Source: Hyphobacterium indicum | GTDB lineage: Bacteria > Pseudomonadota > Alphaproteobacteria > Caulobacterales > Maricaulaceae | Assembly: GCF_003129605.1 (NCBI RefSeq) | Contig: NZ_QBDX01000001.1 | Location: forward strand, 248,001-312,000 | Length of the DNA: 64,000 nt | Direction of reading: 5' to 3' | In this document: one piece after another, positions 1 to 64,000 of the stretch | Layout of the letters: each line of letters begins with the position of its first letter | How positions within the stretch are numbered: position 1 is the stretch's first letter | Notes under the pieces: model-generated | The model's input: only the letters and a program-made list of their open reading frames with translations | The model's database searches: none | Told to the model about the DNA's origin: nothing | Position numbers and translations under genes: made by a program

Positions 1-525
1 CTTGCGCATGTTTTCAGAAACGAATGCGGTCAACTGCTGAACGACGCGTACGCCTTCCAGCGCTTCGGCTGTGTAGGCTTTCTCCAGCTCGTGCGGCGGA
101 ACGCAGGTCACCAGAATGTCGAACCGGTTTGCCTTCAAAAAGGCCCCGAACTCATGGGTGCGGAAATGTTCATCCTGCTTCACCAGGATTTTCAAGCCAT
201 CGTAATCGGGAAATTTCGTTTCTAGATTGGCGTCCAGGCTGACCAAATTGGTCGGGAAATAACAGACCGCCGGATGAATCATGACGCCGGCATATTCATT
301 CAGATCGATATGCGCCGGGATACGCAGTGGCGAAAACCCGCATTTCCAGAGATTTAATACTTCGAAATCATATGCGCTCGCCTTTGCCCAAGCGGCAACG
401 TTTTCCCGGATCGTCATGAGACCGATCGGGTCAAAATAGGCGATCAACAGGATTGTGTTCCGCCGAAATGCGGCTCTGCCATGTTGGGGTGTAAGTGGAA
501 TGGCGTGAGTCGTGGTTCCGGTCAT
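1..525 (-). CDS. Glycosyltransferase-like protein, C-terminus beyond window edge
   Basis: An open frame of 175 codons runs off the left edge. The ATG at 525 follows a GGGGG tract at good spacing. The N-terminus reads as a beta-strand/helix start (ILLIAYFDPIG), as in nucleotide-sugar binding or GT-B folds. The stretch around residues 110-145 (KILVKQDEHF, DILVTCVPP) aligns with KIAFPQDEYY and DVVLSCAEP in the protein at 10053-11348, so the two are probably diverged members of one family. It is transcribed away from the ABC exporter genes. The exact function is unknown; a glycosyltransferase role is inferred from this resemblance and from the polysaccharide context. Confidence 0.6.
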   Translation of the reverse strand, partial: MTGTTTHAIPLTPQHGRAAFRRNTILLIAYFDPIGLMTIRENVAAWAKASAYDFEVLNLWKCGFSPLRIPAHIDLNEYAGVMIHPAVCYFPTNLVSLDANLETKFPDYDGLKILVKQDEHFRTHEFGAFLKANRFDILVTCVPPHELEKAYTAEALEGVRVVQQLTAFVSENMRK

Positions 526-724
526 GGTGTCCCCCATTTCAAAGTCGGCATCTTCTTTACCGTTTCACAGCCCAAACACAATGAATCTTGGGGCCCGGTG
601 CCAATGTTTGGTCAGCTTGCCCGGTTCAGTATTTTCTGGCACGAGGAAGCAGGAGCAGGTTGATGTCAACACTGCCATGTTTTTCGGGCGTATCGGCCCG
701 GCCGACACTCAGGGTGTAAGTTAA
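526..724. promoter_or_regulatory. Divergent intergenic region, likely promoters
   Basis: About 200 bases separate the leftward glycosyltransferase-like gene from the rightward ABC permease gene. The region must hold promoters for both directions. I see no clear -35/-10 pair, operator or hairpin that I would assign. Confidence 0.3.
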
Positions 725-1657
725 GTGTCTGATAGCAAATCACCAATCTCATTTGGCGCCGATGAGCCGGAAATTCTCGTTGTTTTGCCGAAGTCGGCGA
801 ACCAGTCGAATCTGGCAGTCGCATTTAACGATCTGTTTTCGTCTCTCGCCAACTGGAAGCTGTGGCTTCGGCTCTCAGTGATCGATATTCGCAATCGCTA
901 TCGCCGGACTGTTCTGGGACCGTTCTGGAATGTCCTCAGCATGGCGATCCTGATCACGACGCTGGGTGTTCTGTGGTCAACGATTTTCCAGCAGGACTTG
1001 CGCACCCACGTGCCCTATTTCTCGGCCGGCTACGTGACCTGGATTCTGATTGTGTCCGTGTTCAATGACCATACGCAGGCATTCGCGGCCAATGGGGCCA
1101 TTATCCGGGCGATATCGCTGCCGTTTTCTATTCATATTGTCAGGCCGATATCGCGAAATCTCATGGTATTCGCTCATTCGCTGATCGTTCATATTGTCGT
1201 TATGATCGTCACGCAGACGGCAATACTTGAATATATTCCCGGAACCGGCGAGTTGGTGCCCGTCCAGTATAGCTATGATATCGTGACGCTTTTGCTTTTC
1301 CCTGTAGGGCTTCTGATCCTGTCGCTGAATTTCATCTGGATCGGTTTGATTTTGGCCACGGTCTGCGCGCGATATCGCGATGTCTCGCAGGTCGTGGTCG
1401 CGCTTCTTCAGGTTGCCTTTTTCGCGACACCGATATTCTGGCCGCGCACGGTGATCCAGGATAATGTCGTTGCGGACACGATTCTGGCTAAATTCAATCC
1501 ATTCTTTCATTGGGTGGAGGTTGTGCGGTCCCCCCTGCTCGGCAGGGTGCCTTCAGAGCTGACATATGCTGTGACACTGGGCGGAATGGTTTTGGGCTTC
1601 ATGGTGGCCATTTTCATTTACAGCCGATATCGCAAACGCATCTCCTACTGGGTATAA
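725..1657 (+). CDS. wzm: Polysaccharide ABC transporter, permease (Wzm-like, ABC-2 family)
   Basis: Inner-membrane half of an ABC exporter that moves undecaprenyl-linked polysaccharide (O-antigen or capsule) to the periplasm. At 310 aa it is slightly longer than typical Wzm/KpsM proteins. After a soluble N-terminus of about 60 residues comes the ABC-2 hallmark [16 protein letters not shown], then about six hydrophobic segments and a basic tail ([12 protein letters not shown]). The start is GTG at 725. The ATPase gene follows after 4 bases, so the two are co-transcribed. The ABC pathway implies that chains are completed in the cytoplasm. The symbol is by family resemblance. Confidence 0.9.
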
Positions 1658-1661
1658 AAAA

Positions 1662-2429
1662 ATGAGTGGAATAAAAGTCGACCGCCTGACGGTCGAATAC
1701 CCTGTGATCGATATGAGCCGCAGTTTCCGGCGAGAGATCATGCACAATTGGTTTGGATCCATAACCATGCGTGGCGAGGGTAGCAGCAAATATGCAACCG
1801 TGCGGGCGCTGCAAAACCTTTCCTTCGATCTGAAGGACGGCGACCGCTTGGGATTGATCGGGCCAAACGGGGCAGGCAAGTCGACATTGCTGCGGACTTT
1901 GGCCGGCGTTTATACGCCAACATCAGGAAGCGTTCGCGTCGAGGGAAGAATTTCAACTCTGCTGACGATCGGCGTCGGCATGGAGCTGGATGATTCCGGT
2001 TATGACAACATCAAGACCTGCGGTCTCCTCCTGGGATTGTCTGTCGACGAGATCGAGGAAAAGCGGGCCGGCATCATCGAGTTCTGCGGCCTCGGTGACT
2101 ATATCCATCTCCCGGTGCGGACCTATTCCTCTGGCATGATGGTACGTTTGTCTTTCGCGATTGCCACGGCAATAGAGCCGGACGTGCTTTTGATCGATGA
2201 AGTCATTGGTGCCGGTGATGCCCGGTTCTCGTCAAAGGCTGCTGAGCGCATCAATACGTTGATGTCCAAGGCCAGCGTCCTTGTTCTGGCGTCTCATGCC
2301 AGCGAAACCATCCGGACCTTTTGCAACAAGGGGCTGTTTCTCCTTGGTGGGCGGTCCGTTTTTCTTGGTGATGTAGATGAGGCCCTCGAAATCTATCACC
2401 AATGGGTTGCGCAGGGTGATGCTGCCTGA
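1662..2429 (+). CDS. wzt: Polysaccharide ABC transporter, ATP-binding protein (Wzt-like, short form)
   Basis: Cytoplasmic ATPase partner of the upstream permease. Visible motifs are Walker [10 protein letters not shown] (67-75), signature YSSGM (155-159) and Walker B VLLIDE (about 175-180), with a switch-type SHAS further on. The 40-odd residues before the core are typical of KpsT/Wzt/TagH proteins. At 255 aa it ends after the nucleotide-binding domain and lacks the C-terminal carbohydrate-binding domain of E. coli O9a Wzt. Export is therefore unlikely to depend on recognising a chain-end cap through this protein. Confidence 0.92.
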
Positions 2430-2488
2430 CTAGAGACTGCGTGCGAGCCTGATCCGTGCGGAAAAGCGCAGATTGCCGGAGAATAGCA

Positions 2489-3187
2489 ATGCCGATTTGC
2501 GCCATACACCAGCCGAACTTCTTTCCGTGGAGCGGCTATTTCGACAAGATCCGGCGTGCCGACGTTTTTGTTATCCTTGACGCTGTCGATTATCCTCGTG
2601 CCGGGTCCGGCGGGATGGGGTCGTGGAGCAACCGGGTCAAGCTCGATTTCAATGGTGAGCCGCGCTGGTGGGGGGCTCCAATGGTCAAGCAATCCCAGCC
2701 GACGCCAATTCAGGACAGCTGGATTGCCAATGACCCCAAATGGCGGGTGAAGGCCGTCCGGTCGATGCAGCAGGCCTATGCGAAAGCGGCGAATTTCAAG
2801 GCAGCCTTTGCGCTGGTTGAACCGCTGGTGATGAATCCCGAGCAGAATATCTCGCGCTACAATGTTCATGCTATCCGGACCATTTCTGCGGCGCTGGGAC
2901 TGACTGCCGAGTTTGTGCTGCAGTCCGAACTGGACACGGTTGCGGCGAGCACTGACCTCCTGATCGAGATCGTAAAGAAGGTCGAATGCGATACTTATCT
3001 CGCCGGAGGCGGAGCAGGCGGCTATCAGGAAGATACGAAATTCGCGGCGGCAGGGCTGGAATTGAAATATCAGGATTTCAAGCCGGTCGCCTACCGTCCG
3101 GAGGCGGCTTTCATTCCCGGCCTGTCCATCATCGACTATATGATGCACGTGGCCGACTGGTCCCGTTTTCCCGAAGGTGATGCATGA
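2489..3187 (+). CDS. WbqC-like family protein
   Basis: The protein starts MPICAIHQPNFFPWSGYFDK, the N-terminal hallmark of the WbqC family, which is found in O-antigen and other glycan loci and has no settled biochemical role. ATG 2489 is chosen over the upstream GTG at 2456 because the family begins at this motif and GGAG lies 7 bases before it. Length is 232 aa, usual for the family. The stop overlaps the ATG of the next gene (ATGA), so the two are translationally coupled. No membrane segment or signal peptide is visible. Confidence 0.85.
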   Translation: MPICAIHQPNFFPWSGYFDKIRRADVFVILDAVDYPRAGSGGMGSWSNRVKLDFNGEPRWWGAPMVKQSQPTPIQDSWIANDPKWRVKAVRSMQQAYAKAANFKAAFALVEPLVMNPEQNISRYNVHAIRTISAALGLTAEFVLQSELDTVAASTDLLIEIVKKVECDTYLAGGGAGGYQEDTKFAAAGLELKYQDFKPVAYRPEAAFIPGLSIIDYMMHVADWSRFPEGDA

Positions 3188-4602
3188 GCCGGATTATTCT
3201 TCTTACCGCGCCGCATGTCAGCGAGGCTCTCGTTGCTGCAGTGAGGAAAAACCTTCCGGACCTGGAGCCGGTTCTGGTTTATGACCGGGGTGAATTCGAC
3301 GCAGCTGTGCAGGACCTTACGCCCAATGATTTCCTGCTCTCTTTCTGCACGAATGTGATCGTTCCCGCAGACGTCATTGGAACACTTGGCCCGCGGGCGA
3401 TCAACATCCATCCGGCGGCGCCGGACTATCCGGGCCGCGATCCTCATCATTTTGCCTTCATCGACGGGGTCAGGCGCTATGGTGCAACGGCCCACCGTAT
3501 GACGGAATCCGTTGATGCCGGGCCGATCTACGATATTGAATGGTTTGATGTGCCGGATGGCGCATCACCGCATGATATCATGCTTTTGGCAGACGAGGCG
3601 GGGCAGCGCCTCGCGGAACGGATATTTACCCGCCTTGGCTGCGGGGAGAGGCTGGAACCCAACGGGGTGGAATGGGGTCCGTGCAAGACGTCGCGTAACG
3701 ATTTCCGCCGTCTGTGCCGGATTTCACCGATCGCCTACAAGGCCGAATTTGATCGCCGGATGGCTGCCGTCGCCAATCCGGAATACCGGAATGCCTTCGT
3801 CGATCTGCACGGGCGAGTGTTCAGGGACACTGGCGAGACATTTCAACCGGTTCGGGTGAAAGCCTCCAAAGGCTGGGAGGACTTCACGGAAGCGGCCTAT
3901 TGCGAGATTCTGGATGCCGCGAAAGACCGTTATCGCTTCACCACTTATGACGACTTGCGCGACGACGATCATGTCCTGTGGCGTCACGACATCGACTATT
4001 CGGTCCATCGCGGGGTTCGCCTTGCCGAGCTGGAGGCCGAGCGCGGGCTTGTCGCGACCTATTTCTTCTGGATCCGCGCGCCCTACTACAATGTGCTGGA
4101 ACCGGCGATCAAAGCCTGTGCGGCGCGCCTGCTGGACTTGGGACATCGCATCGGCTTGCATTTCGACATCCAGGGATATGGCGACGAAAAGTGGACCTAC
4201 GAAAAGCTTGACGTCCGTATACGGCGAGAGGCCGACTTCCTTGGCGCGGAATTCAATACCAGAATCGGAGTCGTCAGTTTCCATGACCCGGAGAATGGCG
4301 GGCTTTTGAACTTTGATGCCGATCGCATAGGCGGGTTGGTCAACGCCTATGCCGCCCGTTTCAAGCGTGATTATGGCTATTGCTCGGATTCAAACGGCTA
4401 TTGGCGCTTCAAACCTATCCCTGAGGTCATCCGGTCGGGCGAATACCGCAAGCTCCAGGTCCTTACTCATCCGGCATGGTGGACCGGAGACATCATGTCG
4501 CCGCGGGAAAAGATCGAGCGCGCCGTTCTTGGACGCGCCCGTGCGACGATGGCCGAATATGACGACCATCTCACCCGGTCGGGCCGCACCAATCTGGACT
4601 AG
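3184..4602 (+). CDS. Fused formyltransferase-like / polysaccharide deacetylase-like protein
   Basis: 472 aa with two domains. Residues 1-180 resemble the formyltransferase fold of Fmt, ArnA-N and sugar N-formyltransferases. The triad can be placed as N74 and H76 (in INIHPA) and D111 (in SVDAGPIY). Residues about 240-472 look like a NodB-type deacetylase, with HDID (268-271) as the metal-binding Asp region and a later GLHFD. A plausible job is to deacetylate an N-acetyl group and N-formylate an amino sugar, but the order and substrate are inference. The last 57 or so codons recur as a remnant at 6507-6695. Separate versions of both domains lie immediately downstream on the other strand. Confidence 0.75.
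   Translation: MSRIILLTAPHVSEALVAAVRKNLPDLEPVLVYDRGEFDAAVQDLTPNDFLLSFCTNVIVPADVIGTLGPRAINIHPAAPDYPGRDPHHFAFIDGVRRYGATAHRMTESVDAGPIYDIEWFDVPDGASPHDIMLLADEAGQRLAERIFTRLGCGERLEPNGVEWGPCKTSRNDFRRLCRISPIAYKAEFDRRMAAVANPEYRNAFVDLHGRVFRDTGETFQPVRVKASKGWEDFTEAAYCEILDAAKDRYRFTTYDDLRDDDHVLWRHDIDYSVHRGVRLAELEAERGLVATYFFWIRAPYYNVLEPAIKACAARLLDLGHRIGLHFDIQGYGDEKWTYEKLDVRIRREADFLGAEFNTRIGVVSFHDPENGGLLNFDADRIGGLVNAYAARFKRDYGYCSDSNGYWRFKPIPEVIRSGEYRKLQVLTHPAWWTGDIMSPREKIERAVLGRARATMAEYDDHLTRSGRTNLD
4432..4602 (+). repeat. Direct repeat copy 1 (3' end of the fused gene)
   Basis: This 3' segment of the formyltransferase/deacetylase gene recurs in the same orientation at about 6522-6695. The longest shared runs include the part coding for MSPREKIERAVLGRARATMA. 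The two copies flank the leftward formyltransferase and deacetylase genes. Confidence 0.85.
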
Positions 4603-4605
4603 GCA

Positions 4606-5325
4606 TCAGCGATCAAAATGTCCCGCTTCGGCAAGGTCGACAACTTCGGTGAGGCTCTTGCTCTCGACGCCTGCATCGCTCATCGCCGTGCGCAGATCCT
4701 CATAGAAGGATCGCACACCATAGCCGGGCAGGGCGACATCCCACGGAGACGCGCCCGCCTGCAATTTGACCCGAACCTCCTTGTAATCATCATAGGATGT
4801 CGTGTTCAGAGCAACATGCAGTGGATGAATGTCAAACACTTTCAGCCCGTCCCCGTCGAAGGCGCGCTTGATCGTGTCCTTGCTCAGCGGTGTGTGATTG
4901 TCATTCGGCCAGTTATCCGGCCAGCACAGGTCCATATTATCCATGTAGTATATCGGCACTTCCCACACGCCCCAAGCCTCCTTGTAGGGCTTGATGTCCT
5001 GGCGGAAGAGCTGCGACGTCACGGAGACATACCGCAGACCGCAGCGGTGCGCCGCGCCGGAGACGATATGGGAGTACACGCAGGAATGTGTGCGCATCCC
5101 GGTGGCCGGAATGCCCAGCTCGTCGATGAATCTGCGTAACTTCCCCTCGGCGTCCGTCAGGTCGTCATAGAAGGGGTGGGGCTGAGCCTCGTGACCGCGC
5201 CAGTCCATGCCGGGATACGGCTTCCACAAAAAAAAGGTATCGGTTCCGGGACCCGAAAAATCATCAAGAAACCGCTCCATGCCTTCCGGGGACATGTAGT
5301 CGGTGTCGTGCGTCAGACAGATCAT
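4606..5325 (-). CDS. Polysaccharide deacetylase-like protein
   Basis: 239 aa starting MICLTHDTDYMSPEG. The HDTD motif near the N-terminus is the catalytic/metal Asp pair of NodB-type carbohydrate esterase folds. A C-terminal DIHPLH fits the distal metal or active-site region. No signal peptide is visible, so it probably acts on a cytoplasmic sugar nucleotide or lipid-linked sugar. Its start overlaps the stop of the upstream formyltransferase (ATGA overlap at 5322-5325), so the pair is coupled. It converges on the fused gene with a 3-base gap. Confidence 0.7.
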   Translation of the reverse strand: MICLTHDTDYMSPEGMERFLDDFSGPGTDTFFLWKPYPGMDWRGHEAQPHPFYDDLTDAEGKLRRFIDELGIPATGMRTHSCVYSHIVSGAAHRCGLRYVSVTSQLFRQDIKPYKEAWGVWEVPIYYMDNMDLCWPDNWPNDNHTPLSKDTIKRAFDGDGLKVFDIHPLHVALNTTSYDDYKEVRVKLQAGASPWDVALPGYGVRSFYEDLRTAMSDAGVESKSLTEVVDLAEAGHFDR

Positions 5326-6293
5326 TCGGAGTACTCCGGTGTTTCGGGACTGGAAAAGTGCTGCCGGCCTTCAGGGTGGCTGGCAATGTAATCGGAAAAG
5401 GCGTTCAGGGTATCGCCGATACGGACCTGATGGACGAGAACACTCCCTTCGGCGCAGCGGATCGCAAGACCACATTCGGTGATCAAAATTGATCCCGGTA
5501 TTCCGTGTTGGCCGAGGCGTTCTTGGGGCAACGGAATAGCTGGGCCCATTAAGCCGATTTCTTTGCCGCCAGCATCATATGTGCGTGCGCAGGGGTGTGG
5601 GAAATAAGTCAGGGCATTGATGAGGCGTGCCACGCGGGGGGCGGGCTGAGCCCACTGTATCCAGCGATCATGCGGGAAGCGCATCTTGTGATAGGTGACG
5701 GCTGTCTCGTCCTGGGGGGTTGATTTAAAAGCCCGCGTTTTTGACCAATCTGCCCAGAATTCACGAAACAGACCAAAACCCAGATGAGCGCAGGCGGAAT
5801 AGATGTCGGCGGCGGTAAGCCCTTCGGTTAGCGGTGCCCGTGCCTGGGACAGGATCGCGCCCTGATCGAGCTCGGCTGTAACTTCGTGAAGTGTCGCCGC
5901 GTAATGGTCCGCGCCGCTCGCGATCGTCCAAACGACGGGCAGGCAGCCCCGATTTTTTGGTAGGTCGGCAAAGTGCACATTCAGGAAGCCGGACTTAGGG
6001 AGATCTATGATCTCCTGTGGAATGATCCGGGCATAAGAGAAGGACAAGCCGAGATCGGGCTCAAATTCGCGCAATGATCGCTTTACCTCCGGATCACCAA
6101 TACCTGCTGGCTGGATGGTCCGGATACCCCAGGCCGCGGCGCGACGTTTCAGGGAAATTCCGCCTGGCCCGTCAACGCCATCATCATCGGGATTAAGCAC
6201 CAGAAGAATTTCAACTCCCTCTAGAGCCGCCAGAAAATCGAGGCACATGCCACCGAGTAAACGATTGCCAAGTATCAGAACTTTTGCGCTCAT
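5322..6293 (-). CDS. Formyltransferase-family protein
   Basis: 323 aa from the ATG at 6293, which has AAGG 8 bases upstream; an ATG at 6323 would add 10 residues but has no clear ribosome site. The Fmt/sugar N-formyltransferase triad is visible as N105 and H107 (FLNVHFADLP) and D143 (ELDQGAIL), almost the spacing of methionyl-tRNA formyltransferase. The GNRLLGG at residues 9-15 fits the Rossmann start. It is not the housekeeping Fmt: it lies in a glycan locus and lacks the tRNA-binding C-terminal domain. Sugar N-formylation using N10-formyl-THF is the likely role. The deacetylase downstream is coupled. Confidence 0.75.
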   Translation of the reverse strand: MSAKVLILGNRLLGGMCLDFLAALEGVEILLVLNPDDDGVDGPGGISLKRRAAAWGIRTIQPAGIGDPEVKRSLREFEPDLGLSFSYARIIPQEIIDLPKSGFLNVHFADLPKNRGCLPVVWTIASGADHYAATLHEVTAELDQGAILSQARAPLTEGLTAADIYSACAHLGFGLFREFWADWSKTRAFKSTPQDETAVTYHKMRFPHDRWIQWAQPAPRVARLINALTYFPHPCARTYDAGGKEIGLMGPAIPLPQERLGQHGIPGSILITECGLAIRCAEGSVLVHQVRIGDTLNAFSDYIASHPEGRQHFSSPETPEYSE

Positions 6294-6389
6294 ATTCGGT
6301 GCCTTGCCCACTGTTAGACCCATTTAGAGGAAGCGGAGGACACGGACAACTGCCATTCAGGCTTCTATCATGGCATACCCCATGATCCA

Positions 6390-6506
6390 CATAAATTTCT
6401 GACAAACCCGTGGAAAATATCTATATAAATTGAATCTGTTTAATATATAAAATTATGAACATTATAAATATAAGTATACATTATTATTTATACCAGCAAT
6501 TATACG
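6390..6506. other. AT-rich island upstream of the formyltransferase gene
   Basis: From about 6415 to 6500 the sequence is almost entirely A and T (runs such as TATATAAATTGAAT and AATATATAAAATTATG), in sharp contrast to its surroundings. It could be the promoter of the leftward formyltransferase/deacetylase pair, an H-NS-like binding region, or the junction of a past rearrangement, since the gene remnant begins immediately to the right. No repeat or ORF is present. Confidence 0.5.
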
Positions 6507-6695
6507 CCAATCATTGATGTGATCCGCAACGGCGGCCATGAAAAACTGCAGGTCCTGACCCATCCGGTCTGGTGGACCGAGGACGCCATGTCGCCGCGTG
6601 AAAAAATTGAGCGCGCCGTTCTTGGGCGCGCCCGTGCCACCATGGCCGAATATGACGACCATCTCGCCCGGTCGGGCCGCACCAATCTGGACTGA
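6507..6695 (+). pseudogene. 3' remnant of a deacetylase-domain gene
   Basis: A frame ending at TGA 6693-6695 reads PIIDVIRNGGHEKLQVL, then THPVWWTEDAMSPREKIERA and onward to SGRTNLD. About 50 of its last 60 residues match the C-terminus of the fused protein at 3184-4602. There is no start codon or upstream homologous sequence; homology stops where the AT-rich island begins. It is a truncated second copy left by duplication, replacement or deletion. Together with copy 1 it forms a direct repeat around the formyltransferase/deacetylase pair. Confidence 0.85.
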
Positions 6696-6839
6696 AATCT
6701 GGACTGATGGCGCCGGGCCGTGAAGCCGGCGTGGTGATCTGGATCGTTTATGCGTTCGGAATAGGGAAGGGCCGGGATCGTTGCGGGATCGACGCCGCCC
6801 GGTGATCAAGCAGGCAACGCCAGACCGTCATTGCCCTGC

Positions 6840-7898
6840 CTATTCCTCTTCCGGCTCAAGCTTGATGGCCTGCAGAACGAGTTCACCCGTCGCGGATCCG
6901 ATGATCGTCAACGTGTCACGCCCGGCATAAAATGCGAAATCGACGGTTTGTGGCTTGAAGGTTTCCGATGGGTAGCCTTTTTCTTTCAAAGCCATCCGGA
7001 AACTTTTTGCATTCTGTTCAGTCAGGTGCAGCGTCAATGCGGGAGCTATGTTGGCCCCGTTCTTGTTGGAATAGGCCGAAGCGATCCACAGCCTCAATCG
7101 ATACAATCGTCCCGGGACCAGTTTTCGCAATGTGTAGAGATGCTCGACCCGGTAGCCGAGCGACGTCTGGCCCATAAGATACGCCCAGGACAGATAACGC
7201 CCGGAAGGGTATTGCCAGCTTGCAAGCACGGACCAGGGGTTGGGAGATATGGAATCCGGCAGCATCCAAGCCGGATCACCAAGTATGTCGCCGGGTTCGA
7301 GGTGAATGTTGACGAAGCTGACAAAGCCGCTGTTCGCGCGCCCCACGCCGTCAGCCTCCGAAAAAATCGCGGGATAATTGAAATCTGACCGGCCATCCTC
7401 ATCATGATCTGAATAGACATTGGCGCGGCTGAGGGGCTCATTCCGGTTCGCCGATCTTCTGACATAGAAAATCGGCTCTGGATCAACCGGCGCCTTTTGC
7501 TCGAGGTCAAAAATCGATAGCGGGCGGCCCTCTTCGTGGCTGTAATACGCGACCCCGTGGTAGGGGTCGAACAGCCCGTGGACATCCTCGGTAAAACTGA
7601 CCTCGACCATCGAGTGGGCGACCGCGCCGCCATAAGTGTAAGCGTATTCAGCGTGCAATCCGATCTTGCGCAGCATCTCTCTGAGCGTCATGGCCATACC
7701 GCCGCAAACGGCAGCACCGGATTGTAGCACTTCGCTGGCATTGTTTGCCGTCGATCCGCTGATACGCTCAATAGTCAGATGGACATAGGCATTCAGGGCC
7801 GCTGCGCGATCATACAACGAGGCGGAGCTTTTCAGTCCAGCCAATGCCTTCTCGACATGCGAGCTAACTGTTGACGACAACTTCGAAGCGTCTTTCAT
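6840..7898 (-). CDS. Transglutaminase-like protein with C-terminal beta-rich domain
   Basis: 352 aa from the ATG at 7898 (GGAT at about -9); an ATG at 7928 would add 10 residues but has no ribosome site. A papain-like transglutaminase core is visible, with Cys65 in GAAVCGGMAM, His95 in AVAHSMVEV and Asp111 in LFDPYHG. The last 150 or so residues are beta-rich with no motif I recognise and may be a jelly-roll/carbohydrate-binding module. There is no signal peptide. It is a distant paralogue of the protein at 17922-19079. Bacterial proteins of this fold are usually peptidases or amidases. The substrate is unknown. Confidence 0.65.
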   Translation of the reverse strand: MKDASKLSSTVSSHVEKALAGLKSSASLYDRAAALNAYVHLTIERISGSTANNASEVLQSGAAVCGGMAMTLREMLRKIGLHAEYAYTYGGAVAHSMVEVSFTEDVHGLFDPYHGVAYYSHEEGRPLSIFDLEQKAPVDPEPIFYVRRSANRNEPLSRANVYSDHDEDGRSDFNYPAIFSEADGVGRANSGFVSFVNIHLEPGDILGDPAWMLPDSISPNPWSVLASWQYPSGRYLSWAYLMGQTSLGYRVEHLYTLRKLVPGRLYRLRLWIASAYSNKNGANIAPALTLHLTEQNAKSFRMALKEKGYPSETFKPQTVDFAFYAGRDTLTIIGSATGELVLQAIKLEPEEE

Positions 7899-7946
7899 AC
7901 GGAATCCATCAGAATCTGTCAGCGGCATGCGGCAAGTTTAAGTATA

Positions 7947-8549
7947 TCAGCGTAAGCCCAGCATGCGTTTCCAGAAGACACCGGATTTTGACCGCTCACC
8001 CTGCCGCATTATTTCCGGCACGCCCATGGCGCTCTGCACTTCGTCTAGCCGGTTGCGCGCTTCGGCATAGCCAAGCGAGACCGCCTTTGCATACCATTCC
8101 GCGGCCAGTTGAAGATCCGGTTCTCCCAGTTTTCCGGCATGGATCAGCGCTGCATGGTTAGCTGCCGCATGCCCATTTCCAAGCTCGGCCCCTTTGATAT
8201 AGGCATTGCGGGCCTCTTCGACGTTCTCGGCTGTCCCCAATCCGACTTGATACAGAATGCCCAGATTCAGCCAGGCCTTGGCATGACCGGCTTCACCGGC
8301 CGCGCTATAGTGCCGGATGGCTGATGCAGGGTCTTCCGGACCATACTCGCCGGTTTGGGCCCAAACGCCCAGGAGGAACAGTGCGTTAGGATCGCCATGC
8401 TCAGCCGATTGGACAATCAGCGATCGCGCACGCTCGGTGTCGCGTTCGACTCCGTCGCCGGAAAGAACACGTTGTGCAAGAGCGTAAAGCGCCTCGGCAT
8501 CGCCGTCAGCCGCCTTCTTTTCCAGTTCTTCGATGGTGACCTGACTCAT
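7947..8549 (-). CDS. Sel1-like repeat (TPR-like) protein
   Basis: 200 aa made mainly of Sel1-like repeats: units such as ALYALAQRVLSGDGVERD, AWLNLGILYQVGLGTAEN and AAEWYAKAVSLGYAEARN follow the A/G-rich SLR pattern of about 36 residues. The protein is soluble with no signal peptide. Such repeats form protein-protein interaction solenoids. AAGGA precedes the ATG at 8549. It lies between a glycosyltransferase and a transglutaminase-like gene on the same strand, so it may scaffold glycan assembly or be regulatory; this is context only. Confidence 0.8.
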   Translation of the reverse strand: MSQVTIEELEKKAADGDAEALYALAQRVLSGDGVERDTERARSLIVQSAEHGDPNALFLLGVWAQTGEYGPEDPASAIRHYSAAGEAGHAKAWLNLGILYQVGLGTAENVEEARNAYIKGAELGNGHAAANHAALIHAGKLGEPDLQLAAEWYAKAVSLGYAEARNRLDEVQSAMGVPEIMRQGERSKSGVFWKRMLGLR

Positions 8550-8558
8550 GCTTGATCC

Positions 8559-10043
8559 TTAGACATTTGGCGAATTTTGAATACCGGTCCCCGAACCACG
8601 ATACAAGCTGGCAAGTATCGGGAAATAGCTCTCGAAATTGTAGTGTTTCCTGGCAAAAGCCCGGCCATTTTGACCCATGCGCATAAGAATGTCGGGCTGT
8701 TGTATGAGTTTCATCAGCGATTCATGCAGGGCATTTTCGTCGAGATCATCATAAATTTCGCCGCATTCGCCCGCTGACAGAAGCGCTGCCACATAGGGAA
8801 GGTTTGCGGACACAATGGCAATTCCGGCTTGCATATACTGACCGACCTTGTTGGGGCAGGCACCTTGATGATTTTCGATGTGTGAAAGATAGGGCACAAG
8901 TCCGATATCGGCGTCCATCGCGGCGATTGTCAATTTGTCTTCTGACACGCTTGGAAGGAAATAAATGGACTGGTCAAGGCGGCCCGTTCGCGCTGCAGCA
9001 CGGATCAGCGCATCGCGATGCGCATTATTGGGGCCACGTAGAAACAGCGCCGCCTTCGTGTCATCCACCTTGGCCCACCCGTCTATGACTTGTTCGAGGC
9101 CGCGCCCGGCCGCAAAACCACCCTGATAGAGAACTCTTATTCGCCCATGAGCGAGCTCGTCGAGCGAGAATTGCGGATCCGGTTTCAGCCCATCCGCGAG
9201 CGGGGAAGCGTTTGGAACGACCACAAAATGCGGCTTGCCATTATACGTCTTGTTGAATTTTTCCGCGATCGGCGGCGACACGGTCACAGCTCCATCCACA
9301 TGGCGCATCAACAGTCGCTCATAAGCGAAGAACAATGCCCGCGGCCTGGTATGCAGAATATAGGCGTCCGGGCCGTACTCATGTGCATCATAGATAACTC
9401 GGCAACCAAAAGCGGATTTGGCCAGGACTGCCGCAAGAAGGGCGTCAGGATCATTGGCGTGAATGACATCTGGCCGGGATTCAGGGTGGTTTTCGAGCCA
9501 TTGAATGTAACGCCTCGCAAATGCACCGGCATGGGTAAAGAAGTACCAGCGGTAGGCATTCAGCCCATTGATCAGGCGAACAAGACCCCCGTCCGCTAAA
9601 TCGTCAACCCGCCAGAAAAACCAGGCCCGCACCGACAGGACCAGGCGTTCGATGCGCCGGGTCGTTCGCTCATGCTGGCCAAGGCGCTCGGCAACGTAGT
9701 CGAGCATGCGCCAGGGAAGAAGCAGAAGTGTTATTACGAGCCAGAGCGGGGCCATGACGACGGCTGCCAATACCGCCAGCGGCAGGAGGATGGGATTCAG
9801 TCGTGACAGCATTTGAATTGCCAGCCACGTTGCCGGCTTGGCGGCATCTATCTGTCCGAGTCTTTTGACCAAATACGAAGCCGCCCGGACTTCTCCCGCC
9901 GGCCTGTCGGCGATCCACCCGACAACGCTCACTTCGAAATGGTTATGCGCGGCGGTATCTGCCGTCCAGCCAATCCGGGGGTCTGCGTCGGGTTCGTGCG
10001 CGCAAATCACGTGCAAGCGCGGGCTGGAGGCAGTTTCGGTCAT
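8559..10043 (-). CDS. Glycosyltransferase (GT4-like) with central membrane hairpin
   Basis: 494 aa. The N-terminal Rossmann half has HVICAHEPDADPRI. It is followed by a hydrophobic stretch at about 85-112 (ILLPLAVLAAVVMAPLWLVI) that could be a membrane hairpin. The donor-binding half shows VIHANDPDALLAA, YDAHEYGPDAY, RVLYQGGFAAGRGLE and GLVPYLSHIENHQGACPNK, where the E/N-rich segment is in the usual GT4 position. It probably adds a sugar to the lipid-linked chain on the cytoplasmic face. It follows the gene at 10053-11348 by 9 bases on the same strand. Confidence 0.8.
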   Translation of the reverse strand: MTETASSPRLHVICAHEPDADPRIGWTADTAAHNHFEVSVVGWIADRPAGEVRAASYLVKRLGQIDAAKPATWLAIQMLSRLNPILLPLAVLAAVVMAPLWLVITLLLLPWRMLDYVAERLGQHERTTRRIERLVLSVRAWFFWRVDDLADGGLVRLINGLNAYRWYFFTHAGAFARRYIQWLENHPESRPDVIHANDPDALLAAVLAKSAFGCRVIYDAHEYGPDAYILHTRPRALFFAYERLLMRHVDGAVTVSPPIAEKFNKTYNGKPHFVVVPNASPLADGLKPDPQFSLDELAHGRIRVLYQGGFAAGRGLEQVIDGWAKVDDTKAALFLRGPNNAHRDALIRAAARTGRLDQSIYFLPSVSEDKLTIAAMDADIGLVPYLSHIENHQGACPNKVGQYMQAGIAIVSANLPYVAALLSAGECGEIYDDLDENALHESLMKLIQQPDILMRMGQNGRAFARKHYNFESYFPILASLYRGSGTGIQNSPNV

Positions 10044-10052
10044 GAAAATCCG

Positions 10053-11348
10053 TCAGGAAGACTTGTTCGGCACAAGCCTGCAATAGATGGGTCTCAACAA
10101 CCATGCAAACGGGCGGAACAGGCGCGGGTTGTCCAGATAGAAACACTCGGCCTGAATGATGCGCCAATTGAGCCAGTCCTTAAAATTGCTCGCCATCCGG
10201 GCGATCGCTGACGGGGAATGGCTGGCAACCGGTAGCGGGTCAATCCAAGCTGTATCTATTTCCGCAACGAGCGACCGGTAGGTATACAGACCGCTTTCGA
10301 CGATTTCCTGATAAGCCCGCTCGACGATAGTTGAAACAGCCTCATCGTCCTTGAGCACGTCGATGACAGCATCGAGGTTGGAAAAGTCTTCCTCAATTGG
10401 AACATAATGGCGGTCAGCCTCCAGAATTCCGTTATACCGTCCTCGTACGAGAGCCTGAACGGTTCCGGTTGCGACCGCTTCGAGGTGGCGCGGCGACAGA
10501 CAGGCGAGCTTGAAATCTTCATTGTCCTCCGGAAAACAGGCTCGTCGGACGTCTTCCAGCTTCGCATCCGGATTGGCAGCGACATAATCGTCGACACACG
10601 CCTTGATCGCACCATCTGGATCAATGAGGGAGGCACCGCCCTCCACGCCTACGGTTGCTCGGCTATTACCAAGAAACTTCAACCATTTTTCGCCGGTTAT
10701 CGTGTCAGCGGCAGTCATGGAGATGTCGCTTGGAAGATCGCGGTGCTCCAGAGCTGCACGCATGGCCTCGCCGACGCGAACCTTGTAGGTGCCATGTTCG
10801 CCCAGCCAAAATCCGGTATCCCAGGCTCTGTACGAGAGGAAAATATCCCGCTTTCTGACCGGCAAATTGTATTTTTTTGCTTTCTTGACGATACGGTCGT
10901 CCAGATAGCCGGTAAGCACCGTACGAAACTGGATTCTATCGCAGAGTGGACCATACAGCGTTGACCAGTTTGCCGGTTCTGCACAACTGAGCACAACATC
11001 CACGCGCAATTTTTCCAAAATTACGTGAAGCCGCTTAACGAGGTAATATTCGTCCTGGGGAAATGCAATTTTTAACGCTGGTATACGGCCGATAAGTTCA
11101 AGGGTTGGCTCGAGGCGGGTGTATTCTGCTTGGTTCCAGCGAACGCCGCAAAAGCTTGTATGGACGATTATCGCATCCGGCTGGATAGCCCGCAGCGATT
11201 CAACCGGATCACACATGGCTGCATTGACATAGGCGGTGTGATTACGGCTGTAGCGCTGCCATGCGTATAAATGGGATTCAACCGCCGACCGAAGCGGATA
11301 AGACCCTCTTGAATGATAGAGAATCGCAACGGTTTTGCAGCGTGTCAT
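10053..11348 (-). CDS. Glycosyltransferase-like (CgeB-type) protein
   Basis: 431 aa. The N-terminal half (VAILYHSRGSYPLRS, ALKIAFPQDEYYLVK, DVVLSCAEP) and the C-terminal half (GVEGGASLIDPDGAIKA, CLSPRHLEAVATGTVQAL, PIEEDFSNLDAVIDVLKDD) match the layout of CgeB/spore-maturation-type glycosyltransferases, in which a late RxxE-type helix and a Y-P-[IV]-x-x-D-x-S-N element are typical. The N-terminal half is similar to the incomplete protein at 1-525. It is first in a leftward operon with the GT4-like gene. Acceptor and donor are unknown. Confidence 0.7.
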   Translation of the reverse strand: MTRCKTVAILYHSRGSYPLRSAVESHLYAWQRYSRNHTAYVNAAMCDPVESLRAIQPDAIIVHTSFCGVRWNQAEYTRLEPTLELIGRIPALKIAFPQDEYYLVKRLHVILEKLRVDVVLSCAEPANWSTLYGPLCDRIQFRTVLTGYLDDRIVKKAKKYNLPVRKRDIFLSYRAWDTGFWLGEHGTYKVRVGEAMRAALEHRDLPSDISMTAADTITGEKWLKFLGNSRATVGVEGGASLIDPDGAIKACVDDYVAANPDAKLEDVRRACFPEDNEDFKLACLSPRHLEAVATGTVQALVRGRYNGILEADRHYVPIEEDFSNLDAVIDVLKDDEAVSTIVERAYQEIVESGLYTYRSLVAEIDTAWIDPLPVASHSPSAIARMASNFKDWLNWRIIQAECFYLDNPRLFRPFAWLLRPIYCRLVPNKSS

Positions 11349-11561
11349 TGCGCTTGGCTTCCCCGGGTGAGTTTGGAGTTTATGGCTGACTGCGAGCGTC
11401 TGGGGTTGTCAATAAGGAGTTCAGCGCGCTTTTGTCCAGTGAATGGGTCAACTTAGTCACTTGACTCGTCAAGCTTCCCTACTCATACCGCCGTCGAACC
11501 GTGGAGGGGCTTCTCCGCTTTGGGGCGTGCCAGATGCCTGAATTATTACCGGAGTGACAGC
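11349..11561. promoter_or_regulatory. Divergent intergenic region before asnB
   Basis: 213 bases separate the leftward glycosyltransferase operon from asnB. The ribosome site for asnB (GGAG, 11551-11554) lies at its right end. TTGTCA near 11408 could be a -35 element, but no convincing -10 partner is seen. Confidence 0.3.
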
Positions 11562-13475
11562 ATGTGTGGTATTGGCGGAGCGGTGAGTCTCAACGGTCAG
11601 CCGATTGCGCAACTCGACCGGAAACTGACTGCAATCAGCCAGCTGATAGAGCACCGCGGCCCGGACGGCCATGGCAGCTGGGCCAATGATTCCGGCAGTG
11701 TTGGTCTGGTCCACCGCCGCTTGGCCATTATTGACCTCACGCCGGACGGTGCCCAGCCGATGGCTGCCCCGAATGGCACGGTTCTGACCTATAATGGTGA
11801 AATCTATAATTATGTCGAATTGCGGGACACTCTTTCGCGCGGCTGGGATTTCCACTCCCATTCGGATACCGAGACCATTCTTGCTGCATATGAAAAGCAC
11901 GGGGCCGATTGCGTTGAACACCTGCGTGGAATGTTTTCCTATGCACTCTGGGATCATCGCCGGAATGTTCTGGAATGTGCCCGCGACCGGTTCGGCATCA
12001 AGCCGTTCTACTACACGGTCGTCGACGGGGTTTTCTACTTTGCTTCGGAGGTCAAGGCGCTTGTCCCGATCCTGCCCGAGGTCGAAATCGACCGCAAAGC
12101 ACTCACTGAGTATCTGACTTTTCAATATCCGATTACCGAGCTGACCCTGTTCAAGGGTGTGCACCAGCTTCATCCCGGTCATGCTTTGACTGTGAAGAAT
12201 GGTCAGGTTTCAATTCGCAAATACTGGGACGTGCGATATGAGCACGATCATTCCATAACGGCCGATGCGGCGCGGCAGCGGATACATGAGCTGCTCAGCG
12301 ACTCCGTCAATGTCCACCTTCGCGCGGACGTGCCGATCGGTGCATATCTTTCGGGCGGTGTGGATTCCAGCCTCATTGCGTTGCTTGCCGCCGAATACAG
12401 CCCGGACAACAATCTCGCCTTTCATGGCAAATTCACGGCTTATCCCGGCTATGATGAAAGCCATCATGCCGAGGTTGTGGCCCAGAAGGCCGGCATGAAT
12501 CTCCATCAGATCGATATCGGTGCGATGGATTTCGAAAACAATCTTGCCAAGGTCATCTACCATCTCGACTATCCGGTCGCAGGTCCGGGGTCCTTCCCGC
12601 AATACATGGTTTCCAAACTCGCCAGCGAACACCTCAAAGTCGTTCTGGGTGGACAGGGTGGCGACGAGATTTTCGGTGGCTATGCCCGCTACATGGTCGG
12701 CTATCTCGAGCGTCTGATCCTCGGCGCCCTGGATGGAAATCTTGACGATGGATCCTATTCGGTCACCTTCGAGTCCGTTATTCCCAATCTGGGCTTGCTG
12801 CGCGAATATAAGCCGCTCATGCAGCAATTCTTCTCGAAGGGAATGTTTGAAACCCTGGACCGGCGTTTTTACCGATTGATCGACCGGTCGACGGACATGG
12901 CCGACGAAATTGACTGGACGGCGCTGGATGGCGCACATGCCATGGAAAGCTATCTCGGCGTATTCAACGACCGGTCGGTGATCGCGGAAAACGCGCACCT
13001 CGATTCGATGAGCCGCTTTGACTTCAAGCGTCTCTTGCCCGCGCTTCTGCAGGTCGAGGACCGGATGAGCATGGCACACGGGCTGGAATCGCGAGTGCCG
13101 CTGCTGGATCACCCGTTGGTCGAATATGCAGCGACGATCCCGCCGGAAGTGAAATATGAGGGTGGCCGCCTGAAAGAGCTTCTGCGCACCACCTATGCCG
13201 ACACGCTGCCCTCGAGCATCTTCGAACGGCGCGACAAGATGGGCTTCCCTGTGCCGCTCAAGGAATGGTATGCGGGCGAGCTCAATACATTTGTCAAAGA
13301 CATCTTCCATAGCCAGTCTGCAAAGGACCGGCATTTCATGAATTCGGATGCTGTGCTGGCCAATTTCGACAAGGATAGCCGCTTCTCGCGCAAGACTTGG
13401 GGACTGCTCAGCCTTGAGCTCTGGCATCAACAATTCGTCGACAAGGCGCACGAATTCCGGGCGATGGCTGCCTGA
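11562..13475 (+). CDS. asnB: Glutamine-dependent asparagine synthase-like amidotransferase
   Basis: 637 aa from ATG 11562, chosen because class II amidotransferases need Cys2 (MCGIGGAV) as the N-terminal nucleophile after Met removal; GGAG sits 7 bases upstream. The glutaminase domain (1-200) shows HRGPDG and YNGEIYN. The synthetase domain has the pyrophosphate loop SGGVDS (264-269). In glycan loci such enzymes are thought to amidate uronic acids to uronamides rather than make asparagine. Position at the head of a sugar-nucleotide operon (three SDRs and a 2-epimerase) supports this, but the biochemistry is inferred. Confidence 0.85.
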   Translation: MCGIGGAVSLNGQPIAQLDRKLTAISQLIEHRGPDGHGSWANDSGSVGLVHRRLAIIDLTPDGAQPMAAPNGTVLTYNGEIYNYVELRDTLSRGWDFHSHSDTETILAAYEKHGADCVEHLRGMFSYALWDHRRNVLECARDRFGIKPFYYTVVDGVFYFASEVKALVPILPEVEIDRKALTEYLTFQYPITELTLFKGVHQLHPGHALTVKNGQVSIRKYWDVRYEHDHSITADAARQRIHELLSDSVNVHLRADVPIGAYLSGGVDSSLIALLAAEYSPDNNLAFHGKFTAYPGYDESHHAEVVAQKAGMNLHQIDIGAMDFENNLAKVIYHLDYPVAGPGSFPQYMVSKLASEHLKVVLGGQGGDEIFGGYARYMVGYLERLILGALDGNLDDGSYSVTFESVIPNLGLLREYKPLMQQFFSKGMFETLDRRFYRLIDRSTDMADEIDWTALDGAHAMESYLGVFNDRSVIAENAHLDSMSRFDFKRLLPALLQVEDRMSMAHGLESRVPLLDHPLVEYAATIPPEVKYEGGRLKELLRTTYADTLPSSIFERRDKMGFPVPLKEWYAGELNTFVKDIFHSQSAKDRHFMNSDAVLANFDKDSRFSRKTWGLLSLELWHQQFVDKAHEFRAMAA

Positions 13476-13525
13476 CCGGGACGGCCGCGCCTTTCAACAC
13501 AACAATCGCCAAGGAGAATGATCCA

Positions 13526-14470
13526 ATGAAAGTGCTCGTAACCGGGGGGGCCGGACAGGTCGGTTCACACGTCGCAGAAATGCTTATGGAACGCGGCGAT
13601 CATGTCATCGCCATCGACAATCTGGAAACCGGGCGGCGTGAACACCTGCCGCAATCGCATCCGAATCTGACCTATGTCCAGGGCGACATCGCCGACAAGG
13701 CACTGATCGATTCCCTGTTTGAAGAGCACAAACCCGACATCGTCGTTCACACGGCCGCGTCCTACAAGGACCCCGACGACTGGTATACCGACACGGTAAC
13801 CAATGCCGTCGGCGGCGCCAATCTCGTCAAGGCCGCCAAGATTCACGGCACCAGGCGTTTCATCTATTTCCAGACGGCCCTGTGCTATGGCACCAAGCCG
13901 ACCGAAAGCCCGATCACGCTCAACCACCCGAAGAATCCGGCCAATTCCTCCTATGCGATCACCAAGACCGCTGCCGAAGATTTTCTGGAGTATTCGGGCA
14001 TCGACTTTGTGACTTTCCGCCTGGCCAATGTCATCGGTCCGCGCAATGTCTCCGGGCCGCTGCCGATTTTCTTCCAGCGCCTTCGCGACGGGAAGAAGTG
14101 CTTCATCACGCCGGCACGCCGTGATTTCGTTTATGTCGGTGACCTGGCACGAAATGTTATCAAGGCCGTCGATGGAACGGGAAGCGGTGCGTATCACTTC
14201 TCCTCGGGCACCGACATCGCGATCAAGGAGCTGTATGATGCTGTCGTCGAGGCTCTGCAGATCAATGAATATCCGGAACCGGACGTCCAGCCGCTCGGCC
14301 CTGACGATGCGGCTTCCATCCTGCTCGACCCGTCGCGCACCTTTGCCGATTTCGGACAGATAGAGTTCACGCCGCTCAAGGAATTCGTGAAACTCGCCGT
14401 CGACTATTACAATGAGCACGGCACGCTGGGTGAATACACGCACCTGCGCCTTCAGGACAAGAAACAGTAG
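13526..14470 (+). CDS. NAD-dependent sugar-nucleotide epimerase/dehydratase (extended SDR), 1 of 3
   Basis: 314 aa. The Rossmann motif GGAGQVG (7-13) and the active-site pair Y143/K147 (YAITK) are intact. A YKDPDDW motif (about 80-86) follows the AAS element in place of the common AAQ. It acts in the cytoplasm on a nucleotide sugar, most likely a UDP-HexNAc or its uronate. It is 50% or so similar by eye to the next gene, 11 bases downstream, so the two arose by duplication. Family resemblance is to the SDRs of Bordetella-type O-antigen loci (recalled, not searched). Confidence 0.85.
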   Translation: MKVLVTGGAGQVGSHVAEMLMERGDHVIAIDNLETGRREHLPQSHPNLTYVQGDIADKALIDSLFEEHKPDIVVHTAASYKDPDDWYTDTVTNAVGGANLVKAAKIHGTRRFIYFQTALCYGTKPTESPITLNHPKNPANSSYAITKTAAEDFLEYSGIDFVTFRLANVIGPRNVSGPLPIFFQRLRDGKKCFITPARRDFVYVGDLARNVIKAVDGTGSGAYHFSSGTDIAIKELYDAVVEALQINEYPEPDVQPLGPDDAASILLDPSRTFADFGQIEFTPLKEFVKLAVDYYNEHGTLGEYTHLRLQDKKQ

Positions 14471-14481
14471 GTTCGGTCACC

Positions 14482-15426
14482 ATGCGCATTCTCATTACTG
14501 GCGGGGCGGGCAGCCTCGGGGCCAACATTATTGACCATCTCCTGCCGCGTGACGGCTACGAGATCCTGGTCCTCGACAACTTTGCGACCGGCAACCGCTT
14601 GTCGCTGCCCGAAGGCCATCAGCGCCTGTCGGTCGTCGAAGGCTCGGTGGCCGACAAGGCTCTGGTCGATAAGTGCTTTGCCGACTTCCAGCCTACCCAT
14701 GTCATCCATTCGGCCGCGGCCTACAAGGATCCCGACGACTGGGAAGAAGATGCGCGTACCAACATTCTCGGATCTATCCACGTCGCCAAGGCGGCTGAGG
14801 CGGCCGGGGTGAAGCGTCTGGTGAATTTTCAGACAGCGCTGAATTTCGGACGGCCGAAGACCGTGCCGATCCCGAATGACGCACCGTCCGCGCCTTTCAC
14901 CAGCTATGGCATTTCGAAAACAGCCGGCGAGCAGGTCATGCTGATGGCCAACCTCAACACGGTGTCGCTGCGTCTGGCCAACATTACCGGCCCGCGCCTG
15001 GCAATCGGCCCTATTCCGACCTTTTACACGCGACTTAAGGCCGGGAAGAGCTGCTTCTGTTCCGATACCGTACGCGATTTCATGCACATGGATGATTTCA
15101 TCGCCATCCTCGACAAGGCGCTCGACGAAAATGGTCCGACCGGCGTCTTCAATATCTCGACCGGTGAGGGCAAGTCGATCAAGGACGTCTTCGATCAGGT
15201 CGTGGCCTATCTTGGCATCGAGTTGGCGGAAGACGTGCCCATCGTTCCCGTTGGCGATGATGACGTGCCGGCCGTTGTTCTGGATCCGTCGGTGACCGAA
15301 AAGGCTTTTGACTGGAAGGCCCGGGTTTCTTTCGAGGACACCATCCGCAAAATGCTCGAATGGTATGACACCCACGGTGTTACAGCGATCTATTCACACG
15401 TCCGCGTGCCGCCGAAAGCCGGTTGA
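14482..15426 (+). CDS. NAD-dependent sugar-nucleotide epimerase/dehydratase (extended SDR), 2 of 3
   Basis: 314 aa, the same length as its upstream paralogue. It has GGAGSLG (7-13) and Y142/K146 (YGISK), and keeps YKDPDDW. Where paralogue 1 has FQTALCYG, this one has FQTALNFG, which loses the Tyr usually near the upstream Ser/Thr. That difference may mark a different reaction or a structural partner. It probably works with paralogue 1 on one pathway, possibly as a heteromer. Confidence 0.83.
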   Translation: MRILITGGAGSLGANIIDHLLPRDGYEILVLDNFATGNRLSLPEGHQRLSVVEGSVADKALVDKCFADFQPTHVIHSAAAYKDPDDWEEDARTNILGSIHVAKAAEAAGVKRLVNFQTALNFGRPKTVPIPNDAPSAPFTSYGISKTAGEQVMLMANLNTVSLRLANITGPRLAIGPIPTFYTRLKAGKSCFCSDTVRDFMHMDDFIAILDKALDENGPTGVFNISTGEGKSIKDVFDQVVAYLGIELAEDVPIVPVGDDDVPAVVLDPSVTEKAFDWKARVSFEDTIRKMLEWYDTHGVTAIYSHVRVPPKAG

Positions 15427-15473
15427 GAATTCCAGCGCGCTTGAGACTTAACGCAGACAAAGCCGAGGCAAAA

Positions 15474-16544
15474 ATGGCCGAAAAGACGTTTGACGGAAAA
15501 AAACTGATGATCGCGGGCGGTGCAGGCTTCGTGGGCTCCAACCTCGCCCGCGCGCTCCTCAAGACGGATCTGAAGGAATTGATCATTGTCGACAATCTCT
15601 TGTCATCGGATCCGGTGAATATTCCGGATGACCCGCGTGTGACGTTCATTCCGCGTTCCATCACTGACGACGAGGTCCTGTCCCGGATACCGGACGATCT
15701 CGATTTTGCCTGGGCGCTCTACTGCCTTCACGGCAACCAGTCGTCGATTGCTGACCCGATGCTGGACCATGACAACAATACGCTGCCGAGCCTCAAGCTG
15801 TTCAACCGCCTGAAGGACATCAAGTCGCTTGATCGCGTCGTGTATGCGGCGGCGGGCTGTGCAGTTGCCGAAAAGACATTTGGCGAAGCCGCGGCGACCA
15901 AGGAAGATGCGCCCGTCTCGCTCTATCACGACAGCCCGTATTCGATTTCGAAGCTGATCGGCGAATTCTACGGAAACTATTTCTGGAAGCAGTACGGGTT
16001 GCCCTTCGTGAAAGCCCGTTTCCAGAATGTCTACGGACCCGGGGAAATCCTCGGTGCAGGACGCTGGCGTGGCACCCACCATTCGGTGTGGCGCAATGTG
16101 ACGCCGACCTTCATCTTCCGCTCGCTGCACCACGAAGCGCTGCCGCTCGACAATGGCGGCGATGCCAGCCGCGACTTCATCTTCGTCGAGGACATGGCGC
16201 GTGGCCTGATGGCCTGTGCGCTGAAGGGCGGCGCTGGCGAGACCTACAATCTGGCATCGGGCGTCGAAACCACAATTCTCGACCTTGCTGCCAAGATCAA
16301 TGCACAGACAGAGAACCCGACGCCCTATGATCTCAAGCCCAAGCGCGACTGGGACACATCCGGCAAGCGTTTTGGCGACCCGACGAAATCGCGCGAGGAG
16401 CTGGGCTTCGAGGCGCAGATCTCCATTGATGAGGGGCTGAAACGCACGGTCGAATGGACCAGGGAAAACATGCCGACGATCAAGCGCTGCATGGCTCAGC
16501 ACGTCCACTTCGTGCCTGACATCAAGAAGTATCTGAAGGACTAG
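15474..16544 (+). CDS. NAD-dependent sugar-nucleotide epimerase/dehydratase (extended SDR), 3 of 3
   Basis: 356 aa from ATG 15474, with GAGG 5 bases upstream; a TTG at 15423 overlaps the previous stop but is less likely. It has GGAGFVG (15-21) and Y156/K160 (YSISK), with a distinct AAAGCAVAEKT segment before the active Tyr. It is more diverged from the other two than they are from each other. Conserved C-terminal features (FVEDMARGL, TYNLASGVET) are those of UDP-sugar epimerases/dehydratases. The exact product is unknown. Confidence 0.83.
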   Translation: MAEKTFDGKKLMIAGGAGFVGSNLARALLKTDLKELIIVDNLLSSDPVNIPDDPRVTFIPRSITDDEVLSRIPDDLDFAWALYCLHGNQSSIADPMLDHDNNTLPSLKLFNRLKDIKSLDRVVYAAAGCAVAEKTFGEAAATKEDAPVSLYHDSPYSISKLIGEFYGNYFWKQYGLPFVKARFQNVYGPGEILGAGRWRGTHHSVWRNVTPTFIFRSLHHEALPLDNGGDASRDFIFVEDMARGLMACALKGGAGETYNLASGVETTILDLAAKINAQTENPTPYDLKPKRDWDTSGKRFGDPTKSREELGFEAQISIDEGLKRTVEWTRENMPTIKRCMAQHVHFVPDIKKYLKD

Positions 16545-16551
16545 ACCACAG

Positions 16552-17601
16552 TTGACCCGTACCATCTTCACCGTCGTCGGCGCGCGTCCGCAATTCATCA
16601 AGGCGGCTGCCGTCAGCCGTGTCATCGCCGGCCGGCCCAATCTCAACGAGCTGATCGTTCATACCGGCCAGCATTATGACCCGGACATGTCGGACGTTTT
16701 CTTTGACGAGTTGGGCATTCCGGTCCCTGCGCGGCGTTATGAATTCGGCGGCGGAAGTCACGGGGCGATGACGGGCAAGATGCTCGCTGCGATTGAGGAG
16801 GCGCTTGTCGAAGACAAGCCTGATGCCGTGCTCGTCTATGGTGACACCAACTCGACGCTCGCCGGTGCACTTGCTGCTGCGAAGCTGCATATCCCGGTCA
16901 TCCATGTCGAGGCGGGTCTGCGTTCGTTCAACCGCCGCATGCCCGAAGAGATCAACCGCGTCATGGCCGACCATTTGAGCGCGCTTCTGCTTTGTCCGAC
17001 CCAGACCGGCGTCGACAATCTGAAAGCGGAAGGCATTACCCGGGGCGTTCACGCCGTTGGCGACGTCATGCATGACGCGACGCTCTATGCCATCGAACAG
17101 GCCAGGGCGAAATCCGACGTCATCGAGAAGCTGGATCTCGAGGGCCGCGACTATGCAGTCTGCACGCTGCATCGCGCGGAAAACACAGATGATCCCGACC
17201 GGTTTACCCGTATCATCGCCTTCCTTGAGGAACAGGCCAGGGAACGTCTCGTCGTCTTCCCCGTCCATCCGCGCACCCGAAAGGTGATGGCTGAACGGGG
17301 CATTTCACCGAAGGGCGTAAAGCAGGTCGACCCGATGGGATATTTTGATCTGAACCGTCTGATGGCGGGCAGCTCGCTTGTGCTGACGGATTCCGGCGGT
17401 TTGCAGAAGGAAGCCTATTTCCACCGCAAGCCGGCGATCACGCTGCGCGACGAGACTGAATGGGTCGAAACCATCGAGGCGGGTTGGAACCGGCTCTGGA
17501 CGCAGAAAGACTGGAAGAGTCCGCGCCGCGACATCCTGGACTATGGTCAGGGTGATGCCGGTGAACGCACAGTCGATGCGATCGAGGCCTTCCTGGGATA
17601 G
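16552..17601 (+). CDS. wecB: UDP-N-acetylglucosamine 2-epimerase (non-hydrolysing)
   Basis: 349 aa, the usual length of the WecB/WbpI family. The start is TTG at 16552, giving MTRTIFTVVGARPQFIKAA, which matches the family N-terminus. Catalytic positions are visible: D98 (YGDTNSTLA), E120 (HVEAGLRSF), E132/E133 (PEEINR) and H207 (TLHRAEN). It inverts C2 of UDP-GlcNAc or of a 2,3-diacetamido uronate (WbpI-type). The WbpD-like acetyltransferase at 20578 makes the WbpI role attractive, but sequence alone does not separate the two. Confidence 0.92.
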   Translation: MTRTIFTVVGARPQFIKAAAVSRVIAGRPNLNELIVHTGQHYDPDMSDVFFDELGIPVPARRYEFGGGSHGAMTGKMLAAIEEALVEDKPDAVLVYGDTNSTLAGALAAAKLHIPVIHVEAGLRSFNRRMPEEINRVMADHLSALLLCPTQTGVDNLKAEGITRGVHAVGDVMHDATLYAIEQARAKSDVIEKLDLEGRDYAVCTLHRAENTDDPDRFTRIIAFLEEQARERLVVFPVHPRTRKVMAERGISPKGVKQVDPMGYFDLNRLMAGSSLVLTDSGGLQKEAYFHRKPAITLRDETEWVETIEAGWNRLWTQKDWKSPRRDILDYGQGDAGERTVDAIEAFLG

Positions 17602-17921
17602 CGGACCGGATATCGGCACCTTTTCGGGTATCACGCATTTGCTGGAATTCAGTTGGGTCGCCCGATAGCGCTTACCCGATCGGATCGTCGCCTAGAGGCG
17701 GCGCGACCGGACAGTCTGCGGTATATCTGGTACGGGCTGGAAGTTGCCGCAATAACGCCCCATGACCGTTAACGGGTGGATGCAGACAAAGGCAAAATAG
17801 AATCAGGTCGCCCACTAAACCCCGGTAATTGTCGTCAGGGATTTGCCATGCTGCCCGTTTAGGGTGTAATGTCACAAGTGAGCCAATCCTGCCTTAGCTG
17901 AAAGATACGCCTTGTAGTCCA
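17602..17921. other. Intergenic region, nothing recognised
   Basis: 320 bases between the 2-epimerase and the second transglutaminase-like gene. I see no ORF with a coding look, no RNA gene and no convincing terminator. It presumably carries the promoter of the next gene. Confidence 0.4.
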
Positions 17922-19079
17922 TTGCCTTTTGCAAATGCCCTCACACTCGTCAACCTGTCGGCATTCGCCGCAGCTCTTGTTATCATCGTGGATAGTGCGG
18001 CGCTCGCACGCGTCCAGACTTCGCCCGTGCCGGACACTACAATAGAGGCGGCTTTGGACTGGTATGAGGCCGCAGGCCTCGACGCTGATCAAATTGCCAG
18101 CCTTCCTGTTGATGAGCGCGCAAGGCGGCTCACCCAAGCGGTCTATGCTCATTGTGAACAGGGCACACAATCCGTGTCCGATATCGATGAACTTTTTCAG
18201 GAATGCGTAACGGCATGCGGTGGATTTTCTTACGTTCTCAGAGGGCTATTGGAGGCGACAGGTGCCCAAACCCGCTATGTAAATCTCTATAATATTCCAA
18301 ATCAGGGCAATCACACTGCTGTCGAGGTCAAGATAAATGGGCATTGGGCGTTCTACGATCCGACGTTCGGAGTGTACTTCACAGAAGACGGAGACCCGCG
18401 AGGACGAATTCTTTCGCTTCGCGAGATCACAGCTAATTACACAGAAGAGGGGCTCGCGGACCGCGTCAATCAGGCGCGCGAAGCCCGACTGGACATTCTG
18501 GAGCAGTCTATGGGGGAGCTGTTTTCTGGTGAATTTGACCATCCCTTTATGTCGCTGAAAAATTATCAGCTGGCCGAGGCCAGAAGCCGGCTCGACTCCC
18601 GAGAGCTTGTGATTCTGGACATACCACTGGAATTAACTGGCGGAACAGCGAGTATCGGCGACTTTGAAGCGCGCACCATGGCCGATGCGCAGGCAGCATG
18701 GCTGCAACAGACCAATGCACTGCTTGTTGATAATGACCTGTCCAACGACGTCTCCTATCTCAGCCATCGGCTGTCCAACAATCAGGGGGAAAGGCTCACA
18801 ACAATAAGCGTTTCCGGTCTCAGACCGGAGCAAAGATATGAATTGACACTTTTGTTTTTCGCAGCCGCGGACAGCGAAGTACAAATCGCGTCGCTGGGCC
18901 GTACCGCCTTCTTCGGGGGCAGAAATGTGATACCGATTGAGGCTGGCCGCACAATTCAGGTGGGTCCCTTTGTTGCAGTTGAGAACATGGCGCAATTTGC
19001 CGTGCGAAATCTGGATGACACGGGAACCGTCGGGCTGCTTGGCGTTGAAGTTCGCCGGTTGGACGGCGGACGCCAATAG
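17922..19079 (+). CDS. Exported transglutaminase-like protein with C-terminal beta-rich domain
   Basis: 385 aa. The core triad is visible as Cys99 (TACGGFSYVL), His131 (GNHTAVEVKI) and Asp146 (FYDPTFGVYF). The first 29 residues (LSAFAAALVIIVDSAALA) look like a signal peptide or anchor, so it probably works in the periplasm. The start is uncertain: TTG at 17922 is the first usable codon after an in-frame stop at 17895, and no ribosome site is clear. The C-terminal 150 residues are beta-rich, as in the paralogue at 6840-7898. It has no operon partner. Confidence 0.65.
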   Translation: MPFANALTLVNLSAFAAALVIIVDSAALARVQTSPVPDTTIEAALDWYEAAGLDADQIASLPVDERARRLTQAVYAHCEQGTQSVSDIDELFQECVTACGGFSYVLRGLLEATGAQTRYVNLYNIPNQGNHTAVEVKINGHWAFYDPTFGVYFTEDGDPRGRILSLREITANYTEEGLADRVNQAREARLDILEQSMGELFSGEFDHPFMSLKNYQLAEARSRLDSRELVILDIPLELTGGTASIGDFEARTMADAQAAWLQQTNALLVDNDLSNDVSYLSHRLSNNQGERLTTISVSGLRPEQRYELTLLFFAAADSEVQIASLGRTAFFGGRNVIPIEAGRTIQVGPFVAVENMAQFAVRNLDDTGTVGLLGVEVRRLDGGRQ

Positions 19080-19507
19080 GGGCCGGTCGAGTGGAGATAG
19101 AGCTCGACACAACCGGCCAACACACGAAAGAGTTTATATGTGTTCTTTGTCCTTCCGCGTTTTGTATCCCGGCTACAACTTGACCCGCTTCGCGGCGATG
19201 GCCATGGGAGAGCCGCGAGCAAGCCGAATGGTGCCGTGAAGCTCTGCTTTCGCTAGCGTATGATCGTTGCGCAAAACGCCCAAGGTCGGCTGAAAGCATG
19301 CGCCCGATTTCCGGTATAAAGTCTTGTTTTGCCAAACATGGCTGAGAGCTTGGGACGATTACCAGCGTAATTACCAGTCCGGTGAAATTCGGTGGCGCGC
19401 CGAATTCTTATGGTAATTTGGGCTGTAAGACCGGTAGTTCTTTCCGTTGACTTCGTCGTCGCTCTCATCGACTCCTTGTCATGGGTTGAGAAAGGTATGC
19501 AGTTCTG
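19080..19507. other. Long intergenic region with a stem-loop after the transglutaminase-like gene
   Basis: 428 bases. At about 19081-19123 GGCCGGTCGAG can pair with CTCGA...ACCGGCC, a long stem without a T-run, perhaps an inefficient terminator. On the minus strand a 50-codon open frame ending at about 19173 (...LARGSPMAIAAKRVKL) has no start codon and could be a gene scrap; I do not call it. TTGACT near 19447 may be a -35 for the acyltransferase remnant. Confidence 0.35.
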
Positions 19508-20495
19508 ATGACATCAGGGGGCAGTTCTGTAAGCTCGAGTGGTTATATCGCGTCTCTCGACGGCTTGCGTTTCGTCGCATTCTTTCTCGTTTACCTGCAT
19601 CACAGCTTTTACACCGGATATGACGCGCTGTCCTATTTTCAGGGCAATATGTGGTTCGGTGTCGAGCTGTTTTTTCTGCTCAGCGGGTTTCTCATCACCC
19701 GCCTTCTGCTCGACGAGCGTCAGCAAACCGGAACCATATCATGGAAACGATATGGCATGCGGCGGATACTGCGCATCTGGCCGCTCTATTTCACCGTGAT
19801 ACTGCTGTTCTCGGCAACCGGCTGGTTCAATTACGAAGACAATTACTGGCCTCATTTCCTGAGCTTCATGACCTTTACGAACAATATCCATTCAGCGTTT
19901 GCGGGATGGCCGAGCTCACCGGTTATTTCGCCGCTTTAGACAATTTCAAGCGAAGAGCAATACTATCTCATTTTGCCGTTTCTGGCCGGGCTCGCCGTCA
20001 CTTCACGCCGCGCCTTCCTTGCTGTTGCGCTGGCGTGGCTGGCGATCGCTCGTCATCGGGGCGCTCACTGCCGTGTCTGTGGGAATACTTTTCTTCGCGG
20101 GCCTGCTTTGGGTGCCGGGCTGGCATCAGGCGATTCTGTTCTATGGCTCGGCAGGACTCGCTGCGGCGATGCTTTGGCCGGTTTTGTCAACCAGCCTCCT
20201 GTCGGTCCCGCTGGGCTGGCGGCCGATTGCCTATCTCGGCCGGATTTCATTCGGGCTTTATGTCTTTCACCGCTTGTCAATGTATCTCGCCGATCTCTTG
20301 ATACCTCAAATCTACGACCGCGATGCCGTCACCGCGAATGGATGGGTCATGGCCGACACCGGGCTATGGGCCCAGGGGTTCATCATAGTGTTCCTAATCA
20401 CCGTAGGTTTCGCAGCGCTGTCTTATCAGTTTCTCGAAAAACCCTTCCTGAAGCTCAAGACACGCTTTGAATACATTGAAGGCCGGCCGGTTTGA
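19508..20495 (+). pseudogene. Acyltransferase-3 family gene, disrupted by a stop codon and a frameshift
   Basis: The intact ancestor was a membrane O-acyltransferase (OafA-like) of about 329 aa. Residues 1-143 are normal: SLDGLRFVAFFLVYLHHSF with the catalytic His-His, FGVELFFLLSGFLI, and the RILRIWPLYF helix. The frame then meets TAG at 19937-19939, exactly where the family has Trp in SPLW-x-x-S-x-EEQ; the next codons read TISSEEQYYLILPF. Near 20045 the reading frame shifts by +1 and the rest (VIGALTAVSVGILFF to [13 protein letters not shown]) continues in another frame to 20495. With two independent lesions it is a decaying gene, so glycan O-acylation by it is lost. Confidence 0.88.
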
Positions 20496-20577
20496 TGCCG
20501 GTGTGAAATGCCGCTTGCGGGCAAGCGGAACGCGCGGGATAAACGCTCCGGATTTTTTGACCGGAGGGGCAAGCCGC

Positions 20578-21186
20578 ATGACTTACTGGGCACACGAGAC
20601 AGCCGTTGTCGATGACGGCGCGGAAATTGGCGAAGGCACCAAAATCTGGCACTTCGCCCATATTCTCCCCGACACGACGGTCGGGCGCAATTGCTCGCTT
20701 GGCCAGAATGTCATGGCAGGCCCGGGGGTGACGATTGGCGACAAGGTCAAGGTCCAGAACAATGTATCACTCTATAAAGGCGTGCACCTTGAAGACGGTG
20801 TGTTCTGCGGCCCTTCCTGCGTGTTCACCAATGTTCTGACGCCACGCGGCTTCGTCGAGCGCAAGAGCGAATTTGGTGAAACCATCGTGCGCCGGGGGGC
20901 GACGATCGGGGCCAACTCGACCATCGTCTGCGGCGATCCCAACGGCCGCACCGAGCTTGGCGAATACTGTTTCATAGCCGCCGGTGCTGTCGTTACAAAA
21001 GATGTCCCCGCCTTTGCCCTGATGGCCGGCGTCCCTGCCCGGCGCATTGGCTGGGTCAGCCGTGCCGGCGAAGTGCTGGGCAAGGATCTCAAATGCCCCC
21101 GCACGGGTGAACGCTACGAAGAGCGGGACGGCACGCTGGTAATCGTGGACGAAGTGGCACAGGACAGCCCCCATCTTGAGGACTGA
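20578..21186 (+). CDS. Sugar-nucleotide N-acetyltransferase, left-handed beta-helix (WbpD-like)
   Basis: 202 aa from ATG 20578, preceded by GGAGGGG at 20563. Hexapeptide repeats (such as [20 protein letters not shown]) build a left-handed beta-helix. The WbpD/WlbB signature is present: [13 protein letters not shown] followed by [13 protein letters not shown], with GVPAR near the C-terminus. WbpD acetylates the 3-amino group of UDP-2-acetamido-3-amino-2,3-dideoxy-glucuronate. The dehydrogenase, oxidase and aminotransferase of that pathway are not in the window. A C-terminal tail ([15 protein letters not shown]) is zinc-ribbon-like but has a single Cys. Confidence 0.87.
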
Positions 21187-21196
21187 CCGGTTCGGC

Positions 21197-22300
21197 ATGG
21201 AAATCGGACGGGTTGAATGCCTTGTTGTTGGCGCAGGGGTTATTGGTCTCGCCATTGCGCGGCGGCTCGCGAGGGGCGGACAACCGCCGCTCGTGGTCGA
21301 AAAGGCGGGGTGTATCGGCTCGGAAACGAGTTCACGCAATAGCGAAGTCATACATGCCGGGCTGTATTATCCGCCGGACAGCCTTAAGGCACGGCTCTGC
21401 GTCGAAGGGCGCGAAGCGCTTTATGCCTATTGCGAGACGAATTCCATTCCACATCGGCAAATCGGAAAACTGATTATCGCCGGTGCCGCGCATGAAATAC
21501 CACGCCTCGAGGCCATTGCCGAAAACGCGCAAGCCAGCGGTGCGGGAAGGTTGGAGCGGCTTGATCTTGCAGATATACGCCGGCGCGAACCGGCCCTTCG
21601 GGCTGAAGCCGCGCTGTTTTCTCCCCGAACGGGTATTATCGACAGCCATGCCCTCATGTTGACATTACAGGGCGAGGCCGAAGCGCATGGCGCCCAGGTT
21701 GTTTTCAATACAAGGGCAGTCAGAGCGATTCCGGAGGCAGATGGATATGCCGTCGAGTTTGCCGATGGGAGCTGGCTCAAGACGCGCACCCTCGTCAATT
21801 CTGCCGGGCTCTTCGCGCGCGATTTCAGGGTTGAAGGATTATTGCCGCCCGCCCTCCACCTGGCCAAGGGCAGCTATTTCACTCTGGACGGAAGATCACC
21901 CTTTTCGCACCTTATTTACCCGATCCCTCCGGAGGGCGGGCTGGGCATACACTTGACCCTGGATTTGGCCGGTCAGGCGCGCTTTGGTCCCGACGTCGAA
22001 TGGGTCGATGAAATCGATTACGCTGTCGAACCTGGCCGCCGGCTAGCATTTGCTGAATCGGTACAAGCTTGGTGGCCGGCGCTGGATCCTGATCGCCTTC
22101 AGCCCGGTTATTCCGGCATCCGCCCGAAACGCTCCGGTCCCGGCACTCCGCCGGCGGATTTTGCCATAGAGGGCGCCGAAACTCATGGCCTCCCCGGGCT
22201 GGTGCAGCTTTTCGGAATGGAATCTCCGGGCCTGACGGCCTGTCTCGCGGTTGCCGACGCGGTTGCAAAGCGTTTGGAAACGGACGACATCACAGCATAG
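21197..22300 (+). CDS. FAD-dependent oxidoreductase, L-2-hydroxyglutarate oxidase-like
   Basis: 367 aa from ATG 21197. The FAD-binding VVGAGVIGLAIARRLA starts at about residue 9. The block SSRNSEVIHAGLYYPPDSLK and the later GIRPKRSG match the LhgO/YgaF branch of the DAO family. It oxidises an alpha-hydroxy acid to a keto acid, passing electrons to oxygen or quinone. It overlaps no neighbour but lies 10 bases after the acetyltransferase gene on the same strand. It may remove L-2-hydroxyglutarate made as a side product, or act on a sugar precursor; the glycan context is suggestive only. Confidence 0.82.
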   Translation: MEIGRVECLVVGAGVIGLAIARRLARGGQPPLVVEKAGCIGSETSSRNSEVIHAGLYYPPDSLKARLCVEGREALYAYCETNSIPHRQIGKLIIAGAAHEIPRLEAIAENAQASGAGRLERLDLADIRRREPALRAEAALFSPRTGIIDSHALMLTLQGEAEAHGAQVVFNTRAVRAIPEADGYAVEFADGSWLKTRTLVNSAGLFARDFRVEGLLPPALHLAKGSYFTLDGRSPFSHLIYPIPPEGGLGIHLTLDLAGQARFGPDVEWVDEIDYAVEPGRRLAFAESVQAWWPALDPDRLQPGYSGIRPKRSGPGTPPADFAIEGAETHGLPGLVQLFGMESPGLTACLAVADAVAKRLETDDITA

Positions 22301-22335
22301 CCACCGCGGGTCGATGGAATCGGGAAGGGTGAATC

Positions 22336-23346
22336 ATGTCGGAAGATGCGCCTCGCGCAGACATTGTCATCGTCAATTACAATGCAGGCGAATACCTGAT
22401 TGAGTGCGTTAGGTCGCTGGAAACGCAGACCGAGTCACGATTCCGTTGCTTCATTGTCGACAACAGCCCCGGCAATGGCGATGTCGAGGCACTTGGCGCA
22501 CTGGACGATCGATTTGTGATCGAATCCCAGCCGGGCAATACGGGATTTGCCGCCGGTTGCAATCGGGGCGCGGCGCTGGGATCGGCTCCCTGGATCGCCA
22601 TGCTCAACCCCGATGCTTGCGCGGAACCGGACTGGCTGGAGAAACTGCTCGCCTGTGTCGAAACCCATAATGTCGCCATGGCAGGCTCGACCCAGATTAT
22701 GGCTCAAAATCAGGACAGGCTGGACGGGGCGGGCGATGTCTATACGGCCTATGGTGTGGCCTGGCGGGGAGGGTTTGAACAATCGATTGATCGGAATCCG
22801 CCAACTGGCTATTGCTTCAGCCCATGCGCCGCCGCTTCAATCTATCGCCGTACGGATTTCAACCGGGTCGGCGGATTTGACGAGCGCTTCTTCTGTTACA
22901 TGGAGGATGTCGACATCGCTTATCGGCTGCGCTTGCTCGGCGAGCGGGCCATCCACTGCCATGAGGCGAGAGTGACTCATGTTGGCTCGGCAACCTCCGG
23001 GCGCGCCTCGCCTTTCGTGATCTACCACGGCACGCGAAACCGCATCTGGACCTTCCTGAAGAATACACCGCCGGTCCTGTTGGTGCTGATGTTGCCGCTA
23101 CATGTCCTGGTCAATCTCGCTTTTCTGGTCCGCAGCGGTTTTCATGACCGTTTCGGCCAGACTTGGAAAGGCACGCGCGACGGCATTGCCGGCTGGTCAT
23201 GGATCCGGACAGAGAGGAAACGCCTGGCTGCCACCCGCAACACCGGGAGCTGGAAGCTGGCCGGGGCGATGTGCTGGTCGCCCGTCAAACTCCTCCAGCG
23301 GGCACCGGACGTCCGGCCCCTTGGCAGGTCTCAGGCCTTGAAATAG
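22336..23346 (+). CDS. Glycosyltransferase family 2 (rhamnosyltransferase-like)
   Basis: 336 aa. GT-A hallmarks are DIVIVNYNAGEYLIECVRS at the N-terminus, NTGFAAGCNRGA, MLNPDACAEPDWLE (DxD-like metal site region) and FFCYMEDVDIAYRLRL (the ED catalytic-base region). This is the pattern of WbbL/RfbN rhamnosyl-type enzymes. A C-terminal hydrophobic segment (VLLVLMLPLHVLVNLAFLV) should anchor it to the inner membrane. AAGGG precedes the ATG. The 3' end overlaps the convergent epimerase gene by 16 bases. Confidence 0.88.
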   Translation: MSEDAPRADIVIVNYNAGEYLIECVRSLETQTESRFRCFIVDNSPGNGDVEALGALDDRFVIESQPGNTGFAAGCNRGAALGSAPWIAMLNPDACAEPDWLEKLLACVETHNVAMAGSTQIMAQNQDRLDGAGDVYTAYGVAWRGGFEQSIDRNPPTGYCFSPCAAASIYRRTDFNRVGGFDERFFCYMEDVDIAYRLRLLGERAIHCHEARVTHVGSATSGRASPFVIYHGTRNRIWTFLKNTPPVLLVLMLPLHVLVNLAFLVRSGFHDRFGQTWKGTRDGIAGWSWIRTERKRLAATRNTGSWKLAGAMCWSPVKLLQRAPDVRPLGRSQALK

Positions 23347-24296
23347 GCTTGGTACCAGTCGACAAACGCTTGCACGCCGTCCTCGATCCGCGTGGTGGCG
23401 GCATAATCGAAATCGCGTGCAAGAGCCGAGACGTCGGCGCTCGTCCGGGTCACGTCGCCTGGCTGCATCGGCAACATGATCTTTTCGGCTTTCCGCCCGA
23501 CCGCTTTTTCGATTGCTGCGATAAAGTCTTTCAGGGGCCGCGGGTCCGATCCGCCGATATTGTAGAGCGTGTGAGTGCCTGTCTCTGCACCGGCCTCGAC
23601 AATCTTGACCACGGTCCGGATGACGTCGTCCACATAGGTGAAATCGCGTTCCATATTCCCGTCATTGAAGACCTTGATGGGTTCGCCGGCCAGAATAGCT
23701 TTGGTGAACAGCCAATAGGCCATGTCCGGTCGCCCCCAGGGGCCGTATACGGTAAAGAAACGCAAGCCGGTTTGCGCCAGCCCGTACAGGCGGCAATAGG
23801 TGGCACTCATCAGTTCATCTGCGCGCTTGGTCGCGGCATACAATGACATTGGCGTTTCGACGGGATCGGTTTCCCTGAAAGGCGCATCGTCACGTTCACC
23901 ATAGACGGATGAAGAGGACGCATAGGTCAGATGCCGGACGCTGGATGTGTGCCGCGCAGCTTCGAGAACCGATAGATGCCCCAACAGATTGGAACGCGCA
24001 TAGGCCATCGGGTTTTCAATGGAATACCGCACCCCCGCCTGTGCCGCGAGATGCAGAACACGGTCCGGCGCATACTTTGTCATCAGCGCACCAAGGGCGG
24101 CATCTTCGGCAATATCCAGTTTTTCAAACTCAAACAGCGGCTGACCGGAAAGCCGGGCGAGGCGGGATTCTTTCAGAGCCGGATCATAATAGTCATTCAG
24201 ACTATCTACCCCGAGTACGTGATGGCCCCGGCCTGTCAGTGCGAGCGCAGCATGAGAGCCTATGAAGCCCGCAGCCCCTGTCACTAGAATCTTCAT
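23331..24296 (-). CDS. NAD-dependent epimerase, UDP-glucuronate 4-epimerase-like
   Basis: 321 aa. It has GAAGFIGSH (7-15), SLNDYYDPALKESRL, the catalytic YAATKRA motif (Y and K intact) preceded by ASSSSVYG, and FTVYGPWGRPDMA, which together are typical of UDP-glucuronate/galacturonate 4-epimerases (LpsL/CapI type). It would supply UDP-GalA for the envelope glycan. Its start lies 4 bases after the stop of the upstream membrane protein gene, so the two form an operon. Confidence 0.88.
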   Translation of the reverse strand: MKILVTGAAGFIGSHAALALTGRGHHVLGVDSLNDYYDPALKESRLARLSGQPLFEFEKLDIAEDAALGALMTKYAPDRVLHLAAQAGVRYSIENPMAYARSNLLGHLSVLEAARHTSSVRHLTYASSSSVYGERDDAPFRETDPVETPMSLYAATKRADELMSATYCRLYGLAQTGLRFFTVYGPWGRPDMAYWLFTKAILAGEPIKVFNDGNMERDFTYVDDVIRTVVKIVEAGAETGTHTLYNIGGSDPRPLKDFIAAIEKAVGRKAEKIMLPMQPGDVTRTSADVSALARDFDYAATTRIEDGVQAFVDWYQAYFKA

Positions 24297-24300
24297 CGCT

Positions 24301-24912
24301 CTAATCCGGTCGATCCGTGCAATCTGCGTTAGCTATAATTTCTATACGGATTTCATAGAGATCGACACTGTTCGCACCAGCTTCTGCTGCAGGCCAGACT
24401 CCGGCCCAGCCGAAGGTCGGATTGCAGTACGGGGCGTCCACGGTCAGCGCATACTCGCCTGTGCCGTCCTCCAGCGCATGCGGGGTCCAGTAGGACTGGC
24501 CCAGCCCGTCTTCAAAAAATCCAAGATCAACCGTTTCTGCACCAGCCTCTCCGGAGGGGCGCAGCACATAAATCACGCGTAGATCAAAGCCGGCAATCGC
24601 GTCCAGCTCGTATGGCCGCAAGGCGTCAAATACCCCGGCTGAAGCCGTCAGATTCGGGTTGCCGCGTTCGATATCAGCCGAAATGCGCGCAAACAGGCGA
24701 TTGTCCTGATCACGCAATAGCTGCGTGGACACACCTTCCCCCGCCGCCAGGTGCTGAAGTCTGTCGCCGGATATGGTGATGCCATTCTCGCGAATATCGG
24801 TTGTTACACCAATGCGGTCGGCACCGGTAATCACAAGCGGAATCCCGATTGCGCAGGCTGCCAGCGCTGCCATCAGCGGATAGAAGATATAGTCATTGGA
24901 TCGTAGGAGCAT
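24301..24912 (-). CDS. Hypothetical membrane-anchored protein
   Basis: 203 aa that I do not recognise. One membrane segment (FYPLMAALAACAIGIPLVIT, about 10-29) is followed by an outside domain of about 170 residues. That domain is beta-rich and acidic with two Cys near the C-terminus (PYCNPTF, NADCTD) that could form a disulfide. It sits 4 bases before the epimerase and is divergent from cysD with a 42-base gap. No ribosome site stands out at 24912. A role in envelope glycan assembly is only contextual. Confidence 0.6.
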   Translation of the reverse strand: MLLRSNDYIFYPLMAALAACAIGIPLVITGADRIGVTTDIRENGITISGDRLQHLAAGEGVSTQLLRDQDNRLFARISADIERGNPNLTASAGVFDALRPYELDAIAGFDLRVIYVLRPSGEAGAETVDLGFFEDGLGQSYWTPHALEDGTGEYALTVDAPYCNPTFGWAGVWPAAEAGANSVDLYEIRIEIIANADCTDRPD

Positions 24913-24954
24913 GGCGGTTAGAATCTGATCCGGGCGAGGGATGGAAAGAACTAT

Positions 24955-25749
<795 letters not shown>

Positions 25750-25752
25750 GCC

Positions 25753-27621
25753 ATGGATATGACAAAAGCGCTTACTCCGGTTGTCTTTGCCGGCCATGTT
25801 GATCATGGCAAATCCACGCTGATCGGCCGCTTGTTGGCGGACACCAATTCGCTCGCCGATGGCCGCCTCGAGGAGGTCATCGCCAGTTGCAAGCGGCGTG
25901 GTGTCGAATTCGAGCCCGCCTTCCTGATGGACGCCATGCAGGCCGAGCGCGATCAGGGTGTCACCATTGATGCCGCGCGTATTCTCCTGAAATCCGGTAC
26001 GCGGCAATTCCGAATTATCGATGCGCCCGGCCATGAAAGTTTTTTGCGCCATATGGTATCCGGCGCTGCTGAAGCCAGTGCCGCCGTTCTGGTCGTGGAT
26101 TCGTCCGAAGGTGTCCGTGAACAGACTCGCCGCCACGCCATGCTGCTGGGGCTCCTCGGCGTCGTGCGGATTATTGTCGTGGTCAACAAGATGGACCGCG
26201 TGAGAGAGCCACAGCCGGTTTTTGATCGCATATCGGCCGAGTTGAAGACACTGATGGCGGATGCCGGGCTGGAAACCCATGCCGTCATTCCGGCGGTGGC
26301 GCGATCCGGCGAAATGGTGGTCCGGCGCGACGGTGAAAAGGGTTCTCTGCTGGCCTGGTGGGCGGGACCGACCCTTCTGGACGCCATGGAAGGCCTGCCG
26401 GATGAGGCCGAGGCCATCGAGCGGCCATTGCGCATGCCCGTGCAGGACGTGCTCAAGGAGGGAGACCGCCGGATTATTATCGGCCGGGTGGAGTCGGGCA
26501 AACTGTCGGAGGGCGAAACCGTCCTGCTGTCGCCCTCGGGTCAGACCGCCAAGATTGCCGGGCTCGTGGCCTGGCCGGACGACGCTCCGACCGCATTCGG
26601 TCCTGGGGATGCTGCCGGGTTTGTGACCGAATCCCGTCTATTCATCGACCGTGGCGAAGTCATATCCGCAGTCTCAAGTCCCGCGCGGGAGGGCAACCAG
26701 TTCGATGCCCGCCTGTTCTGGCTCGCCGATCACGCCTTGCGCCAGGGCGATGCGGTACATGTCCGGCTCGGTACGGCGGACGCGCTGGGTGAGGTGTTGA
26801 AGGTTCACAAGGTCAGTGATGCCGGCCGTGAAGGCGTCGTCGCACAGGATGAAATACCGACAGGCTCCATTGCCGATGTCACCCTCAGACTCCGCCGGCC
26901 TGTGGCGCTGGATGATTATCGTGATGACCCGGTCACCGGGCGTTTTGTTCTGGTGGAAAAGGGCGTTATCTGCGGCGGCGGTCGCATCTCGCTGGAAGGC
27001 TATCAGGATCAGGGTGCGGCACGCCGCGCAAAGGCCAGTCATATCCACTATTTTGCCAGCGCGGTCACGCGTGCAGATCGTGAACAACGCACCGGCCACA
27101 GAGGCGGGGTGATCTGGCTGACCGGCCTTTCCGGGTCGGGTAAGTCCACCCTCGCCAATGCGCTGGAACTTGCGCTCCATCGCCGTGGCTGGTCGTCCTG
27201 CATTCTGGATGGCGACAATCTGCGCCACGGACTGAACGCCGATCTCGGCTTTTCGCCGGATGACCGGACCGAGAATATCCGCCGGGTCGGCGAGGTCGCG
27301 GCCCTGTTCGCGCAGGCCGGCATGATCGCGATTTCCGCCTTCATCTCGCCCTATCGCGAGGATCGCGACCGCGCCCGGGCCGCCGCCGGTGAAGGCTTCC
27401 ACGAAGTCCATGTCTCAACCTCTCTGGCGGTCTGCGAAGAGCGCGATCCGAAAGGTCTGTATCAAAAGGCCCGGGACGGGGTGATCAAGGAATTCACCGG
27501 TATCTCAGCCCCCTACGAACCGCCGGAATCCCCTAATCTGGAGATTGATGCCGGCAGTCAGCCGATCGAGATTTGTGTTGAACAATTGCTGGATTATGTC
27601 GACCGGAACTTCCGGCTGTGA
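25753..27621 (+). CDS. cysNC: Bifunctional sulfate adenylyltransferase large subunit / adenylylsulfate kinase
   Basis: 622 aa fusion. The GTPase half (1-430) has a P-loop GHVDHGKS (14-21), DAPGHE (90-95) and NKMD (145-148). Most CysN proteins have SVDDGKST, so the EF-Tu-like VDHGKST is unusual. The C-terminal half is APS kinase, with P-loop GLSGSGKS (458-465), DGDNLRHGL and [10 protein letters not shown]. The product is PAPS, the sulfate donor, as with NodQ. The stop overlaps the cysQ GTG (GTGA). Confidence 0.92.
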
Positions 27622-28427
27622 GTGTGGATGCCGCCTTTCTCGATGCTCTGGAAGCCGCTGCGCGCGACGCCGGCCGAGCGATTATCAGTGTACGTAAAGC
27701 GGGGTTTGAAACCGAGCGAAAATCCGATGCTTCTCCCGTAACCGAGGCGGACCGGGCTGCCGAGGCCGTGATCATGGAGCATCTCCATCGCATCGCGCCG
27801 GGTGTGCCGGTGGTTGCCGAAGAGGCGTTTGCGGCCGGACAGATACCGGAGACAGACGGCGAGTTTTTTCTCGTCGACCCGCTGGACGGCACACGGGAAT
27901 TTGTCGCCGGGCGTGACGAATTCACTGTCAATATCGGCTTGATTGTGAAAGGTGTTCCGACAGCGGGCCTGCTGTACGCGCCTGCGAAGGACCTGATGTA
28001 TGCGGCCAGCCCGCAAGCCGCCTGGTTCATAGACGGGACCCACCGCCGTATTCTGGCAGGACGCCAGCCGGACATGGCTCAGCTGGTTGCCGTCGCCAGC
28101 CGGTCACATCGCGATCAGGCGACCAATGAACTGCTTGAGGCCTTGAAAGTGTCGGACACGGTCGGCGTCGGATCCTCTCTCAAATTCACACTGCTGGCAG
28201 AGGGGCGTGCGGATCTGTATCCACGCTATGGCCGGACCATGGAGTGGGATACGGCCGCCGGTGACGCCATACTGCGTGCGTCAGGCGGACAGGTGCTCGA
28301 TATTCATGGCAATCCGGTCCGCTACGGTAAGGCTGACATCGACGATCCCTTCGCTCATGCGGGCTTCATCGCCTTCGCCAGTGAAAAAGCCGCCCACGCT
28401 TACCTTTCACACATCAATTTGCGATAG
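27618..28427 (+). CDS. cysQ: 3'(2'),5'-bisphosphate nucleotidase
   Basis: 269 aa of the inositol monophosphatase/Li-sensitive phosphatase fold. It has [16 protein letters not shown], the metal site [12 protein letters not shown] and [10 protein letters not shown] near the C-terminus. It removes PAP, the by-product of PAPS-dependent sulfation or reduction. The start is GTG at 27618, overlapping the cysNC stop. PAP removal is needed when sulfotransferases use PAPS, which supports a sulfation role for the three-gene set. Confidence 0.92.
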
Positions 28428-28461
28428 AAAACTTCCCGAAACGGATAGTCCGGGAATGGGT

Positions 28462-29637
28462 ATGACGGCGCCAAAATCACTCATTGATACCGCCGCGCGC
28501 TTTTGCGACTGGATGCGGGACGCCGCTCTGCCAGTCTGGGCAGAGGCAGGCTGGGATGAGCAGCGCGGCGGCTTCCATGAACGCCTCAATCTTGACGGTA
28601 CACCGGATCGGGAGGCCGTGCGGCGTGTGCGCTCGCAAGCGCGGCAAGTCTATGTCTATGCCCATGCCCATGAGCTGAACTGGTTCGATGGCAAGGCGCT
28701 GGCTCTGAACGGGCTCGACTATCTGGTCGACAAGGCCTGGCAGACGGGGGGCGCCGGGGGCTGGGTGATGAAGCTCAATCCCGATGGCTCTGTCGCTGAC
28801 AGCACCTGTGATCTTTATGAGCAGGCCTTTGCTCTTCTGGCGCTGGCGCACGTCTATCGCATTACGCAGGACGCCCAGATCAAGGCCCTGGCCCGTGACA
28901 CGCTCGCCTTCATTGATGATACGCTCGGCCATACCGCCGGCGGATGGCGCGAAGCCGAGCCGGACCGCCAGCCGCGCCGCCAGAATCCTCATATGCACAT
29001 GTTCGAGGCCAGCCTTGCCCTGCATCAGGCCTTTGGCGGGCAGGGCCATCTCGCCCGCGCCGGAAATATCCTGCGGCTGATGCGCGATCACTGGCTGTTT
29101 CCCTCGGGCGGGCTGCGGGAGGTGTTCAACCCCGACTGGTCGCCACTGACCGGTCCGGAAGGCCGCAAGACCGAGCCTGGACACCAGTTTGAATGGGTCT
29201 GGCTGCTGGACCGCTATGCCGCCTTGTCCGGCGACGAAACCGGACCGGAAGTGTCCAGTCTCTATGCCTTTGCCAAAGCCTATGGCCGGTCACCGGTGAC
29301 CGGACTGATCGTTTCGGCCGTCCGCGATGACGGCGTTGTGCTCGACGGAGCGGCCCGGACCTGGCAGCAGACCGAACACCTCAAGGCCGCGCTGGTGCAG
29401 GGTCAGACAGGACGGTCCGGTGGATGGGGTAGCGCCCAGGACGCCCTGCATCAGCTCTTCACGAAATTCCTCAACCCCGCCCCCACGGGTTGCTGGGTGG
29501 ATGCCTATGACGCAGCTGGAAACCCGGCCGTAAAGACTATCACCGCATCCACGCTCTATCATCTGCTGGTGGCGGCGGCGGAGACCGACCGCATTCTCAA
29601 TCAACAGGGCCAGGCCGGCCTCAGGGTGGTGAAGTGA
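28462..29637 (+). CDS. AGE-family sugar isomerase (mannose-6-phosphate isomerase-like)
   Basis: About 391 aa from the ATG at 28462 (GGGA 6 bases upstream); an ATG at 28456 is possible. The alpha6/alpha6-barrel AGE family is recognised from RSQARQVYVYAHAHELNW, STCDLYEQAFALLALAHVYR, PHMHMFEASLALHQ and PGHQFEWVWLLDRY, whose His residues form the isomerase site. Its stop overlaps the ManC gene's GTG (GTGA). Coupling to a GDP-mannose enzyme points to mannose/fructose-6-phosphate isomerisation (Pmi-type) rather than N-acylglucosamine 2-epimerisation. Confidence 0.85.
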   Translation: MTAPKSLIDTAARFCDWMRDAALPVWAEAGWDEQRGGFHERLNLDGTPDREAVRRVRSQARQVYVYAHAHELNWFDGKALALNGLDYLVDKAWQTGGAGGWVMKLNPDGSVADSTCDLYEQAFALLALAHVYRITQDAQIKALARDTLAFIDDTLGHTAGGWREAEPDRQPRRQNPHMHMFEASLALHQAFGGQGHLARAGNILRLMRDHWLFPSGGLREVFNPDWSPLTGPEGRKTEPGHQFEWVWLLDRYAALSGDETGPEVSSLYAFAKAYGRSPVTGLIVSAVRDDGVVLDGAARTWQQTEHLKAALVQGQTGRSGGWGSAQDALHQLFTKFLNPAPTGCWVDAYDAAGNPAVKTITASTLYHLLVAAAETDRILNQQGQAGLRVVK

Positions 29638-30698
29638 TCCGCGTCCGTCCAGCCATTCTGTGTGGCGGTTCCGGCGAGCGGCTCTGGCCGCTCTCGCGCA
29701 AGGACAAGCCAAAACCGTTTCACCGGCTGCTCTCGGACCGGACCTTGTTTGAAGACACCTTGATGCGGTGCGCGGGGGAAGGTGAAGGCATCGGTTTTTC
29801 GGCACCGCTCATCATCGCGGGGGAAGCCATTGAAACGCCGGTGCGCGCCGGGTTGAAAAGCACCGGTATCATACCGGCGGCGCTGGCATTCGAGCCGGCA
29901 GGCCGCAACACCGCACCCGCCGCCGCAATTGCCGCCCTGCTCGCCCAGAAGCAGGACGGGCCGGAAGCGCTGGTCCTGCTGGTACCGTCTGATCATCACA
30001 TTGCGCCTGTCACCAAATTCCGCGAAACCATTGCCGCGGCTGCTCCGCTCGCAGCAAACGGAAAGATCGTCGTTTTTGGTATTCCACCAACGCGGCCGGA
30101 AACCGGCTATGGCTATATCAGGCAGGGCGCGCCGCTGGGCGAAGGCTTTGAGGTTGCGGCGTTCGAGGAAAAACCGGACGGAAAAACCGCAAAAGCCTAT
30201 CTGGAAAGCGGTGATCGGCTCTGGAATGCAGGCCTGTTTCTGTTCCGCGCCGATATCCTGCTGCAGGAACTGGCGCGTTTCGAACCGGAAATTCTGAGCG
30301 CTGTAAAGGAATCACTCGGGGCCGATGGCCGCATTGATGCGGCCGCTTTTTCGCGCAGCCCGTCCGTACCGCTGGACATTGCCGTGATGGAGCGCACCGC
30401 CCATGCTGCCGTCATCCCGACGCGTTTTCACTGGTCGGATGTCGGTACATGGCCATCACTGGCCGATGCGCTGGAGACCGATGAGGACGGCAATATCCTC
30501 ACCGGCGATATTGAAGCGATAGACTGCAAAAACAGCTATTTACGCGGTGAGGGCGTGACATTGACCGCGCTGGGTGTGGACGATCTGATTGTCGTCGCAA
30601 CCGGTGATGCCGTCTTCGTGGCCCCGCGATCACGGGCCCATGATGTCAAGAAAATCCTTGCCGAACTGAAAGTGAAAGGCCCGCCCTCTCTCCTGTGA
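29634..30698 (+). CDS. manC: Mannose-1-phosphate guanylyltransferase
   Basis: 354 aa. It has the nucleotidyltransferase signature ILCGGSGERLWPLSR (8-22), with KPKPFHRLL, FEPAGRNTAPAAAIAALLA, VPSDHHI, RPETGYGYI and FEEKPD all in place. It makes GDP-mannose from mannose-1-phosphate and GTP. At 354 aa it lacks the C-terminal cupin PMI domain of long ManC/AlgA proteins, which fits the separate isomerase encoded just upstream. The GTG start overlaps the isomerase stop. Confidence 0.93.
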   Translation: MIRVRPAILCGGSGERLWPLSRKDKPKPFHRLLSDRTLFEDTLMRCAGEGEGIGFSAPLIIAGEAIETPVRAGLKSTGIIPAALAFEPAGRNTAPAAAIAALLAQKQDGPEALVLLVPSDHHIAPVTKFRETIAAAAPLAANGKIVVFGIPPTRPETGYGYIRQGAPLGEGFEVAAFEEKPDGKTAKAYLESGDRLWNAGLFLFRADILLQELARFEPEILSAVKESLGADGRIDAAAFSRSPSVPLDIAVMERTAHAAVIPTRFHWSDVGTWPSLADALETDEDGNILTGDIEAIDCKNSYLRGEGVTLTALGVDDLIVVATGDAVFVAPRSRAHDVKKILAELKVKGPPSLL

Positions 30699-30701
30699 CA
30701 G

Positions 30702-30714
30702 CTCGAACTTCGAG
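30702..30714. promoter_or_regulatory. 13-base palindrome before the DUF4164-like gene
   Basis: CTCGAACTTCGAG is a perfect inverted repeat with a single central base, in the 59-base gap between manC and the DUF4164-like gene. It may be an operator for the DUF4164-zapA operon or a chance palindrome. No T-run follows, so it is not a terminator. Confidence 0.25.
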
Positions 30715-30757
30715 TCATACTTGAAGTTTTGGTCATTCCGGCTGATTTTAGCGCAAC

Positions 30758-31042
30758 ATGTCTAACACCACCGATCCGATGGCGCAGGCCATAGCGCGGC
30801 TCGACCGGGCTTTGAGCCAGGTCGAGAACCGCCTTCATCGCCTGCAGGCCGAGGCGCGCGACAGCGGCGACAGCGATGCCGATCGCGCCCGGCTCGCCGA
30901 AGAGCTCGACAAGGCGCGCGCCAGCGAAGCGGCCATGGCTGAAGCCGCAGAAGACGCCTCGCAGGCCCTCGGTCAAGCGATCGCGGAATTGCGGGCCGCT
31001 GCAGAGGCGGCGGAGGCTGCCGTGGAGGCCGGAAATGGGTAA
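30758..31042 (+). CDS. DUF4164-like small coiled-coil protein
   Basis: 94 aa, almost all helical and rich in Ala, Glu and Arg. Heptad-like repeats (ARLDRALSQVENRLHRLQAE, LAEELDKARASEAAMAEAA) predict a coiled coil. Small proteins of this kind (DUF4164) stand directly before zapA in many alphaproteobacteria, and this gene overlaps zapA by 8 bases. A role in cell division with ZapA is likely by association; it has not been shown as far as I know. Confidence 0.8.
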   Translation: MSNTTDPMAQAIARLDRALSQVENRLHRLQAEARDSGDSDADRARLAEELDKARASEAAMAEAAEDASQALGQAIAELRAAAEAAEAAVEAGNG

Positions 31043-31382
31043 GGTCTCTGTCACATTGAATGGCCGGGCTTTCACCATTGGCTGCGAGGACGGGCAGGAA
31101 AGCTATCTGCGCGAGCTGGCCCGCCATCTTGACGGCCATGTCACGGATCTCTCGAAGCAGGTCGGACAGATTGGCGATCTCAGACTGCTGTTGATGGCTT
31201 CGCTGGTGGTCGTCGACGAGTTGAAAACCGCCCAGAACCGGCTGGAAGCGCTGGAATCCCATCTCAACCGGCTGAAAAGCGAGGGCGTGCCGAAGGAAAA
31301 CGCCGGTTCTGACGGTCTGGTCGAAGCGCTGAACGGCATTTCCGCACGCCTTGAAGCACTGGCCACAGATGATCCCTCTTGA
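31035..31382 (+). CDS. zapA: Cell division protein ZapA
   Basis: 115 aa from ATG 31035, inside the end of the DUF4164-like gene. The N-terminus (GKVSVTLNGRAFTIGCEDGQ) and ESYLRELARHLDGHV are the globular ZapA head. A C-terminal coiled coil follows (LKTAQNRLEALESHLNRLKS). ZapA binds and bundles FtsZ protofilaments at midcell. Placement just before the 6S RNA and folate cyclo-ligase is the widely conserved order. Confidence 0.93.
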   Translation: MGKVSVTLNGRAFTIGCEDGQESYLRELARHLDGHVTDLSKQVGQIGDLRLLLMASLVVVDELKTAQNRLEALESHLNRLKSEGVPKENAGSDGLVEALNGISARLEALATDDPS

Positions 31383-31387
31383 GGATG

Positions 31388-31545
31388 TCCGCGGGGCAGC
31401 CCACATATGTCCGTGGCGGTCCCTGCGGCACTCGTCAGGACTTTAATTCCCCGCGGCCTTACATCTCGTCGAGGGAGCTGCCTCTGATTGGGATCGTGGT
31501 CCCTGATACGCGGCGCCCACCTGCATCTGTGGGTTCGATGGGAAT
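31388..31545 (+). ncRNA. ssrS: 6S RNA
   Basis: The 197-base gap between zapA and the folate cyclo-ligase is where 6S RNA lies in proteobacteria. The sequence shows a long imperfect hairpin: CCCACA at 31400-31405 pairs with TGTGGG at 31528-31533, with further pairing inward and a large central bubble. 6S RNA mimics an open promoter and sequesters sigma70-RNA polymerase in stationary phase. Ends are approximate. The call rests on synteny plus this fold. Confidence 0.8.
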
Positions 31546-31579
31546 TTACAAAGTCCAACGGTGACTGTGGGGCCGCTAC

Positions 31580-32152
31580 ATGTTCCTGAACTGGCGAAAA
31601 CAACGGGCACGGAAAACAGCCCTCGAGCGGCGCAAGGCCGCACAGGCGGCGCATCCCGAGGCCGCCAAAGCCCTCGTCACGCACTTTCCCGACGCGATAT
31701 GGCCCGGCGTGGGGGAGGTCGTGGCCGGCTACTGGGCGGCGCATTCGGAAATTGATGCCATCCGCCTGATCGAGACCTTTCACTGCGAACAGGCCCGCAT
31801 TGTCTTGCCGCGCGTCGCGGGGCCCGGCCAGCCACTGGAATTTCATGCCTGGCACCCGGACGATACTTTGGAGACCGGCGCGCATGGCATCGCTGTACCC
31901 AAAAAAGGCACGGCACAGCTCGTCCCGAACCTGCTTCTGGTGCCGCTGCTGGCCTTTGATGATCGCGGTTATCGTCTGGGCTATGGCGGCGGCTATTATG
32001 ATCGCACCCTTGCAGCGCTGAGAGCGGCCGGCCCCGTCACCGCGGTTGGCCTCGCCTTCGAGGCGCAACGGGTGAAAAAGCTGCCCGTGCAGCGCCATGA
32101 TCAGCGCCTTGATTGGATTGTCACCGAAAAAAGGGCATATCGCTTCGCCTGA
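31580..32152 (+). CDS. fau: 5-formyltetrahydrofolate cyclo-ligase
   Basis: 190 aa. The basic N-terminus (KQRARKTALERRKAA) and the signature GYGGGYYDRTLA identify the 5-FCL/YgfA family, with LVPLLAFDDRGYRLG just before it. It converts 5-formyl-THF to 5,10-methenyl-THF using ATP, returning folate to the active pool. This gene follows the 6S RNA as in E. coli and many alphaproteobacteria and may be co-transcribed with it. Confidence 0.93.
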   Translation: MFLNWRKQRARKTALERRKAAQAAHPEAAKALVTHFPDAIWPGVGEVVAGYWAAHSEIDAIRLIETFHCEQARIVLPRVAGPGQPLEFHAWHPDDTLETGAHGIAVPKKGTAQLVPNLLLVPLLAFDDRGYRLGYGGGYYDRTLAALRAAGPVTAVGLAFEAQRVKKLPVQRHDQRLDWIVTEKRAYRFA

Positions 32153-32169
32153 ACAGGAAGGCAGTCATT

Positions 32170-32988
32170 ATGCGGATAGCGTTTTTCGGCGATGTCATGG
32201 GCAAGTCCGGGCGTCAGGCCGTGCAGGAATACCTGCCGGGCCTTATCACCACGCTTGATCTCGACTTCGTCGCCATCAATGCCGAGAACGCGGCCGGGGG
32301 ATTCGGCATCACCGAACGCACGGCCAATGAGTTGTTTGACGCCGGGGCGGACGCCCTGACGCTTGGCAACCATGCCTGGGACCAGTCCGAAGCCCTGACC
32401 TTCATCGAGCGAGAGCCGCGGCTCCTGCGCCCGTCGAACTATCCGCCCGGGACAGCACCGGGCCGCGGGGCCGGCGTCTTTCCGGCAAGGAATGGCGCCA
32501 TGGTCTTCGTCATGAATGTCATGGGCCGCTTGTTCATGGATCCGCTGGATGATCCCTTCGTCTCGGTGGAAAAGGAACTCGCCGCGGCACCGCTGGGCGA
32601 GGTCTGTGATGCCGCCCTGGTCGATTTTCACGGCGAGGCGACGTCGGAAAAGAATGCCATGGGTTATTTCTGTGATGGACGCGCCAGCCTCGTGGTCGGC
32701 ACGCACACCCATATCCCGACGGCCGATCACCGCATCCTCCCGCAAGGCACCGCCTATATCACCGATCTCGGCATGACCGGTGATTACGAGTCCATCATCG
32801 GCATGGACCGGGAAGAGCCGATGCGCCGCTTTACCACGCGCATGCGCTCGGGGCGGTTTTCGCCAGCCGAGGGAGAGGGGACATTGTGCGGGGTCGTGAT
32901 CGAGACCGATGACCGCACCGGATTGTCAAAGACCGTCCATCCCGTGCGTATCGGCGGCATTCTTCATCAGGCCGAACCGGCGCTCTAG
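32170..32988 (+). CDS. YmdB-like metallophosphoesterase (TIGR00282 family)
   Basis: 272 aa from ATG 32170, with GGAAGG 8 bases upstream. Metallophosphoesterase motifs are MRIAFFGDVMGKSGR at the N-terminus, INAENAAGGFGIT, LGNHAWD and VVGTHTHIPTADH. YmdB proteins hydrolyse cyclic nucleotides and are widespread in bacteria. Its stop shares the bases CTAG with the convergent transaldolase gene. Confidence 0.9.
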   Translation: MRIAFFGDVMGKSGRQAVQEYLPGLITTLDLDFVAINAENAAGGFGITERTANELFDAGADALTLGNHAWDQSEALTFIEREPRLLRPSNYPPGTAPGRGAGVFPARNGAMVFVMNVMGRLFMDPLDDPFVSVEKELAAAPLGEVCDAALVDFHGEATSEKNAMGYFCDGRASLVVGTHTHIPTADHRILPQGTAYITDLGMTGDYESIIGMDREEPMRRFTTRMRSGRFSPAEGEGTLCGVVIETDDRTGLSKTVHPVRIGGILHQAEPAL

Positions 32989-33638
32989 AGCGCCCCCTTG
33001 CCGGCTTCGGCCCAGTCTTTCAGGAAGGCGTCCAGTCCCTTGTCCGTCAGCTCGTGCCGGATCATCGCATCGAAGATATTCGGCGGAATCGTGCAGGCAT
33101 CGGCTCCGGCCAGGGCGGAGCCTTCGACATGCGCCATCGTCCGGATCGAGGCCGCGAGGATATAGGTCACAAAGCCATGCTCGTCATAGAGCGTGCGGAT
33201 GTCCTTGATCAGGCCCAGCCCGTCCTGTCCGATATCGTCCAGACGGCCGATAAAGGGCGAGACGAAGGTCGCCCCTGCCTTCGCGGCCAGTAGCGCCTGT
33301 GACACCGAGAAGCAGAGCGTGACATTCGTGGGATGGCCCTCATCGCTCAGCGCGCGGCAGGCTGTCAGCCCGTCCACGGTCAGGGGCAGCTTGACGACGA
33401 TATTGTCGTGAAGGGCGCGCAGCTTCTTGCCCTCGGCAATCATCGTCGCGGCATCGGTGGCCACGACCTCGGCGCTGACCGGACCGTCAACCGCTTCGCA
33501 GATCGACTTCAGGCCGTCGAAGAAATCACCGCCGGCCTTGGCCACCAGGGACGGGTTGGTGGTCACGCCATCGACCAGCCCGCCCGTAGCACGATCAGCA
33601 ATCAGTCCGGCATCGGCGGTGTCCAGAAACAGCATCAT
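32985..33638 (-). CDS. fsa: Fructose-6-phosphate aldolase / small transaldolase
   Basis: 217 aa from ATG 33638, with AAGGAG 8 bases upstream. It is the short TalC/FSA type: MLFLDTADAG at the N-terminus, VDGVTTNPSLVAK, the Schiff-base lysine K83 in NIVVKLPLT and FVSPFIGRLDDIG. It acts in the non-oxidative pentose phosphate pathway, perhaps alongside the transketolase encoded nearby. Sequence alone does not separate transaldolase from F6P aldolase activity. Confidence 0.93.
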   Translation of the reverse strand: MMLFLDTADAGLIADRATGGLVDGVTTNPSLVAKAGGDFFDGLKSICEAVDGPVSAEVVATDAATMIAEGKKLRALHDNIVVKLPLTVDGLTACRALSDEGHPTNVTLCFSVSQALLAAKAGATFVSPFIGRLDDIGQDGLGLIKDIRTLYDEHGFVTYILAASIRTMAHVEGSALAGADACTIPPNIFDAMIRHELTDKGLDAFLKDWAEAGKGAL

Positions 33639-33794
33639 GGCAGCATCTCCTTGGTGTCCTGTCCTTCGCATATCGGCTGCCGGTGAAGGAAACGTGACGA
33701 GACGGCTTGGAGGATGCCCCCCACATGCGCTAACTAGCCGCCACACCAATTCATGCGTCCCGGACGGGCACGCTGCAAACGGAGGCGACCGGAC

Positions 33795-34544
33795 ATGGCC
33801 GGACACTCGAAATGGGCAAACATCCAGCACCGCAAGGGCCGTCAGGACAAGGCCCGCGGCAAGCTGTTTTCCAAACTGTCCAAGGAAATCACCATTGCGG
33901 CCAAGATGGGCGGTCCCGACCCGGACATGAATCCGCGCCTGCGTCTGGCGGTGGCCAATGCCAAGGGGCAGTCCATGCCCAAGGACAATATCCAGCGCGC
34001 CATCGACAAGGCGTCGGGCAATGATGTCGATGCCTATGAGGAAATCCGCTATGAGGGCTTCGGTCCCGGCGGTATCGGCATCATCGTGGAATGCTCGACG
34101 GATAATCGTAATCGTGCCGCGTCCGATGTGCGCACCGCCTTCTCCAAGAATGGCGGCAATCTCGGCGAAACCGGTGCGGTCGCCTTCATGTTCGATCAGG
34201 TGGGCGAGATCCGCTATTCCGAAGAGGTCGCCGACGAGGAAGCGATGTTCGAGGCCGCGATCGAAGCCGGGGCCGAGGATGTCATCTATGAAGCCGGCGA
34301 TGAGGATGAGGGCGAGCCCGGCGAGCGCATTGTCTTTTGCGCCCGCGATGATCTCGCAGAAGTGGCCGGCAATCTGCAGACCGCTCTGGGCGAGCCGAAA
34401 TCGGTGAACATCATCTGGAAGCCCCAGACGCTGACCCCGGTCGAAGCCGACAAGGTCGACAGCGTCGTCCGTCTGCTCGAAGTTCTGGATGATCTCGACG
34501 ACGTCCAGAATGTCTACGCCAATGCCGACTTCCCGGACGAATAG
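33795..34544 (+). CDS. yebC: YebC/PmpR-family transcriptional or translational regulator
   Basis: 249 aa from ATG 33795 with GGAGG 9 bases before it. The family start [18 protein letters not shown] is exact and is followed by [36 protein letters not shown] and YEGFGPGG. YebC proteins have been described as DNA-binding regulators and, more recently, as ribosome-associated factors that relieve stalling. It lies close to ruvCAB only loosely here; in many bacteria it is directly upstream of ruvC. Confidence 0.95.
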
Positions 34545-34546
34545 GC

Positions 34547-35425
34547 GTGCAACCCGGTCTGACCTTCCTTGATGCCGTCAACGTTCCGTCCGGCCCAGGC
34601 ACGGGCGATGACCGCTACGGATTTGATGAAGGGCAGGGCACAGCCTGGGTCATTGACGGTGCCACCGATGTCGGCACGCGGCGGCTTTTCCCGGACATTG
34701 GCGAGGCTCCCGATGCGCCCGATTTCGGCTGGGCAAGCGATGCGGCCTGGTATGCCGACCGGCTCTCCGGACAGTTTCTGAATCCGCCGCAACCGGATGA
34801 AACACCCAGAGCCTATCTCGAACGCGTCATCGCAGATATTGATCGTCTGGCCCGCCGGGACGCCGTCGTCCCCATTGATGAACAGCCCCGTCACAATCTG
34901 CCCAGCGCCGGCGGCATCTGGATGCGGCGGCAGGAGGATGTGCTGGAATTTGCCGGGCTGGGCGATTGCGTCGCCATTATCCACACAGGCGGCCACACGC
35001 AATTCATCGGCAATCTGGACATGATCCGGGCCGAGCATGCGCTCAATCGCAAGCAATTGGCCGAACCTGCAGGCAAGGCGGGCGGCTATGCCAGCGCCCG
35101 CGAAACCCGCGGCCGGATGAATACGGAGGGCGCGCACTGGGTGTTTTCCCTGCACCCGGAAGCAGCGGCCCATGCCGAGGTGACGCAGGTACAGATCCGC
35201 GGCGAGGCCCATGTGCTCCTGATGTCGGACGGTTTCTTCCGTCTGGTCGAACCCTACGGGCTTTATGACATCAACACGCTGATGGACCGGGCGCTTGAGG
35301 ATGATGCCCTGCCGGACCTGACGGCGCAATTGCGTGCCGCCGAGCAGAACCCGGAGGACGATATCCGCCTCGGCCGTTTGAAAACCTCCGACGATGCCTG
35401 CGCGGTACTCGTGGAAATCAGCTAG
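34547..35425 (+). CDS. PP2C-like protein phosphatase domain protein
   Basis: 292 aa starting with GTG 34547, 2 bases after the yebC stop. PP2C-fold features are WVIDGATD near the N-terminus (the first metal Asp), AGLGDC (the second, GD), LLMSDGFFRL (DG) and SDDACAVLV at the C-terminus (DD). All metal-binding Asp positions appear kept, so it should be an active Ser/Thr phosphatase. Partners are unknown. The stop shares CTAG with the convergent gene. Confidence 0.75.
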   Translation: MQPGLTFLDAVNVPSGPGTGDDRYGFDEGQGTAWVIDGATDVGTRRLFPDIGEAPDAPDFGWASDAAWYADRLSGQFLNPPQPDETPRAYLERVIADIDRLARRDAVVPIDEQPRHNLPSAGGIWMRRQEDVLEFAGLGDCVAIIHTGGHTQFIGNLDMIRAEHALNRKQLAEPAGKAGGYASARETRGRMNTEGAHWVFSLHPEAAAHAEVTQVQIRGEAHVLLMSDGFFRLVEPYGLYDINTLMDRALEDDALPDLTAQLRAAEQNPEDDIRLGRLKTSDDACAVLVEIS

Positions 35426-36516
35426 TCTGCGGGCAGCGCATACCGCCCGATGACGGGCCGCGTCAGCGAGCCGAGCCAGAGATTGCCCTCATCATCCGGC
35501 ACCACATTCGCCAGCATGCCGAACCGGCTGTCCGGATCATGGAAGCTGTCGAGATAATTACCGTCCTCGTCGACAACGAGCACGAAGGCCTTTGTTTCGC
35601 CGGGGCGCAGCCACACCCATTCCGGCAATTTGGTAATCATCCGCGTCCAGAACGGGTTGCGGTGCAGGAAGCGCATGATGGGCACGCGCTGTGTGTCCAT
35701 GGCGATATAGAGACGGCCCTGACCATCGCCCATCAGCCCGTCGGGAATGCCTGGCAGATTGTCAGCCACGATTTCCAGTTCGCCCGCTTGCGGACCCTCC
35801 AGCCAGTAGCGCGACAAGCGATAGCGATAGGTCTCTAATACATAGACGGCGCGATTATCCGCCGACATGGCTACACCATTGGCGAAATACAGCCCGTCCG
35901 CCAGCACCTCCATTTCGCCCGTTGCCGGATCGAGTGCATAGAGCAGTCCATAGGGGCGGTTTTCGGCCATGTCATAGGCATATTGCGGCGTGCCCTGACC
36001 CGCACCCCAGCGGTAAGAGGCTTCGGAAAAATAGATCGTCCCGTCCGGCCCGATATCGAGATCATCGGCAAAGGCCAGCGGATGCTCGGTTTCACCCGTT
36101 GACAGCCGGGTGACCTCCCCGGACTCGACATTCACGCCATAGATCCCGTCAATCGCGGCGGCGATGAGCCGGCCTTGCGCATCCCATTGCAGGCCGAGAA
36201 CGGAAAAGCCGTCCGTCACCTGTGCCACCGTGTCTCCGGCCCAGCTTTCACCCGCCCGGACCAGCCGCACGATGGAACCGTCATGCTGGCCGGAATAGAC
36301 GGCGCCGTCCGGTCCGATCGCCACATCCTCGGATGTGTGCAGCAGGGGGTGGGAGATCAGCTCGGCATCGGCCAGCCGTCCGCGCGGTTCCAGAACGCCG
36401 GTGAGGGGCGGGGGTTCAGGCTCGTCCCAATGGGCGGGGTCAACCCGCGCCGGCCACGCCCACCATACCAGAAACAGCACGCCGAAAATGCCCAGAATGA
36501 TTGCCAGTGTCCGCAT
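35422..36516 (-). CDS. SMP-30/gluconolactonase/strictosidine synthase-like beta-propeller
   Basis: 364 aa with an N-terminal membrane anchor or signal (LAIILGIFGVLFLVWWAWP). It then forms a six-bladed beta-propeller of the strictosidine-synthase/SMP-30 superfamily: DVAIGPDGAVYSGQHDGSI, DDLDIGPDGTIYFSEASYRW, YFANGVAMSADNRAVYVLET and GIPDGLMGDGQGRLYIAM. Bacterial members are mostly uncharacterised lactonases or hydrolases. GGGGAGG precedes the ATG at 36516. Periplasm-facing location is predicted. Confidence 0.8.
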   Translation of the reverse strand: MRTLAIILGIFGVLFLVWWAWPARVDPAHWDEPEPPPLTGVLEPRGRLADAELISHPLLHTSEDVAIGPDGAVYSGQHDGSIVRLVRAGESWAGDTVAQVTDGFSVLGLQWDAQGRLIAAAIDGIYGVNVESGEVTRLSTGETEHPLAFADDLDIGPDGTIYFSEASYRWGAGQGTPQYAYDMAENRPYGLLYALDPATGEMEVLADGLYFANGVAMSADNRAVYVLETYRYRLSRYWLEGPQAGELEIVADNLPGIPDGLMGDGQGRLYIAMDTQRVPIMRFLHRNPFWTRMITKLPEWVWLRPGETKAFVLVVDEDGNYLDSFHDPDSRFGMLANVVPDDEGNLWLGSLTRPVIGRYALPAD

Positions 36517-36660
36517 GATCCCCGCCTCCCCTTGATCCGGCAGCCTAGCCGCAACGGCGGGCCTGCGGAAGCACCGCTTTTATCTGTGGGAAATCGGGCC
36601 GTCGCGCGTTAGGGCAACAGCCGAATCCCTTTATAGCTTCCGCCGGTACAACGCACGGGA

Positions 36661-38649
36661 ATGGTTGCCATGACGTCTCTTGATCTCAACACCCTGAAAC
36701 CCATGGCAAATGCCGTTCGCGCCCTGGCGATGGATGCGGTCGAAGCCGCCAATTCCGGCCATCCCGGCATGCCGATGGGCATGGCGGATGCCGCAACCGT
36801 CCTCTGGGCCCGCCATCTGAAGTTTGATCCGGCAGATCCCGACTGGCGTGACCGCGACCGCTTTGTCCTCTCGGCGGGGCATGGCTCCATGCTGATCTAT
36901 GCGCTGCTGCACCTCACCGGTTATGCCGATGTGACGCTGGACGAGATCAGAAACTTCCGCCAGCTCGGCTCGAAAACACCGGGCCACCCCGAATTCGGCC
37001 ACACCACCGGCGTCGAGACCACGACCGGGCCGCTGGGACAGGGCATTTCCACTGCGGTCGGCATGGCGCTGGCCGAACGCATTCTCAACGCCCGTTTTGG
37101 CGATGATCTTGTCGACCACCGCACATGGGTGATCGCCTCTGACGGTGATCTGCAGGAAGGGATCAGCCATGAAGCCATCTCGCTGGCCGGCCATCTCGGG
37201 CTCAAACGCCTCACTGTCCTGTGGGACAATAATTCCATCCAGATCGATGGCGATACGGCGCTGGCCGAGACCTCTGACGTGCTCAAACGCTTTGAAGCGG
37301 CCGGCTGGGCCACCGATGCCGTGGACGGTCATGACATGGAAGCGGTCGATGCCGCGCTCGCCCGCGCCAAAACCTCTGACAAGCCGGTCCTGATTTCCTG
37401 CAAGACAGTGATCGGGTTCGGAGCCCCCACCAAGGCCGGCAAGGCCTCCAGTCATGGTTCGCCGCTGGGCGGTGACGAGCTGGCCGGGGCCAAACAGGCG
37501 CTGGGCTGGCCGCATATCGCGTTCGACATCCCTGAAGAGATCCGCGCCAACTGGACCGCCGTCGCCGAAGGCGGAGCCATCGCACGGAAAGCCTGGGAAG
37601 GACGTTACAGCAACACGTCACGGCGCGAGGAATTCGATGCCGCCTTCAAGACCGGCCTGCCGGTCAAGGCCGCCCGCAAACTGGCTGACTGGCGCCGTGA
37701 AGTGGCGGCCGAAAAGCCGAATCTCGCCAGCCGCGCCTCTTCGGGCCGGGTTCTGGAGCAGATTGTGCCCGTCATGCCGGAGCTGGTCGGCGGCTCGGCG
37801 GACCTCACCGGCTCCAACCTCACCAAGACACCGGATCAATCGCCCATTCAGGCCGGCGATTATGGCGGCCAGTATATCTATTACGGGGTTCGCGAGCACG
37901 GCATGGCGGCGTGCGCGAACGGCCTGTCCCTGCACGGCGGTGTGCGGCCCTATATCGGCACCTTCCTGGTCTTTGCCGATTACTGCCGTCCGGCCATCCG
38001 TCTCGCGGCGCTGATGAATCAGCCCGTGACCTATGTGTTCACCCACGATTCCATCGGCCTTGGCGAGGATGGACCCACCCACCAGCCGGTCGAGCATCTC
38101 GCCTCCTTGCGGGCCATGCCCAATGTCCGCGTCTTCCGTCCGGCCGATGCAATGGAGACCGCGGAAAGCTGGGAGCTGGCCCTGTCCCACCAGACCGGAC
38201 CAACGCTTCTGGCACTGTCACGGCAGAAACTGCCCTTTGCGCGGCAGGATGACGGGTCGGAAAACCTGTCGGCGCGCGGGGCCTATGTGCTGCGCGACGC
38301 CGAGGCGGCAAAGGCCGTGATCATTGCGACCGGCTCGGAAATCGGTATTGCCCTTGAAGCGGCGGACATTCTGGCCGGGAAGCAGATTCCGGTTCGTGTT
38401 GTCTCTGCGCCTTGCGTGGAAATCTTCCTCGAGCAGGACCGCGCCTATCAGGACAGCGTGTTGCCGGAGGGATTGCCGCGCATCGCGGTCGAGGCCGGAC
38501 TGCGCTATGGCTGGGACGCCCTTATCGGCCGCGAGGGCGGCTTTGTCGGCATGACCGGCTTTGGCGCTTCGGCCCCTGCCGAAGCACTCTACGAGCACTT
38601 CGGCATCACCGCGGACAACATTGTCAAAGAGGTGCTGGAGCGCGTCTAG
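36661..38649 (+). CDS. tkt: Transketolase
   Basis: 662 aa, full length. Thiamine-diphosphate motifs are in place: [52 protein letters not shown] with the GDG-type metal loop, and the pyrimidine domain with [11 protein letters not shown] and [19 protein letters not shown]. It works in the pentose phosphate pathway (and Calvin-type cycles where present). The start could be 9 bases later (MTSLDLNT). It converges on the JmjC gene with shared CTAG stops. Confidence 0.96.
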
Positions 38650-39833
38650 CCGACCCGCTCGATCACGCCATAGCCGAAGAGCTGGTTCAGCGCCTTCTGG
38701 GCCTCTTCCTCTCCCGCCGCCTCGAAGGCGGAGAGGTTGAACACTTCGCCATCCAGCACCTTGTCGAGCCCGGCTTCAGCCGCGGACGGGAAGATCAGTT
38801 CACCGCCTGCCGTGATCAGCACAAGCCGGTCCTCATCCTCTGCCAGCCGCCAGGGAATGTCGGGGCGAATCCGGAATTTCGCACCCGGCGTTGTCGCCGC
38901 ACCCCGGCCGGTAATGGCGCCTTCGGAATAGGGCGGCCGCGAGCGGATGAAATTGTCGACAAACAGGTCGAAGGCATTCTCGAGATTGGCTTCTTCGGCA
39001 ATGATTTTGACCAGTGAGTTGAAATGCGCCTCGGCCTGCGCCCGGTCATAATCGGCCCGCGCATAACCGGGCGGCAGCGACTGCCGGAATTCGGGATGCC
39101 GCAAGGCGACTTCGGACACGGCTTCCAGCATGAGATCGGCCCAGGTTTTCACAATCATGCCAACCGTGATGTGCAGGCTGTCGGCCGAGCCCTGTGCCTG
39201 CGCATCATGCATCAGGCCGCGCGGAACATAGGCGCAATCGCCCGCCTTGAGGACGAATTCCTCGACCAGTTCCCCGGGCTGGACATGATCCGGATTGAAG
39301 CCTTCGCCGCGATAGGGCTTGTCGACCGATTGATCATAGAGCCGCCACAGCTTCTCGCCTTCGACCTGGAGCACGAAGACATCATGGTCATCATAATGGG
39401 TCCGGAAGCCCTGATTGTTCGGCGGCGTCAGATAGATATTGGTCTGCACATGGCTGGTGAAGATTGATTCCATCGCCCGGCAGAAACTTTTCAGCCCCAG
39501 ATCGGCCTGGTGCAGATGCGGCAGGATCAGCGTGCCGCCTTCCTGGTAGAGATTGGCGATTGCGCCGCGGTCCGCATATCCGTTCGAGAGCAGGAACTGG
39601 TCGCGCGTGATCGGAGGATCGGCACGGGCCATATCGACATCATCGCCATGGAAATCGCGGCTGGCGAGCAGCGTATCGATCCGCGCGACCGACAACAGCT
39701 CCTTGTAGCGGTCCGGCTCGTTGCGCGAAACGATCAGCGCCTTTTGCTCGAAATAGCTCTTGAAGAAGTCCTCAGACCCGTTCGGGCCGATGCAGTAATC
39801 CAGAACGTCGCGTCCCCAAGGGTGGTCAGCCAT
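38646..39833 (-). CDS. JmjC-domain oxygenase (ribosomal oxygenase/YcfD-like)
   Basis: 395 aa from ATG 39833 (GGGGAC upstream). The 2-oxoglutarate/Fe(II) facial triad is H146 and D148 (THYDDHDVF) with H209 (PRGLMHDA). The N-terminal [20 protein letters not shown] fits the ROXY family opening, where W/F-K-K-P-L-x-I precedes the cupin. The C-terminal part is a winged-helix-like domain. E. coli YcfD hydroxylates an Arg of ribosomal protein uL16; a ribosomal substrate is likely here but not proven. Confidence 0.85.
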
Positions 39834-40068
39834 ATTGTCCCCACGCATTTGATGATGTCGCAGAGCGGTTGCGCGGCGACTTTGTTCCAGTGAAATCAGG
39901 AATGAAGCAACTGTCCAGCGATGATTGCGGAAAATAGCGCAGCCAGAGGACATTGGCGTCGATTGGCCGCATCATCACCCATTCCGGAGCCTGCGGCCGG
40001 GCATTGCGCGCAATTGACCGGCCCGGAGACCGGCCAACTCGCGCGTCATAAGAGCGGAAATGCCGGTC
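39834..40068. other. Intergenic region between the repeat genes and the JmjC gene
   Basis: 235 bases. It holds the JmjC ribosome site and presumably promoter. A GC-rich imperfect hairpin near 40005-40040 follows the end of the leftward repeat gene but has no T-run. I see no ORF or RNA gene. Confidence 0.35.
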
Positions 40069-40542
40069 CTAGCAGCGCCGGCCACGGCCGATCGGATCGG
40101 CATAGGTCCCGGTATCGCTATCTGTGCAATTGCGGCGGCGTCCACCCCGGCCATTGCCGACAGGATCGGCATAAGTGCCCGTATCGCTGTCGGTGATGCC
40201 GGATGTCCGCCCGCGCCCGCCGCGGCCATTGCCGACCGGATCAGCGTAGCTGCCGGTATCATTATCGGTAATACCCGATGTGCGCCGGCCGCGTCCGCCA
40301 CGGCCATTGCCCGCCGGATCCGCGTAGGGACCGGTATCACTGTCGGTGATACCGGTATTGCGGCGCCCGCCCCGCCCGTATCCGGCGGGGTCGGCATAGG
40401 CCCCGATATCGGCATCAGTGATGCCGGTATAAGCGCCGGTAGTGGTGCAGCCTGTGACCAGACCGGCAGCACCGGTCGCCAGCCCGGCCCCCGCGACTTT
40501 CGTCAGAAAGGACCGGCGGCTGAGTTTGGACTTCCTTGCCAT
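40069..40542 (-). CDS. Tat-exported lipoprotein made of TDSD repeats (repeat protein A)
   Basis: 157 aa. The N-terminus KSKLSRRSFLTKVAGAGLAT is a twin-arginine signal (SRRSFL), and VTGC (29-32) is a lipobox, so it should be a Tat-dependent lipoprotein. From residue 39 to the end it is five repeats of about 23 residues of the type TDSDTGxYADPxGNGRGGR, ending in GRGRRC. The core has Asp at positions 1, 3 and 9 of DxDxGxxxD, like a calcium-binding loop. It is the second gene of a leftward pair, 39 bases after repeat protein B. I recognise no family with known function. Confidence 0.75.
   Translation of the reverse strand: MARKSKLSRRSFLTKVAGAGLATGAAGLVTGCTTTGAYTGITDADIGAYADPAGYGRGGRRNTGITDSDTGPYADPAGNGRGGRGRRTSGITDNDTGSYADPVGNGRGGRGRTSGITDSDTGTYADPVGNGRGGRRRNCTDSDTGTYADPIGRGRRC
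40072..40428 (-). repeat. Five tandem coding repeats (about 70 bases each)
   Basis: Five units coding for the TDSDxGxxADPxGxGR motif in repeat protein A. Middle units are close to one another in DNA; the first (TDADIGAYADPAGYGR) and last (TDSDTGTYADPIGRGR) differ most, the usual pattern of repeats copied in the middle of an array. Confidence 0.85.
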
Positions 40543-40581
40543 GTCATACTCCTCGCCGGCACGTTGTCCGGCATCAATTGG

Positions 40582-41157
40582 TTAACAGCGGCGGCCCCGT
40601 CCGATCGGGTCGGAATAAGTGCCGGTATCGCTGTCGGTGCAGCGGCGTCTGCCGCGGCCATTGCCCACCGGGTCGGCATAGGTACCGGTATCGCTATCGG
40701 TGAGGCCTGTCCGGCGGTTGCCGCGTCCGTTTCCGGCCGGATCGGCATTGCGCCCGCTGTCGCTGTCAGTGATACCCGACCGGCGGCTGCCCCGGCCATT
40801 CCCCGCAGGATCGGCATAGGCCCCTGTATCGCTGTCGGTAAGGCCCGTCCGGCGGCTGCCCCGGCCATTTCCAGCCGGATCGGCATAGGCCCCGGAATCA
40901 CTGTCGGTAATGCCGGAATTACGCCGCCCACGGCCATATCCGGCGCGGTCGGCATTGCTGCCACCATCGCTGTCGGTAACGCCGGTGCGTCCATATCCCG
41001 CGCGGTCCGCATAACTGCCGCTGTCGGAATCGGTCCGTCCGGTGTAATTCTGCGCGAGTGCATTGCCGGTAACGGTTCCGGCAGCACCGAGCGCGACACT
41101 GGCACCTGCCACGCGCGTCAGGAATGAGCGCCGGCTGAGCTTACCCTTTTTGGCCAT
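40582..41157 (-). CDS. Tat-exported protein made of TDSD repeats (repeat protein B)
   Basis: 191 aa. The twin-arginine signal KGKLSRRSFLTRVAGASVAL matches that of repeat protein A, but here it ends in a normal signal peptidase site (NALAQ, cut near 35), so the protein is soluble after export. Seven repeats follow, from TDSDSGSYADRAGYGR to TDSDTGTYSDPIGRGR, with a terminal RRC. The single Cys residues lie just before and at the end of the last repeat (CTDSD, RRC), as in protein A. The first gene of the leftward pair. Function unknown; metal binding or a peptide-precursor role are ideas only. Confidence 0.75.
   Translation of the reverse strand: MAKKGKLSRRSFLTRVAGASVALGAAGTVTGNALAQNYTGRTDSDSGSYADRAGYGRTGVTDSDGGSNADRAGYGRGRRNSGITDSDSGAYADPAGNGRGSRRTGLTDSDTGAYADPAGNGRGSRRSGITDSDSGRNADPAGNGRGNRRTGLTDSDTGTYADPVGNGRGRRRCTDSDTGTYSDPIGRGRRC
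40585..41043 (-). repeat. Seven tandem coding repeats (about 66-70 bases each)
   Basis: Seven units coding for the TDSDxGxxADPxGxGR motif in repeat protein B. Units alternate SGITDSD and TGLTDSD in the middle, which suggests that two-unit blocks were duplicated. Confidence 0.85.
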
Positions 41158-41365
41158 GATCCGGCCTCCCTGTTGTCTGTCATCCGGACGATGCCGGGTC
41201 CCTCGCCGGATAATGTTAGTCCTGTGGAGGCCGCGGCGTCAAACGCTAACAAGCCATTTTCTTAAATATATCGGCAATTTAGACTGAAATTTATAAGATT
41301 GAAAATCAGTCGCACGAAATGCAGGGGGGCTCGCAGGGCAGTATTCGCGTAACAAGGGCCGGGCA
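41158..41365. promoter_or_regulatory. Upstream region of the repeat A/B gene pair
   Basis: This region includes the AT-rich stretch at about 41255-41310 that probably holds the leftward promoter of the two-gene unit. No Fur-box-like palindrome is seen here, unlike upstream of repeat protein C. Confidence 0.35.
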
Positions 41366-41366
41366 C

Positions 41367-41399
41367 AAAAAAAACCGGCGGCCCGAAAGCCGCCGGTTT
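41367..41399 (-). terminator. Rho-independent terminator of repeat gene C
   Basis: Read leftward, CCGGCGGC (41375-41382 on the plus strand) pairs with GCCGCCGG (41389-41396) around a 6-base loop, extended by AAA/TTT, and is followed by a run of eight T in the transcript. It closes repeat gene C, so C is transcribed separately from A and B. Confidence 0.9.
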
Positions 41400-41423
41400 C
41401 ACTGTATCACTGGATTGGGACGA

Positions 41424-41777
41424 CTAGCCGCCGCGGCCACGTCCTGCCGGATCCGAACAACCGGATGTGTCGCTGTCGGTATAGCCGGAATTGCCACGGC
41501 CATGCCCGGCATTGTCGGCGCAGCCACCGGTATCGCTGTCGGTGTAACCGGTATAGCCGGTACCGCGGCCAGCCTGGTCGGCGTAGGAGCCGCTGTCATT
41601 GTCGGTGATGCCGGTGCGGCCATTGCCTGCCGGATCCGAATTGCCACCGCTGTCGGAATCGGTACGGCCACGGATCATGGTGGCACCTGCGACGGCACCA
41701 ACGGCGCCGGTGATGGCGACGCCACCAACAACGCGTGTCATGAAGGAACGGCGGCTGAGTTTACCTTTTTTGGCCAT
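41424..41777 (-). CDS. Tat-exported protein made of TDSD repeats (repeat protein C)
   Basis: 117 aa. The twin-arginine signal KGKLSRRSFMTRVVGGVAI is close to those of A and B; it lacks an obvious lipobox and may be cut after a later Ala or stay as an anchor. Four repeats follow: TDSDSGGNSDPAGNGR, TDNDSGSYADQAGRG, TDSDTGGCADNAGHGR and TDSDTSGCSDPAGRGR. Two repeats carry Cys. It has its own terminator, and three Fur-box-like sites lie 125-230 bases upstream, so it may be iron-regulated. Function unknown. Confidence 0.75.
   Translation of the reverse strand: MAKKGKLSRRSFMTRVVGGVAITGAVGAVAGATMIRGRTDSDSGGNSDPAGNGRTGITDNDSGSYADQAGRGTGYTGYTDSDTGGCADNAGHGRGNSGYTDSDTSGCSDPAGRGRGG
41427..41669 (-). 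repeat. Four tandem coding repeats of repeat protein C
   Basis: Four units of the TDSDxGxxxDxAGxGR motif. They are more diverged from each other than the units in genes A and B. Confidence 0.8.
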
Positions 41778-41900
41778 GAGAATGGGCCTCCCTTAGAACT
41801 GACTGAATAAGCTGCGCATCCCCCGCGGAGCTGATTTCGATGAGGAGTTATGCGGCGAATTGTCTCTGGGTCAAATAGAAATTTGTATTTACTTGGCTTA

Positions 41901-41915
41901 TGATAGTCATTCTCA
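41901..41915. promoter_or_regulatory. Fur-box-like site 1
   Basis: TGATAGTCATTCTCA, which differs from site 3 at one base. It fits 11 or more positions of the classic TGATAATnATTATCA core. It is the site nearest to repeat gene C. Confidence 0.6.
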
Positions 41916-41961
41916 TGAAAAAGCGCTCTCAGGTTGAAAATAATGGCTAAATTCTCGTTTC

Positions 41962-41976
41962 TGATAATCATTATCA
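41962..41976. promoter_or_regulatory. Fur-box-like site 2 (perfect palindrome)
   Basis: TGATAATCATTATCA is a perfect 7-1-7 inverted repeat and an exact match to the classic ferric-uptake-regulator core. It lies between repeat gene C (leftward) and ruvC (rightward). Confidence 0.8.
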
Positions 41977-41994
41977 GAATCAATGCTTGATTAC

Positions 41995-42009
41995 TGATAC
42001 TCATTCTCA
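41995..42009. promoter_or_regulatory. Fur-box-like site 3
   Basis: TGATACTCATTCTCA is almost the same as site 1. Three sites within 110 bases suggest cooperative binding. The site is 65 bases before the ruvC start, so an effect on ruvC cannot be excluded. Confidence 0.6.
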
Positions 42010-42073
42010 ATTTCGATGCAGTGTCAGAACGGGGAGTGTGCGATGCGGATCAATCAGCGCTAGTCTCTCCCGC

Positions 42074-42574
42074 ATGAGCGCAGTGATTCGCATTCTCGGC
42101 ATTGATCCCGGCCTCCGCCACACCGGCTGGGGCATCATAACACTGGAGGGGTCGCGCTTGCGGCGTGTGGCCGACGGGTGCATTTCGGCGAAAACCGGTC
42201 TGCCGCTTTCCGAGCGCCTGATGGTGATTCACGCCGGGCTCGAAGCCGTCATTGCCGAGCACGAACCACATGAGGCGGCGGCCGAGGAAACCTTCATGGC
42301 CACCAATGCCGCCAGCGCGCTGAAACTGGGCCATGCCCGGGCGGCGGCCCTGCTGGCCCCGGCCCGCGCCGGATTGCCGGTGGCGGAATATGCGGCGCGC
42401 CTGGTCAAGAAGGCCGTGGTCGGGACCGGCCGCGCGGAAAAGGAGCAGGTGGCCGCCATGATCGCGATCCTGTTGCCGGGCTGTACGGCCCGTGACGATG
42501 CTGCGGATGCGCTGGCTGTGGCCATCTGCCATGCTCATCACCGCACTGCGCAGAAGCTGGGGAGTGCCGCATGA
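42074..42574 (+). CDS. ruvC: Crossover junction endodeoxyribonuclease RuvC
   Basis: 166 aa from ATG 42074. The RNase H-fold acidic residues are D11 (LGIDPGLRHTGWG), E71/E72 (AAEETF), D141/D142 and D145 (DDAADALAVAICHAH). It resolves Holliday junctions together with RuvAB. The start lacks a strong ribosome site. The stop overlaps the ruvA ATG (ATGA). Confidence 0.96.
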   Translation: MSAVIRILGIDPGLRHTGWGIITLEGSRLRRVADGCISAKTGLPLSERLMVIHAGLEAVIAEHEPHEAAAEETFMATNAASALKLGHARAAALLAPARAGLPVAEYAARLVKKAVVGTGRAEKEQVAAMIAILLPGCTARDDAADALAVAICHAHHRTAQKLGSAA

Positions 42575-43212
42575 TCGGAAAATTGCGCGGCATCGTCGAT
42601 GCCATCGGCGAAAGCGAGGCGGTAATCGACGTCAATGGCGTCGGCTATCTGGTCGGGATGGGCGGTCAGGCGCTGGCCCGGCTGACGCAAGGAGCCGAAA
42701 TCGAGGTCCATATCGAGACCTATGTCCGCGAGGATTCCTTCCGGCTCTGGGGCTTTCTGTCGGAACGCGAGCGCGCCTGGTTTGCCCGGCTTCAGCTCAT
42801 CCAGGGCGTGGGTGCCAAGGCGGCCCTCGCCATACTCGATGCGCTCGGCGTGGACGAGCTGGAAAGCGCCGCCGCTCTGGGCGATGCAGCGGCTTTCGGC
42901 AAGGCCAAGGGCGTCGGGCCGAAGCTCGCCGCCCGACTGGCGCTGGAAATGAAGGACAAGCCCCCGCCCGCGGGCCGCGCCTTTGCCTCGGGTTTCAGCG
43001 TCGCCGCCCATGCCGGGCTCGCCTCGGCGCAGACGGGCGAGACGTCATCCCTCAGCAGCAATGCCGCGCGCGAGGAAACCGTGTCCGCCCTGCTCAATCT
43101 CGGCTATGCCGAAACCGAGGCGCGCCGCGCTGCCGCTGCGGCCACACGTGCCAGCCCTGGCGCCGATATTGCGGCGCTGATCCGCCTGGCTCTGAAGGAG
43201 TTGTCGAAATGA
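42571..43212 (+). CDS. ruvA: Holliday junction branch migration protein RuvA
   Basis: 213 aa. MIGKLRGIVDAIGESEAVIDVNGVGYLV is the domain I barrel (given here by its parts MIGKLRG and VNGVGYLV). Helix-hairpin-helix motifs (LIQGVGAKAALAIL, AKGVGPKLAARLALE) bind the junction. A C-terminal domain III (AREETVSALLNLGYAETEAR) contacts RuvB. It couples to ruvC upstream, and its stop overlaps the next gene by ATGA. Confidence 0.96.
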   Translation: MIGKLRGIVDAIGESEAVIDVNGVGYLVGMGGQALARLTQGAEIEVHIETYVREDSFRLWGFLSERERAWFARLQLIQGVGAKAALAILDALGVDELESAAALGDAAAFGKAKGVGPKLAARLALEMKDKPPPAGRAFASGFSVAAHAGLASAQTGETSSLSSNAAREETVSALLNLGYAETEARRAAAAATRASPGADIAALIRLALKELSK

Positions 43213-43988
43213 GAACTTTGCTGACCGCGGCTTTGGTCGCCGCCAGCCCCGCCATCGCCTCTGCCGATGTCACCATCCGCTTCATCGCCAATGAAGGCGT
43301 CCATATCAGTGATGGTGAGACCGGCGTGCTGATCGATGCGCTGACCTGGAATTCCTATGACGGCACTTACGCTTTGCCTTCAGATGAAGCCCGCACAGCC
43401 ATGATCAATGGCGAGGCCCCTTATGATGATGTCGTGGCCCTGCTGTTCACCCATATTCATGGCGATCATTCAGATCCGGCCGCGGCCGTCGAGTTCCTGA
43501 ACGCACAGACCGGCGCGATTGTTGCCGCATCCTCCCAGATCACCGATGCGATGCGAAATAATGAAACCGCGCTGGCTGACGGTGCGGACCAGAGGATGAT
43601 TCCCGTTGAGTTGTCGGCCTCGGAGCCCGGCCCCTGGCCGTTGCCCGGATATGAGTTCATCGAAGGCGCGTGGCTGTTCCACCGCGAGGGCATCGACAAT
43701 ATCACCTGGCATGTCGAAATCGGCGGCGTCTCCATCCTCCATCTCGGCGACACCCAGCCGCAAGCCAGCTTTCCGGTCTGGGCGGACACGGAATTTGACG
43801 TCATCCTCTATCCCTACTGGTTCGCGCAGACGCCCGAAGGCGTTGCCTTCCTCGATTCGCGGCCCGAGGCCCGCGCCATCGCCTTCCACATTCCCGCTGC
43901 TGCCACGCCGCTGACCATCCGCGCCGGGCTCGGCGAGCGGGACTATCTGTTCGGCGAAGGCAGTGAAGTGGTGATTGAAACCGAATGA
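43209..43988 (+). CDS. Exported metallo-beta-lactamase-fold hydrolase inside the ruv operon
   Basis: 259 aa. A signal peptide ([18 protein letters not shown], cut near 19) directs it to the periplasm. The zinc motif HxHxDH is at H82, H84, D86 and H87 (THIHGDHSD), with ILHLGDTQP downstream as the bridging Asp region. It overlaps both ruvA and ruvB by ATGA, so it is translated as part of the operon. Its substrate is unknown; a link to DNA repair is not expected for an exported enzyme. Confidence 0.85.
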
Positions 43989-45016
43989 CGGACGCCCGCG
44001 ATATCTCCTCCGAACTGCAACCGGAAGACGGACGCGACAAGGCGATGCGGCCCCTGTCCTTTGCGGAATTCGTCGGCCAGCCTGCGGCAATCAGCAATCT
44101 GAAAGTCTTTGTCGAGGCCGCCCGCCGCCGCGAGGAAGCGCTCGACCATGTCCTGCTCTCCGGCCCGCCGGGCCTGGGCAAGACCACTTTGGCGCAGATC
44201 GTTGCCCGCGAGCTCGGCGTCAATTTCCGCGCCACTTCCGGCCCTGTGATTGCCAAGGCCGGCGATCTGGCCGCCATCCTCACCAATCTGGAACCGCGCG
44301 ATGTGCTCTTCATCGACGAGATTCACCGGCTTGCGCCGGTCGTCGAGGAAATCCTCTACCCGGCCATGGAGGATTACTGCCTCGATCTGGTGATCGGCGA
44401 GGGGCCCTCGGCGCGCACCGTGCGCATCGACCTGCCGCCCTTTACGCTGGTCGGCGCCACCACCCGCGCCGGTCTGCTCGCCACGCCCTTGCGGGACCGT
44501 TTCGGCGTGCCGGTGCGGCTCGAATTCTATGACACGGCCGAGCTGGCCGGCATTGTCGGCCGTGCCTCGCACAAGCTCGGCCTCGCCATGACAGAAGATG
44601 GTGCTAAGGAAATCGCCCGCCGCGCCCGCGGAACGCCGCGCGTCGCCGGCCGCCTCCTGCGCCGGGTGCGGGATTTCATCGAGGCCGATGGCGTCACCCG
44701 GATCGACGCGGATGCGGCCGACCGGGCGCTCAAAAGGCTTGAAGTCGACGAGATCGGCCTCGACAGCCTCGACCGCCGCTATCTCAACGCCCTGACCGGG
44801 CATTTCGGCGGCGGGCCGGTCGGGCTCGATACGCTGGCGGCGGCTCTGGCCGAGGCCCGCGATGCGCTGGAAGATGTGGTCGAGCCCTTCCTCATCCAGC
44901 AGGGCTTTATCCAGCGCACGCCGCGCGGACGTGTTGCTGCGGCCCGCGCCTGGTCGCATCTGGGGCTGAACATGCCGCAATCATTGCAGAACACGCTCTT
45001 CGACGAGGGCAAATAG
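43985..45016 (+). CDS. ruvB: Holliday junction branch migration ATPase RuvB
   Basis: 343 aa. It has Walker A GPPGLGKT (60-67), Walker B FIDEIH (109-114), sensor 1 [10 protein letters not shown] and the arginine finger region TPLRDRFG, then a C-terminal winged helix ([15 protein letters not shown]). It is the hexameric motor that drives branch migration with RuvA. It converges on the histidine kinase gene with a 2-base gap. Confidence 0.97.
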
Positions 45017-45018
45017 CG

Positions 45019-46347
45019 TCAGGCCGCCTTTGTGTCCCGGCGCGCGTCCGCCTTGCGCAAAGGCAGCCGCGCCACAAAGCGCGAGCCGGTGCCCGGCAGG
45101 CTGGTTGCGGTCAGCTGCCCGCCCATCAGCTGGCAGAGCTGGCGCGAGATCGACAGGCCCAGCCCGGTCCCGCCATGCAGGCGGGTGGTCGAGGCATCCG
45201 CCTGCGTGAAGGGCTCGAACAGGCGTGCCAGTTTATCCGGCGCAATGCCCATACCGGTATCCTGCAGGATAAATTCCACCGCCTCCGGCTCGACCAGGAC
45301 CGACAGCCGCACCTGACCCTTCGAGGTGAATTTGACGGCGTTGGACACGAGATTGTTCAGAATCTGGCTGGTCCGCAGGGGGTCTCCGACAAACTGGCCA
45401 TAGACCTGTTCGGGCAGGTCGGTTGAAAAGGCCAGGCCCTTGGCTTCGGCCGTCAGGCCGTGAAGCGAGACCACAGTGTCGATGATATCCGCGAGGTCGA
45501 AACAGACCGCCTCGACCTGCAGCTCCCCGGCCTTGATCTTCGACATGTCCAGAATGTCGTTGAGCAGCGAGAGCAGCATCTCGGCGGATTTCTCGATGAT
45601 CTCGACCTGACCGCGCTGCGCCTCTCCAAGGTCCGACTGTTTCATAAGGGCTGCCATGCCCAGAATGCCATTCATCGGCGTCCGGATTTCATGACTCATA
45701 TTGGCGAGAAATGCGGACTTGGCCGCATTGCCGGCATTGGCCGCTTTTCGCGCCAGATCCAGCCGCTTGTTCGCCCGGTCCATTTCCCGATGGAAAAACA
45801 CAACAAATAGCGACAGCATGACCACGAAAATACTGAGCGTTATGGTGTTCCAGCGCGCCGCCACAGCTTCATCAAACCCGCCGGGAAGCCCCGGCAGGTG
45901 CGACCGGAACAGATACAGGCCGGCCACGGTGCCAATCGTCACAACACCGGCCGCAAATCCCGCCCGGTAGCCGATAAGAAAAGTCGCCAGAACCGGAATC
46001 CCGGCAAAATACAGGATCACCGGATTGGCCGGTCCGCCCATTGTTGTGGCCGGAAACAGGATCAACAGGAAGATCAGGGAGACAACCAGGGCGGAAATCA
46101 GTTTCAGCCGGCCGGTCCGGTAGAGGGCGAAAGGTGCGGCGAGACACAGCATCGGGCCGACCGAGCCGACCCAGGTTTGCACAGGATAGGCCTCAATCGT
46201 CTCGCCAAAGGTGGCCAGAGACGGCAAAACCCCCATGAGACCAATCCCGGTCGACAGGACAGCGAGTAATCTTTCCTGAGTGGTGCGGACCACATCGCCC
46301 TGGCGCTGTGACGGCCAGTAAACCTGTTTCAGCTGAGAAAGCCCCAT
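45019..46347 (-). CDS. Hybrid-free sensor histidine kinase with six membrane segments
   Basis: 442 aa from ATG 46347. Residues 24-186 form about six membrane helices (VLSTGIGLMGVLPSL, LISALVVSLIFLLILF, LYFAGIPVLATFLIG, TLSIFVVMLSLFVVFF). The catalytic region has H219 (SHEIRTPMNGILGM), an N box (NNLVSNAVKFT), G1 (DTGMGI), F (FEPFTQAD) and G2 (GGTGLGLSI). There is no receiver domain, and no response regulator gene is in the window, so it is an orphan here. The start is only 70 bases from ybgC and divergent. Confidence 0.9.
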   Translation of the reverse strand: MGLSQLKQVYWPSQRQGDVVRTTQERLLAVLSTGIGLMGVLPSLATFGETIEAYPVQTWVGSVGPMLCLAAPFALYRTGRLKLISALVVSLIFLLILFPATTMGGPANPVILYFAGIPVLATFLIGYRAGFAAGVVTIGTVAGLYLFRSHLPGLPGGFDEAVAARWNTITLSIFVVMLSLFVVFFHREMDRANKRLDLARKAANAGNAAKSAFLANMSHEIRTPMNGILGMAALMKQSDLGEAQRGQVEIIEKSAEMLLSLLNDILDMSKIKAGELQVEAVCFDLADIIDTVVSLHGLTAEAKGLAFSTDLPEQVYGQFVGDPLRTSQILNNLVSNAVKFTSKGQVRLSVLVEPEAVEFILQDTGMGIAPDKLARLFEPFTQADASTTRLHGGTGLGLSISRQLCQLMGGQLTATSLPGTGSRFVARLPLRKADARRDTKAA

Positions 46348-46417
46348 GGATCGCGCCGCGCCCGTCTGCCAATCTGGCAAAGCTACAGGCCGCACGGCTA
46401 CGAGGGAGTTAATCCGG

Positions 46418-46876
46418 ATGCCAAAACTCGATCCGTCCTGCGGTGCATGGGGTGAGGACCTCATTCACCGCCTTCCCGTACGCGTCTATTATGAAGACAC
46501 GGATTTTTCGCAGATCGTCTACCATGCCCGCTATCTGCATTTTTTCGAGCGCGGCCGCACCGAAAGCCTGCGGGCGCTGGGCGTGCACCATTCCGAACTG
46601 ATCAATTCCGATGACCCGGTCGCCTTCGCCGTCCGCTCCATGGACATTCAGTGGATCAAACCGGCGCGGGTCGATGAAGCCCTTGTCGTCGAAACCGTCT
46701 ACCGCCCCAATAAAGGGCCGCGCCTGCGCATGGACCAGACCATATGGCGCGGCGAGGACACGCTGTGCACGGCAAAAATCGAGGCGGTCATCATCGATCC
46801 GGCCGGCCGCCCGCGCCGCCCGCCGAAATGGATGATCGAGGTCTGGACGCCTGTGGTCACGGCGGCGCCGGAATGA
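46418..46876 (+). CDS. ybgC: Tol-Pal system-associated acyl-CoA thioesterase
   Basis: 152 aa from ATG 46418, with GAGGGAG 9 bases upstream. Hot-dog fold hallmark VRVYYEDTDFSQIVYHARYL has the catalytic Asp29, and FFERGRTE follows. It hydrolyses acyl-CoA or acyl-ACP thioesters and is usually the first gene of the tol-pal cluster, as here. It is separated from tolQ by 155 bases, so tolQ may have its own promoter. Confidence 0.93.
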   Translation: MPKLDPSCGAWGEDLIHRLPVRVYYEDTDFSQIVYHARYLHFFERGRTESLRALGVHHSELINSDDPVAFAVRSMDIQWIKPARVDEALVVETVYRPNKGPRLRMDQTIWRGEDTLCTAKIEAVIIDPAGRPRRPPKWMIEVWTPVVTAAPE

Positions 46877-47031
46877 CATCTGTCTCACAAATCCGCCGCA
46901 TTGTGACGCATATTTAAGACGCGTTTCACGCGCATCTGCTTGACGTGCCGCACCCGGTCCGGTTGGAAGCACAGGATTAACGCTTATCGGCGAAACCAGT
47001 GGCGTGTTTGCCGGGATGGAAAGGACGACGG

Positions 47032-47700
<669 letters not shown>

Positions 47701-47703
47701 TCC

Positions 47704-48159
47704 ATGGCCGGATCTGTCTCCTCAGGCGGCCGCCGCGGGCGCTGGCAACCCAAGGCCGAGATCAATGTGACGCCCTTTGTGGACGTCATGCTGGTCCTGC
47801 TCATCGTTTTCATGATCACAGCCCCGCTTCTGACCGTCGGCGTGCCGGTGGAATTGCCGGAAACCGAGGCCCGCAGCATGGCGGCTGATGACGAGCCGCT
47901 GACCGTCACGATCGGCGCCAATGGCGAGATATTCCTTCAGGAAACTGCCGTCGAACTGGACCAGCTGGTGCCGCGCCTGCAGGCGATAGGCGGCGCAGGC
48001 TTCGAAGGCCGAATCTTCATCCGTGCCGATGAAGCCGCCGACTATGGCTCCGTCGTGCGCGTGATGGCCCGGATTTCGTCTGCAGGCTATAGCAATCTCG
48101 GCCTTGTCACCGATCCGCTCAGCACGGGCAATCGGACGCGCGGCACAGCAGACAATTGA
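47704..48159 (+). CDS. tolR: Tol-Pal system protein TolR
   Basis: 151 aa. The cytoplasmic lead (KAEINVTPFVDVMLVLLIVF) holds the membrane helix with the proton-carrying Asp (VDVMLVLL), as in ExbD/TolR. The rest is the periplasmic domain with IFIRADEAADYG and VMARISSAGYSNLGLVT. It acts with TolQ as the motor stator. Confidence 0.95.
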   Translation: MAGSVSSGGRRGRWQPKAEINVTPFVDVMLVLLIVFMITAPLLTVGVPVELPETEARSMAADDEPLTVTIGANGEIFLQETAVELDQLVPRLQAIGGAGFEGRIFIRADEAADYGSVVRVMARISSAGYSNLGLVTDPLSTGNRTRGTADN

Positions 48160-48169
48160 CGGGCGGGGT

Positions 48170-48958
48170 ATGCGCACAGCTCTCGTAGTTCTCGCGTCGC
48201 TGCTCGTGCATGCCGGCTTTATCCTGGCGGGTCTGTTCTATTTCCCGCAGACCGTCCGCCAGTTCACGACCAGCCAGATCGTGCCGCTGGAGCTGATCAC
48301 CGAAATCGCGGAAGTGACCAACCTCCCCGAGGAAGAGGTCGAGGAAGATCCCGTCGAGGAAGAGGCACCACCGCCGGAACCGGAACCGGAGCCCGAACCG
48401 CCTCAGCCCGAGCCGGAAATCGACATGACCGCGGCGCCGGAAACAGAGCCGGCACCGGAGCCTGTACCCGTGGCCGAACCCGTGCCCGACCCGGAACCCG
48501 AGACACCTCCGGCGCAGTCCACGCCGCAACAGCCCGCGCCAAGCCGGGAGCAATCCTTCGATGACATGTTGCGCGATCTCGCGAATACGGTCGACAATGA
48601 TCGCGCCGGTTCATCCGGCAACCAGCAGCGGGCGGCCAATTCCAGCGAGGCCATCGGCGTGACGCTGGCGGACAGTATCCGCAGTCAGGCCCAGCGCTGC
48701 TATCGCGGCTCTGCCGATGCGCCCGATCCGGAACGCCTGATCGTGGTGATCCGCGTCCGGCTCAATCGGGACGGCAGCCTTGATGGTCAACCGGATGTCT
48801 TCAACCGCCAGGCTATCGACCTGTCGGGTGACCGATACTGGCGTGTGGCAAGGGACCGGGCGCTGGCGGCGGTCATTGATTGCGCGCCCTATCGTCTGCC
48901 TGCCGAACATTTTTCCATCTGGCGCCGCATAGATGTCACTTTTCGCAACGAGACTTGA
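48170..48958 (+). CDS. tolA: Tol-Pal system protein TolA
   Basis: 262 aa from ATG 48170, with GGGCGGGG just before. One N-terminal membrane helix (LVVLASLLVHAGFILAGLFYF) is followed by a Pro/Glu-rich spacer at about 60-115 (EPEPEPEPPQPEPE) in place of the long Ala/Lys helix of E. coli TolA. A C-terminal domain of about 100 residues (GVTLADSIRSQAQRCY, VVIRVRLNRDGSLDGQP) should bind Pal/TolB. The spacer is typical of alphaproteobacteria. Confidence 0.9.
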   Translation: MRTALVVLASLLVHAGFILAGLFYFPQTVRQFTTSQIVPLELITEIAEVTNLPEEEVEEDPVEEEAPPPEPEPEPEPPQPEPEIDMTAAPETEPAPEPVPVAEPVPDPEPETPPAQSTPQQPAPSREQSFDDMLRDLANTVDNDRAGSSGNQQRAANSSEAIGVTLADSIRSQAQRCYRGSADAPDPERLIVVIRVRLNRDGSLDGQPDVFNRQAIDLSGDRYWRVARDRALAAVIDCAPYRLPAEHFSIWRRIDVTFRNET

Positions 48959-48996
48959 TGTTATCCTGCTCGCGCGTTTCCGGAGACCCGAAACCC

Positions 48997-50349
48997 ATGA
49001 CCCTTATTTTCAGACTTTTATCCGTATTGATCCTTCTGTCCGTGCCATCAGCCGCACTGGCGCAGCAGCCGCTGCAAGTGGATATCGCCCGGGGTCACCT
49101 CGAGCCCACACCGATCGCCATTCCCGACTTCATCGACGCGGGCGGCACGGATTCACGCGGCGCCGATATTGCCGGTGTGATCGCCGCGGACCTGGAAAGC
49201 TCCGGCCTGTTCACCACCGTCGATGAGCGCGCCTTCATCGAGGACATCCAGGACTTCAACCTGCGCCCCCGCTTTCAGGACTGGCGCGTCATCAATGCCG
49301 ATGCGCTGCTGATCGGGCAGGTCACGCGCCAGAATGATGGCCGCCTGCTGGTCGGCTTCCGGCTCTGGGACACACGCCTTCAGGAACAGATGGTCGGCCT
49401 GCAATTTGTCACCGCGCCGGAAAACTGGCGCCGGGTGGCGCACCGGGTCGCCGACGCGGTCTATGAGCGCCTGACCGGAGAGAGCGGCTATTTCGACACC
49501 CGCGTCATTTACGTCTCCGAAGGGCTCGGCCCGCGCGGCGAACCCGTGCGCCGGCTCGCCATGATGGATCAGGACGGGGCCAATCCCTCCTTCCTGACCG
49601 ACCGGTCCTACTGGTCGCTCCTGCCCAATTATTCGCCAAGCGCCCAGCAAATCACCTATGTGTCCTTCCTCGACGGGCAGGCCACGACCTATGTCTACGA
49701 TCTGGAAAGCGGCCGCCAGGAAGCGCTGTTTGCCTCCGGCGGCACCGGGCTGGCGCGGGTCGATCCGGACGGGCAATCCCTGTCGGCACGGTTTTCGCCG
49801 AATGGGGAGCAACTCGCCGTCTCGATCGAATTGCAGGCCGGTCACGACATTCACCTGTTTGACCTGCGGTCGCGCAATCTGCGCCGCCTCACCGAGCACC
49901 CGGCCGATGATGTCGAACCCAGCTTTGCGCCGGACGGAGACCGGATCGTGTTTTCGTCGAGCCGCAGCGGCGGCTCGCAGCTTTATGTCATGCCGGTCAA
50001 TGGCGGCGAGGCCCAGCGGGTTTCCTTCGGTGAAGGCCGCTATACCGCACCGGTCTGGTCGCCGCGCGGCGATCTCATCGCCTTCGTCAAACAGCATAAT
50101 GGCCAGTTCTCCCTCGGCGTGGTCGATGCCGGCGGGTCCGGCGAGGAACGCATCCTCTATCAGGGCTACTATGTCGACACACCGGCCTGGTCGCCGAATG
50201 GACGGGTGATCCTGTTCACACGGGGAGATCGCGGCCGCGAGGGAACCGAGTATGAAATCTGGAGTGTGGACCTCGCCGGCTTCAATTTGCGTCGTATGCC
50301 GATCTCCGGACAATCGTCCGATCCGGCCTGGTCGCCCTTGATCGAATAG
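48997..50349 (+). CDS. tolB: Tol-Pal system periplasmic protein TolB
   Basis: 450 aa from ATG 48997. A signal peptide (SVLILLSVPSAALAQ) is followed by the N-terminal domain (PIAIPDFIDAGG, ADIAGVIAADLESSGLF) and a six-bladed WD40-like propeller (YWSLLPNYSPSAQQITYVSF, VEPSFAPDGDRIVFSSSRSG, TAPVWSPRGDLIAFV). It binds Pal in the periplasm and links it to TolA. Confidence 0.96.
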   Translation: MTLIFRLLSVLILLSVPSAALAQQPLQVDIARGHLEPTPIAIPDFIDAGGTDSRGADIAGVIAADLESSGLFTTVDERAFIEDIQDFNLRPRFQDWRVINADALLIGQVTRQNDGRLLVGFRLWDTRLQEQMVGLQFVTAPENWRRVAHRVADAVYERLTGESGYFDTRVIYVSEGLGPRGEPVRRLAMMDQDGANPSFLTDRSYWSLLPNYSPSAQQITYVSFLDGQATTYVYDLESGRQEALFASGGTGLARVDPDGQSLSARFSPNGEQLAVSIELQAGHDIHLFDLRSRNLRRLTEHPADDVEPSFAPDGDRIVFSSSRSGGSQLYVMPVNGGEAQRVSFGEGRYTAPVWSPRGDLIAFVKQHNGQFSLGVVDAGGSGEERILYQGYYVDTPAWSPNGRVILFTRGDRGREGTEYEIWSVDLAGFNLRRMPISGQSSDPAWSPLIE

Positions 50350-50511
50350 GGGTTTTGGCAGTAGCGTGTTGCAAGGCACGCAAGACAGACCGTCATCAGG
50401 CGGAAAAACAGCCTGAAATGAATGTTCTGTCTCGAAATTGGCATAATCGTGCGTATTGGTGGAGGTTCCGGGGGCTGGCTTAGACCCGGTTAGATGAGGG
50501 ATAGCACTCCA

Positions 50512-51033
50512 ATGAAGTTCAAACTTTTCATGATTGCGGGCATGTCGGCGGTTCTGGCCGCCTGCGCGTCCACACCGCCGGCGACAACCGAAGCCCCGCC
50601 CTCGGAACCGCCACAGACCACGCGGACCGATACGCCGGGCACGGTTGACCAGGGGCCTGTTCCGGGAACGGAAGCCCATTTCGTGGCCACGGCCGGTGAC
50701 CGGGTTTTCTACGATCTCGACCGGTCGACGCTGACCGCCGCAGGCCGTGAGACCCTGCGCCGTCAGGCCGACTGGCTGAACGCCTATCCGGGCACCGACA
50801 TCCTGATTGCGGGCAATTGCGATGAGCGCGGCACGCGCGAATACAATCTCGCACTCGGCGCGCGCCGGGCCAATGCGGCCCGCGACTATCTGGTCAGCCT
50901 CGGCGTTTCGCCGTCGCGCATCCAGACGGTCTCCTATGGCAAGGAACGCCCGACCTGCCGCGAGTCCAGCGAACGCTGCTGGGCACTCAACCGCAACGCC
51001 ATCACCATGATATCCGGTGGCGTCACGGGCTAG
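50512..51033 (+). CDS. pal: Peptidoglycan-associated lipoprotein Pal
   Basis: 173 aa from ATG 50512. A lipobox LAAC (Cys18) marks an outer-membrane lipoprotein. A Pro/Thr-rich linker then leads to an OmpA-like domain with VFYDLDRSTLTAAG, LIAGNCDERGTREYNLALG and GARRANAARDYLVSLGV, whose Asp and Arg bind diaminopimelate in peptidoglycan. An upstream ATG at 50494 is possible but would spoil the signal peptide. A strong terminator follows at 51055. Confidence 0.95.
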   Translation: MKFKLFMIAGMSAVLAACASTPPATTEAPPSEPPQTTRTDTPGTVDQGPVPGTEAHFVATAGDRVFYDLDRSTLTAAGRETLRRQADWLNAYPGTDILIAGNCDERGTREYNLALGARRANAARDYLVSLGVSPSRIQTVSYGKERPTCRESSERCWALNRNAITMISGGVTG

Positions 51034-51054
51034 GTCCGGACCTCCGTCCAGAAC

Positions 51055-51090
51055 AACGCCCGCAGCCACATGCTGCGGGCGTTTTTCTTT
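51055..51090 (+). terminator. Rho-independent terminator after pal
   Basis: CGCCCGCAG (51057-51065) pairs with CTGCGGGCG (51073-51081) around a 7-base loop, followed by five T. It should end most tol-pal transcripts before cpoB. Confidence 0.9.
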
Positions 51091-51159
51091 GTTAATCCCG
51101 CCGCCGTATTTTCGCCGCCTCCATGACTTATCCCGTGCCGGAACCGGCCGAAGACAGGG

Positions 51160-52092
51160 ATGACCCCCACGATGATCCGATACCTCCTTCTCCCCCTTTT
51201 GATTTTTGTGTTCAGCGCCCCTGCGGACGCCCAATCGCGCCGCGAGCTGGCCCGCCGTCTGGATGCCGTCGAGGCCCGGCTCGCCGAAACCGAAACGCGG
51301 CGAATTGCCCAGACGGATCAGTTGCTGACCCGTATCGCCGATCTGGAATTCCAGGTGCAGCAGGCCACCGGCCAGACCGAGAGGCTGGAGTTTGAAAATC
51401 GCCAGCTCGGCCAGCGCATCGACGCCCAGGACCGGGAAATCCAGCGCCTGCGCACGCAGCTGGAGGCCTATCGCAACCCGCCAGAGCCGCAATTTGATGC
51501 CGAAGGCAATCCGGTTGACCCGGTCGCCGAAGACGCGGCCATGACCGGTACGGGAGAGCGCACCTCCAACAGTGGCGGCCCGCGTGACCTGACCGGGGGG
51601 CGGCTCGCCGTGACCGATGCCAGCGACCCTTACGCGGATGAGCGCGCCGCAGCGACCCGGCCGCTCGGCAGCCATCTGGCCAGTGCCGCCGATGCGACGC
51701 CATTGATGACTGCGGACCAGGCCTATGGCCAGGCGCGGGCGCGGCTGATGGATGGCGATTTCGACGGGGCCCAGGAGGATTTCACGGCTTTCATCGCCGA
51801 ATTCCCGGAGGACGGGCGGATGGATGAGGCCTGGTTCTGGCTGGGCGAGACCCATTATGTGCGCGGCGATTACGCTTCGGCAGCGGAGGCCTATATCACC
51901 TCCCTGCGCGAGGAACGTGATGGCGCAGTGGCACCGGATGCGCTGGTGCGCCTCGCTTCATCGCTGGGCGCGCTGGGCCGCAATGAAGAAGCCTGCCAGA
52001 CGCTGGCGCGCTTCTCGCGGGAATTCCCGTCCGCGGGTCCCAATGCCACGGCCCGCGCCGAGCGCGAGGCGTTGCGCGCCGGGTGCCGCTAG
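51160..52092 (+). CDS. cpoB: Cell division coordinator CpoB (YbgF)
   Basis: 310 aa. A signal peptide (LLLPLLIFVFSAPADAQ) is followed by a coiled coil at about 30-105 (ARRLDAVEARLAETETRR, LEFENRQLGQRIDAQDRE) and a C-terminal TPR block (AYGQARARLMDGDFDGAQED, AWFWLGETHYVRGDYASAAE). It links Tol-Pal to peptidoglycan synthesis at the septum. The start may be at the second Met (51172). The 3' end overlaps the tilS GTG by 10 bases. Confidence 0.92.
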   Translation: MTPTMIRYLLLPLLIFVFSAPADAQSRRELARRLDAVEARLAETETRRIAQTDQLLTRIADLEFQVQQATGQTERLEFENRQLGQRIDAQDREIQRLRTQLEAYRNPPEPQFDAEGNPVDPVAEDAAMTGTGERTSNSGGPRDLTGGRLAVTDASDPYADERAAATRPLGSHLASAADATPLMTADQAYGQARARLMDGDFDGAQEDFTAFIAEFPEDGRMDEAWFWLGETHYVRGDYASAAEAYITSLREERDGAVAPDALVRLASSLGALGRNEEACQTLARFSREFPSAGPNATARAEREALRAGCR

Positions 52093-53423
52093 AGCCGCTG
52101 GACTTCAATCCCGATACCGTCCGCCACCGGCTCGGAGGGCTGGGCCCGGCGCCCTGTCTTCTCGGACTGTCAGGCGGCGGTGATTCCACTGCGCTTTTGC
52201 TGATCGCAGCGGGCTGGGCCCGCAGACAGGGCGCCACCCTGATCCCGGTGGTCATCGACCATGGCGTGCGGCCGGAAAGCGCCGGTGAAGCGGACCGGGC
52301 GGTGTGGCGCGCGCGTCAACTCGGCCTGTCACCCGTCATCATCCGGTGGGAGGGTGAAAAACCGGCCACCGGCCTGCAAGCGGCGGCGCGTGATTTCCGG
52401 CTTCAGACCTTCGCCCGCCTGGCAAACCGGCATGGCGCAAAAACCGTCCTGCTCGGCCATACACGCGATGACCAGGCGGAAACCGTCTGGATGCGCCTGC
52501 AGGCGGGCGGCGGTCCGGACGCACTCTGCGGCATGGCCATGCACAGCGCCTTGCCGCTCTGGCCAGAGGGCCGGGGCGTGTCGATTGTCCGGCCCTTGCT
52601 GGACATCTCCCGGGCGCAATTGCGCGTCTGGCTGACGCAGCAGGGCGAAAACTGGGTGGATGACCCCTCCAATGACAACCGCACCTTCACGCGGGTGCGT
52701 AACCGCCAGACGCTCGCCCGCCTCGCGGCAGAAGGGTTTGACCCGGACGCTCTGTGTGCCCTGTCAGAGAAGTTCCGGGCTGTCCGGACGCAGATGTCAG
52801 AGGCGGCGGCAAGGGAAATCATGACGTCCGTGACTCTGCTGGGCTGGGGCGGTGTCAGATTGCCTGCGGACATGGCGGCGCCTCACGCTGTGAAAATCAT
52901 GGACGCGGCGCGGGCGGCGGCCAGCGGCGATCCGGTTTCGCGGCCGGAAGCCTCGCGGCGTTTGTGGGCGGCCTTTCAGGCGGAAAAACCGGCCACCGCC
53001 GGGGGCGCAGCGCTGAGCCGGCACAGGGAAGACTGGTATCTGGTTCGTGATCCCGGCGCGGTCGGCGGCCGTGCCGATGGCACTTCAGGCCCGGTCAGCT
53101 TCATTGAAGCCGGAAATGTCCGGATCTGGGACGGCCGGTTTGAAATCTCCGGCCGGAATGTTCAGATCAATTGTCTGGGAAAGGCCTATCCGCGCGAAAT
53201 CAGTGCGGAAAGTCTGGCCGGTATTCCGCCCGTCGCCCGCCCCGGCCTGCCCCTGATGCGTCCGCCCGGCGGCGCGCCCGGCATTCCGGGAATCACAGCA
53301 GAGACCGGCGGATTGGCGAAATGGCTTGCGCCGGAGCTGATTTGCCGGAATCTGTTTGAGGACAGGCCGCCCGCATGGTTTGATATGCAACTGCGCGACG
53401 AAACGGCGCAAGGCTCGCAATAA
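52083..53423 (+). CDS. tilS: tRNA(Ile)-lysidine synthase
   Basis: 446 aa from GTG 52083, inside the end of cpoB. It has the PP-loop SGGGDS (30-35), VVIDHGVRPESAGEA, LLGHTRDDQAETVWMRL and ENWVDDPSNDN, the latter being the TilS tRNA-binding signature. It changes C34 to lysidine in tRNA-Ile(CAU). In alphaproteobacteria it is commonly between cpoB and ftsH, as here. Confidence 0.95.
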   Translation: MPLEPLDFNPDTVRHRLGGLGPAPCLLGLSGGGDSTALLLIAAGWARRQGATLIPVVIDHGVRPESAGEADRAVWRARQLGLSPVIIRWEGEKPATGLQAAARDFRLQTFARLANRHGAKTVLLGHTRDDQAETVWMRLQAGGGPDALCGMAMHSALPLWPEGRGVSIVRPLLDISRAQLRVWLTQQGENWVDDPSNDNRTFTRVRNRQTLARLAAEGFDPDALCALSEKFRAVRTQMSEAAAREIMTSVTLLGWGGVRLPADMAAPHAVKIMDAARAAASGDPVSRPEASRRLWAAFQAEKPATAGGAALSRHREDWYLVRDPGAVGGRADGTSGPVSFIEAGNVRIWDGRFEISGRNVQINCLGKAYPREISAESLAGIPPVARPGLPLMRPPGGAPGIPGITAETGGLAKWLAPELICRNLFEDRPPAWFDMQLRDETAQGSQ

Positions 53424-53477
53424 CCGCTTTTATACCCCATATCGGGACAGAGACGACGTATAGCGACGGAAAATGAC

Positions 53478-55403
53478 ATGAATATTCGCAATCTGATGAT
53501 CTGGGCCATCATGATCCTCCTCCTGGTGGCGCTCTTCAATCTGCTGCAGCCCTCGCAGGCGGGAACCGGTTCGGAAGAATTGAGCTATACCCGCTTCATC
53601 CAGCGGGTGGAGAATGACCAGATCAACAGCGTGGTCATTGATGGCGGCACGATCATCAGTGCCGATGGCACCGTGCGCGCCTTCATTCCGGAAAACGATT
53701 CCGGCATGTATGAAATTCTCCGCGCCAACGAGGTCGACGTCACCACCCGTCCGGCCGATTCCGGCTTCAGCTTTTTCAGTGTTCTGCTCGGCTGGTTCCC
53801 CTTCCTCCTGCTGATCGGGGTCTGGATCTATTTCATGCGCCAGATGCAGGGCGGTGGCCGCGGTGGTGCGATGGGCTTTGGCAAGTCCAAGGCCCGCCTG
53901 CTGACCGAGAAATCCGGCCGCGTCACCTTTGACGATGTCGCCGGTATCGATGAAGCCAAGGAAGAGCTCCAGGAAATCGTCGAATTCCTGAAAGACCCGT
54001 CCAAATTCCAGCGCCTCGGCGGCAAGATCCCGAAAGGTGCTCTGCTGATCGGCCCGCCCGGAACCGGCAAGACGCTGACCGCGCGCGCCGTCGCCGGTGA
54101 GGCCAATGTGCCCTTCTTCACCATTTCCGGTTCGGACTTCGTCGAAATGTTCGTCGGCGTGGGTGCCAGCCGCGTCCGCGACATGTTCGAACAGGCCAAG
54201 AAAAACGCCCCTTGCATCATCTTCATTGACGAGATTGATGCCGTCGGCCGCTCACGCGGTGCCGGTCTTGGCGGCGGTAATGACGAGCGCGAACAAACGC
54301 TCAACCAGCTGCTGGTCGAGATGGACGGGTTCGAGGCCAATGAAGGCATCATCCTGATCGCCGCGACCAACCGCCCCGATGTGCTCGACCCGGCGCTGCT
54401 GCGCCCCGGCCGCTTTGACCGTCAGGTTGTCGTGCCCAATCCGGACATTATCGGCCGCGAGAAAATCCTCAAAGTGCACATGCGCAATGTGCCGATTGCC
54501 GAGGATGTCGAGCCCAAGGTCATTGCCCGCGGCACGCCCGGCTTTTCCGGTGCCGATCTCGCCAACCTGGTCAATGAGGCCGCGCTGCTGGCCGCCCGCC
54601 GCAACAAGCGCATTGTCTCCATGGCCGAGTTCGAGGATGCCAAGGACAAGGTAATGATGGGGCCGGAACGCCGCTCCATGGTCATGTCCGACAAGGAAAA
54701 GGAACTGACCGCCTGGCACGAGGCCGGCCACGCCATTGTCGCGCTAAACGTGCCGGAAACCGATCCGGTACACAAAGCCACCATCATTCCGCGTGGCCGC
54801 GCACTGGGCATGGTCATGCGTCTGCCGGAAGCCGACAAGCTGTCGGAAAACTACACCCAGATGACCTCGCACCTGGCCATCGCCATGGGGGGGCGGGTCG
54901 CCGAGGAGCTGAAATTCGGCAAGGAACGCATCACTTCCGGAGCGTCATCGGACATCAAGCAGGCCACGCAGGTCGCCCGCGCCATGATCACCCAGTGGGG
55001 CTTCTCCGACAAGCTCGGCACCATCGATTATTCCGATGGCGATGGCCAGAATGTCTTCCTCGGCCAGGAGCTGACCCGCTCCAAATCCGTGTCCGGTGAA
55101 ACCGCGCGCATCATCGAGGAAGAAGTCCGCCGCCTGATCGACGAGGCCAATGAGACCGCGCGCAAGATCCTGACCGAGAAGCGCAAGGACTGGGAAACGC
55201 TGGCCGAAGGCCTGCTGGAATACGAAACCCTGTCGGGTCCGGAGATCACCGAACTCCTGAAGGGCAATCCGCCCGTCCGCGAGACCAGTGAACCGCCCTC
55301 CAGGGATGATACGCCCTCCGGTGCCGTGCCGGTGACCGAGGATGACGAGGCCGACGACAAGGGCTCCGAACCCTCCGGCGGACCGGCTCCGCAAGGGGCG
55401 TGA
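53478..55403 (+). CDS. ftsH: ATP-dependent zinc metalloprotease FtsH
   Basis: 641 aa. Two membrane helices (5-23 and 100-120) flank a periplasmic loop. The AAA+ module has Walker A GPPGTGKT (192-199), Walker B IIFIDE (247-252) and the SRH with [18 protein letters not shown]. The protease has HEAGH (414-418). The C-terminus is acidic and Pro-rich. It degrades membrane and regulatory proteins such as LpxC and sigma32 in other bacteria. Confidence 0.97.
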
Positions 55404-55407
55404 TAGA

Positions 55408-55432
55408 AAAGGGTGCCCGAGGGGCACCCTTT
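55408..55432. terminator. Bidirectional terminator after ftsH
   Basis: AAAGGGTGCCC, loop GAG, GGGCACCCTTT: a tight hairpin flanked by A and T runs that can serve ftsH (rightward) and the convergent secreted-protein gene (leftward). Confidence 0.85.
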
Positions 55433-55459
55433 ACACAACGGGGCTGACCGTGGTGCCCG

Positions 55460-56557
55460 TCAGCCGGGTATCAGCCCCTCTGCGTCCCGCAGAACGCCTG
55501 TGACACCCCAGCCGCCAAATCCCTCGCTGACCGCCATGGTCAGCGTGTTCTCGCCGGCCTGTAGTCTCAGCGGAACGGAATAGCTGCGCGTGATCGTCCC
55601 GAGATAGCGATAGTCGCGGCTGCGCCACTCATTTGCGCCGGAAAAGATCAGCGCGCCATTCAGGAAAACCCGGACCCGGTCGGAATAGCCGAAATCCAGC
55701 ATCACGATGCGCGCACGGTCGGATGTCAGAATGGTCTCGGCCAGCACGGTGTTTACATCACCATCGCGTCCGGCCAGCCGTGCCAGATTGGCGATGCCTT
55801 CATGCTCGGCCGCCAGCGCGGTCCGGCCTTCCGGCAGGGCGTCCGGCAAGACGAATGTCTCGGCGATAAGGCTTTCGGGAAACACCGCCGAAACCTGCCA
55901 AGTCTCGATCAGGCGGCCATTGATGTCTCCCGGCTCAGCCGGGTGCATGTCCGGCAGGTGATCTGCGGCGCTCAGCGGATTGATCTCCACATTGCGAATC
56001 CACGAGCCGGTCTGGCCAAAGACACTCAGGGCGAAATCACCGCTATCCGTTTCGCCGATCAGTTCAGGAATATCGAACACGGTCTCGCCATCAAGGCTGA
56101 GCTGTGCCTGGCTGCCATCGACCACGAGGCGGACATGTACCCATTCGCCGACCGGAAAATCGATGGCTTGCCAGTAGCCGGAACCTGTATAGATCTGCCA
56201 GCCGCTCAGCCCGTTTAGAACAGGCGTGTACTGGGCGGAGTCCGGAAGCCCTGAGATATGGTGGCGCAGATAGACCTGTTCGGCATTCTCTTCATCAATG
56301 CGGAAATTGATCGCGGAAAATCCGTTCCCGGCCTCCATCGCCAGATCAAATTCAAGCACGAAATCGGCCAATTCCGCGCCGTCCAGCCTAAGGCCTGATT
56401 GATAAAGCCGCAGGGCTTCCTCATTGCGATAGTTTGCCGTTATCGGCGCACCGGAAACGGTCCAGCGCTCACCGAACACTTCCATTTGTGCGCCATCCTG
56501 CGCCATGACCGCGCCGGGCAGGCTGGCCGCCAGCACCAAAGCTGCAATACGTCTCAT
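55460..56557 (-). CDS. Secreted protein with lectin/laminin-G-like beta-sandwich
   Basis: 365 aa from ATG 56557. A signal peptide (IAALVLAASLPGAVMAQ) is followed by a concanavalin-type sandwich: LADFVLEFDLAMEAGNGFSA, NFRIDEENAEQVYLRHH, WVHVRLVVDGSQAQLSLDGE and VFGQTGSWIRNVEI. This pattern resembles DUF1080/3-keto-disaccharide hydrolase or LamG modules. A C-terminal part (YSVPLRLQAGENTLTMAVSE) looks like a second jelly-roll. No catalytic residues can be named. The upstream AraC gene on the same strand overlaps its start by 89 bases. Confidence 0.65.
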   Translation of the reverse strand: MRRIAALVLAASLPGAVMAQDGAQMEVFGERWTVSGAPITANYRNEEALRLYQSGLRLDGAELADFVLEFDLAMEAGNGFSAINFRIDEENAEQVYLRHHISGLPDSAQYTPVLNGLSGWQIYTGSGYWQAIDFPVGEWVHVRLVVDGSQAQLSLDGETVFDIPELIGETDSGDFALSVFGQTGSWIRNVEINPLSAADHLPDMHPAEPGDINGRLIETWQVSAVFPESLIAETFVLPDALPEGRTALAAEHEGIANLARLAGRDGDVNTVLAETILTSDRARIVMLDFGYSDRVRVFLNGALIFSGANEWRSRDYRYLGTITRSYSVPLRLQAGENTLTMAVSEGFGGWGVTGVLRDAEGLIPG

Positions 56558-57425
56558 TTTCCCTGATCCTCTCATTCCTGACAGTGAGGTCCAGAATGAC
56601 GGAGGCCTGGTTTTCCGTATTGGATATTTCGGACTCGGCGCGGCGTTCGGCATGAAGCCGGGCCGGGCTGGTGCCGGTCAGCTCCCGGATGTCGCGGATC
56701 ATGTGGCTCTGGTCGAAATATCCGGCCATGCAGGCAATATCGGCCCAGTCGGGAATCGCCTGACGATCCGCCAGGCTGACTGCGGTCAAATGCCGGATCA
56801 GCCGGGCATAGGCCTTTGGCGTGATCCCCATGACGGCTTCAAACCGGCGCCGCAATTGACGTTCACAGAGATCCAGCCGGCGCGCCAGGTCCGCGACCGG
56901 AATACGGCCGCCGCTTTTACGGATCATCGCGGCGGCCCGGTGCTCTGGCCGTAATGTCACGTCGCGGGCCTGCGACAGGAAGCGGCTGACCAGTTGGGCC
57001 ACAACAGCGCCGGAGGGAAGGCCGGCACCGGGGTCCGTCAGAGGTTCCAGGTGACGGCCCATGCCCTCAGGCGGCGGTTCGGATATCCCCCGGAAATCCC
57101 GCGGGCAGATTCCGGCGCATTCCGCCGCCAGTTCGGGATAGAGCCGCAATCCCGTCTGGCAATCGCCCGCAGCAGGCCGGTACCAATCCGCCTGCATGCG
57201 GCTGCCGCTTACGACAATGGAGCTGTCAGTCACGCGGCCAAGTGCATCATGCCGGGTATAGAGAATCAGAGAGGGCTTGTTGTCGGGCAAGAGGCGGTGC
57301 GGCGGTGCAGCGCGGCGGCCATCATAATGCCAGACGGCTTCGCAATACCGGGCGAGTGGACCGGCTGGCCGCCATTCGCGATAGCCGCCAAGACTGGCCG
57401 ATATGTCATGCGTCCCGATCACCAT
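56469..57425 (-). CDS. AraC-family transcriptional regulator
   Basis: 318 aa from ATG 57425. The N-terminal half (about 1-160) resembles DUF6597-type sensing domains (YCEAVWHYDGRRAAPPHRLL). Two helix-turn-helix motifs follow at about 180-270 (IPVADLARRLDLCERQLRRR and WADIACMAGYFDQSHMIRDI). The usual end of the family is near SPARLHAERR; here about 55 odd residues continue, overlapping the next gene by 89 bases. The tail may be real or the result of a lost stop. It is the likely regulator of the secreted protein that follows. Confidence 0.82.
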   Translation of the reverse strand: MVIGTHDISASLGGYREWRPAGPLARYCEAVWHYDGRRAAPPHRLLPDNKPSLILYTRHDALGRVTDSSIVVSGSRMQADWYRPAAGDCQTGLRLYPELAAECAGICPRDFRGISEPPPEGMGRHLEPLTDPGAGLPSGAVVAQLVSRFLSQARDVTLRPEHRAAAMIRKSGGRIPVADLARRLDLCERQLRRRFEAVMGITPKAYARLIRHLTAVSLADRQAIPDWADIACMAGYFDQSHMIRDIRELTGTSPARLHAERRAESEISNTENQASVILDLTVRNERIRENETYCSFGAGGQPARRGHGAGWRTNGSVR

Positions 57426-57475
57426 GCCGGCTTTTGTAGACGCATCCGGCCCCAAAATCGTATCACTAAATCGCG

Positions 57476-58294
57476 ATGAAATTTCCTGCCACCCACCCTG
57501 ATCGCCCGCTTGTCATGGGCATTGTGAATGTCACGCCGGATTCGTTTTCCGATGGCGGGCAGTTTGCCGGCAGTGATGCCGCGATTGATCATGCGCTGCA
57601 GCTGGTCCGCGACGGGGCGGACATGCTCGACATTGGCGGCGAGTCCACGCGCCCGGGGGCCAACCCTGTCGGGGAGGATGAGGAGTTGCGCCGTGTTCTC
57701 CCGGTGATCCGGGGCATAAGGCGGCACAGCCAGATTGTTATTTCCATTGATACGATGAAGCCCCGCATCGCCGAAGCCGCCATCGGTGCGGGCGCGGATA
57801 TCTGGAATGATGTAAACGCCCTGCGCGCGCCCGGCGCGCCGGCCATGGCGGCAAAACTCGGCTGCGGCGTGGTGTTGATGCACATGCAGGGCGAGCCGCA
57901 AACCATGCAGCAAAACCCCCGCTATGATGATGTGGTCCGGGAGGTGTCCGCCTGGCTGTCAGGGCGCGCCGATGCCGCTATTGCGGCGGGTGTAACGGCC
58001 GGAAATATCTGGCTGGATCCCGGCATCGGCTTCGGAAAAACGCTGCAGCATAACCTGCAATTGCTGCGCAGCATTTCCCGTCTGCCAGCAGGGTTTCCGG
58101 TGCTGATCGGCGCGTCCCGCAAACGCATGATCTCCGATTTGGACCCGGGCGCAGGCACCGGTAACCGCCTCGGCGGGTCGCTCGCCATCGCGCTTCATGC
58201 TGCGCAGCAAAAAGCCGCCGGCCTGCGCGTGCATGACGTCCGGGAAACCGTTCAGGCGTTGAAAATACAGGCGGCGCTCAGCCGGGGGTCCTGA
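57476..58294 (+). CDS. folP: Dihydropteroate synthase
   Basis: 272 aa. It has GIVNVTPDSFSDGGQF (15-30), GGESTRPGANPV (54-65), SIDTMKPRIAEAAIGAGADI, WNDVNALRAPG and LIGASRKRMI, all signatures of the TIM-barrel DHPS. It joins p-aminobenzoate to the pterin and is the sulfonamide target. glmM, which often follows folP, is not here. The 3' end overlaps the convergent ArnT-like gene by 17 bases. Confidence 0.95.
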   Translation: MKFPATHPDRPLVMGIVNVTPDSFSDGGQFAGSDAAIDHALQLVRDGADMLDIGGESTRPGANPVGEDEELRRVLPVIRGIRRHSQIVISIDTMKPRIAEAAIGAGADIWNDVNALRAPGAPAMAAKLGCGVVLMHMQGEPQTMQQNPRYDDVVREVSAWLSGRADAAIAAGVTAGNIWLDPGIGFGKTLQHNLQLLRSISRLPAGFPVLIGASRKRMISDLDPGAGTGNRLGGSLAIALHAAQQKAAGLRVHDVRETVQALKIQAALSRGS

Positions 58295-60125
58295 CCCGCG
58301 AAGCCTCCAGCGTGACGATCGCCAGATCCAGCGCATCGCCTTTCACGAGATTCACCCCCTCGACCCGGCCGAGCGTACGCACGGCTTCGCCGGACAGTGC
58401 GATATCGAAGGCCGCACGCTCGGAGGCATCGACCACGGCAATGCCGCACTCGGGATGCAGGAGCAGATTGGCCGCCGCTCCGGCCCCGTCAGTCAGCGCC
58501 ACATCCGTTCCCAGATAGAAAACATTGGAGGGTTCGCGATAGCCCGCCGTGGCCGCCGGAAACGCTTCACAGCCTTCCAGCGTCTCAACGATTCGCGCCA
58601 CCCGGTTGGACGGCCAGGCGGCATCGACCGCGGGAATGGCAATACCGAAGGCCGCAAGATACTGGATCGCGACAATCCCGCTCAGGGGCAGCAGACGCGC
58701 CAGGCCGGGTTTCAGGACAAACCAGATCATCACCGCCACGCTGAAAACGCCGAGAGCCGCAGCAATCGAGACCCGCAAAAGCTGATCCTCGCCGAGCTGG
58801 AGCGCGCCCATGAGCGGGAAGGTCGCAATCGCCAGCCCGGCGATGACGGCCAGCACGATCCACAGCCGGTGCAGGGTTTTCGCTTTCCAGCCCGTGAGCA
58901 GACCCGCCGCCTGCATCATCCCGGCGGCCGAGAGGATGGCCAGCGCCGGAAAAGCCGGCAGCACATAGTGCGGCAGCTTGGTCTGGACGAATTCAAACAC
59001 GATCCAGGTCATCATCGCCCACAGGATCAGAAACCGGATTTCCGGTTTGCCGCGTCCCGCCCATGCGGCCAGAATGGCCAGGCCCAGCAGGGCCGAGCCG
59101 GGCCAGAACATCGCCGGTGACAGCAGGGTGTGATAGAGGAAGGGCCCGCCATGACTGTCATCCGCTTCGCCCACCTTGCCGAACAGGGCGTGACCGACCG
59201 ATTCCTGCAGGAAGGCCCCGTCCGTGGCGATATTGATCGCGATCAGCCAGGGCAGGGCGATGGCGGACAGGACCACCAGTCCTTTCAGCCAATGGAACTT
59301 CGCCAGTGTGACGCGCATCGGGCTTTGAAGGATCAGGTCGAAGACAAAAACGCCGGCCAGACCGCCCATCATCACGGCGATGCCGCCGGGCAGAAAGCCG
59401 AGCCCGGCAAGCTTCAGGATTTCGATCAGAAAGGCCGCGGCGATAATCCAGACCAGCCATTTGGCGTGATGCTTGAAGACGAAATATCCCACCAGGGCCA
59501 GCGCCGAGACCATGGCGATGATCGGCCCCTTGATCATGATCGCCGCGCCGCTCGCCGCCCAGAACAGCAGCGGCCAGCCGATGAATTTCAGTCTTGTCCC
59601 GGCTTCGGCCTTGAGCAGCATCATCATCAGGCCAATCTGGGCCAGCACGCCCGCCGCCAGCAGCATGGCGTCCGTCTTGGCGGTGCGGGCCTCGACCTGC
59701 ATCATCAGCGCGGTGGCCATCAGCAAACCGGCGGCCAGTCCCGCCTGCGGACCGAACAGCCGGGCCGCCAGCCAGGCCGTGCCGAAGACCGCGACCAGCC
59801 CGCCGATCAATGACGGCAGGCGGAAGGCCCAGATTCCCGCCTCCGCGCCGCCGAACGGGGCCGCGGCGATCACTTGCATCCAGTAAATCCCCGCCGGTTT
59901 CACGTGCCGCGGATTTTCCTGGAAGCGGATATCGACATAATCGCCCGTCTCCATCATCTGCGTTGAGGCTTGGGAATAGCGCGCCTCGTCCCGATCCATG
60001 ACCGGCAGCGAGGTCAGTCCCGGCCCCATGGCGAGAAGCGCGATAAAGGCGAGCACCATCCAGGCGCGGCCGGTCATCCCCCAGCGCGCCCGGCTGTCAA
60101 ACAACCAGTCGGAAACCGCCTGCAT
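58278..60125 (-). CDS. Membrane glycosyltransferase, ArnT/PMT-like (GT39/83)
   Basis: 615 aa with about 12 membrane helices. The N-terminal loop has MDRDEARYSQASTQMMETGD, in which the DE pair and the Arg are the hallmark of ArnT/PMT enzymes, followed by RFQENPRHVKPAGIYWMQ. It transfers a sugar from a polyprenyl-phosphate donor to an acceptor on the periplasmic side. Overlap with the upstream GT2 gene (TGATG) couples it to the enzyme that probably makes its donor. ArnT targets lipid A; the acceptor here is not known. Confidence 0.88.
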   Translation of the reverse strand: MQAVSDWLFDSRARWGMTGRAWMVLAFIALLAMGPGLTSLPVMDRDEARYSQASTQMMETGDYVDIRFQENPRHVKPAGIYWMQVIAAAPFGGAEAGIWAFRLPSLIGGLVAVFGTAWLAARLFGPQAGLAAGLLMATALMMQVEARTAKTDAMLLAAGVLAQIGLMMMLLKAEAGTRLKFIGWPLLFWAASGAAIMIKGPIIAMVSALALVGYFVFKHHAKWLVWIIAAAFLIEILKLAGLGFLPGGIAVMMGGLAGVFVFDLILQSPMRVTLAKFHWLKGLVVLSAIALPWLIAINIATDGAFLQESVGHALFGKVGEADDSHGGPFLYHTLLSPAMFWPGSALLGLAILAAWAGRGKPEIRFLILWAMMTWIVFEFVQTKLPHYVLPAFPALAILSAAGMMQAAGLLTGWKAKTLHRLWIVLAVIAGLAIATFPLMGALQLGEDQLLRVSIAAALGVFSVAVMIWFVLKPGLARLLPLSGIVAIQYLAAFGIAIPAVDAAWPSNRVARIVETLEGCEAFPAATAGYREPSNVFYLGTDVALTDGAGAAANLLLHPECGIAVVDASERAAFDIALSGEAVRTLGRVEGVNLVKGDALDLAIVTLEASRVRTPG

Positions 60126-60874
60126 CAGCGCTTACTCCCCGGCGTGAACAACAGCGCCTTCGCGGGGATATGCGTCCGCCGCATCAGCCAGTTCACGCCC
60201 ATCAGATCGAAGAAGCCGGCAAAGGCGCGGCCCAGATTGGTATATTTGGTTTCGCCGGAAATCCGCGCCCGGTTCACGACATCGACATAGATCTGGTCAA
60301 AGCCGAGATGGCGCGTGAAGGGCGGCAGATAGCGGTGCAGGGAATCAAAGAAGGGCAGCGCCAGAAACAGGTCCCGCGGGATCAGTTTGAGGCCGCAGGC
60401 CGTATCCGGGCAGTCGTCGCGCAGCATGGCGCGGCGGATGCCATTGCCGATCTTCGACGCCCATTTGCGGTTCGCGCCGTCCGTCCGGTTGGTGCGGCAG
60501 CCACAGACCAGCGCCGGACCCTCCAGCGAGGTGAGGTCGATGCGCGAGGCCATGTCCACAACCGATTGCGGATCATCCTGGCCATCGCCATCCATCGTCG
60601 CCGCCCACAGCGTCTTCGCAGCCAGAAAACCGGTGCGCAGGGCGGCGCTTTTGCCGGCGCGGTCAGGGTGCCGGATGGCGGTCAGTTGCGGATATTGCCC
60701 TTCGAGCGCTGCAAGCTTGCCCCAGGTGTCATCCGTCGATCCGTCTTCCACGGCGATGATGTGAAAATCCTCGAACGCCGCCGAGAACACCCCGGCCGCT
60801 TCCGCGATCACCGCGTCGATATTTCCCGCCTCGTTGTGAACCGGGATAACGATGGAAAGTGTGCCTGCCTGCAT
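60125..60874 (-). CDS. Polyprenyl-phosphate glycosyltransferase (GT2, ArnC/DPM-like)
   Basis: 249 aa. GT-A markers are LSIVIPVHNEAGNIDAVIAE, IIAVEDGSTDDTWGKL, GKSAALRTGFLAA, TMDGDGQDDPQSVVDMASR and KLIPRDLFLALPFF. It lacks the two C-terminal membrane helices of ArnC/GtrB and so resembles the short dolichol-phosphate mannosyltransferase type. It should load a sugar on undecaprenyl phosphate for the ArnT-like enzyme encoded next. Confidence 0.88.
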   Translation of the reverse strand: MQAGTLSIVIPVHNEAGNIDAVIAEAAGVFSAAFEDFHIIAVEDGSTDDTWGKLAALEGQYPQLTAIRHPDRAGKSAALRTGFLAAKTLWAATMDGDGQDDPQSVVDMASRIDLTSLEGPALVCGCRTNRTDGANRKWASKIGNGIRRAMLRDDCPDTACGLKLIPRDLFLALPFFDSLHRYLPPFTRHLGFDQIYVDVVNRARISGETKYTNLGRAFAGFFDLMGVNWLMRRTHIPAKALLFTPGSKR

Positions 60875-60957
60875 GCCTGCCCGCTCTGTGCTATTGCGTT
60901 GTGAATAGCGCGTTTCGGCGTAAGGGGATACAGGCAGAGTTCAGCAAGCCGGGCGGA

Positions 60958-61734
60958 TTACTCGCTGCCCGGCGCGGGCGGCAGGATGCGATCGAACAGG
61001 TTCTGCCAGTAATCCTGACGGCTATCGACCGAGGTTTCGATCGCCCGTTGCCGAAGCAGCGGTATGATTGCCTCGCTGGCGCGCAGCCGCTCTGCAACAG
61101 CCGCTATTGCCACATCATGGCCGTCGATTTCACAGGGATAGTCAAGGATTTGTGGTAAGGCGGCGTAGTCGCCGATTTCCAGCAAACGGGGCTCCGCGCA
61201 AGTATCGGCGAGCGCATCATAAAGCGCCCGGTCGGCAAGGCGGTAAAAAGCATACCGGTAGGGACGCGCCGGGTCTTCCAGGCTGATTTCGCCTGACCCC
61301 GTCTCGTAATATTCGACCGCCGCAGCGATAAGATCTGCGTCCTTGATCAGATCGACCGTGCCGGTCGATACCAGTTCGTTATATGTGGTCCGGATGACGG
61401 GAAAGCTGAAAATCTGGGTCGCCCGGAAGGCCTCGATCACCAGCGTTTCGTCGTCCACTGTCCGGCGGCCTTCAAGGGCGTCGAGCGCGCGCTGGGCATT
61501 GTCGGCAACCTGCGCGCTGTAAAGGCTCGTCCCCTCGATCCGCCACTGTTCGGCCCTGAGGTCGGCGATCAGCCGCTCCGTCAGGATGTCCGCGCGCTCG
61601 GCGGCGGCCCGGTCCGCATTCCACGCCGTGATCTGGAAACCGATGACGACACCGGCGATGACGATGACGAATTCCAGCGCAACAGCGAACCAGTTCTGCG
61701 TCCGGATGGCATGGGCGAGGCGGGCGAGGATCAT
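60958..61734 (-). CDS. DUF6090-like membrane-anchored protein, copy 1
   Basis: 258 aa. The N-terminus MILARLAHAIRTQNWFAVAL runs into a membrane helix (LEFVIVIAGVVIGFQITAW), then a helical outer domain. It carries the motif ELVSTGTVDLIKDADLIAAA shared with all copies (E-L-x-S-x-G-x-hydrophobic-x-x-hydrophobic-x-[DS]-[AE]). Two Cys occur (DTCAEPR, DYPCEID). The start overlaps the stop of copy 2 by ATGA. Function of DUF6090 is unknown. It is the last gene of the array. Confidence 0.75.
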   Translation of the reverse strand: MILARLAHAIRTQNWFAVALEFVIVIAGVVIGFQITAWNADRAAAERADILTERLIADLRAEQWRIEGTSLYSAQVADNAQRALDALEGRRTVDDETLVIEAFRATQIFSFPVIRTTYNELVSTGTVDLIKDADLIAAAVEYYETGSGEISLEDPARPYRYAFYRLADRALYDALADTCAEPRLLEIGDYAALPQILDYPCEIDGHDVAIAAVAERLRASEAIIPLLRQRAIETSVDSRQDYWQNLFDRILPPAPGSE

Positions 61735-62483
61735 GGGGCGGCCTCGCTGGCATGATCGATGCCCAGAATCAGATCGATTTGGCGATGAAGCTGGGCGAGC
61801 TGGTCACTCCAGGGCCGCAACCCGTCCCGCACATAGGCGTCATAGGCATCCGCATTGGCCGATGCGGCGTTGAGAAAATGCCGGTTGGCGCGCATGCCGC
61901 CAAGATCGCAGGAAGTTTGGTTACGGACTTCATCGCTTGACGCATCATGCCGGGCCGAGACCGAGATCAGGTCCGGGAAGAGTTGCGGCAAGGCAATGCC
62001 TTCTGCGGAAAGGAGCGTTATCAATTGGTGCAATCTTGTGCGGACCTGCTCGTATTGAACCAGAGCCCGGCGCAGTTCGGCATCGCGCAGAATTCCGACC
62101 CGGCCGATGCTCGTCAGCTCGGTAAAGGCGGCAAGGTCGGCCGTATAGATGTCGTAATAGTGTGACGCGCCCAGTGCTGCACACTGCGTGTCCGTCAGTG
62201 CGTCGGCATCGGATCGCCCGAACAGGATGTCGATGGCCTCGACAATCTCGCCGATGCGCTGAAGGCGGCGCTCGCGGACCCGTTGGCTCAGATTTTCCGC
62301 CAGTTCGATATCGGCGTGCAAGCGCGCGAGAAAGGCGGCTTCATCCACCCGCTCCTGACGCGCGCTATTCCACGCCGTGACCTGAAAACCGATCACCACG
62401 CCCAGGATGACGATGATGAATTCAACGGCCACGGCGAACCAGTTCTGCTCGCGGATGGCGCGGGTGAGGCGGGCGAGGATCAT
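61731..62483 (-). CDS. DUF6090-like membrane-anchored protein, copy 2
   Basis: 250 aa. MILARLTRAIREQNWFAVAV, then the helix EFIIVILGVVIGFQVTAW, then a helical domain with ELTSIGRVGILRDAELRRAL in the shared position and Cys residues in TQCAALG and TSCDLGG. It overlaps copy 1 and copy 3 by ATGA. Function unknown. Confidence 0.75.
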   Translation of the reverse strand: MILARLTRAIREQNWFAVAVEFIIVILGVVIGFQVTAWNSARQERVDEAAFLARLHADIELAENLSQRVRERRLQRIGEIVEAIDILFGRSDADALTDTQCAALGASHYYDIYTADLAAFTELTSIGRVGILRDAELRRALVQYEQVRTRLHQLITLLSAEGIALPQLFPDLISVSARHDASSDEVRNQTSCDLGGMRANRHFLNAASANADAYDAYVRDGLRPWSDQLAQLHRQIDLILGIDHASEAAP

Positions 62484-63265
62484 GGTGTTTCCGAGTTTGG
62501 ATCAAGCTGTTCAAGGGTCGCGAGCGCACTAACGCGCAGGGCGACCAACCAGCTGAGATAGGTATTGTTGAGGTCGCGGCTGGCCACGAACATATCGCGC
62601 AGGGCAGGATCAGCCTGCAGGGCCTCCAGGTCATAGTGTTCCAGAGTGCTGCGCACACCTTGGGCTGCGCGATAATTGTCCGAGCTCAGAAATGCGCCGG
62701 ATTCACGAGCGCGTTCCAGATCAGCGACACTGCCAGGCTCCAGAGACACAGGAAGCGGGGCGCGCTGCGCATTGTTGAAGCGGGCTTCAACAAGCAGGTT
62801 CGCCATGCCGTCAACGGCCTCATACCGTTCCATGAATCGCGCCAGCGCCGCCCGCAAATCGGCGTCCGACAAGCGTGACAAGCCGCCCGAACTGACCAAT
62901 TCCTGCAAGGTGCTCGGTGATTGCGGTGGCTGCACGGCCCAGACCAGTGAAATCAGTCCCTCTTCAAACTGGTCGATCCGATCTTCCGGAACCACATTGC
63001 GATCAATCGTCTCCACGACCACTGTGGCATTTCGTGCGATCTCGAAGGTCCGCTCGATGACGTCGTCGATATCACTGACCAGGGTCTGAAAGTCCTCTTC
63101 CAGATTGGCCAGAATAACGGCCTCCTGGATACGGGCCGTCCGGTCGGCATTCCACGCCGTGATCTGGAAGGCCAGCAGGACACCCGCCACGACGATCACG
63201 AATTCGAGCGCCACCGCGAACCAGTTCTGCTCGCGAAGGGCGCGGGTGAGGCGGGCGAGGATCAT
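62480..63265 (-). CDS. DUF6090-like membrane-anchored protein, copy 3
   Basis: 261 aa. MILARLTRALREQNWFAVAL, helix EFVIVVAGVLLAFQITAW, shared motif ELVSSGGLSRLSDADLRAAL. Unlike the others it has no Cys in the outer domain. ATGA overlap with copies 2 and 4 keeps the array as one translational unit. Function unknown. Confidence 0.75.
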   Translation of the reverse strand: MILARLTRALREQNWFAVALEFVIVVAGVLLAFQITAWNADRTARIQEAVILANLEEDFQTLVSDIDDVIERTFEIARNATVVVETIDRNVVPEDRIDQFEEGLISLVWAVQPPQSPSTLQELVSSGGLSRLSDADLRAALARFMERYEAVDGMANLLVEARFNNAQRAPLPVSLEPGSVADLERARESGAFLSSDNYRAAQGVRSTLEHYDLEALQADPALRDMFVASRDLNNTYLSWLVALRVSALATLEQLDPNSETP

Positions 63266-64000
63266 GGCGCTTCTTCCTCGTGCACTATGCCCAGCTCGAC
63301 ATCGACGGCTTCATGGAGGGCAAGGAAACTGTCATTTGGTCCACTGAGAACCGCAAACTCAAAGAAGCCCGATTTGGAAATATTATCCGCGAGTTCGTTG
63401 AGGAATCGACGATCATTTCGCATGCCATCCGTATCGCAGCGAGCCGACCCGTCGAAGATCGGATTCCAGTTGTCAGCGTCATCCGGGACCACGAAATAAA
63501 AATAATCGGAATGTCTCGCCGATAGATTGAAAACCTCGTGATTGAGAGCGGTATCCATCTCCGACGACCATGCGGTCGCCAGAAAATTCGCGGTGACGGC
63601 AGTTCGAATTCTTTCGCTTCTTATCAGATCCAGGTCGCCGGTCGATTCCAGCTCCGCCAGAATCGGCAAGGCCAGCGATGGCGAATTGAAAACATGTGAC
63701 TGAGCCAGCGCATTACATTCTGATGGAGACAGGTCTGACAGATCATCGCCGAACAATTTGTGGCTGGCCGAGAGTAGCAGTTCGCGAGTGGCGGTGCGGT
63801 CGGCCGCCCAGTCCCAGCGCACATTGCCGACGCTAGCAATGTCGTTATGAAGGCGTGCCATGATTTCGGCCTCGGTCGACCGTTCTGCCCGCGCCGCATT
63901 CCACGCCGTGATCTGGAAACCGATCACCACACCGGCGATCACGATCACGAATTCGAGCACCACGGCGAACCAGTTCTGTTGCCTGATGGCGCGGGAGAGG
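63262..64000 (-). CDS. DUF6090-like membrane-anchored protein, copy 4 (5' end outside window)
   Basis: At least 245 codons; the frame is open to the window edge, reading LSRAIRQQNWFAVVLEFVIV, so only the first five or so codons (MILAR) are missing. The shared motif is ELESTGDLDLIRSERIRTAV, the most diverged of the four. Cys residues occur in PSECNALAQ and SARCDTDG. Further copies may lie upstream. Confidence 0.72.
   Translation of the reverse strand, partial: LSRAIRQQNWFAVVLEFVIVIAGVVIGFQITAWNAARAERSTEAEIMARLHNDIASVGNVRWDWAADRTATRELLLSASHKLFGDDLSDLSPSECNALAQSHVFNSPSLALPILAELESTGDLDLIRSERIRTAVTANFLATAWSSEMDTALNHEVFNLSARHSDYFYFVVPDDADNWNPIFDGSARCDTDGMRNDRRFLNELADNISKSGFFEFAVLSGPNDSFLALHEAVDVELGIVHEEEAP

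Follow-up and report, generated by a model that had tools for sequence, protein, structure and literature searches.

The window, i.e. the whole stretch of 64,000 nucleotides of Hyphobacterium indicum DNA that was analysed, contains three neighbouring genes for Tat-type repeat proteins (A, B and C), which are followed by a gene for a JmjC_2 oxygenase and preceded by Fur-box-like sequences (Table 1). We consider it slightly more probable than improbable that these genes encode a system in which RiPP-like repeat proteins are modified by the oxygenase, exported via Tat, controlled by iron and able to bind ferric iron. In the proposed mechanism Fur would leave its operators when iron is scarce, such that the operon becomes derepressed. 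The cytoplasmic oxygenase, using Fe(II), 2-oxoglutarate and O2, would hydroxylate a residue of every repeat. The beta-carbon of a near-invariant Asp is the most likely site, at one or more of the positions D1, D3 and D9 of TDxDxGxxxD. The modified proteins would leave via Tat, some of them soluble (AxA site) and some lipid-anchored (lipobox), and outside the cytoplasm the clusters of beta-hydroxy-Asp and Asp would bind ferric iron. A product of the ribosome would thereby buffer iron, shuttle it or chelate it in the manner of a siderophore. The precursor would thus be RiPP-like, carrying multiple repeats and being exported by Tat. The single parts of this proposal differ in strength: the repeat proteins are very probably the substrates of the adjoining oxygenase, hydroxylation of the repeats is likely, Asp is on balance the expected target and iron is a plausible ligand.

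Table 1. Positions of genes and predicted control elements within the window.
Feature	Position	Strand	Description
Gene A	41424..41777	-	Tat-type signal and 4 repeats, 117 aa; Cys within repeats 3 and 4
Gene B	40582..41157	-	Tat-type signal with AxA cleavage site and 7 repeats, 191 aa; C-terminus RRC
Gene C	40069..40542	-	Tat-type signal with lipobox, predicted lipoprotein, and 5 repeats, 157 aa; C-terminus RRC
JmjC_2 (PF08007) Fe(II)/2OG oxygenase	38646..39833	-	Next gene downstream of C; Pfam E 1.5e-30
Fur-box-like operator TGATAATCATTATCA	41962..41976	.	0 mismatches to TGMKAATNATTMKCA
Fur-box-like operator TGATACTCATTCTCA	41995..42009	.	1 mismatch
Fur-box-like operator TGATAGTCATTCTCA	41901..41915	.	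1 mismatch
Weak candidate Fur-like site upstream of B	41300..41314	.	2 mismatches by eye; near sigma-70-like match 41242-41213
Intrinsic terminator hairpin directly after A	41371..41400	-	T-rich tail; z -5.1

Three leftward Tat-type genes had originally been predicted at 40069-41777, and their positions and strand hold. A regular-expression count of the motif T-D-x-D-x-G/S-x3-D-x2-G-x-G-R/T agreed with the predicted 5, 7 and 4 copies in C, B and A, respectively, while shuffled proteins of the composition of B yielded on average 0.0007 matches per protein compared to the 7 of B itself. The predicted unit length of 23 residues is the most frequent spacing in B but only approximate, since spacings range from 19 to 26 residues. 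Also correct were the assignments of one predicted lipoprotein (C, lipobox VTGC at the end of its signal), one protein predicted to be cleaved (B) and one protein with Cys inside the repeats (A), as well as the RRC ends of B and C. By pattern, the signals of A, B and C consist of KLSRRSFL/M and a hydrophobic stretch, with the signal of B ending in an AxA site (NALA, followed by QN). The NCBIfam model TIGR01409 placed B alone above its cut-off (16.9 vs 16.7 bits), A and C lying slightly below. From the RR signal and the hydrophobic stretch the repeat proteins are predicted Tat substrates. Comparison of the window with three relatives gave dN/dS values of at most 0.051 for A, 0.08-0.12 for B and 0.07-0.09 for C, the range over A, B, C and the neighbouring oxygenase gene being 0-0.12 with synonymous changes far in excess of amino-acid changes. 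Judged from these low ratios, A, B and C are real, constrained proteins under strong purifying selection. Searches of viral contigs and plasmids returned no match to the repeats, such that a phage or plasmid origin is unsupported.

Several features were absent from the original prediction: the JmjC gene downstream, the terminator that follows A, the Fur-like boxes and a fourth copy of the repeat gene, which lies on the same contig as A-C (G000:C1:510.8-511.3 kb). This fourth gene (G000:C1:510824-511276, L002/L022; relatives L084, L085 and L088) is unlinked to the oxygenase, adjoins in the genus a gene for a DUF418/HGSNAT-like membrane acyltransferase and has no Fur-like box.

Relatives of the repeat genes were found at 73 loci in public genomes, covering Maricaulales, Caulobacterales (Brevundimonas, Peiella), Sphingomonadales (Aurantiacibacter, Parasphingopyxis, Sphingosinicella), Myxococcota and others. 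Whether a Tat signal always accompanies the repeat could be answered with proteins collected by the repeat alone: a Tat-type signal was present by pattern in all 129 of the 129 distinct proteins. A lipobox occurs in 44 of the 150 proteins (~30%) of an extended set, which was gathered with a Tat filter and is therefore no independent test of the Tat association. The 752 full-type units have the consensus T-D-S-D-[S/T]-G-x-[Y/N]-A-D-P-[A/V]-G-x-G-R-G with conservation of 99% for D9, 96% for G12, 99% for G14 and 90% for R15; T0, D1, D3 and G5 served to find or sort the units, such that their conservation is not independent. A short unit form reads TDSDPxD, with TDSDPYDP in the short Maricaulis repeats. 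The repeats are rich in Arg, which is about as frequent as Asp, and in one lineage (L100) the Asp and Gly residues are kept with Arg being absent. In Rhodobacterales-like loci (L168-L171) the Tat-type proteins are short, comprise two repeat units and end in GRG..C, e.g. GRGAPYC; one to three copies of their genes lie beside the oxygenase gene and are divergently transcribed.

By its PF08007 domain and its HxD...H metal triad the protein encoded next to the repeats is classified as a JmjC_2 Fe(II)/2OG oxygenase. The triad residues H186, D188 and H249 are invariant in an alignment of 18 relatives. The open reading frame could begin at 39953; residues 1-40 are predicted to be disordered and the relatives begin at the later Met. 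By sequence the nearest proteins are NO66/MINA53 (NO66 E 2e-35) and by fold NO66 (Foldseek TM 0.68-0.71), NO66 and MINA53 being the closest solved structures. In the AlphaFold2 model of the oxygenase (pLDDT 86.7), the C-terminal part is predicted to have a three-strand, three-helix order, the same order as described for RREs. In a tree built with alphaproteobacterial JmjC_2 proteins, rather than characterised ribosomal oxygenases (ROX), as comparison, 36 repeat-linked oxygenases formed a supported clade. It is nested in a larger clade from which the remaining JmjC_2 proteins of Alphaproteobacteria, which are not repeat-linked, are separate. Six tree rows (L098, L104, L115, L168-L170) carry the label 'no' although repeat genes adjoin, as the label missed cases due to orientation or motif strictness.

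The association of both genes extends far beyond the window. In most loci, and in nearly all genome-collection loci that carry JmjC, the oxygenase gene lies directly 3' of a repeat gene with the same orientation and a gap of mostly 3-185 bp, and relatives of the oxygenase adjoin repeat genes in Maricaulales, Caulobacterales, Sphingomonadales, Myxococcota and other groups. The JmjC gene is the only neighbour that recurs across lineages: outside the syntenic ruvCAB/transketolase region of Maricaulales no further conserved neighbours were found. The pair thus lacks a conserved neighbour of the TonB receptor, exporter or protease kind, which speaks against the model. Of 289 alphaproteobacterial genomes drawn evenly, 10 encode the oxygenase clade and 9 the repeats, all 9 being among these 10 (Fisher p about 3e-16). 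Members of the clade scored 421-591 bits in this draw, the next JmjC protein only 190 bits. Repeat genes without an adjoining oxygenase gene were found in 15 genomes. As 14 of these 15 encode a clade member elsewhere (466-561 bits), the oxygenase can, as far as gene content tells, act in trans on the repeat proteins. Among the matches listed, no obvious replacement enzyme was seen at the repeat loci devoid of JmjC. One relative of the oxygenase (L116) has no repeat gene beside it. At the locus a ribosomal precursor is encoded beside an enzyme of modifying type, which is a criterion for RiPPs.

Upstream of the operon three putative operators match a Fur-box-like palindrome. Across the family, 26 of 52 operons have TGMKAATNATTMKCA with at most 2 mismatches in their upstream region, compared to only 0.7% of random 350-bp windows, an enrichment whose exact value is optimistic because the motif was written after viewing the upstream sequences. 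Scanning the genome (2.79 Mb) with at most 1 mismatch returned 11 sites, 3 of which precede this operon, while a reversed-pattern control over the whole 2.79 Mb genome at the same threshold returned none. Other sites adjoin two receptor genes, one for a heme-type TonB receptor and one for a FecA-like receptor, and the gene for a ferric-binding protein that matches FutA/FbpA structures (E 1.4e-90). The genome encodes three Fur-family proteins as well as TatC. With three predicted operators whose motif is common to the iron-uptake genes of the genome, the operon would be a member of the Fur regulon. In about half of the operons, including many from Sphingomonadales and Myxococcota, no Fur-like site was found, nor in the Rhodobacterales-like loci; iron control may therefore be lineage-specific. 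One Fur-like site of the genome (L178, G000:C1:487983) is flanked by a gene for a heme-type TonB receptor on one side and one for a DUF6607 protein on the other, which suggests an iron- or heme-related role of DUF6607. With the terminator lying directly behind its gene, A is probably produced in larger amounts than B, C and the oxygenase. Equivalent hairpins fold in three relatives (L034, L035 and L041), where in L041 the stem bases have changed yet remain complementary. Such a conserved terminator between A and B-C-JmjC suggests graded expression.

The choice of Asp as hydroxylation target has points on both sides. The nearest characterised enzymes hydroxylate His (NO66, MINA53) or Arg (YcfD) and none of them is an Asp hydroxylase; neither was an Asp-specific JmjC hydroxylase found among the structural neighbours of the window oxygenase. 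Three points would still favour Asp over Arg, Pro and Gly: among the reactive residues it is the most conserved, it is kept in the Arg-less L100 lineage as well as in a Streptomyces peptide (see below), and siderophores are known to bind Fe(III) through beta-hydroxy-Asp (PMC12628792, PMC10484230). An Arg content that about equals that of Asp would be unusual for a cation chelator. Regarding the export route, folding or metal loading before transport, as originally predicted, is a possible reason for Tat; the need for a cytoplasmic oxygenase to act before export would be a simpler one. Taken in its most specific form, as a ribosomal multi-valent iron chelator whose Asp residues are beta-hydroxylated by a dedicated JmjC enzyme and which is Tat-exported under Fur control, the chelator would be the protein equivalent of beta-hydroxyaspartate siderophores and would occur in Myxococcota as well as several alphaproteobacterial orders. 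In this form the proposal is tentative, and we rate it as possible but somewhat short of probable.

Divergent relatives fit the view that the oxygenase acts on peptide substrates, as in the favoured model. Many repeat proteins outside Maricaulales, Caulobacterales and Sphingomonadales possess an N-terminal extension, on which a candidate leader motif, [T/S]Lxx[D/E]xI, precedes the Tat signal in 16 divergent loci; the motif is absent from the lineage of the window, a point against the model. A JmjC protein from Streptomyces clavuligerus is 37% identical to that of the Rhodobacterales-like L170, and its gene is preceded by one for a 48-aa peptide, MDDKKTSLEPDEIEV...ADNDPSDPPIAIADPDPFDPVI, with the same N-terminal motif (SLEPDEI) and two DxDPxDP units but no Tat signal. 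The short Maricaulis repeats contain DxDPxDP too. Both genes lie on a plasmid (L184:3781-3927 for the peptide and 4019-5176 for JmjC) and possibly form a minimal RiPP pair. Within the larger oxygenase clade two members (L172, L186) adjoin genes of LanM type (DUF4135) and one (L187) a radical SAM gene, these being possible uncharacterised RiPP clusters. Fusions of PF08007 JmjC proteins to RRE-like domains have been described, as have their bacterial homologs in contexts resembling those of RiPPs (PMC12710340), and the JmjC enzyme BpmG hydroxylates Orn in a RiPP (PMC12257519).

Alternatively, the repeat proteins might be multi-core precursors that are hydroxylated, exported and cut by a protease at the G-R-G/R-R linkers to release many small peptides acting as siderophores or signals. 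Nearly identical repeats with Arg-rich linkers in between, the short single Streptomyces peptide with its similar core and the RiPP-like surroundings of oxygenase relatives would fit this explanation. However, neither a protease nor an exporter is conserved beside the pair, the frequent lipobox suits a retained protein, and Tat delivers to the periplasm rather than to the outside, such that we regard it as unlikely. Multi-core precursors had been among the options of the original prediction, as had metal-binding envelope proteins; both pointed in the right direction, the evidence being the Fur-like operators and the paired oxygenase of peptide-modifying type and not the likeness to calcium loops. 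A similarly low probability is assigned to repeats that are modified for a purpose other than iron chelation, for instance binding of Ca, Cu or Zn instead, a structural role or protection from iron or oxidative stress. The operons devoid of a detectable Fur-like box agree with such a purpose, and so do the Arg and occasional Cys residues of the repeats and the resemblance of their loops to generic acidic metal loops. Where Fur-like boxes are present, however, they lie far above background and are common to iron-uptake genes of the same genome.

Much less probable are unmodified Ca-binding repeat proteins or adhesins with the JmjC gene as a passenger. The resemblance of DxDxGxxxD to calcium loops, stated in the original prediction, is real, but the repeat is not an EF-hand or dockerin loop: position 5, which holds a ligand in those loops, is occupied by Gly and position 4 by Ser/Thr. 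An EF-hand/dockerin Ca repeat was thus rejected, the repeat being DxD[S/T]GxxxD rather than of the DxDxDG type and the Pfam search with the repeats returning no family at E <= 1. Beyond Tat-signal models, searches of Pfam, NCBIfam and PDB gave one marginal PDB match, a hookworm secreted protein (E 2e-4; best single stretch E 0.025), which is not a convincing relative; the AlphaFold2 model of the repeats, in which no fold was predicted (pLDDT 35), was uninformative. A passenger gene is also hard to reconcile with a pair that is retained in different phyla and whose members occur in the same genomes even where they are not neighbours, and no evidence supports the surface adhesins once considered. 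That the enzyme is an ordinary ribosomal oxygenase beside unrelated repeat genes, as its closest solved structures, both ribosomal-protein hydroxylases, might suggest, is hardly credible given that its clade stands apart from the non-repeat-linked JmjC_2 proteins of the class and is nearly confined to genomes with repeats.

The favoured reading, oxygenase-modified and Tat-exported iron-binding repeat proteins, can be compared with several known systems. With NO66/MINA53, YcfD and FIH the window oxygenase shares the fold and the metal/2OG residues, whereas it belongs to a separate clade and would act on an exported substrate. FIH hydroxylates Asn, Asp and His of ankyrin repeats and is thus a JmjC enzyme acting on many repeats per protein. 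Siderophores with beta-hydroxyaspartate are nonribosomal lipopeptides. They have in common with the present proposal beta-hydroxy-Asp as the proposed Fe(III) ligand group (cupriachelin, PMC10484230; cyanochelin B, PMC12628792; potashchelins, PMC7100376) but are small and secreted, in contrast to ribosomal proteins here. The Caulobacter CciT-CciO system couples a Fur-regulated TonB receptor to a 2OG dioxygenase (PMC11870441). Here too an iron-acquisition system depends on a cytoplasmic Fe(II) dioxygenase under Fur regulation, the partner being a TonB receptor instead of a repeat protein, and the paper mentions neither JmjC nor twin-arginine.

Bufferins are MNIO-modified, Sec-exported copper-binding RiPPs (PMC12452194). 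They resemble the system proposed here in their signal-peptide precursor, cytoplasmic modification by an iron oxidase, export and proposed metal binding, and differ from it by MNIO (DUF692), Cys modification, Sec and copper as opposed to JmjC, Asp-rich repeats, Tat-type signals and Fur-like control. Identity with bufferins was rejected, as the neighbour is JmjC_2, no other gene recurs and the signals are of Tat type; the main text of the bufferin paper mentions neither Tat nor JmjC. In the biphenomycin pathways BpmG and PbsQ are JmjC/cupin hydroxylases (PMC12257519). Such JmjC/cupin RiPP pathways (PMC12257519, PMC12710340) also place a JmjC-fold oxygenase gene beside a presumed ribosomal peptide substrate, in line with the LanM and radical-SAM contexts of the window oxygenase relatives. 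The locus described here differs by its single enzyme, a protein-sized multi-repeat substrate, the Tat-type signal and the Fur-like boxes, with the modification being predicted.

Among open-licence full texts, none was found that describes the repeat family or the repeat-oxygenase pair. The logic of the pairing is already known from bufferins and from JmjC enzymes in RiPP clusters; new are the type of substrate, the export route and the apparent metal. If the model is true, a bacterial iron binder would be a ribosomal repeat protein finished by one oxygenase, and RiPP chemistry, JmjC peptide hydroxylases and iron acquisition would be joined. Export by Tat would then have a simple reason, as the cytoplasmic modification must precede it, and substrates would be predicted for a whole clade of JmjC enzymes that so far have no known target.
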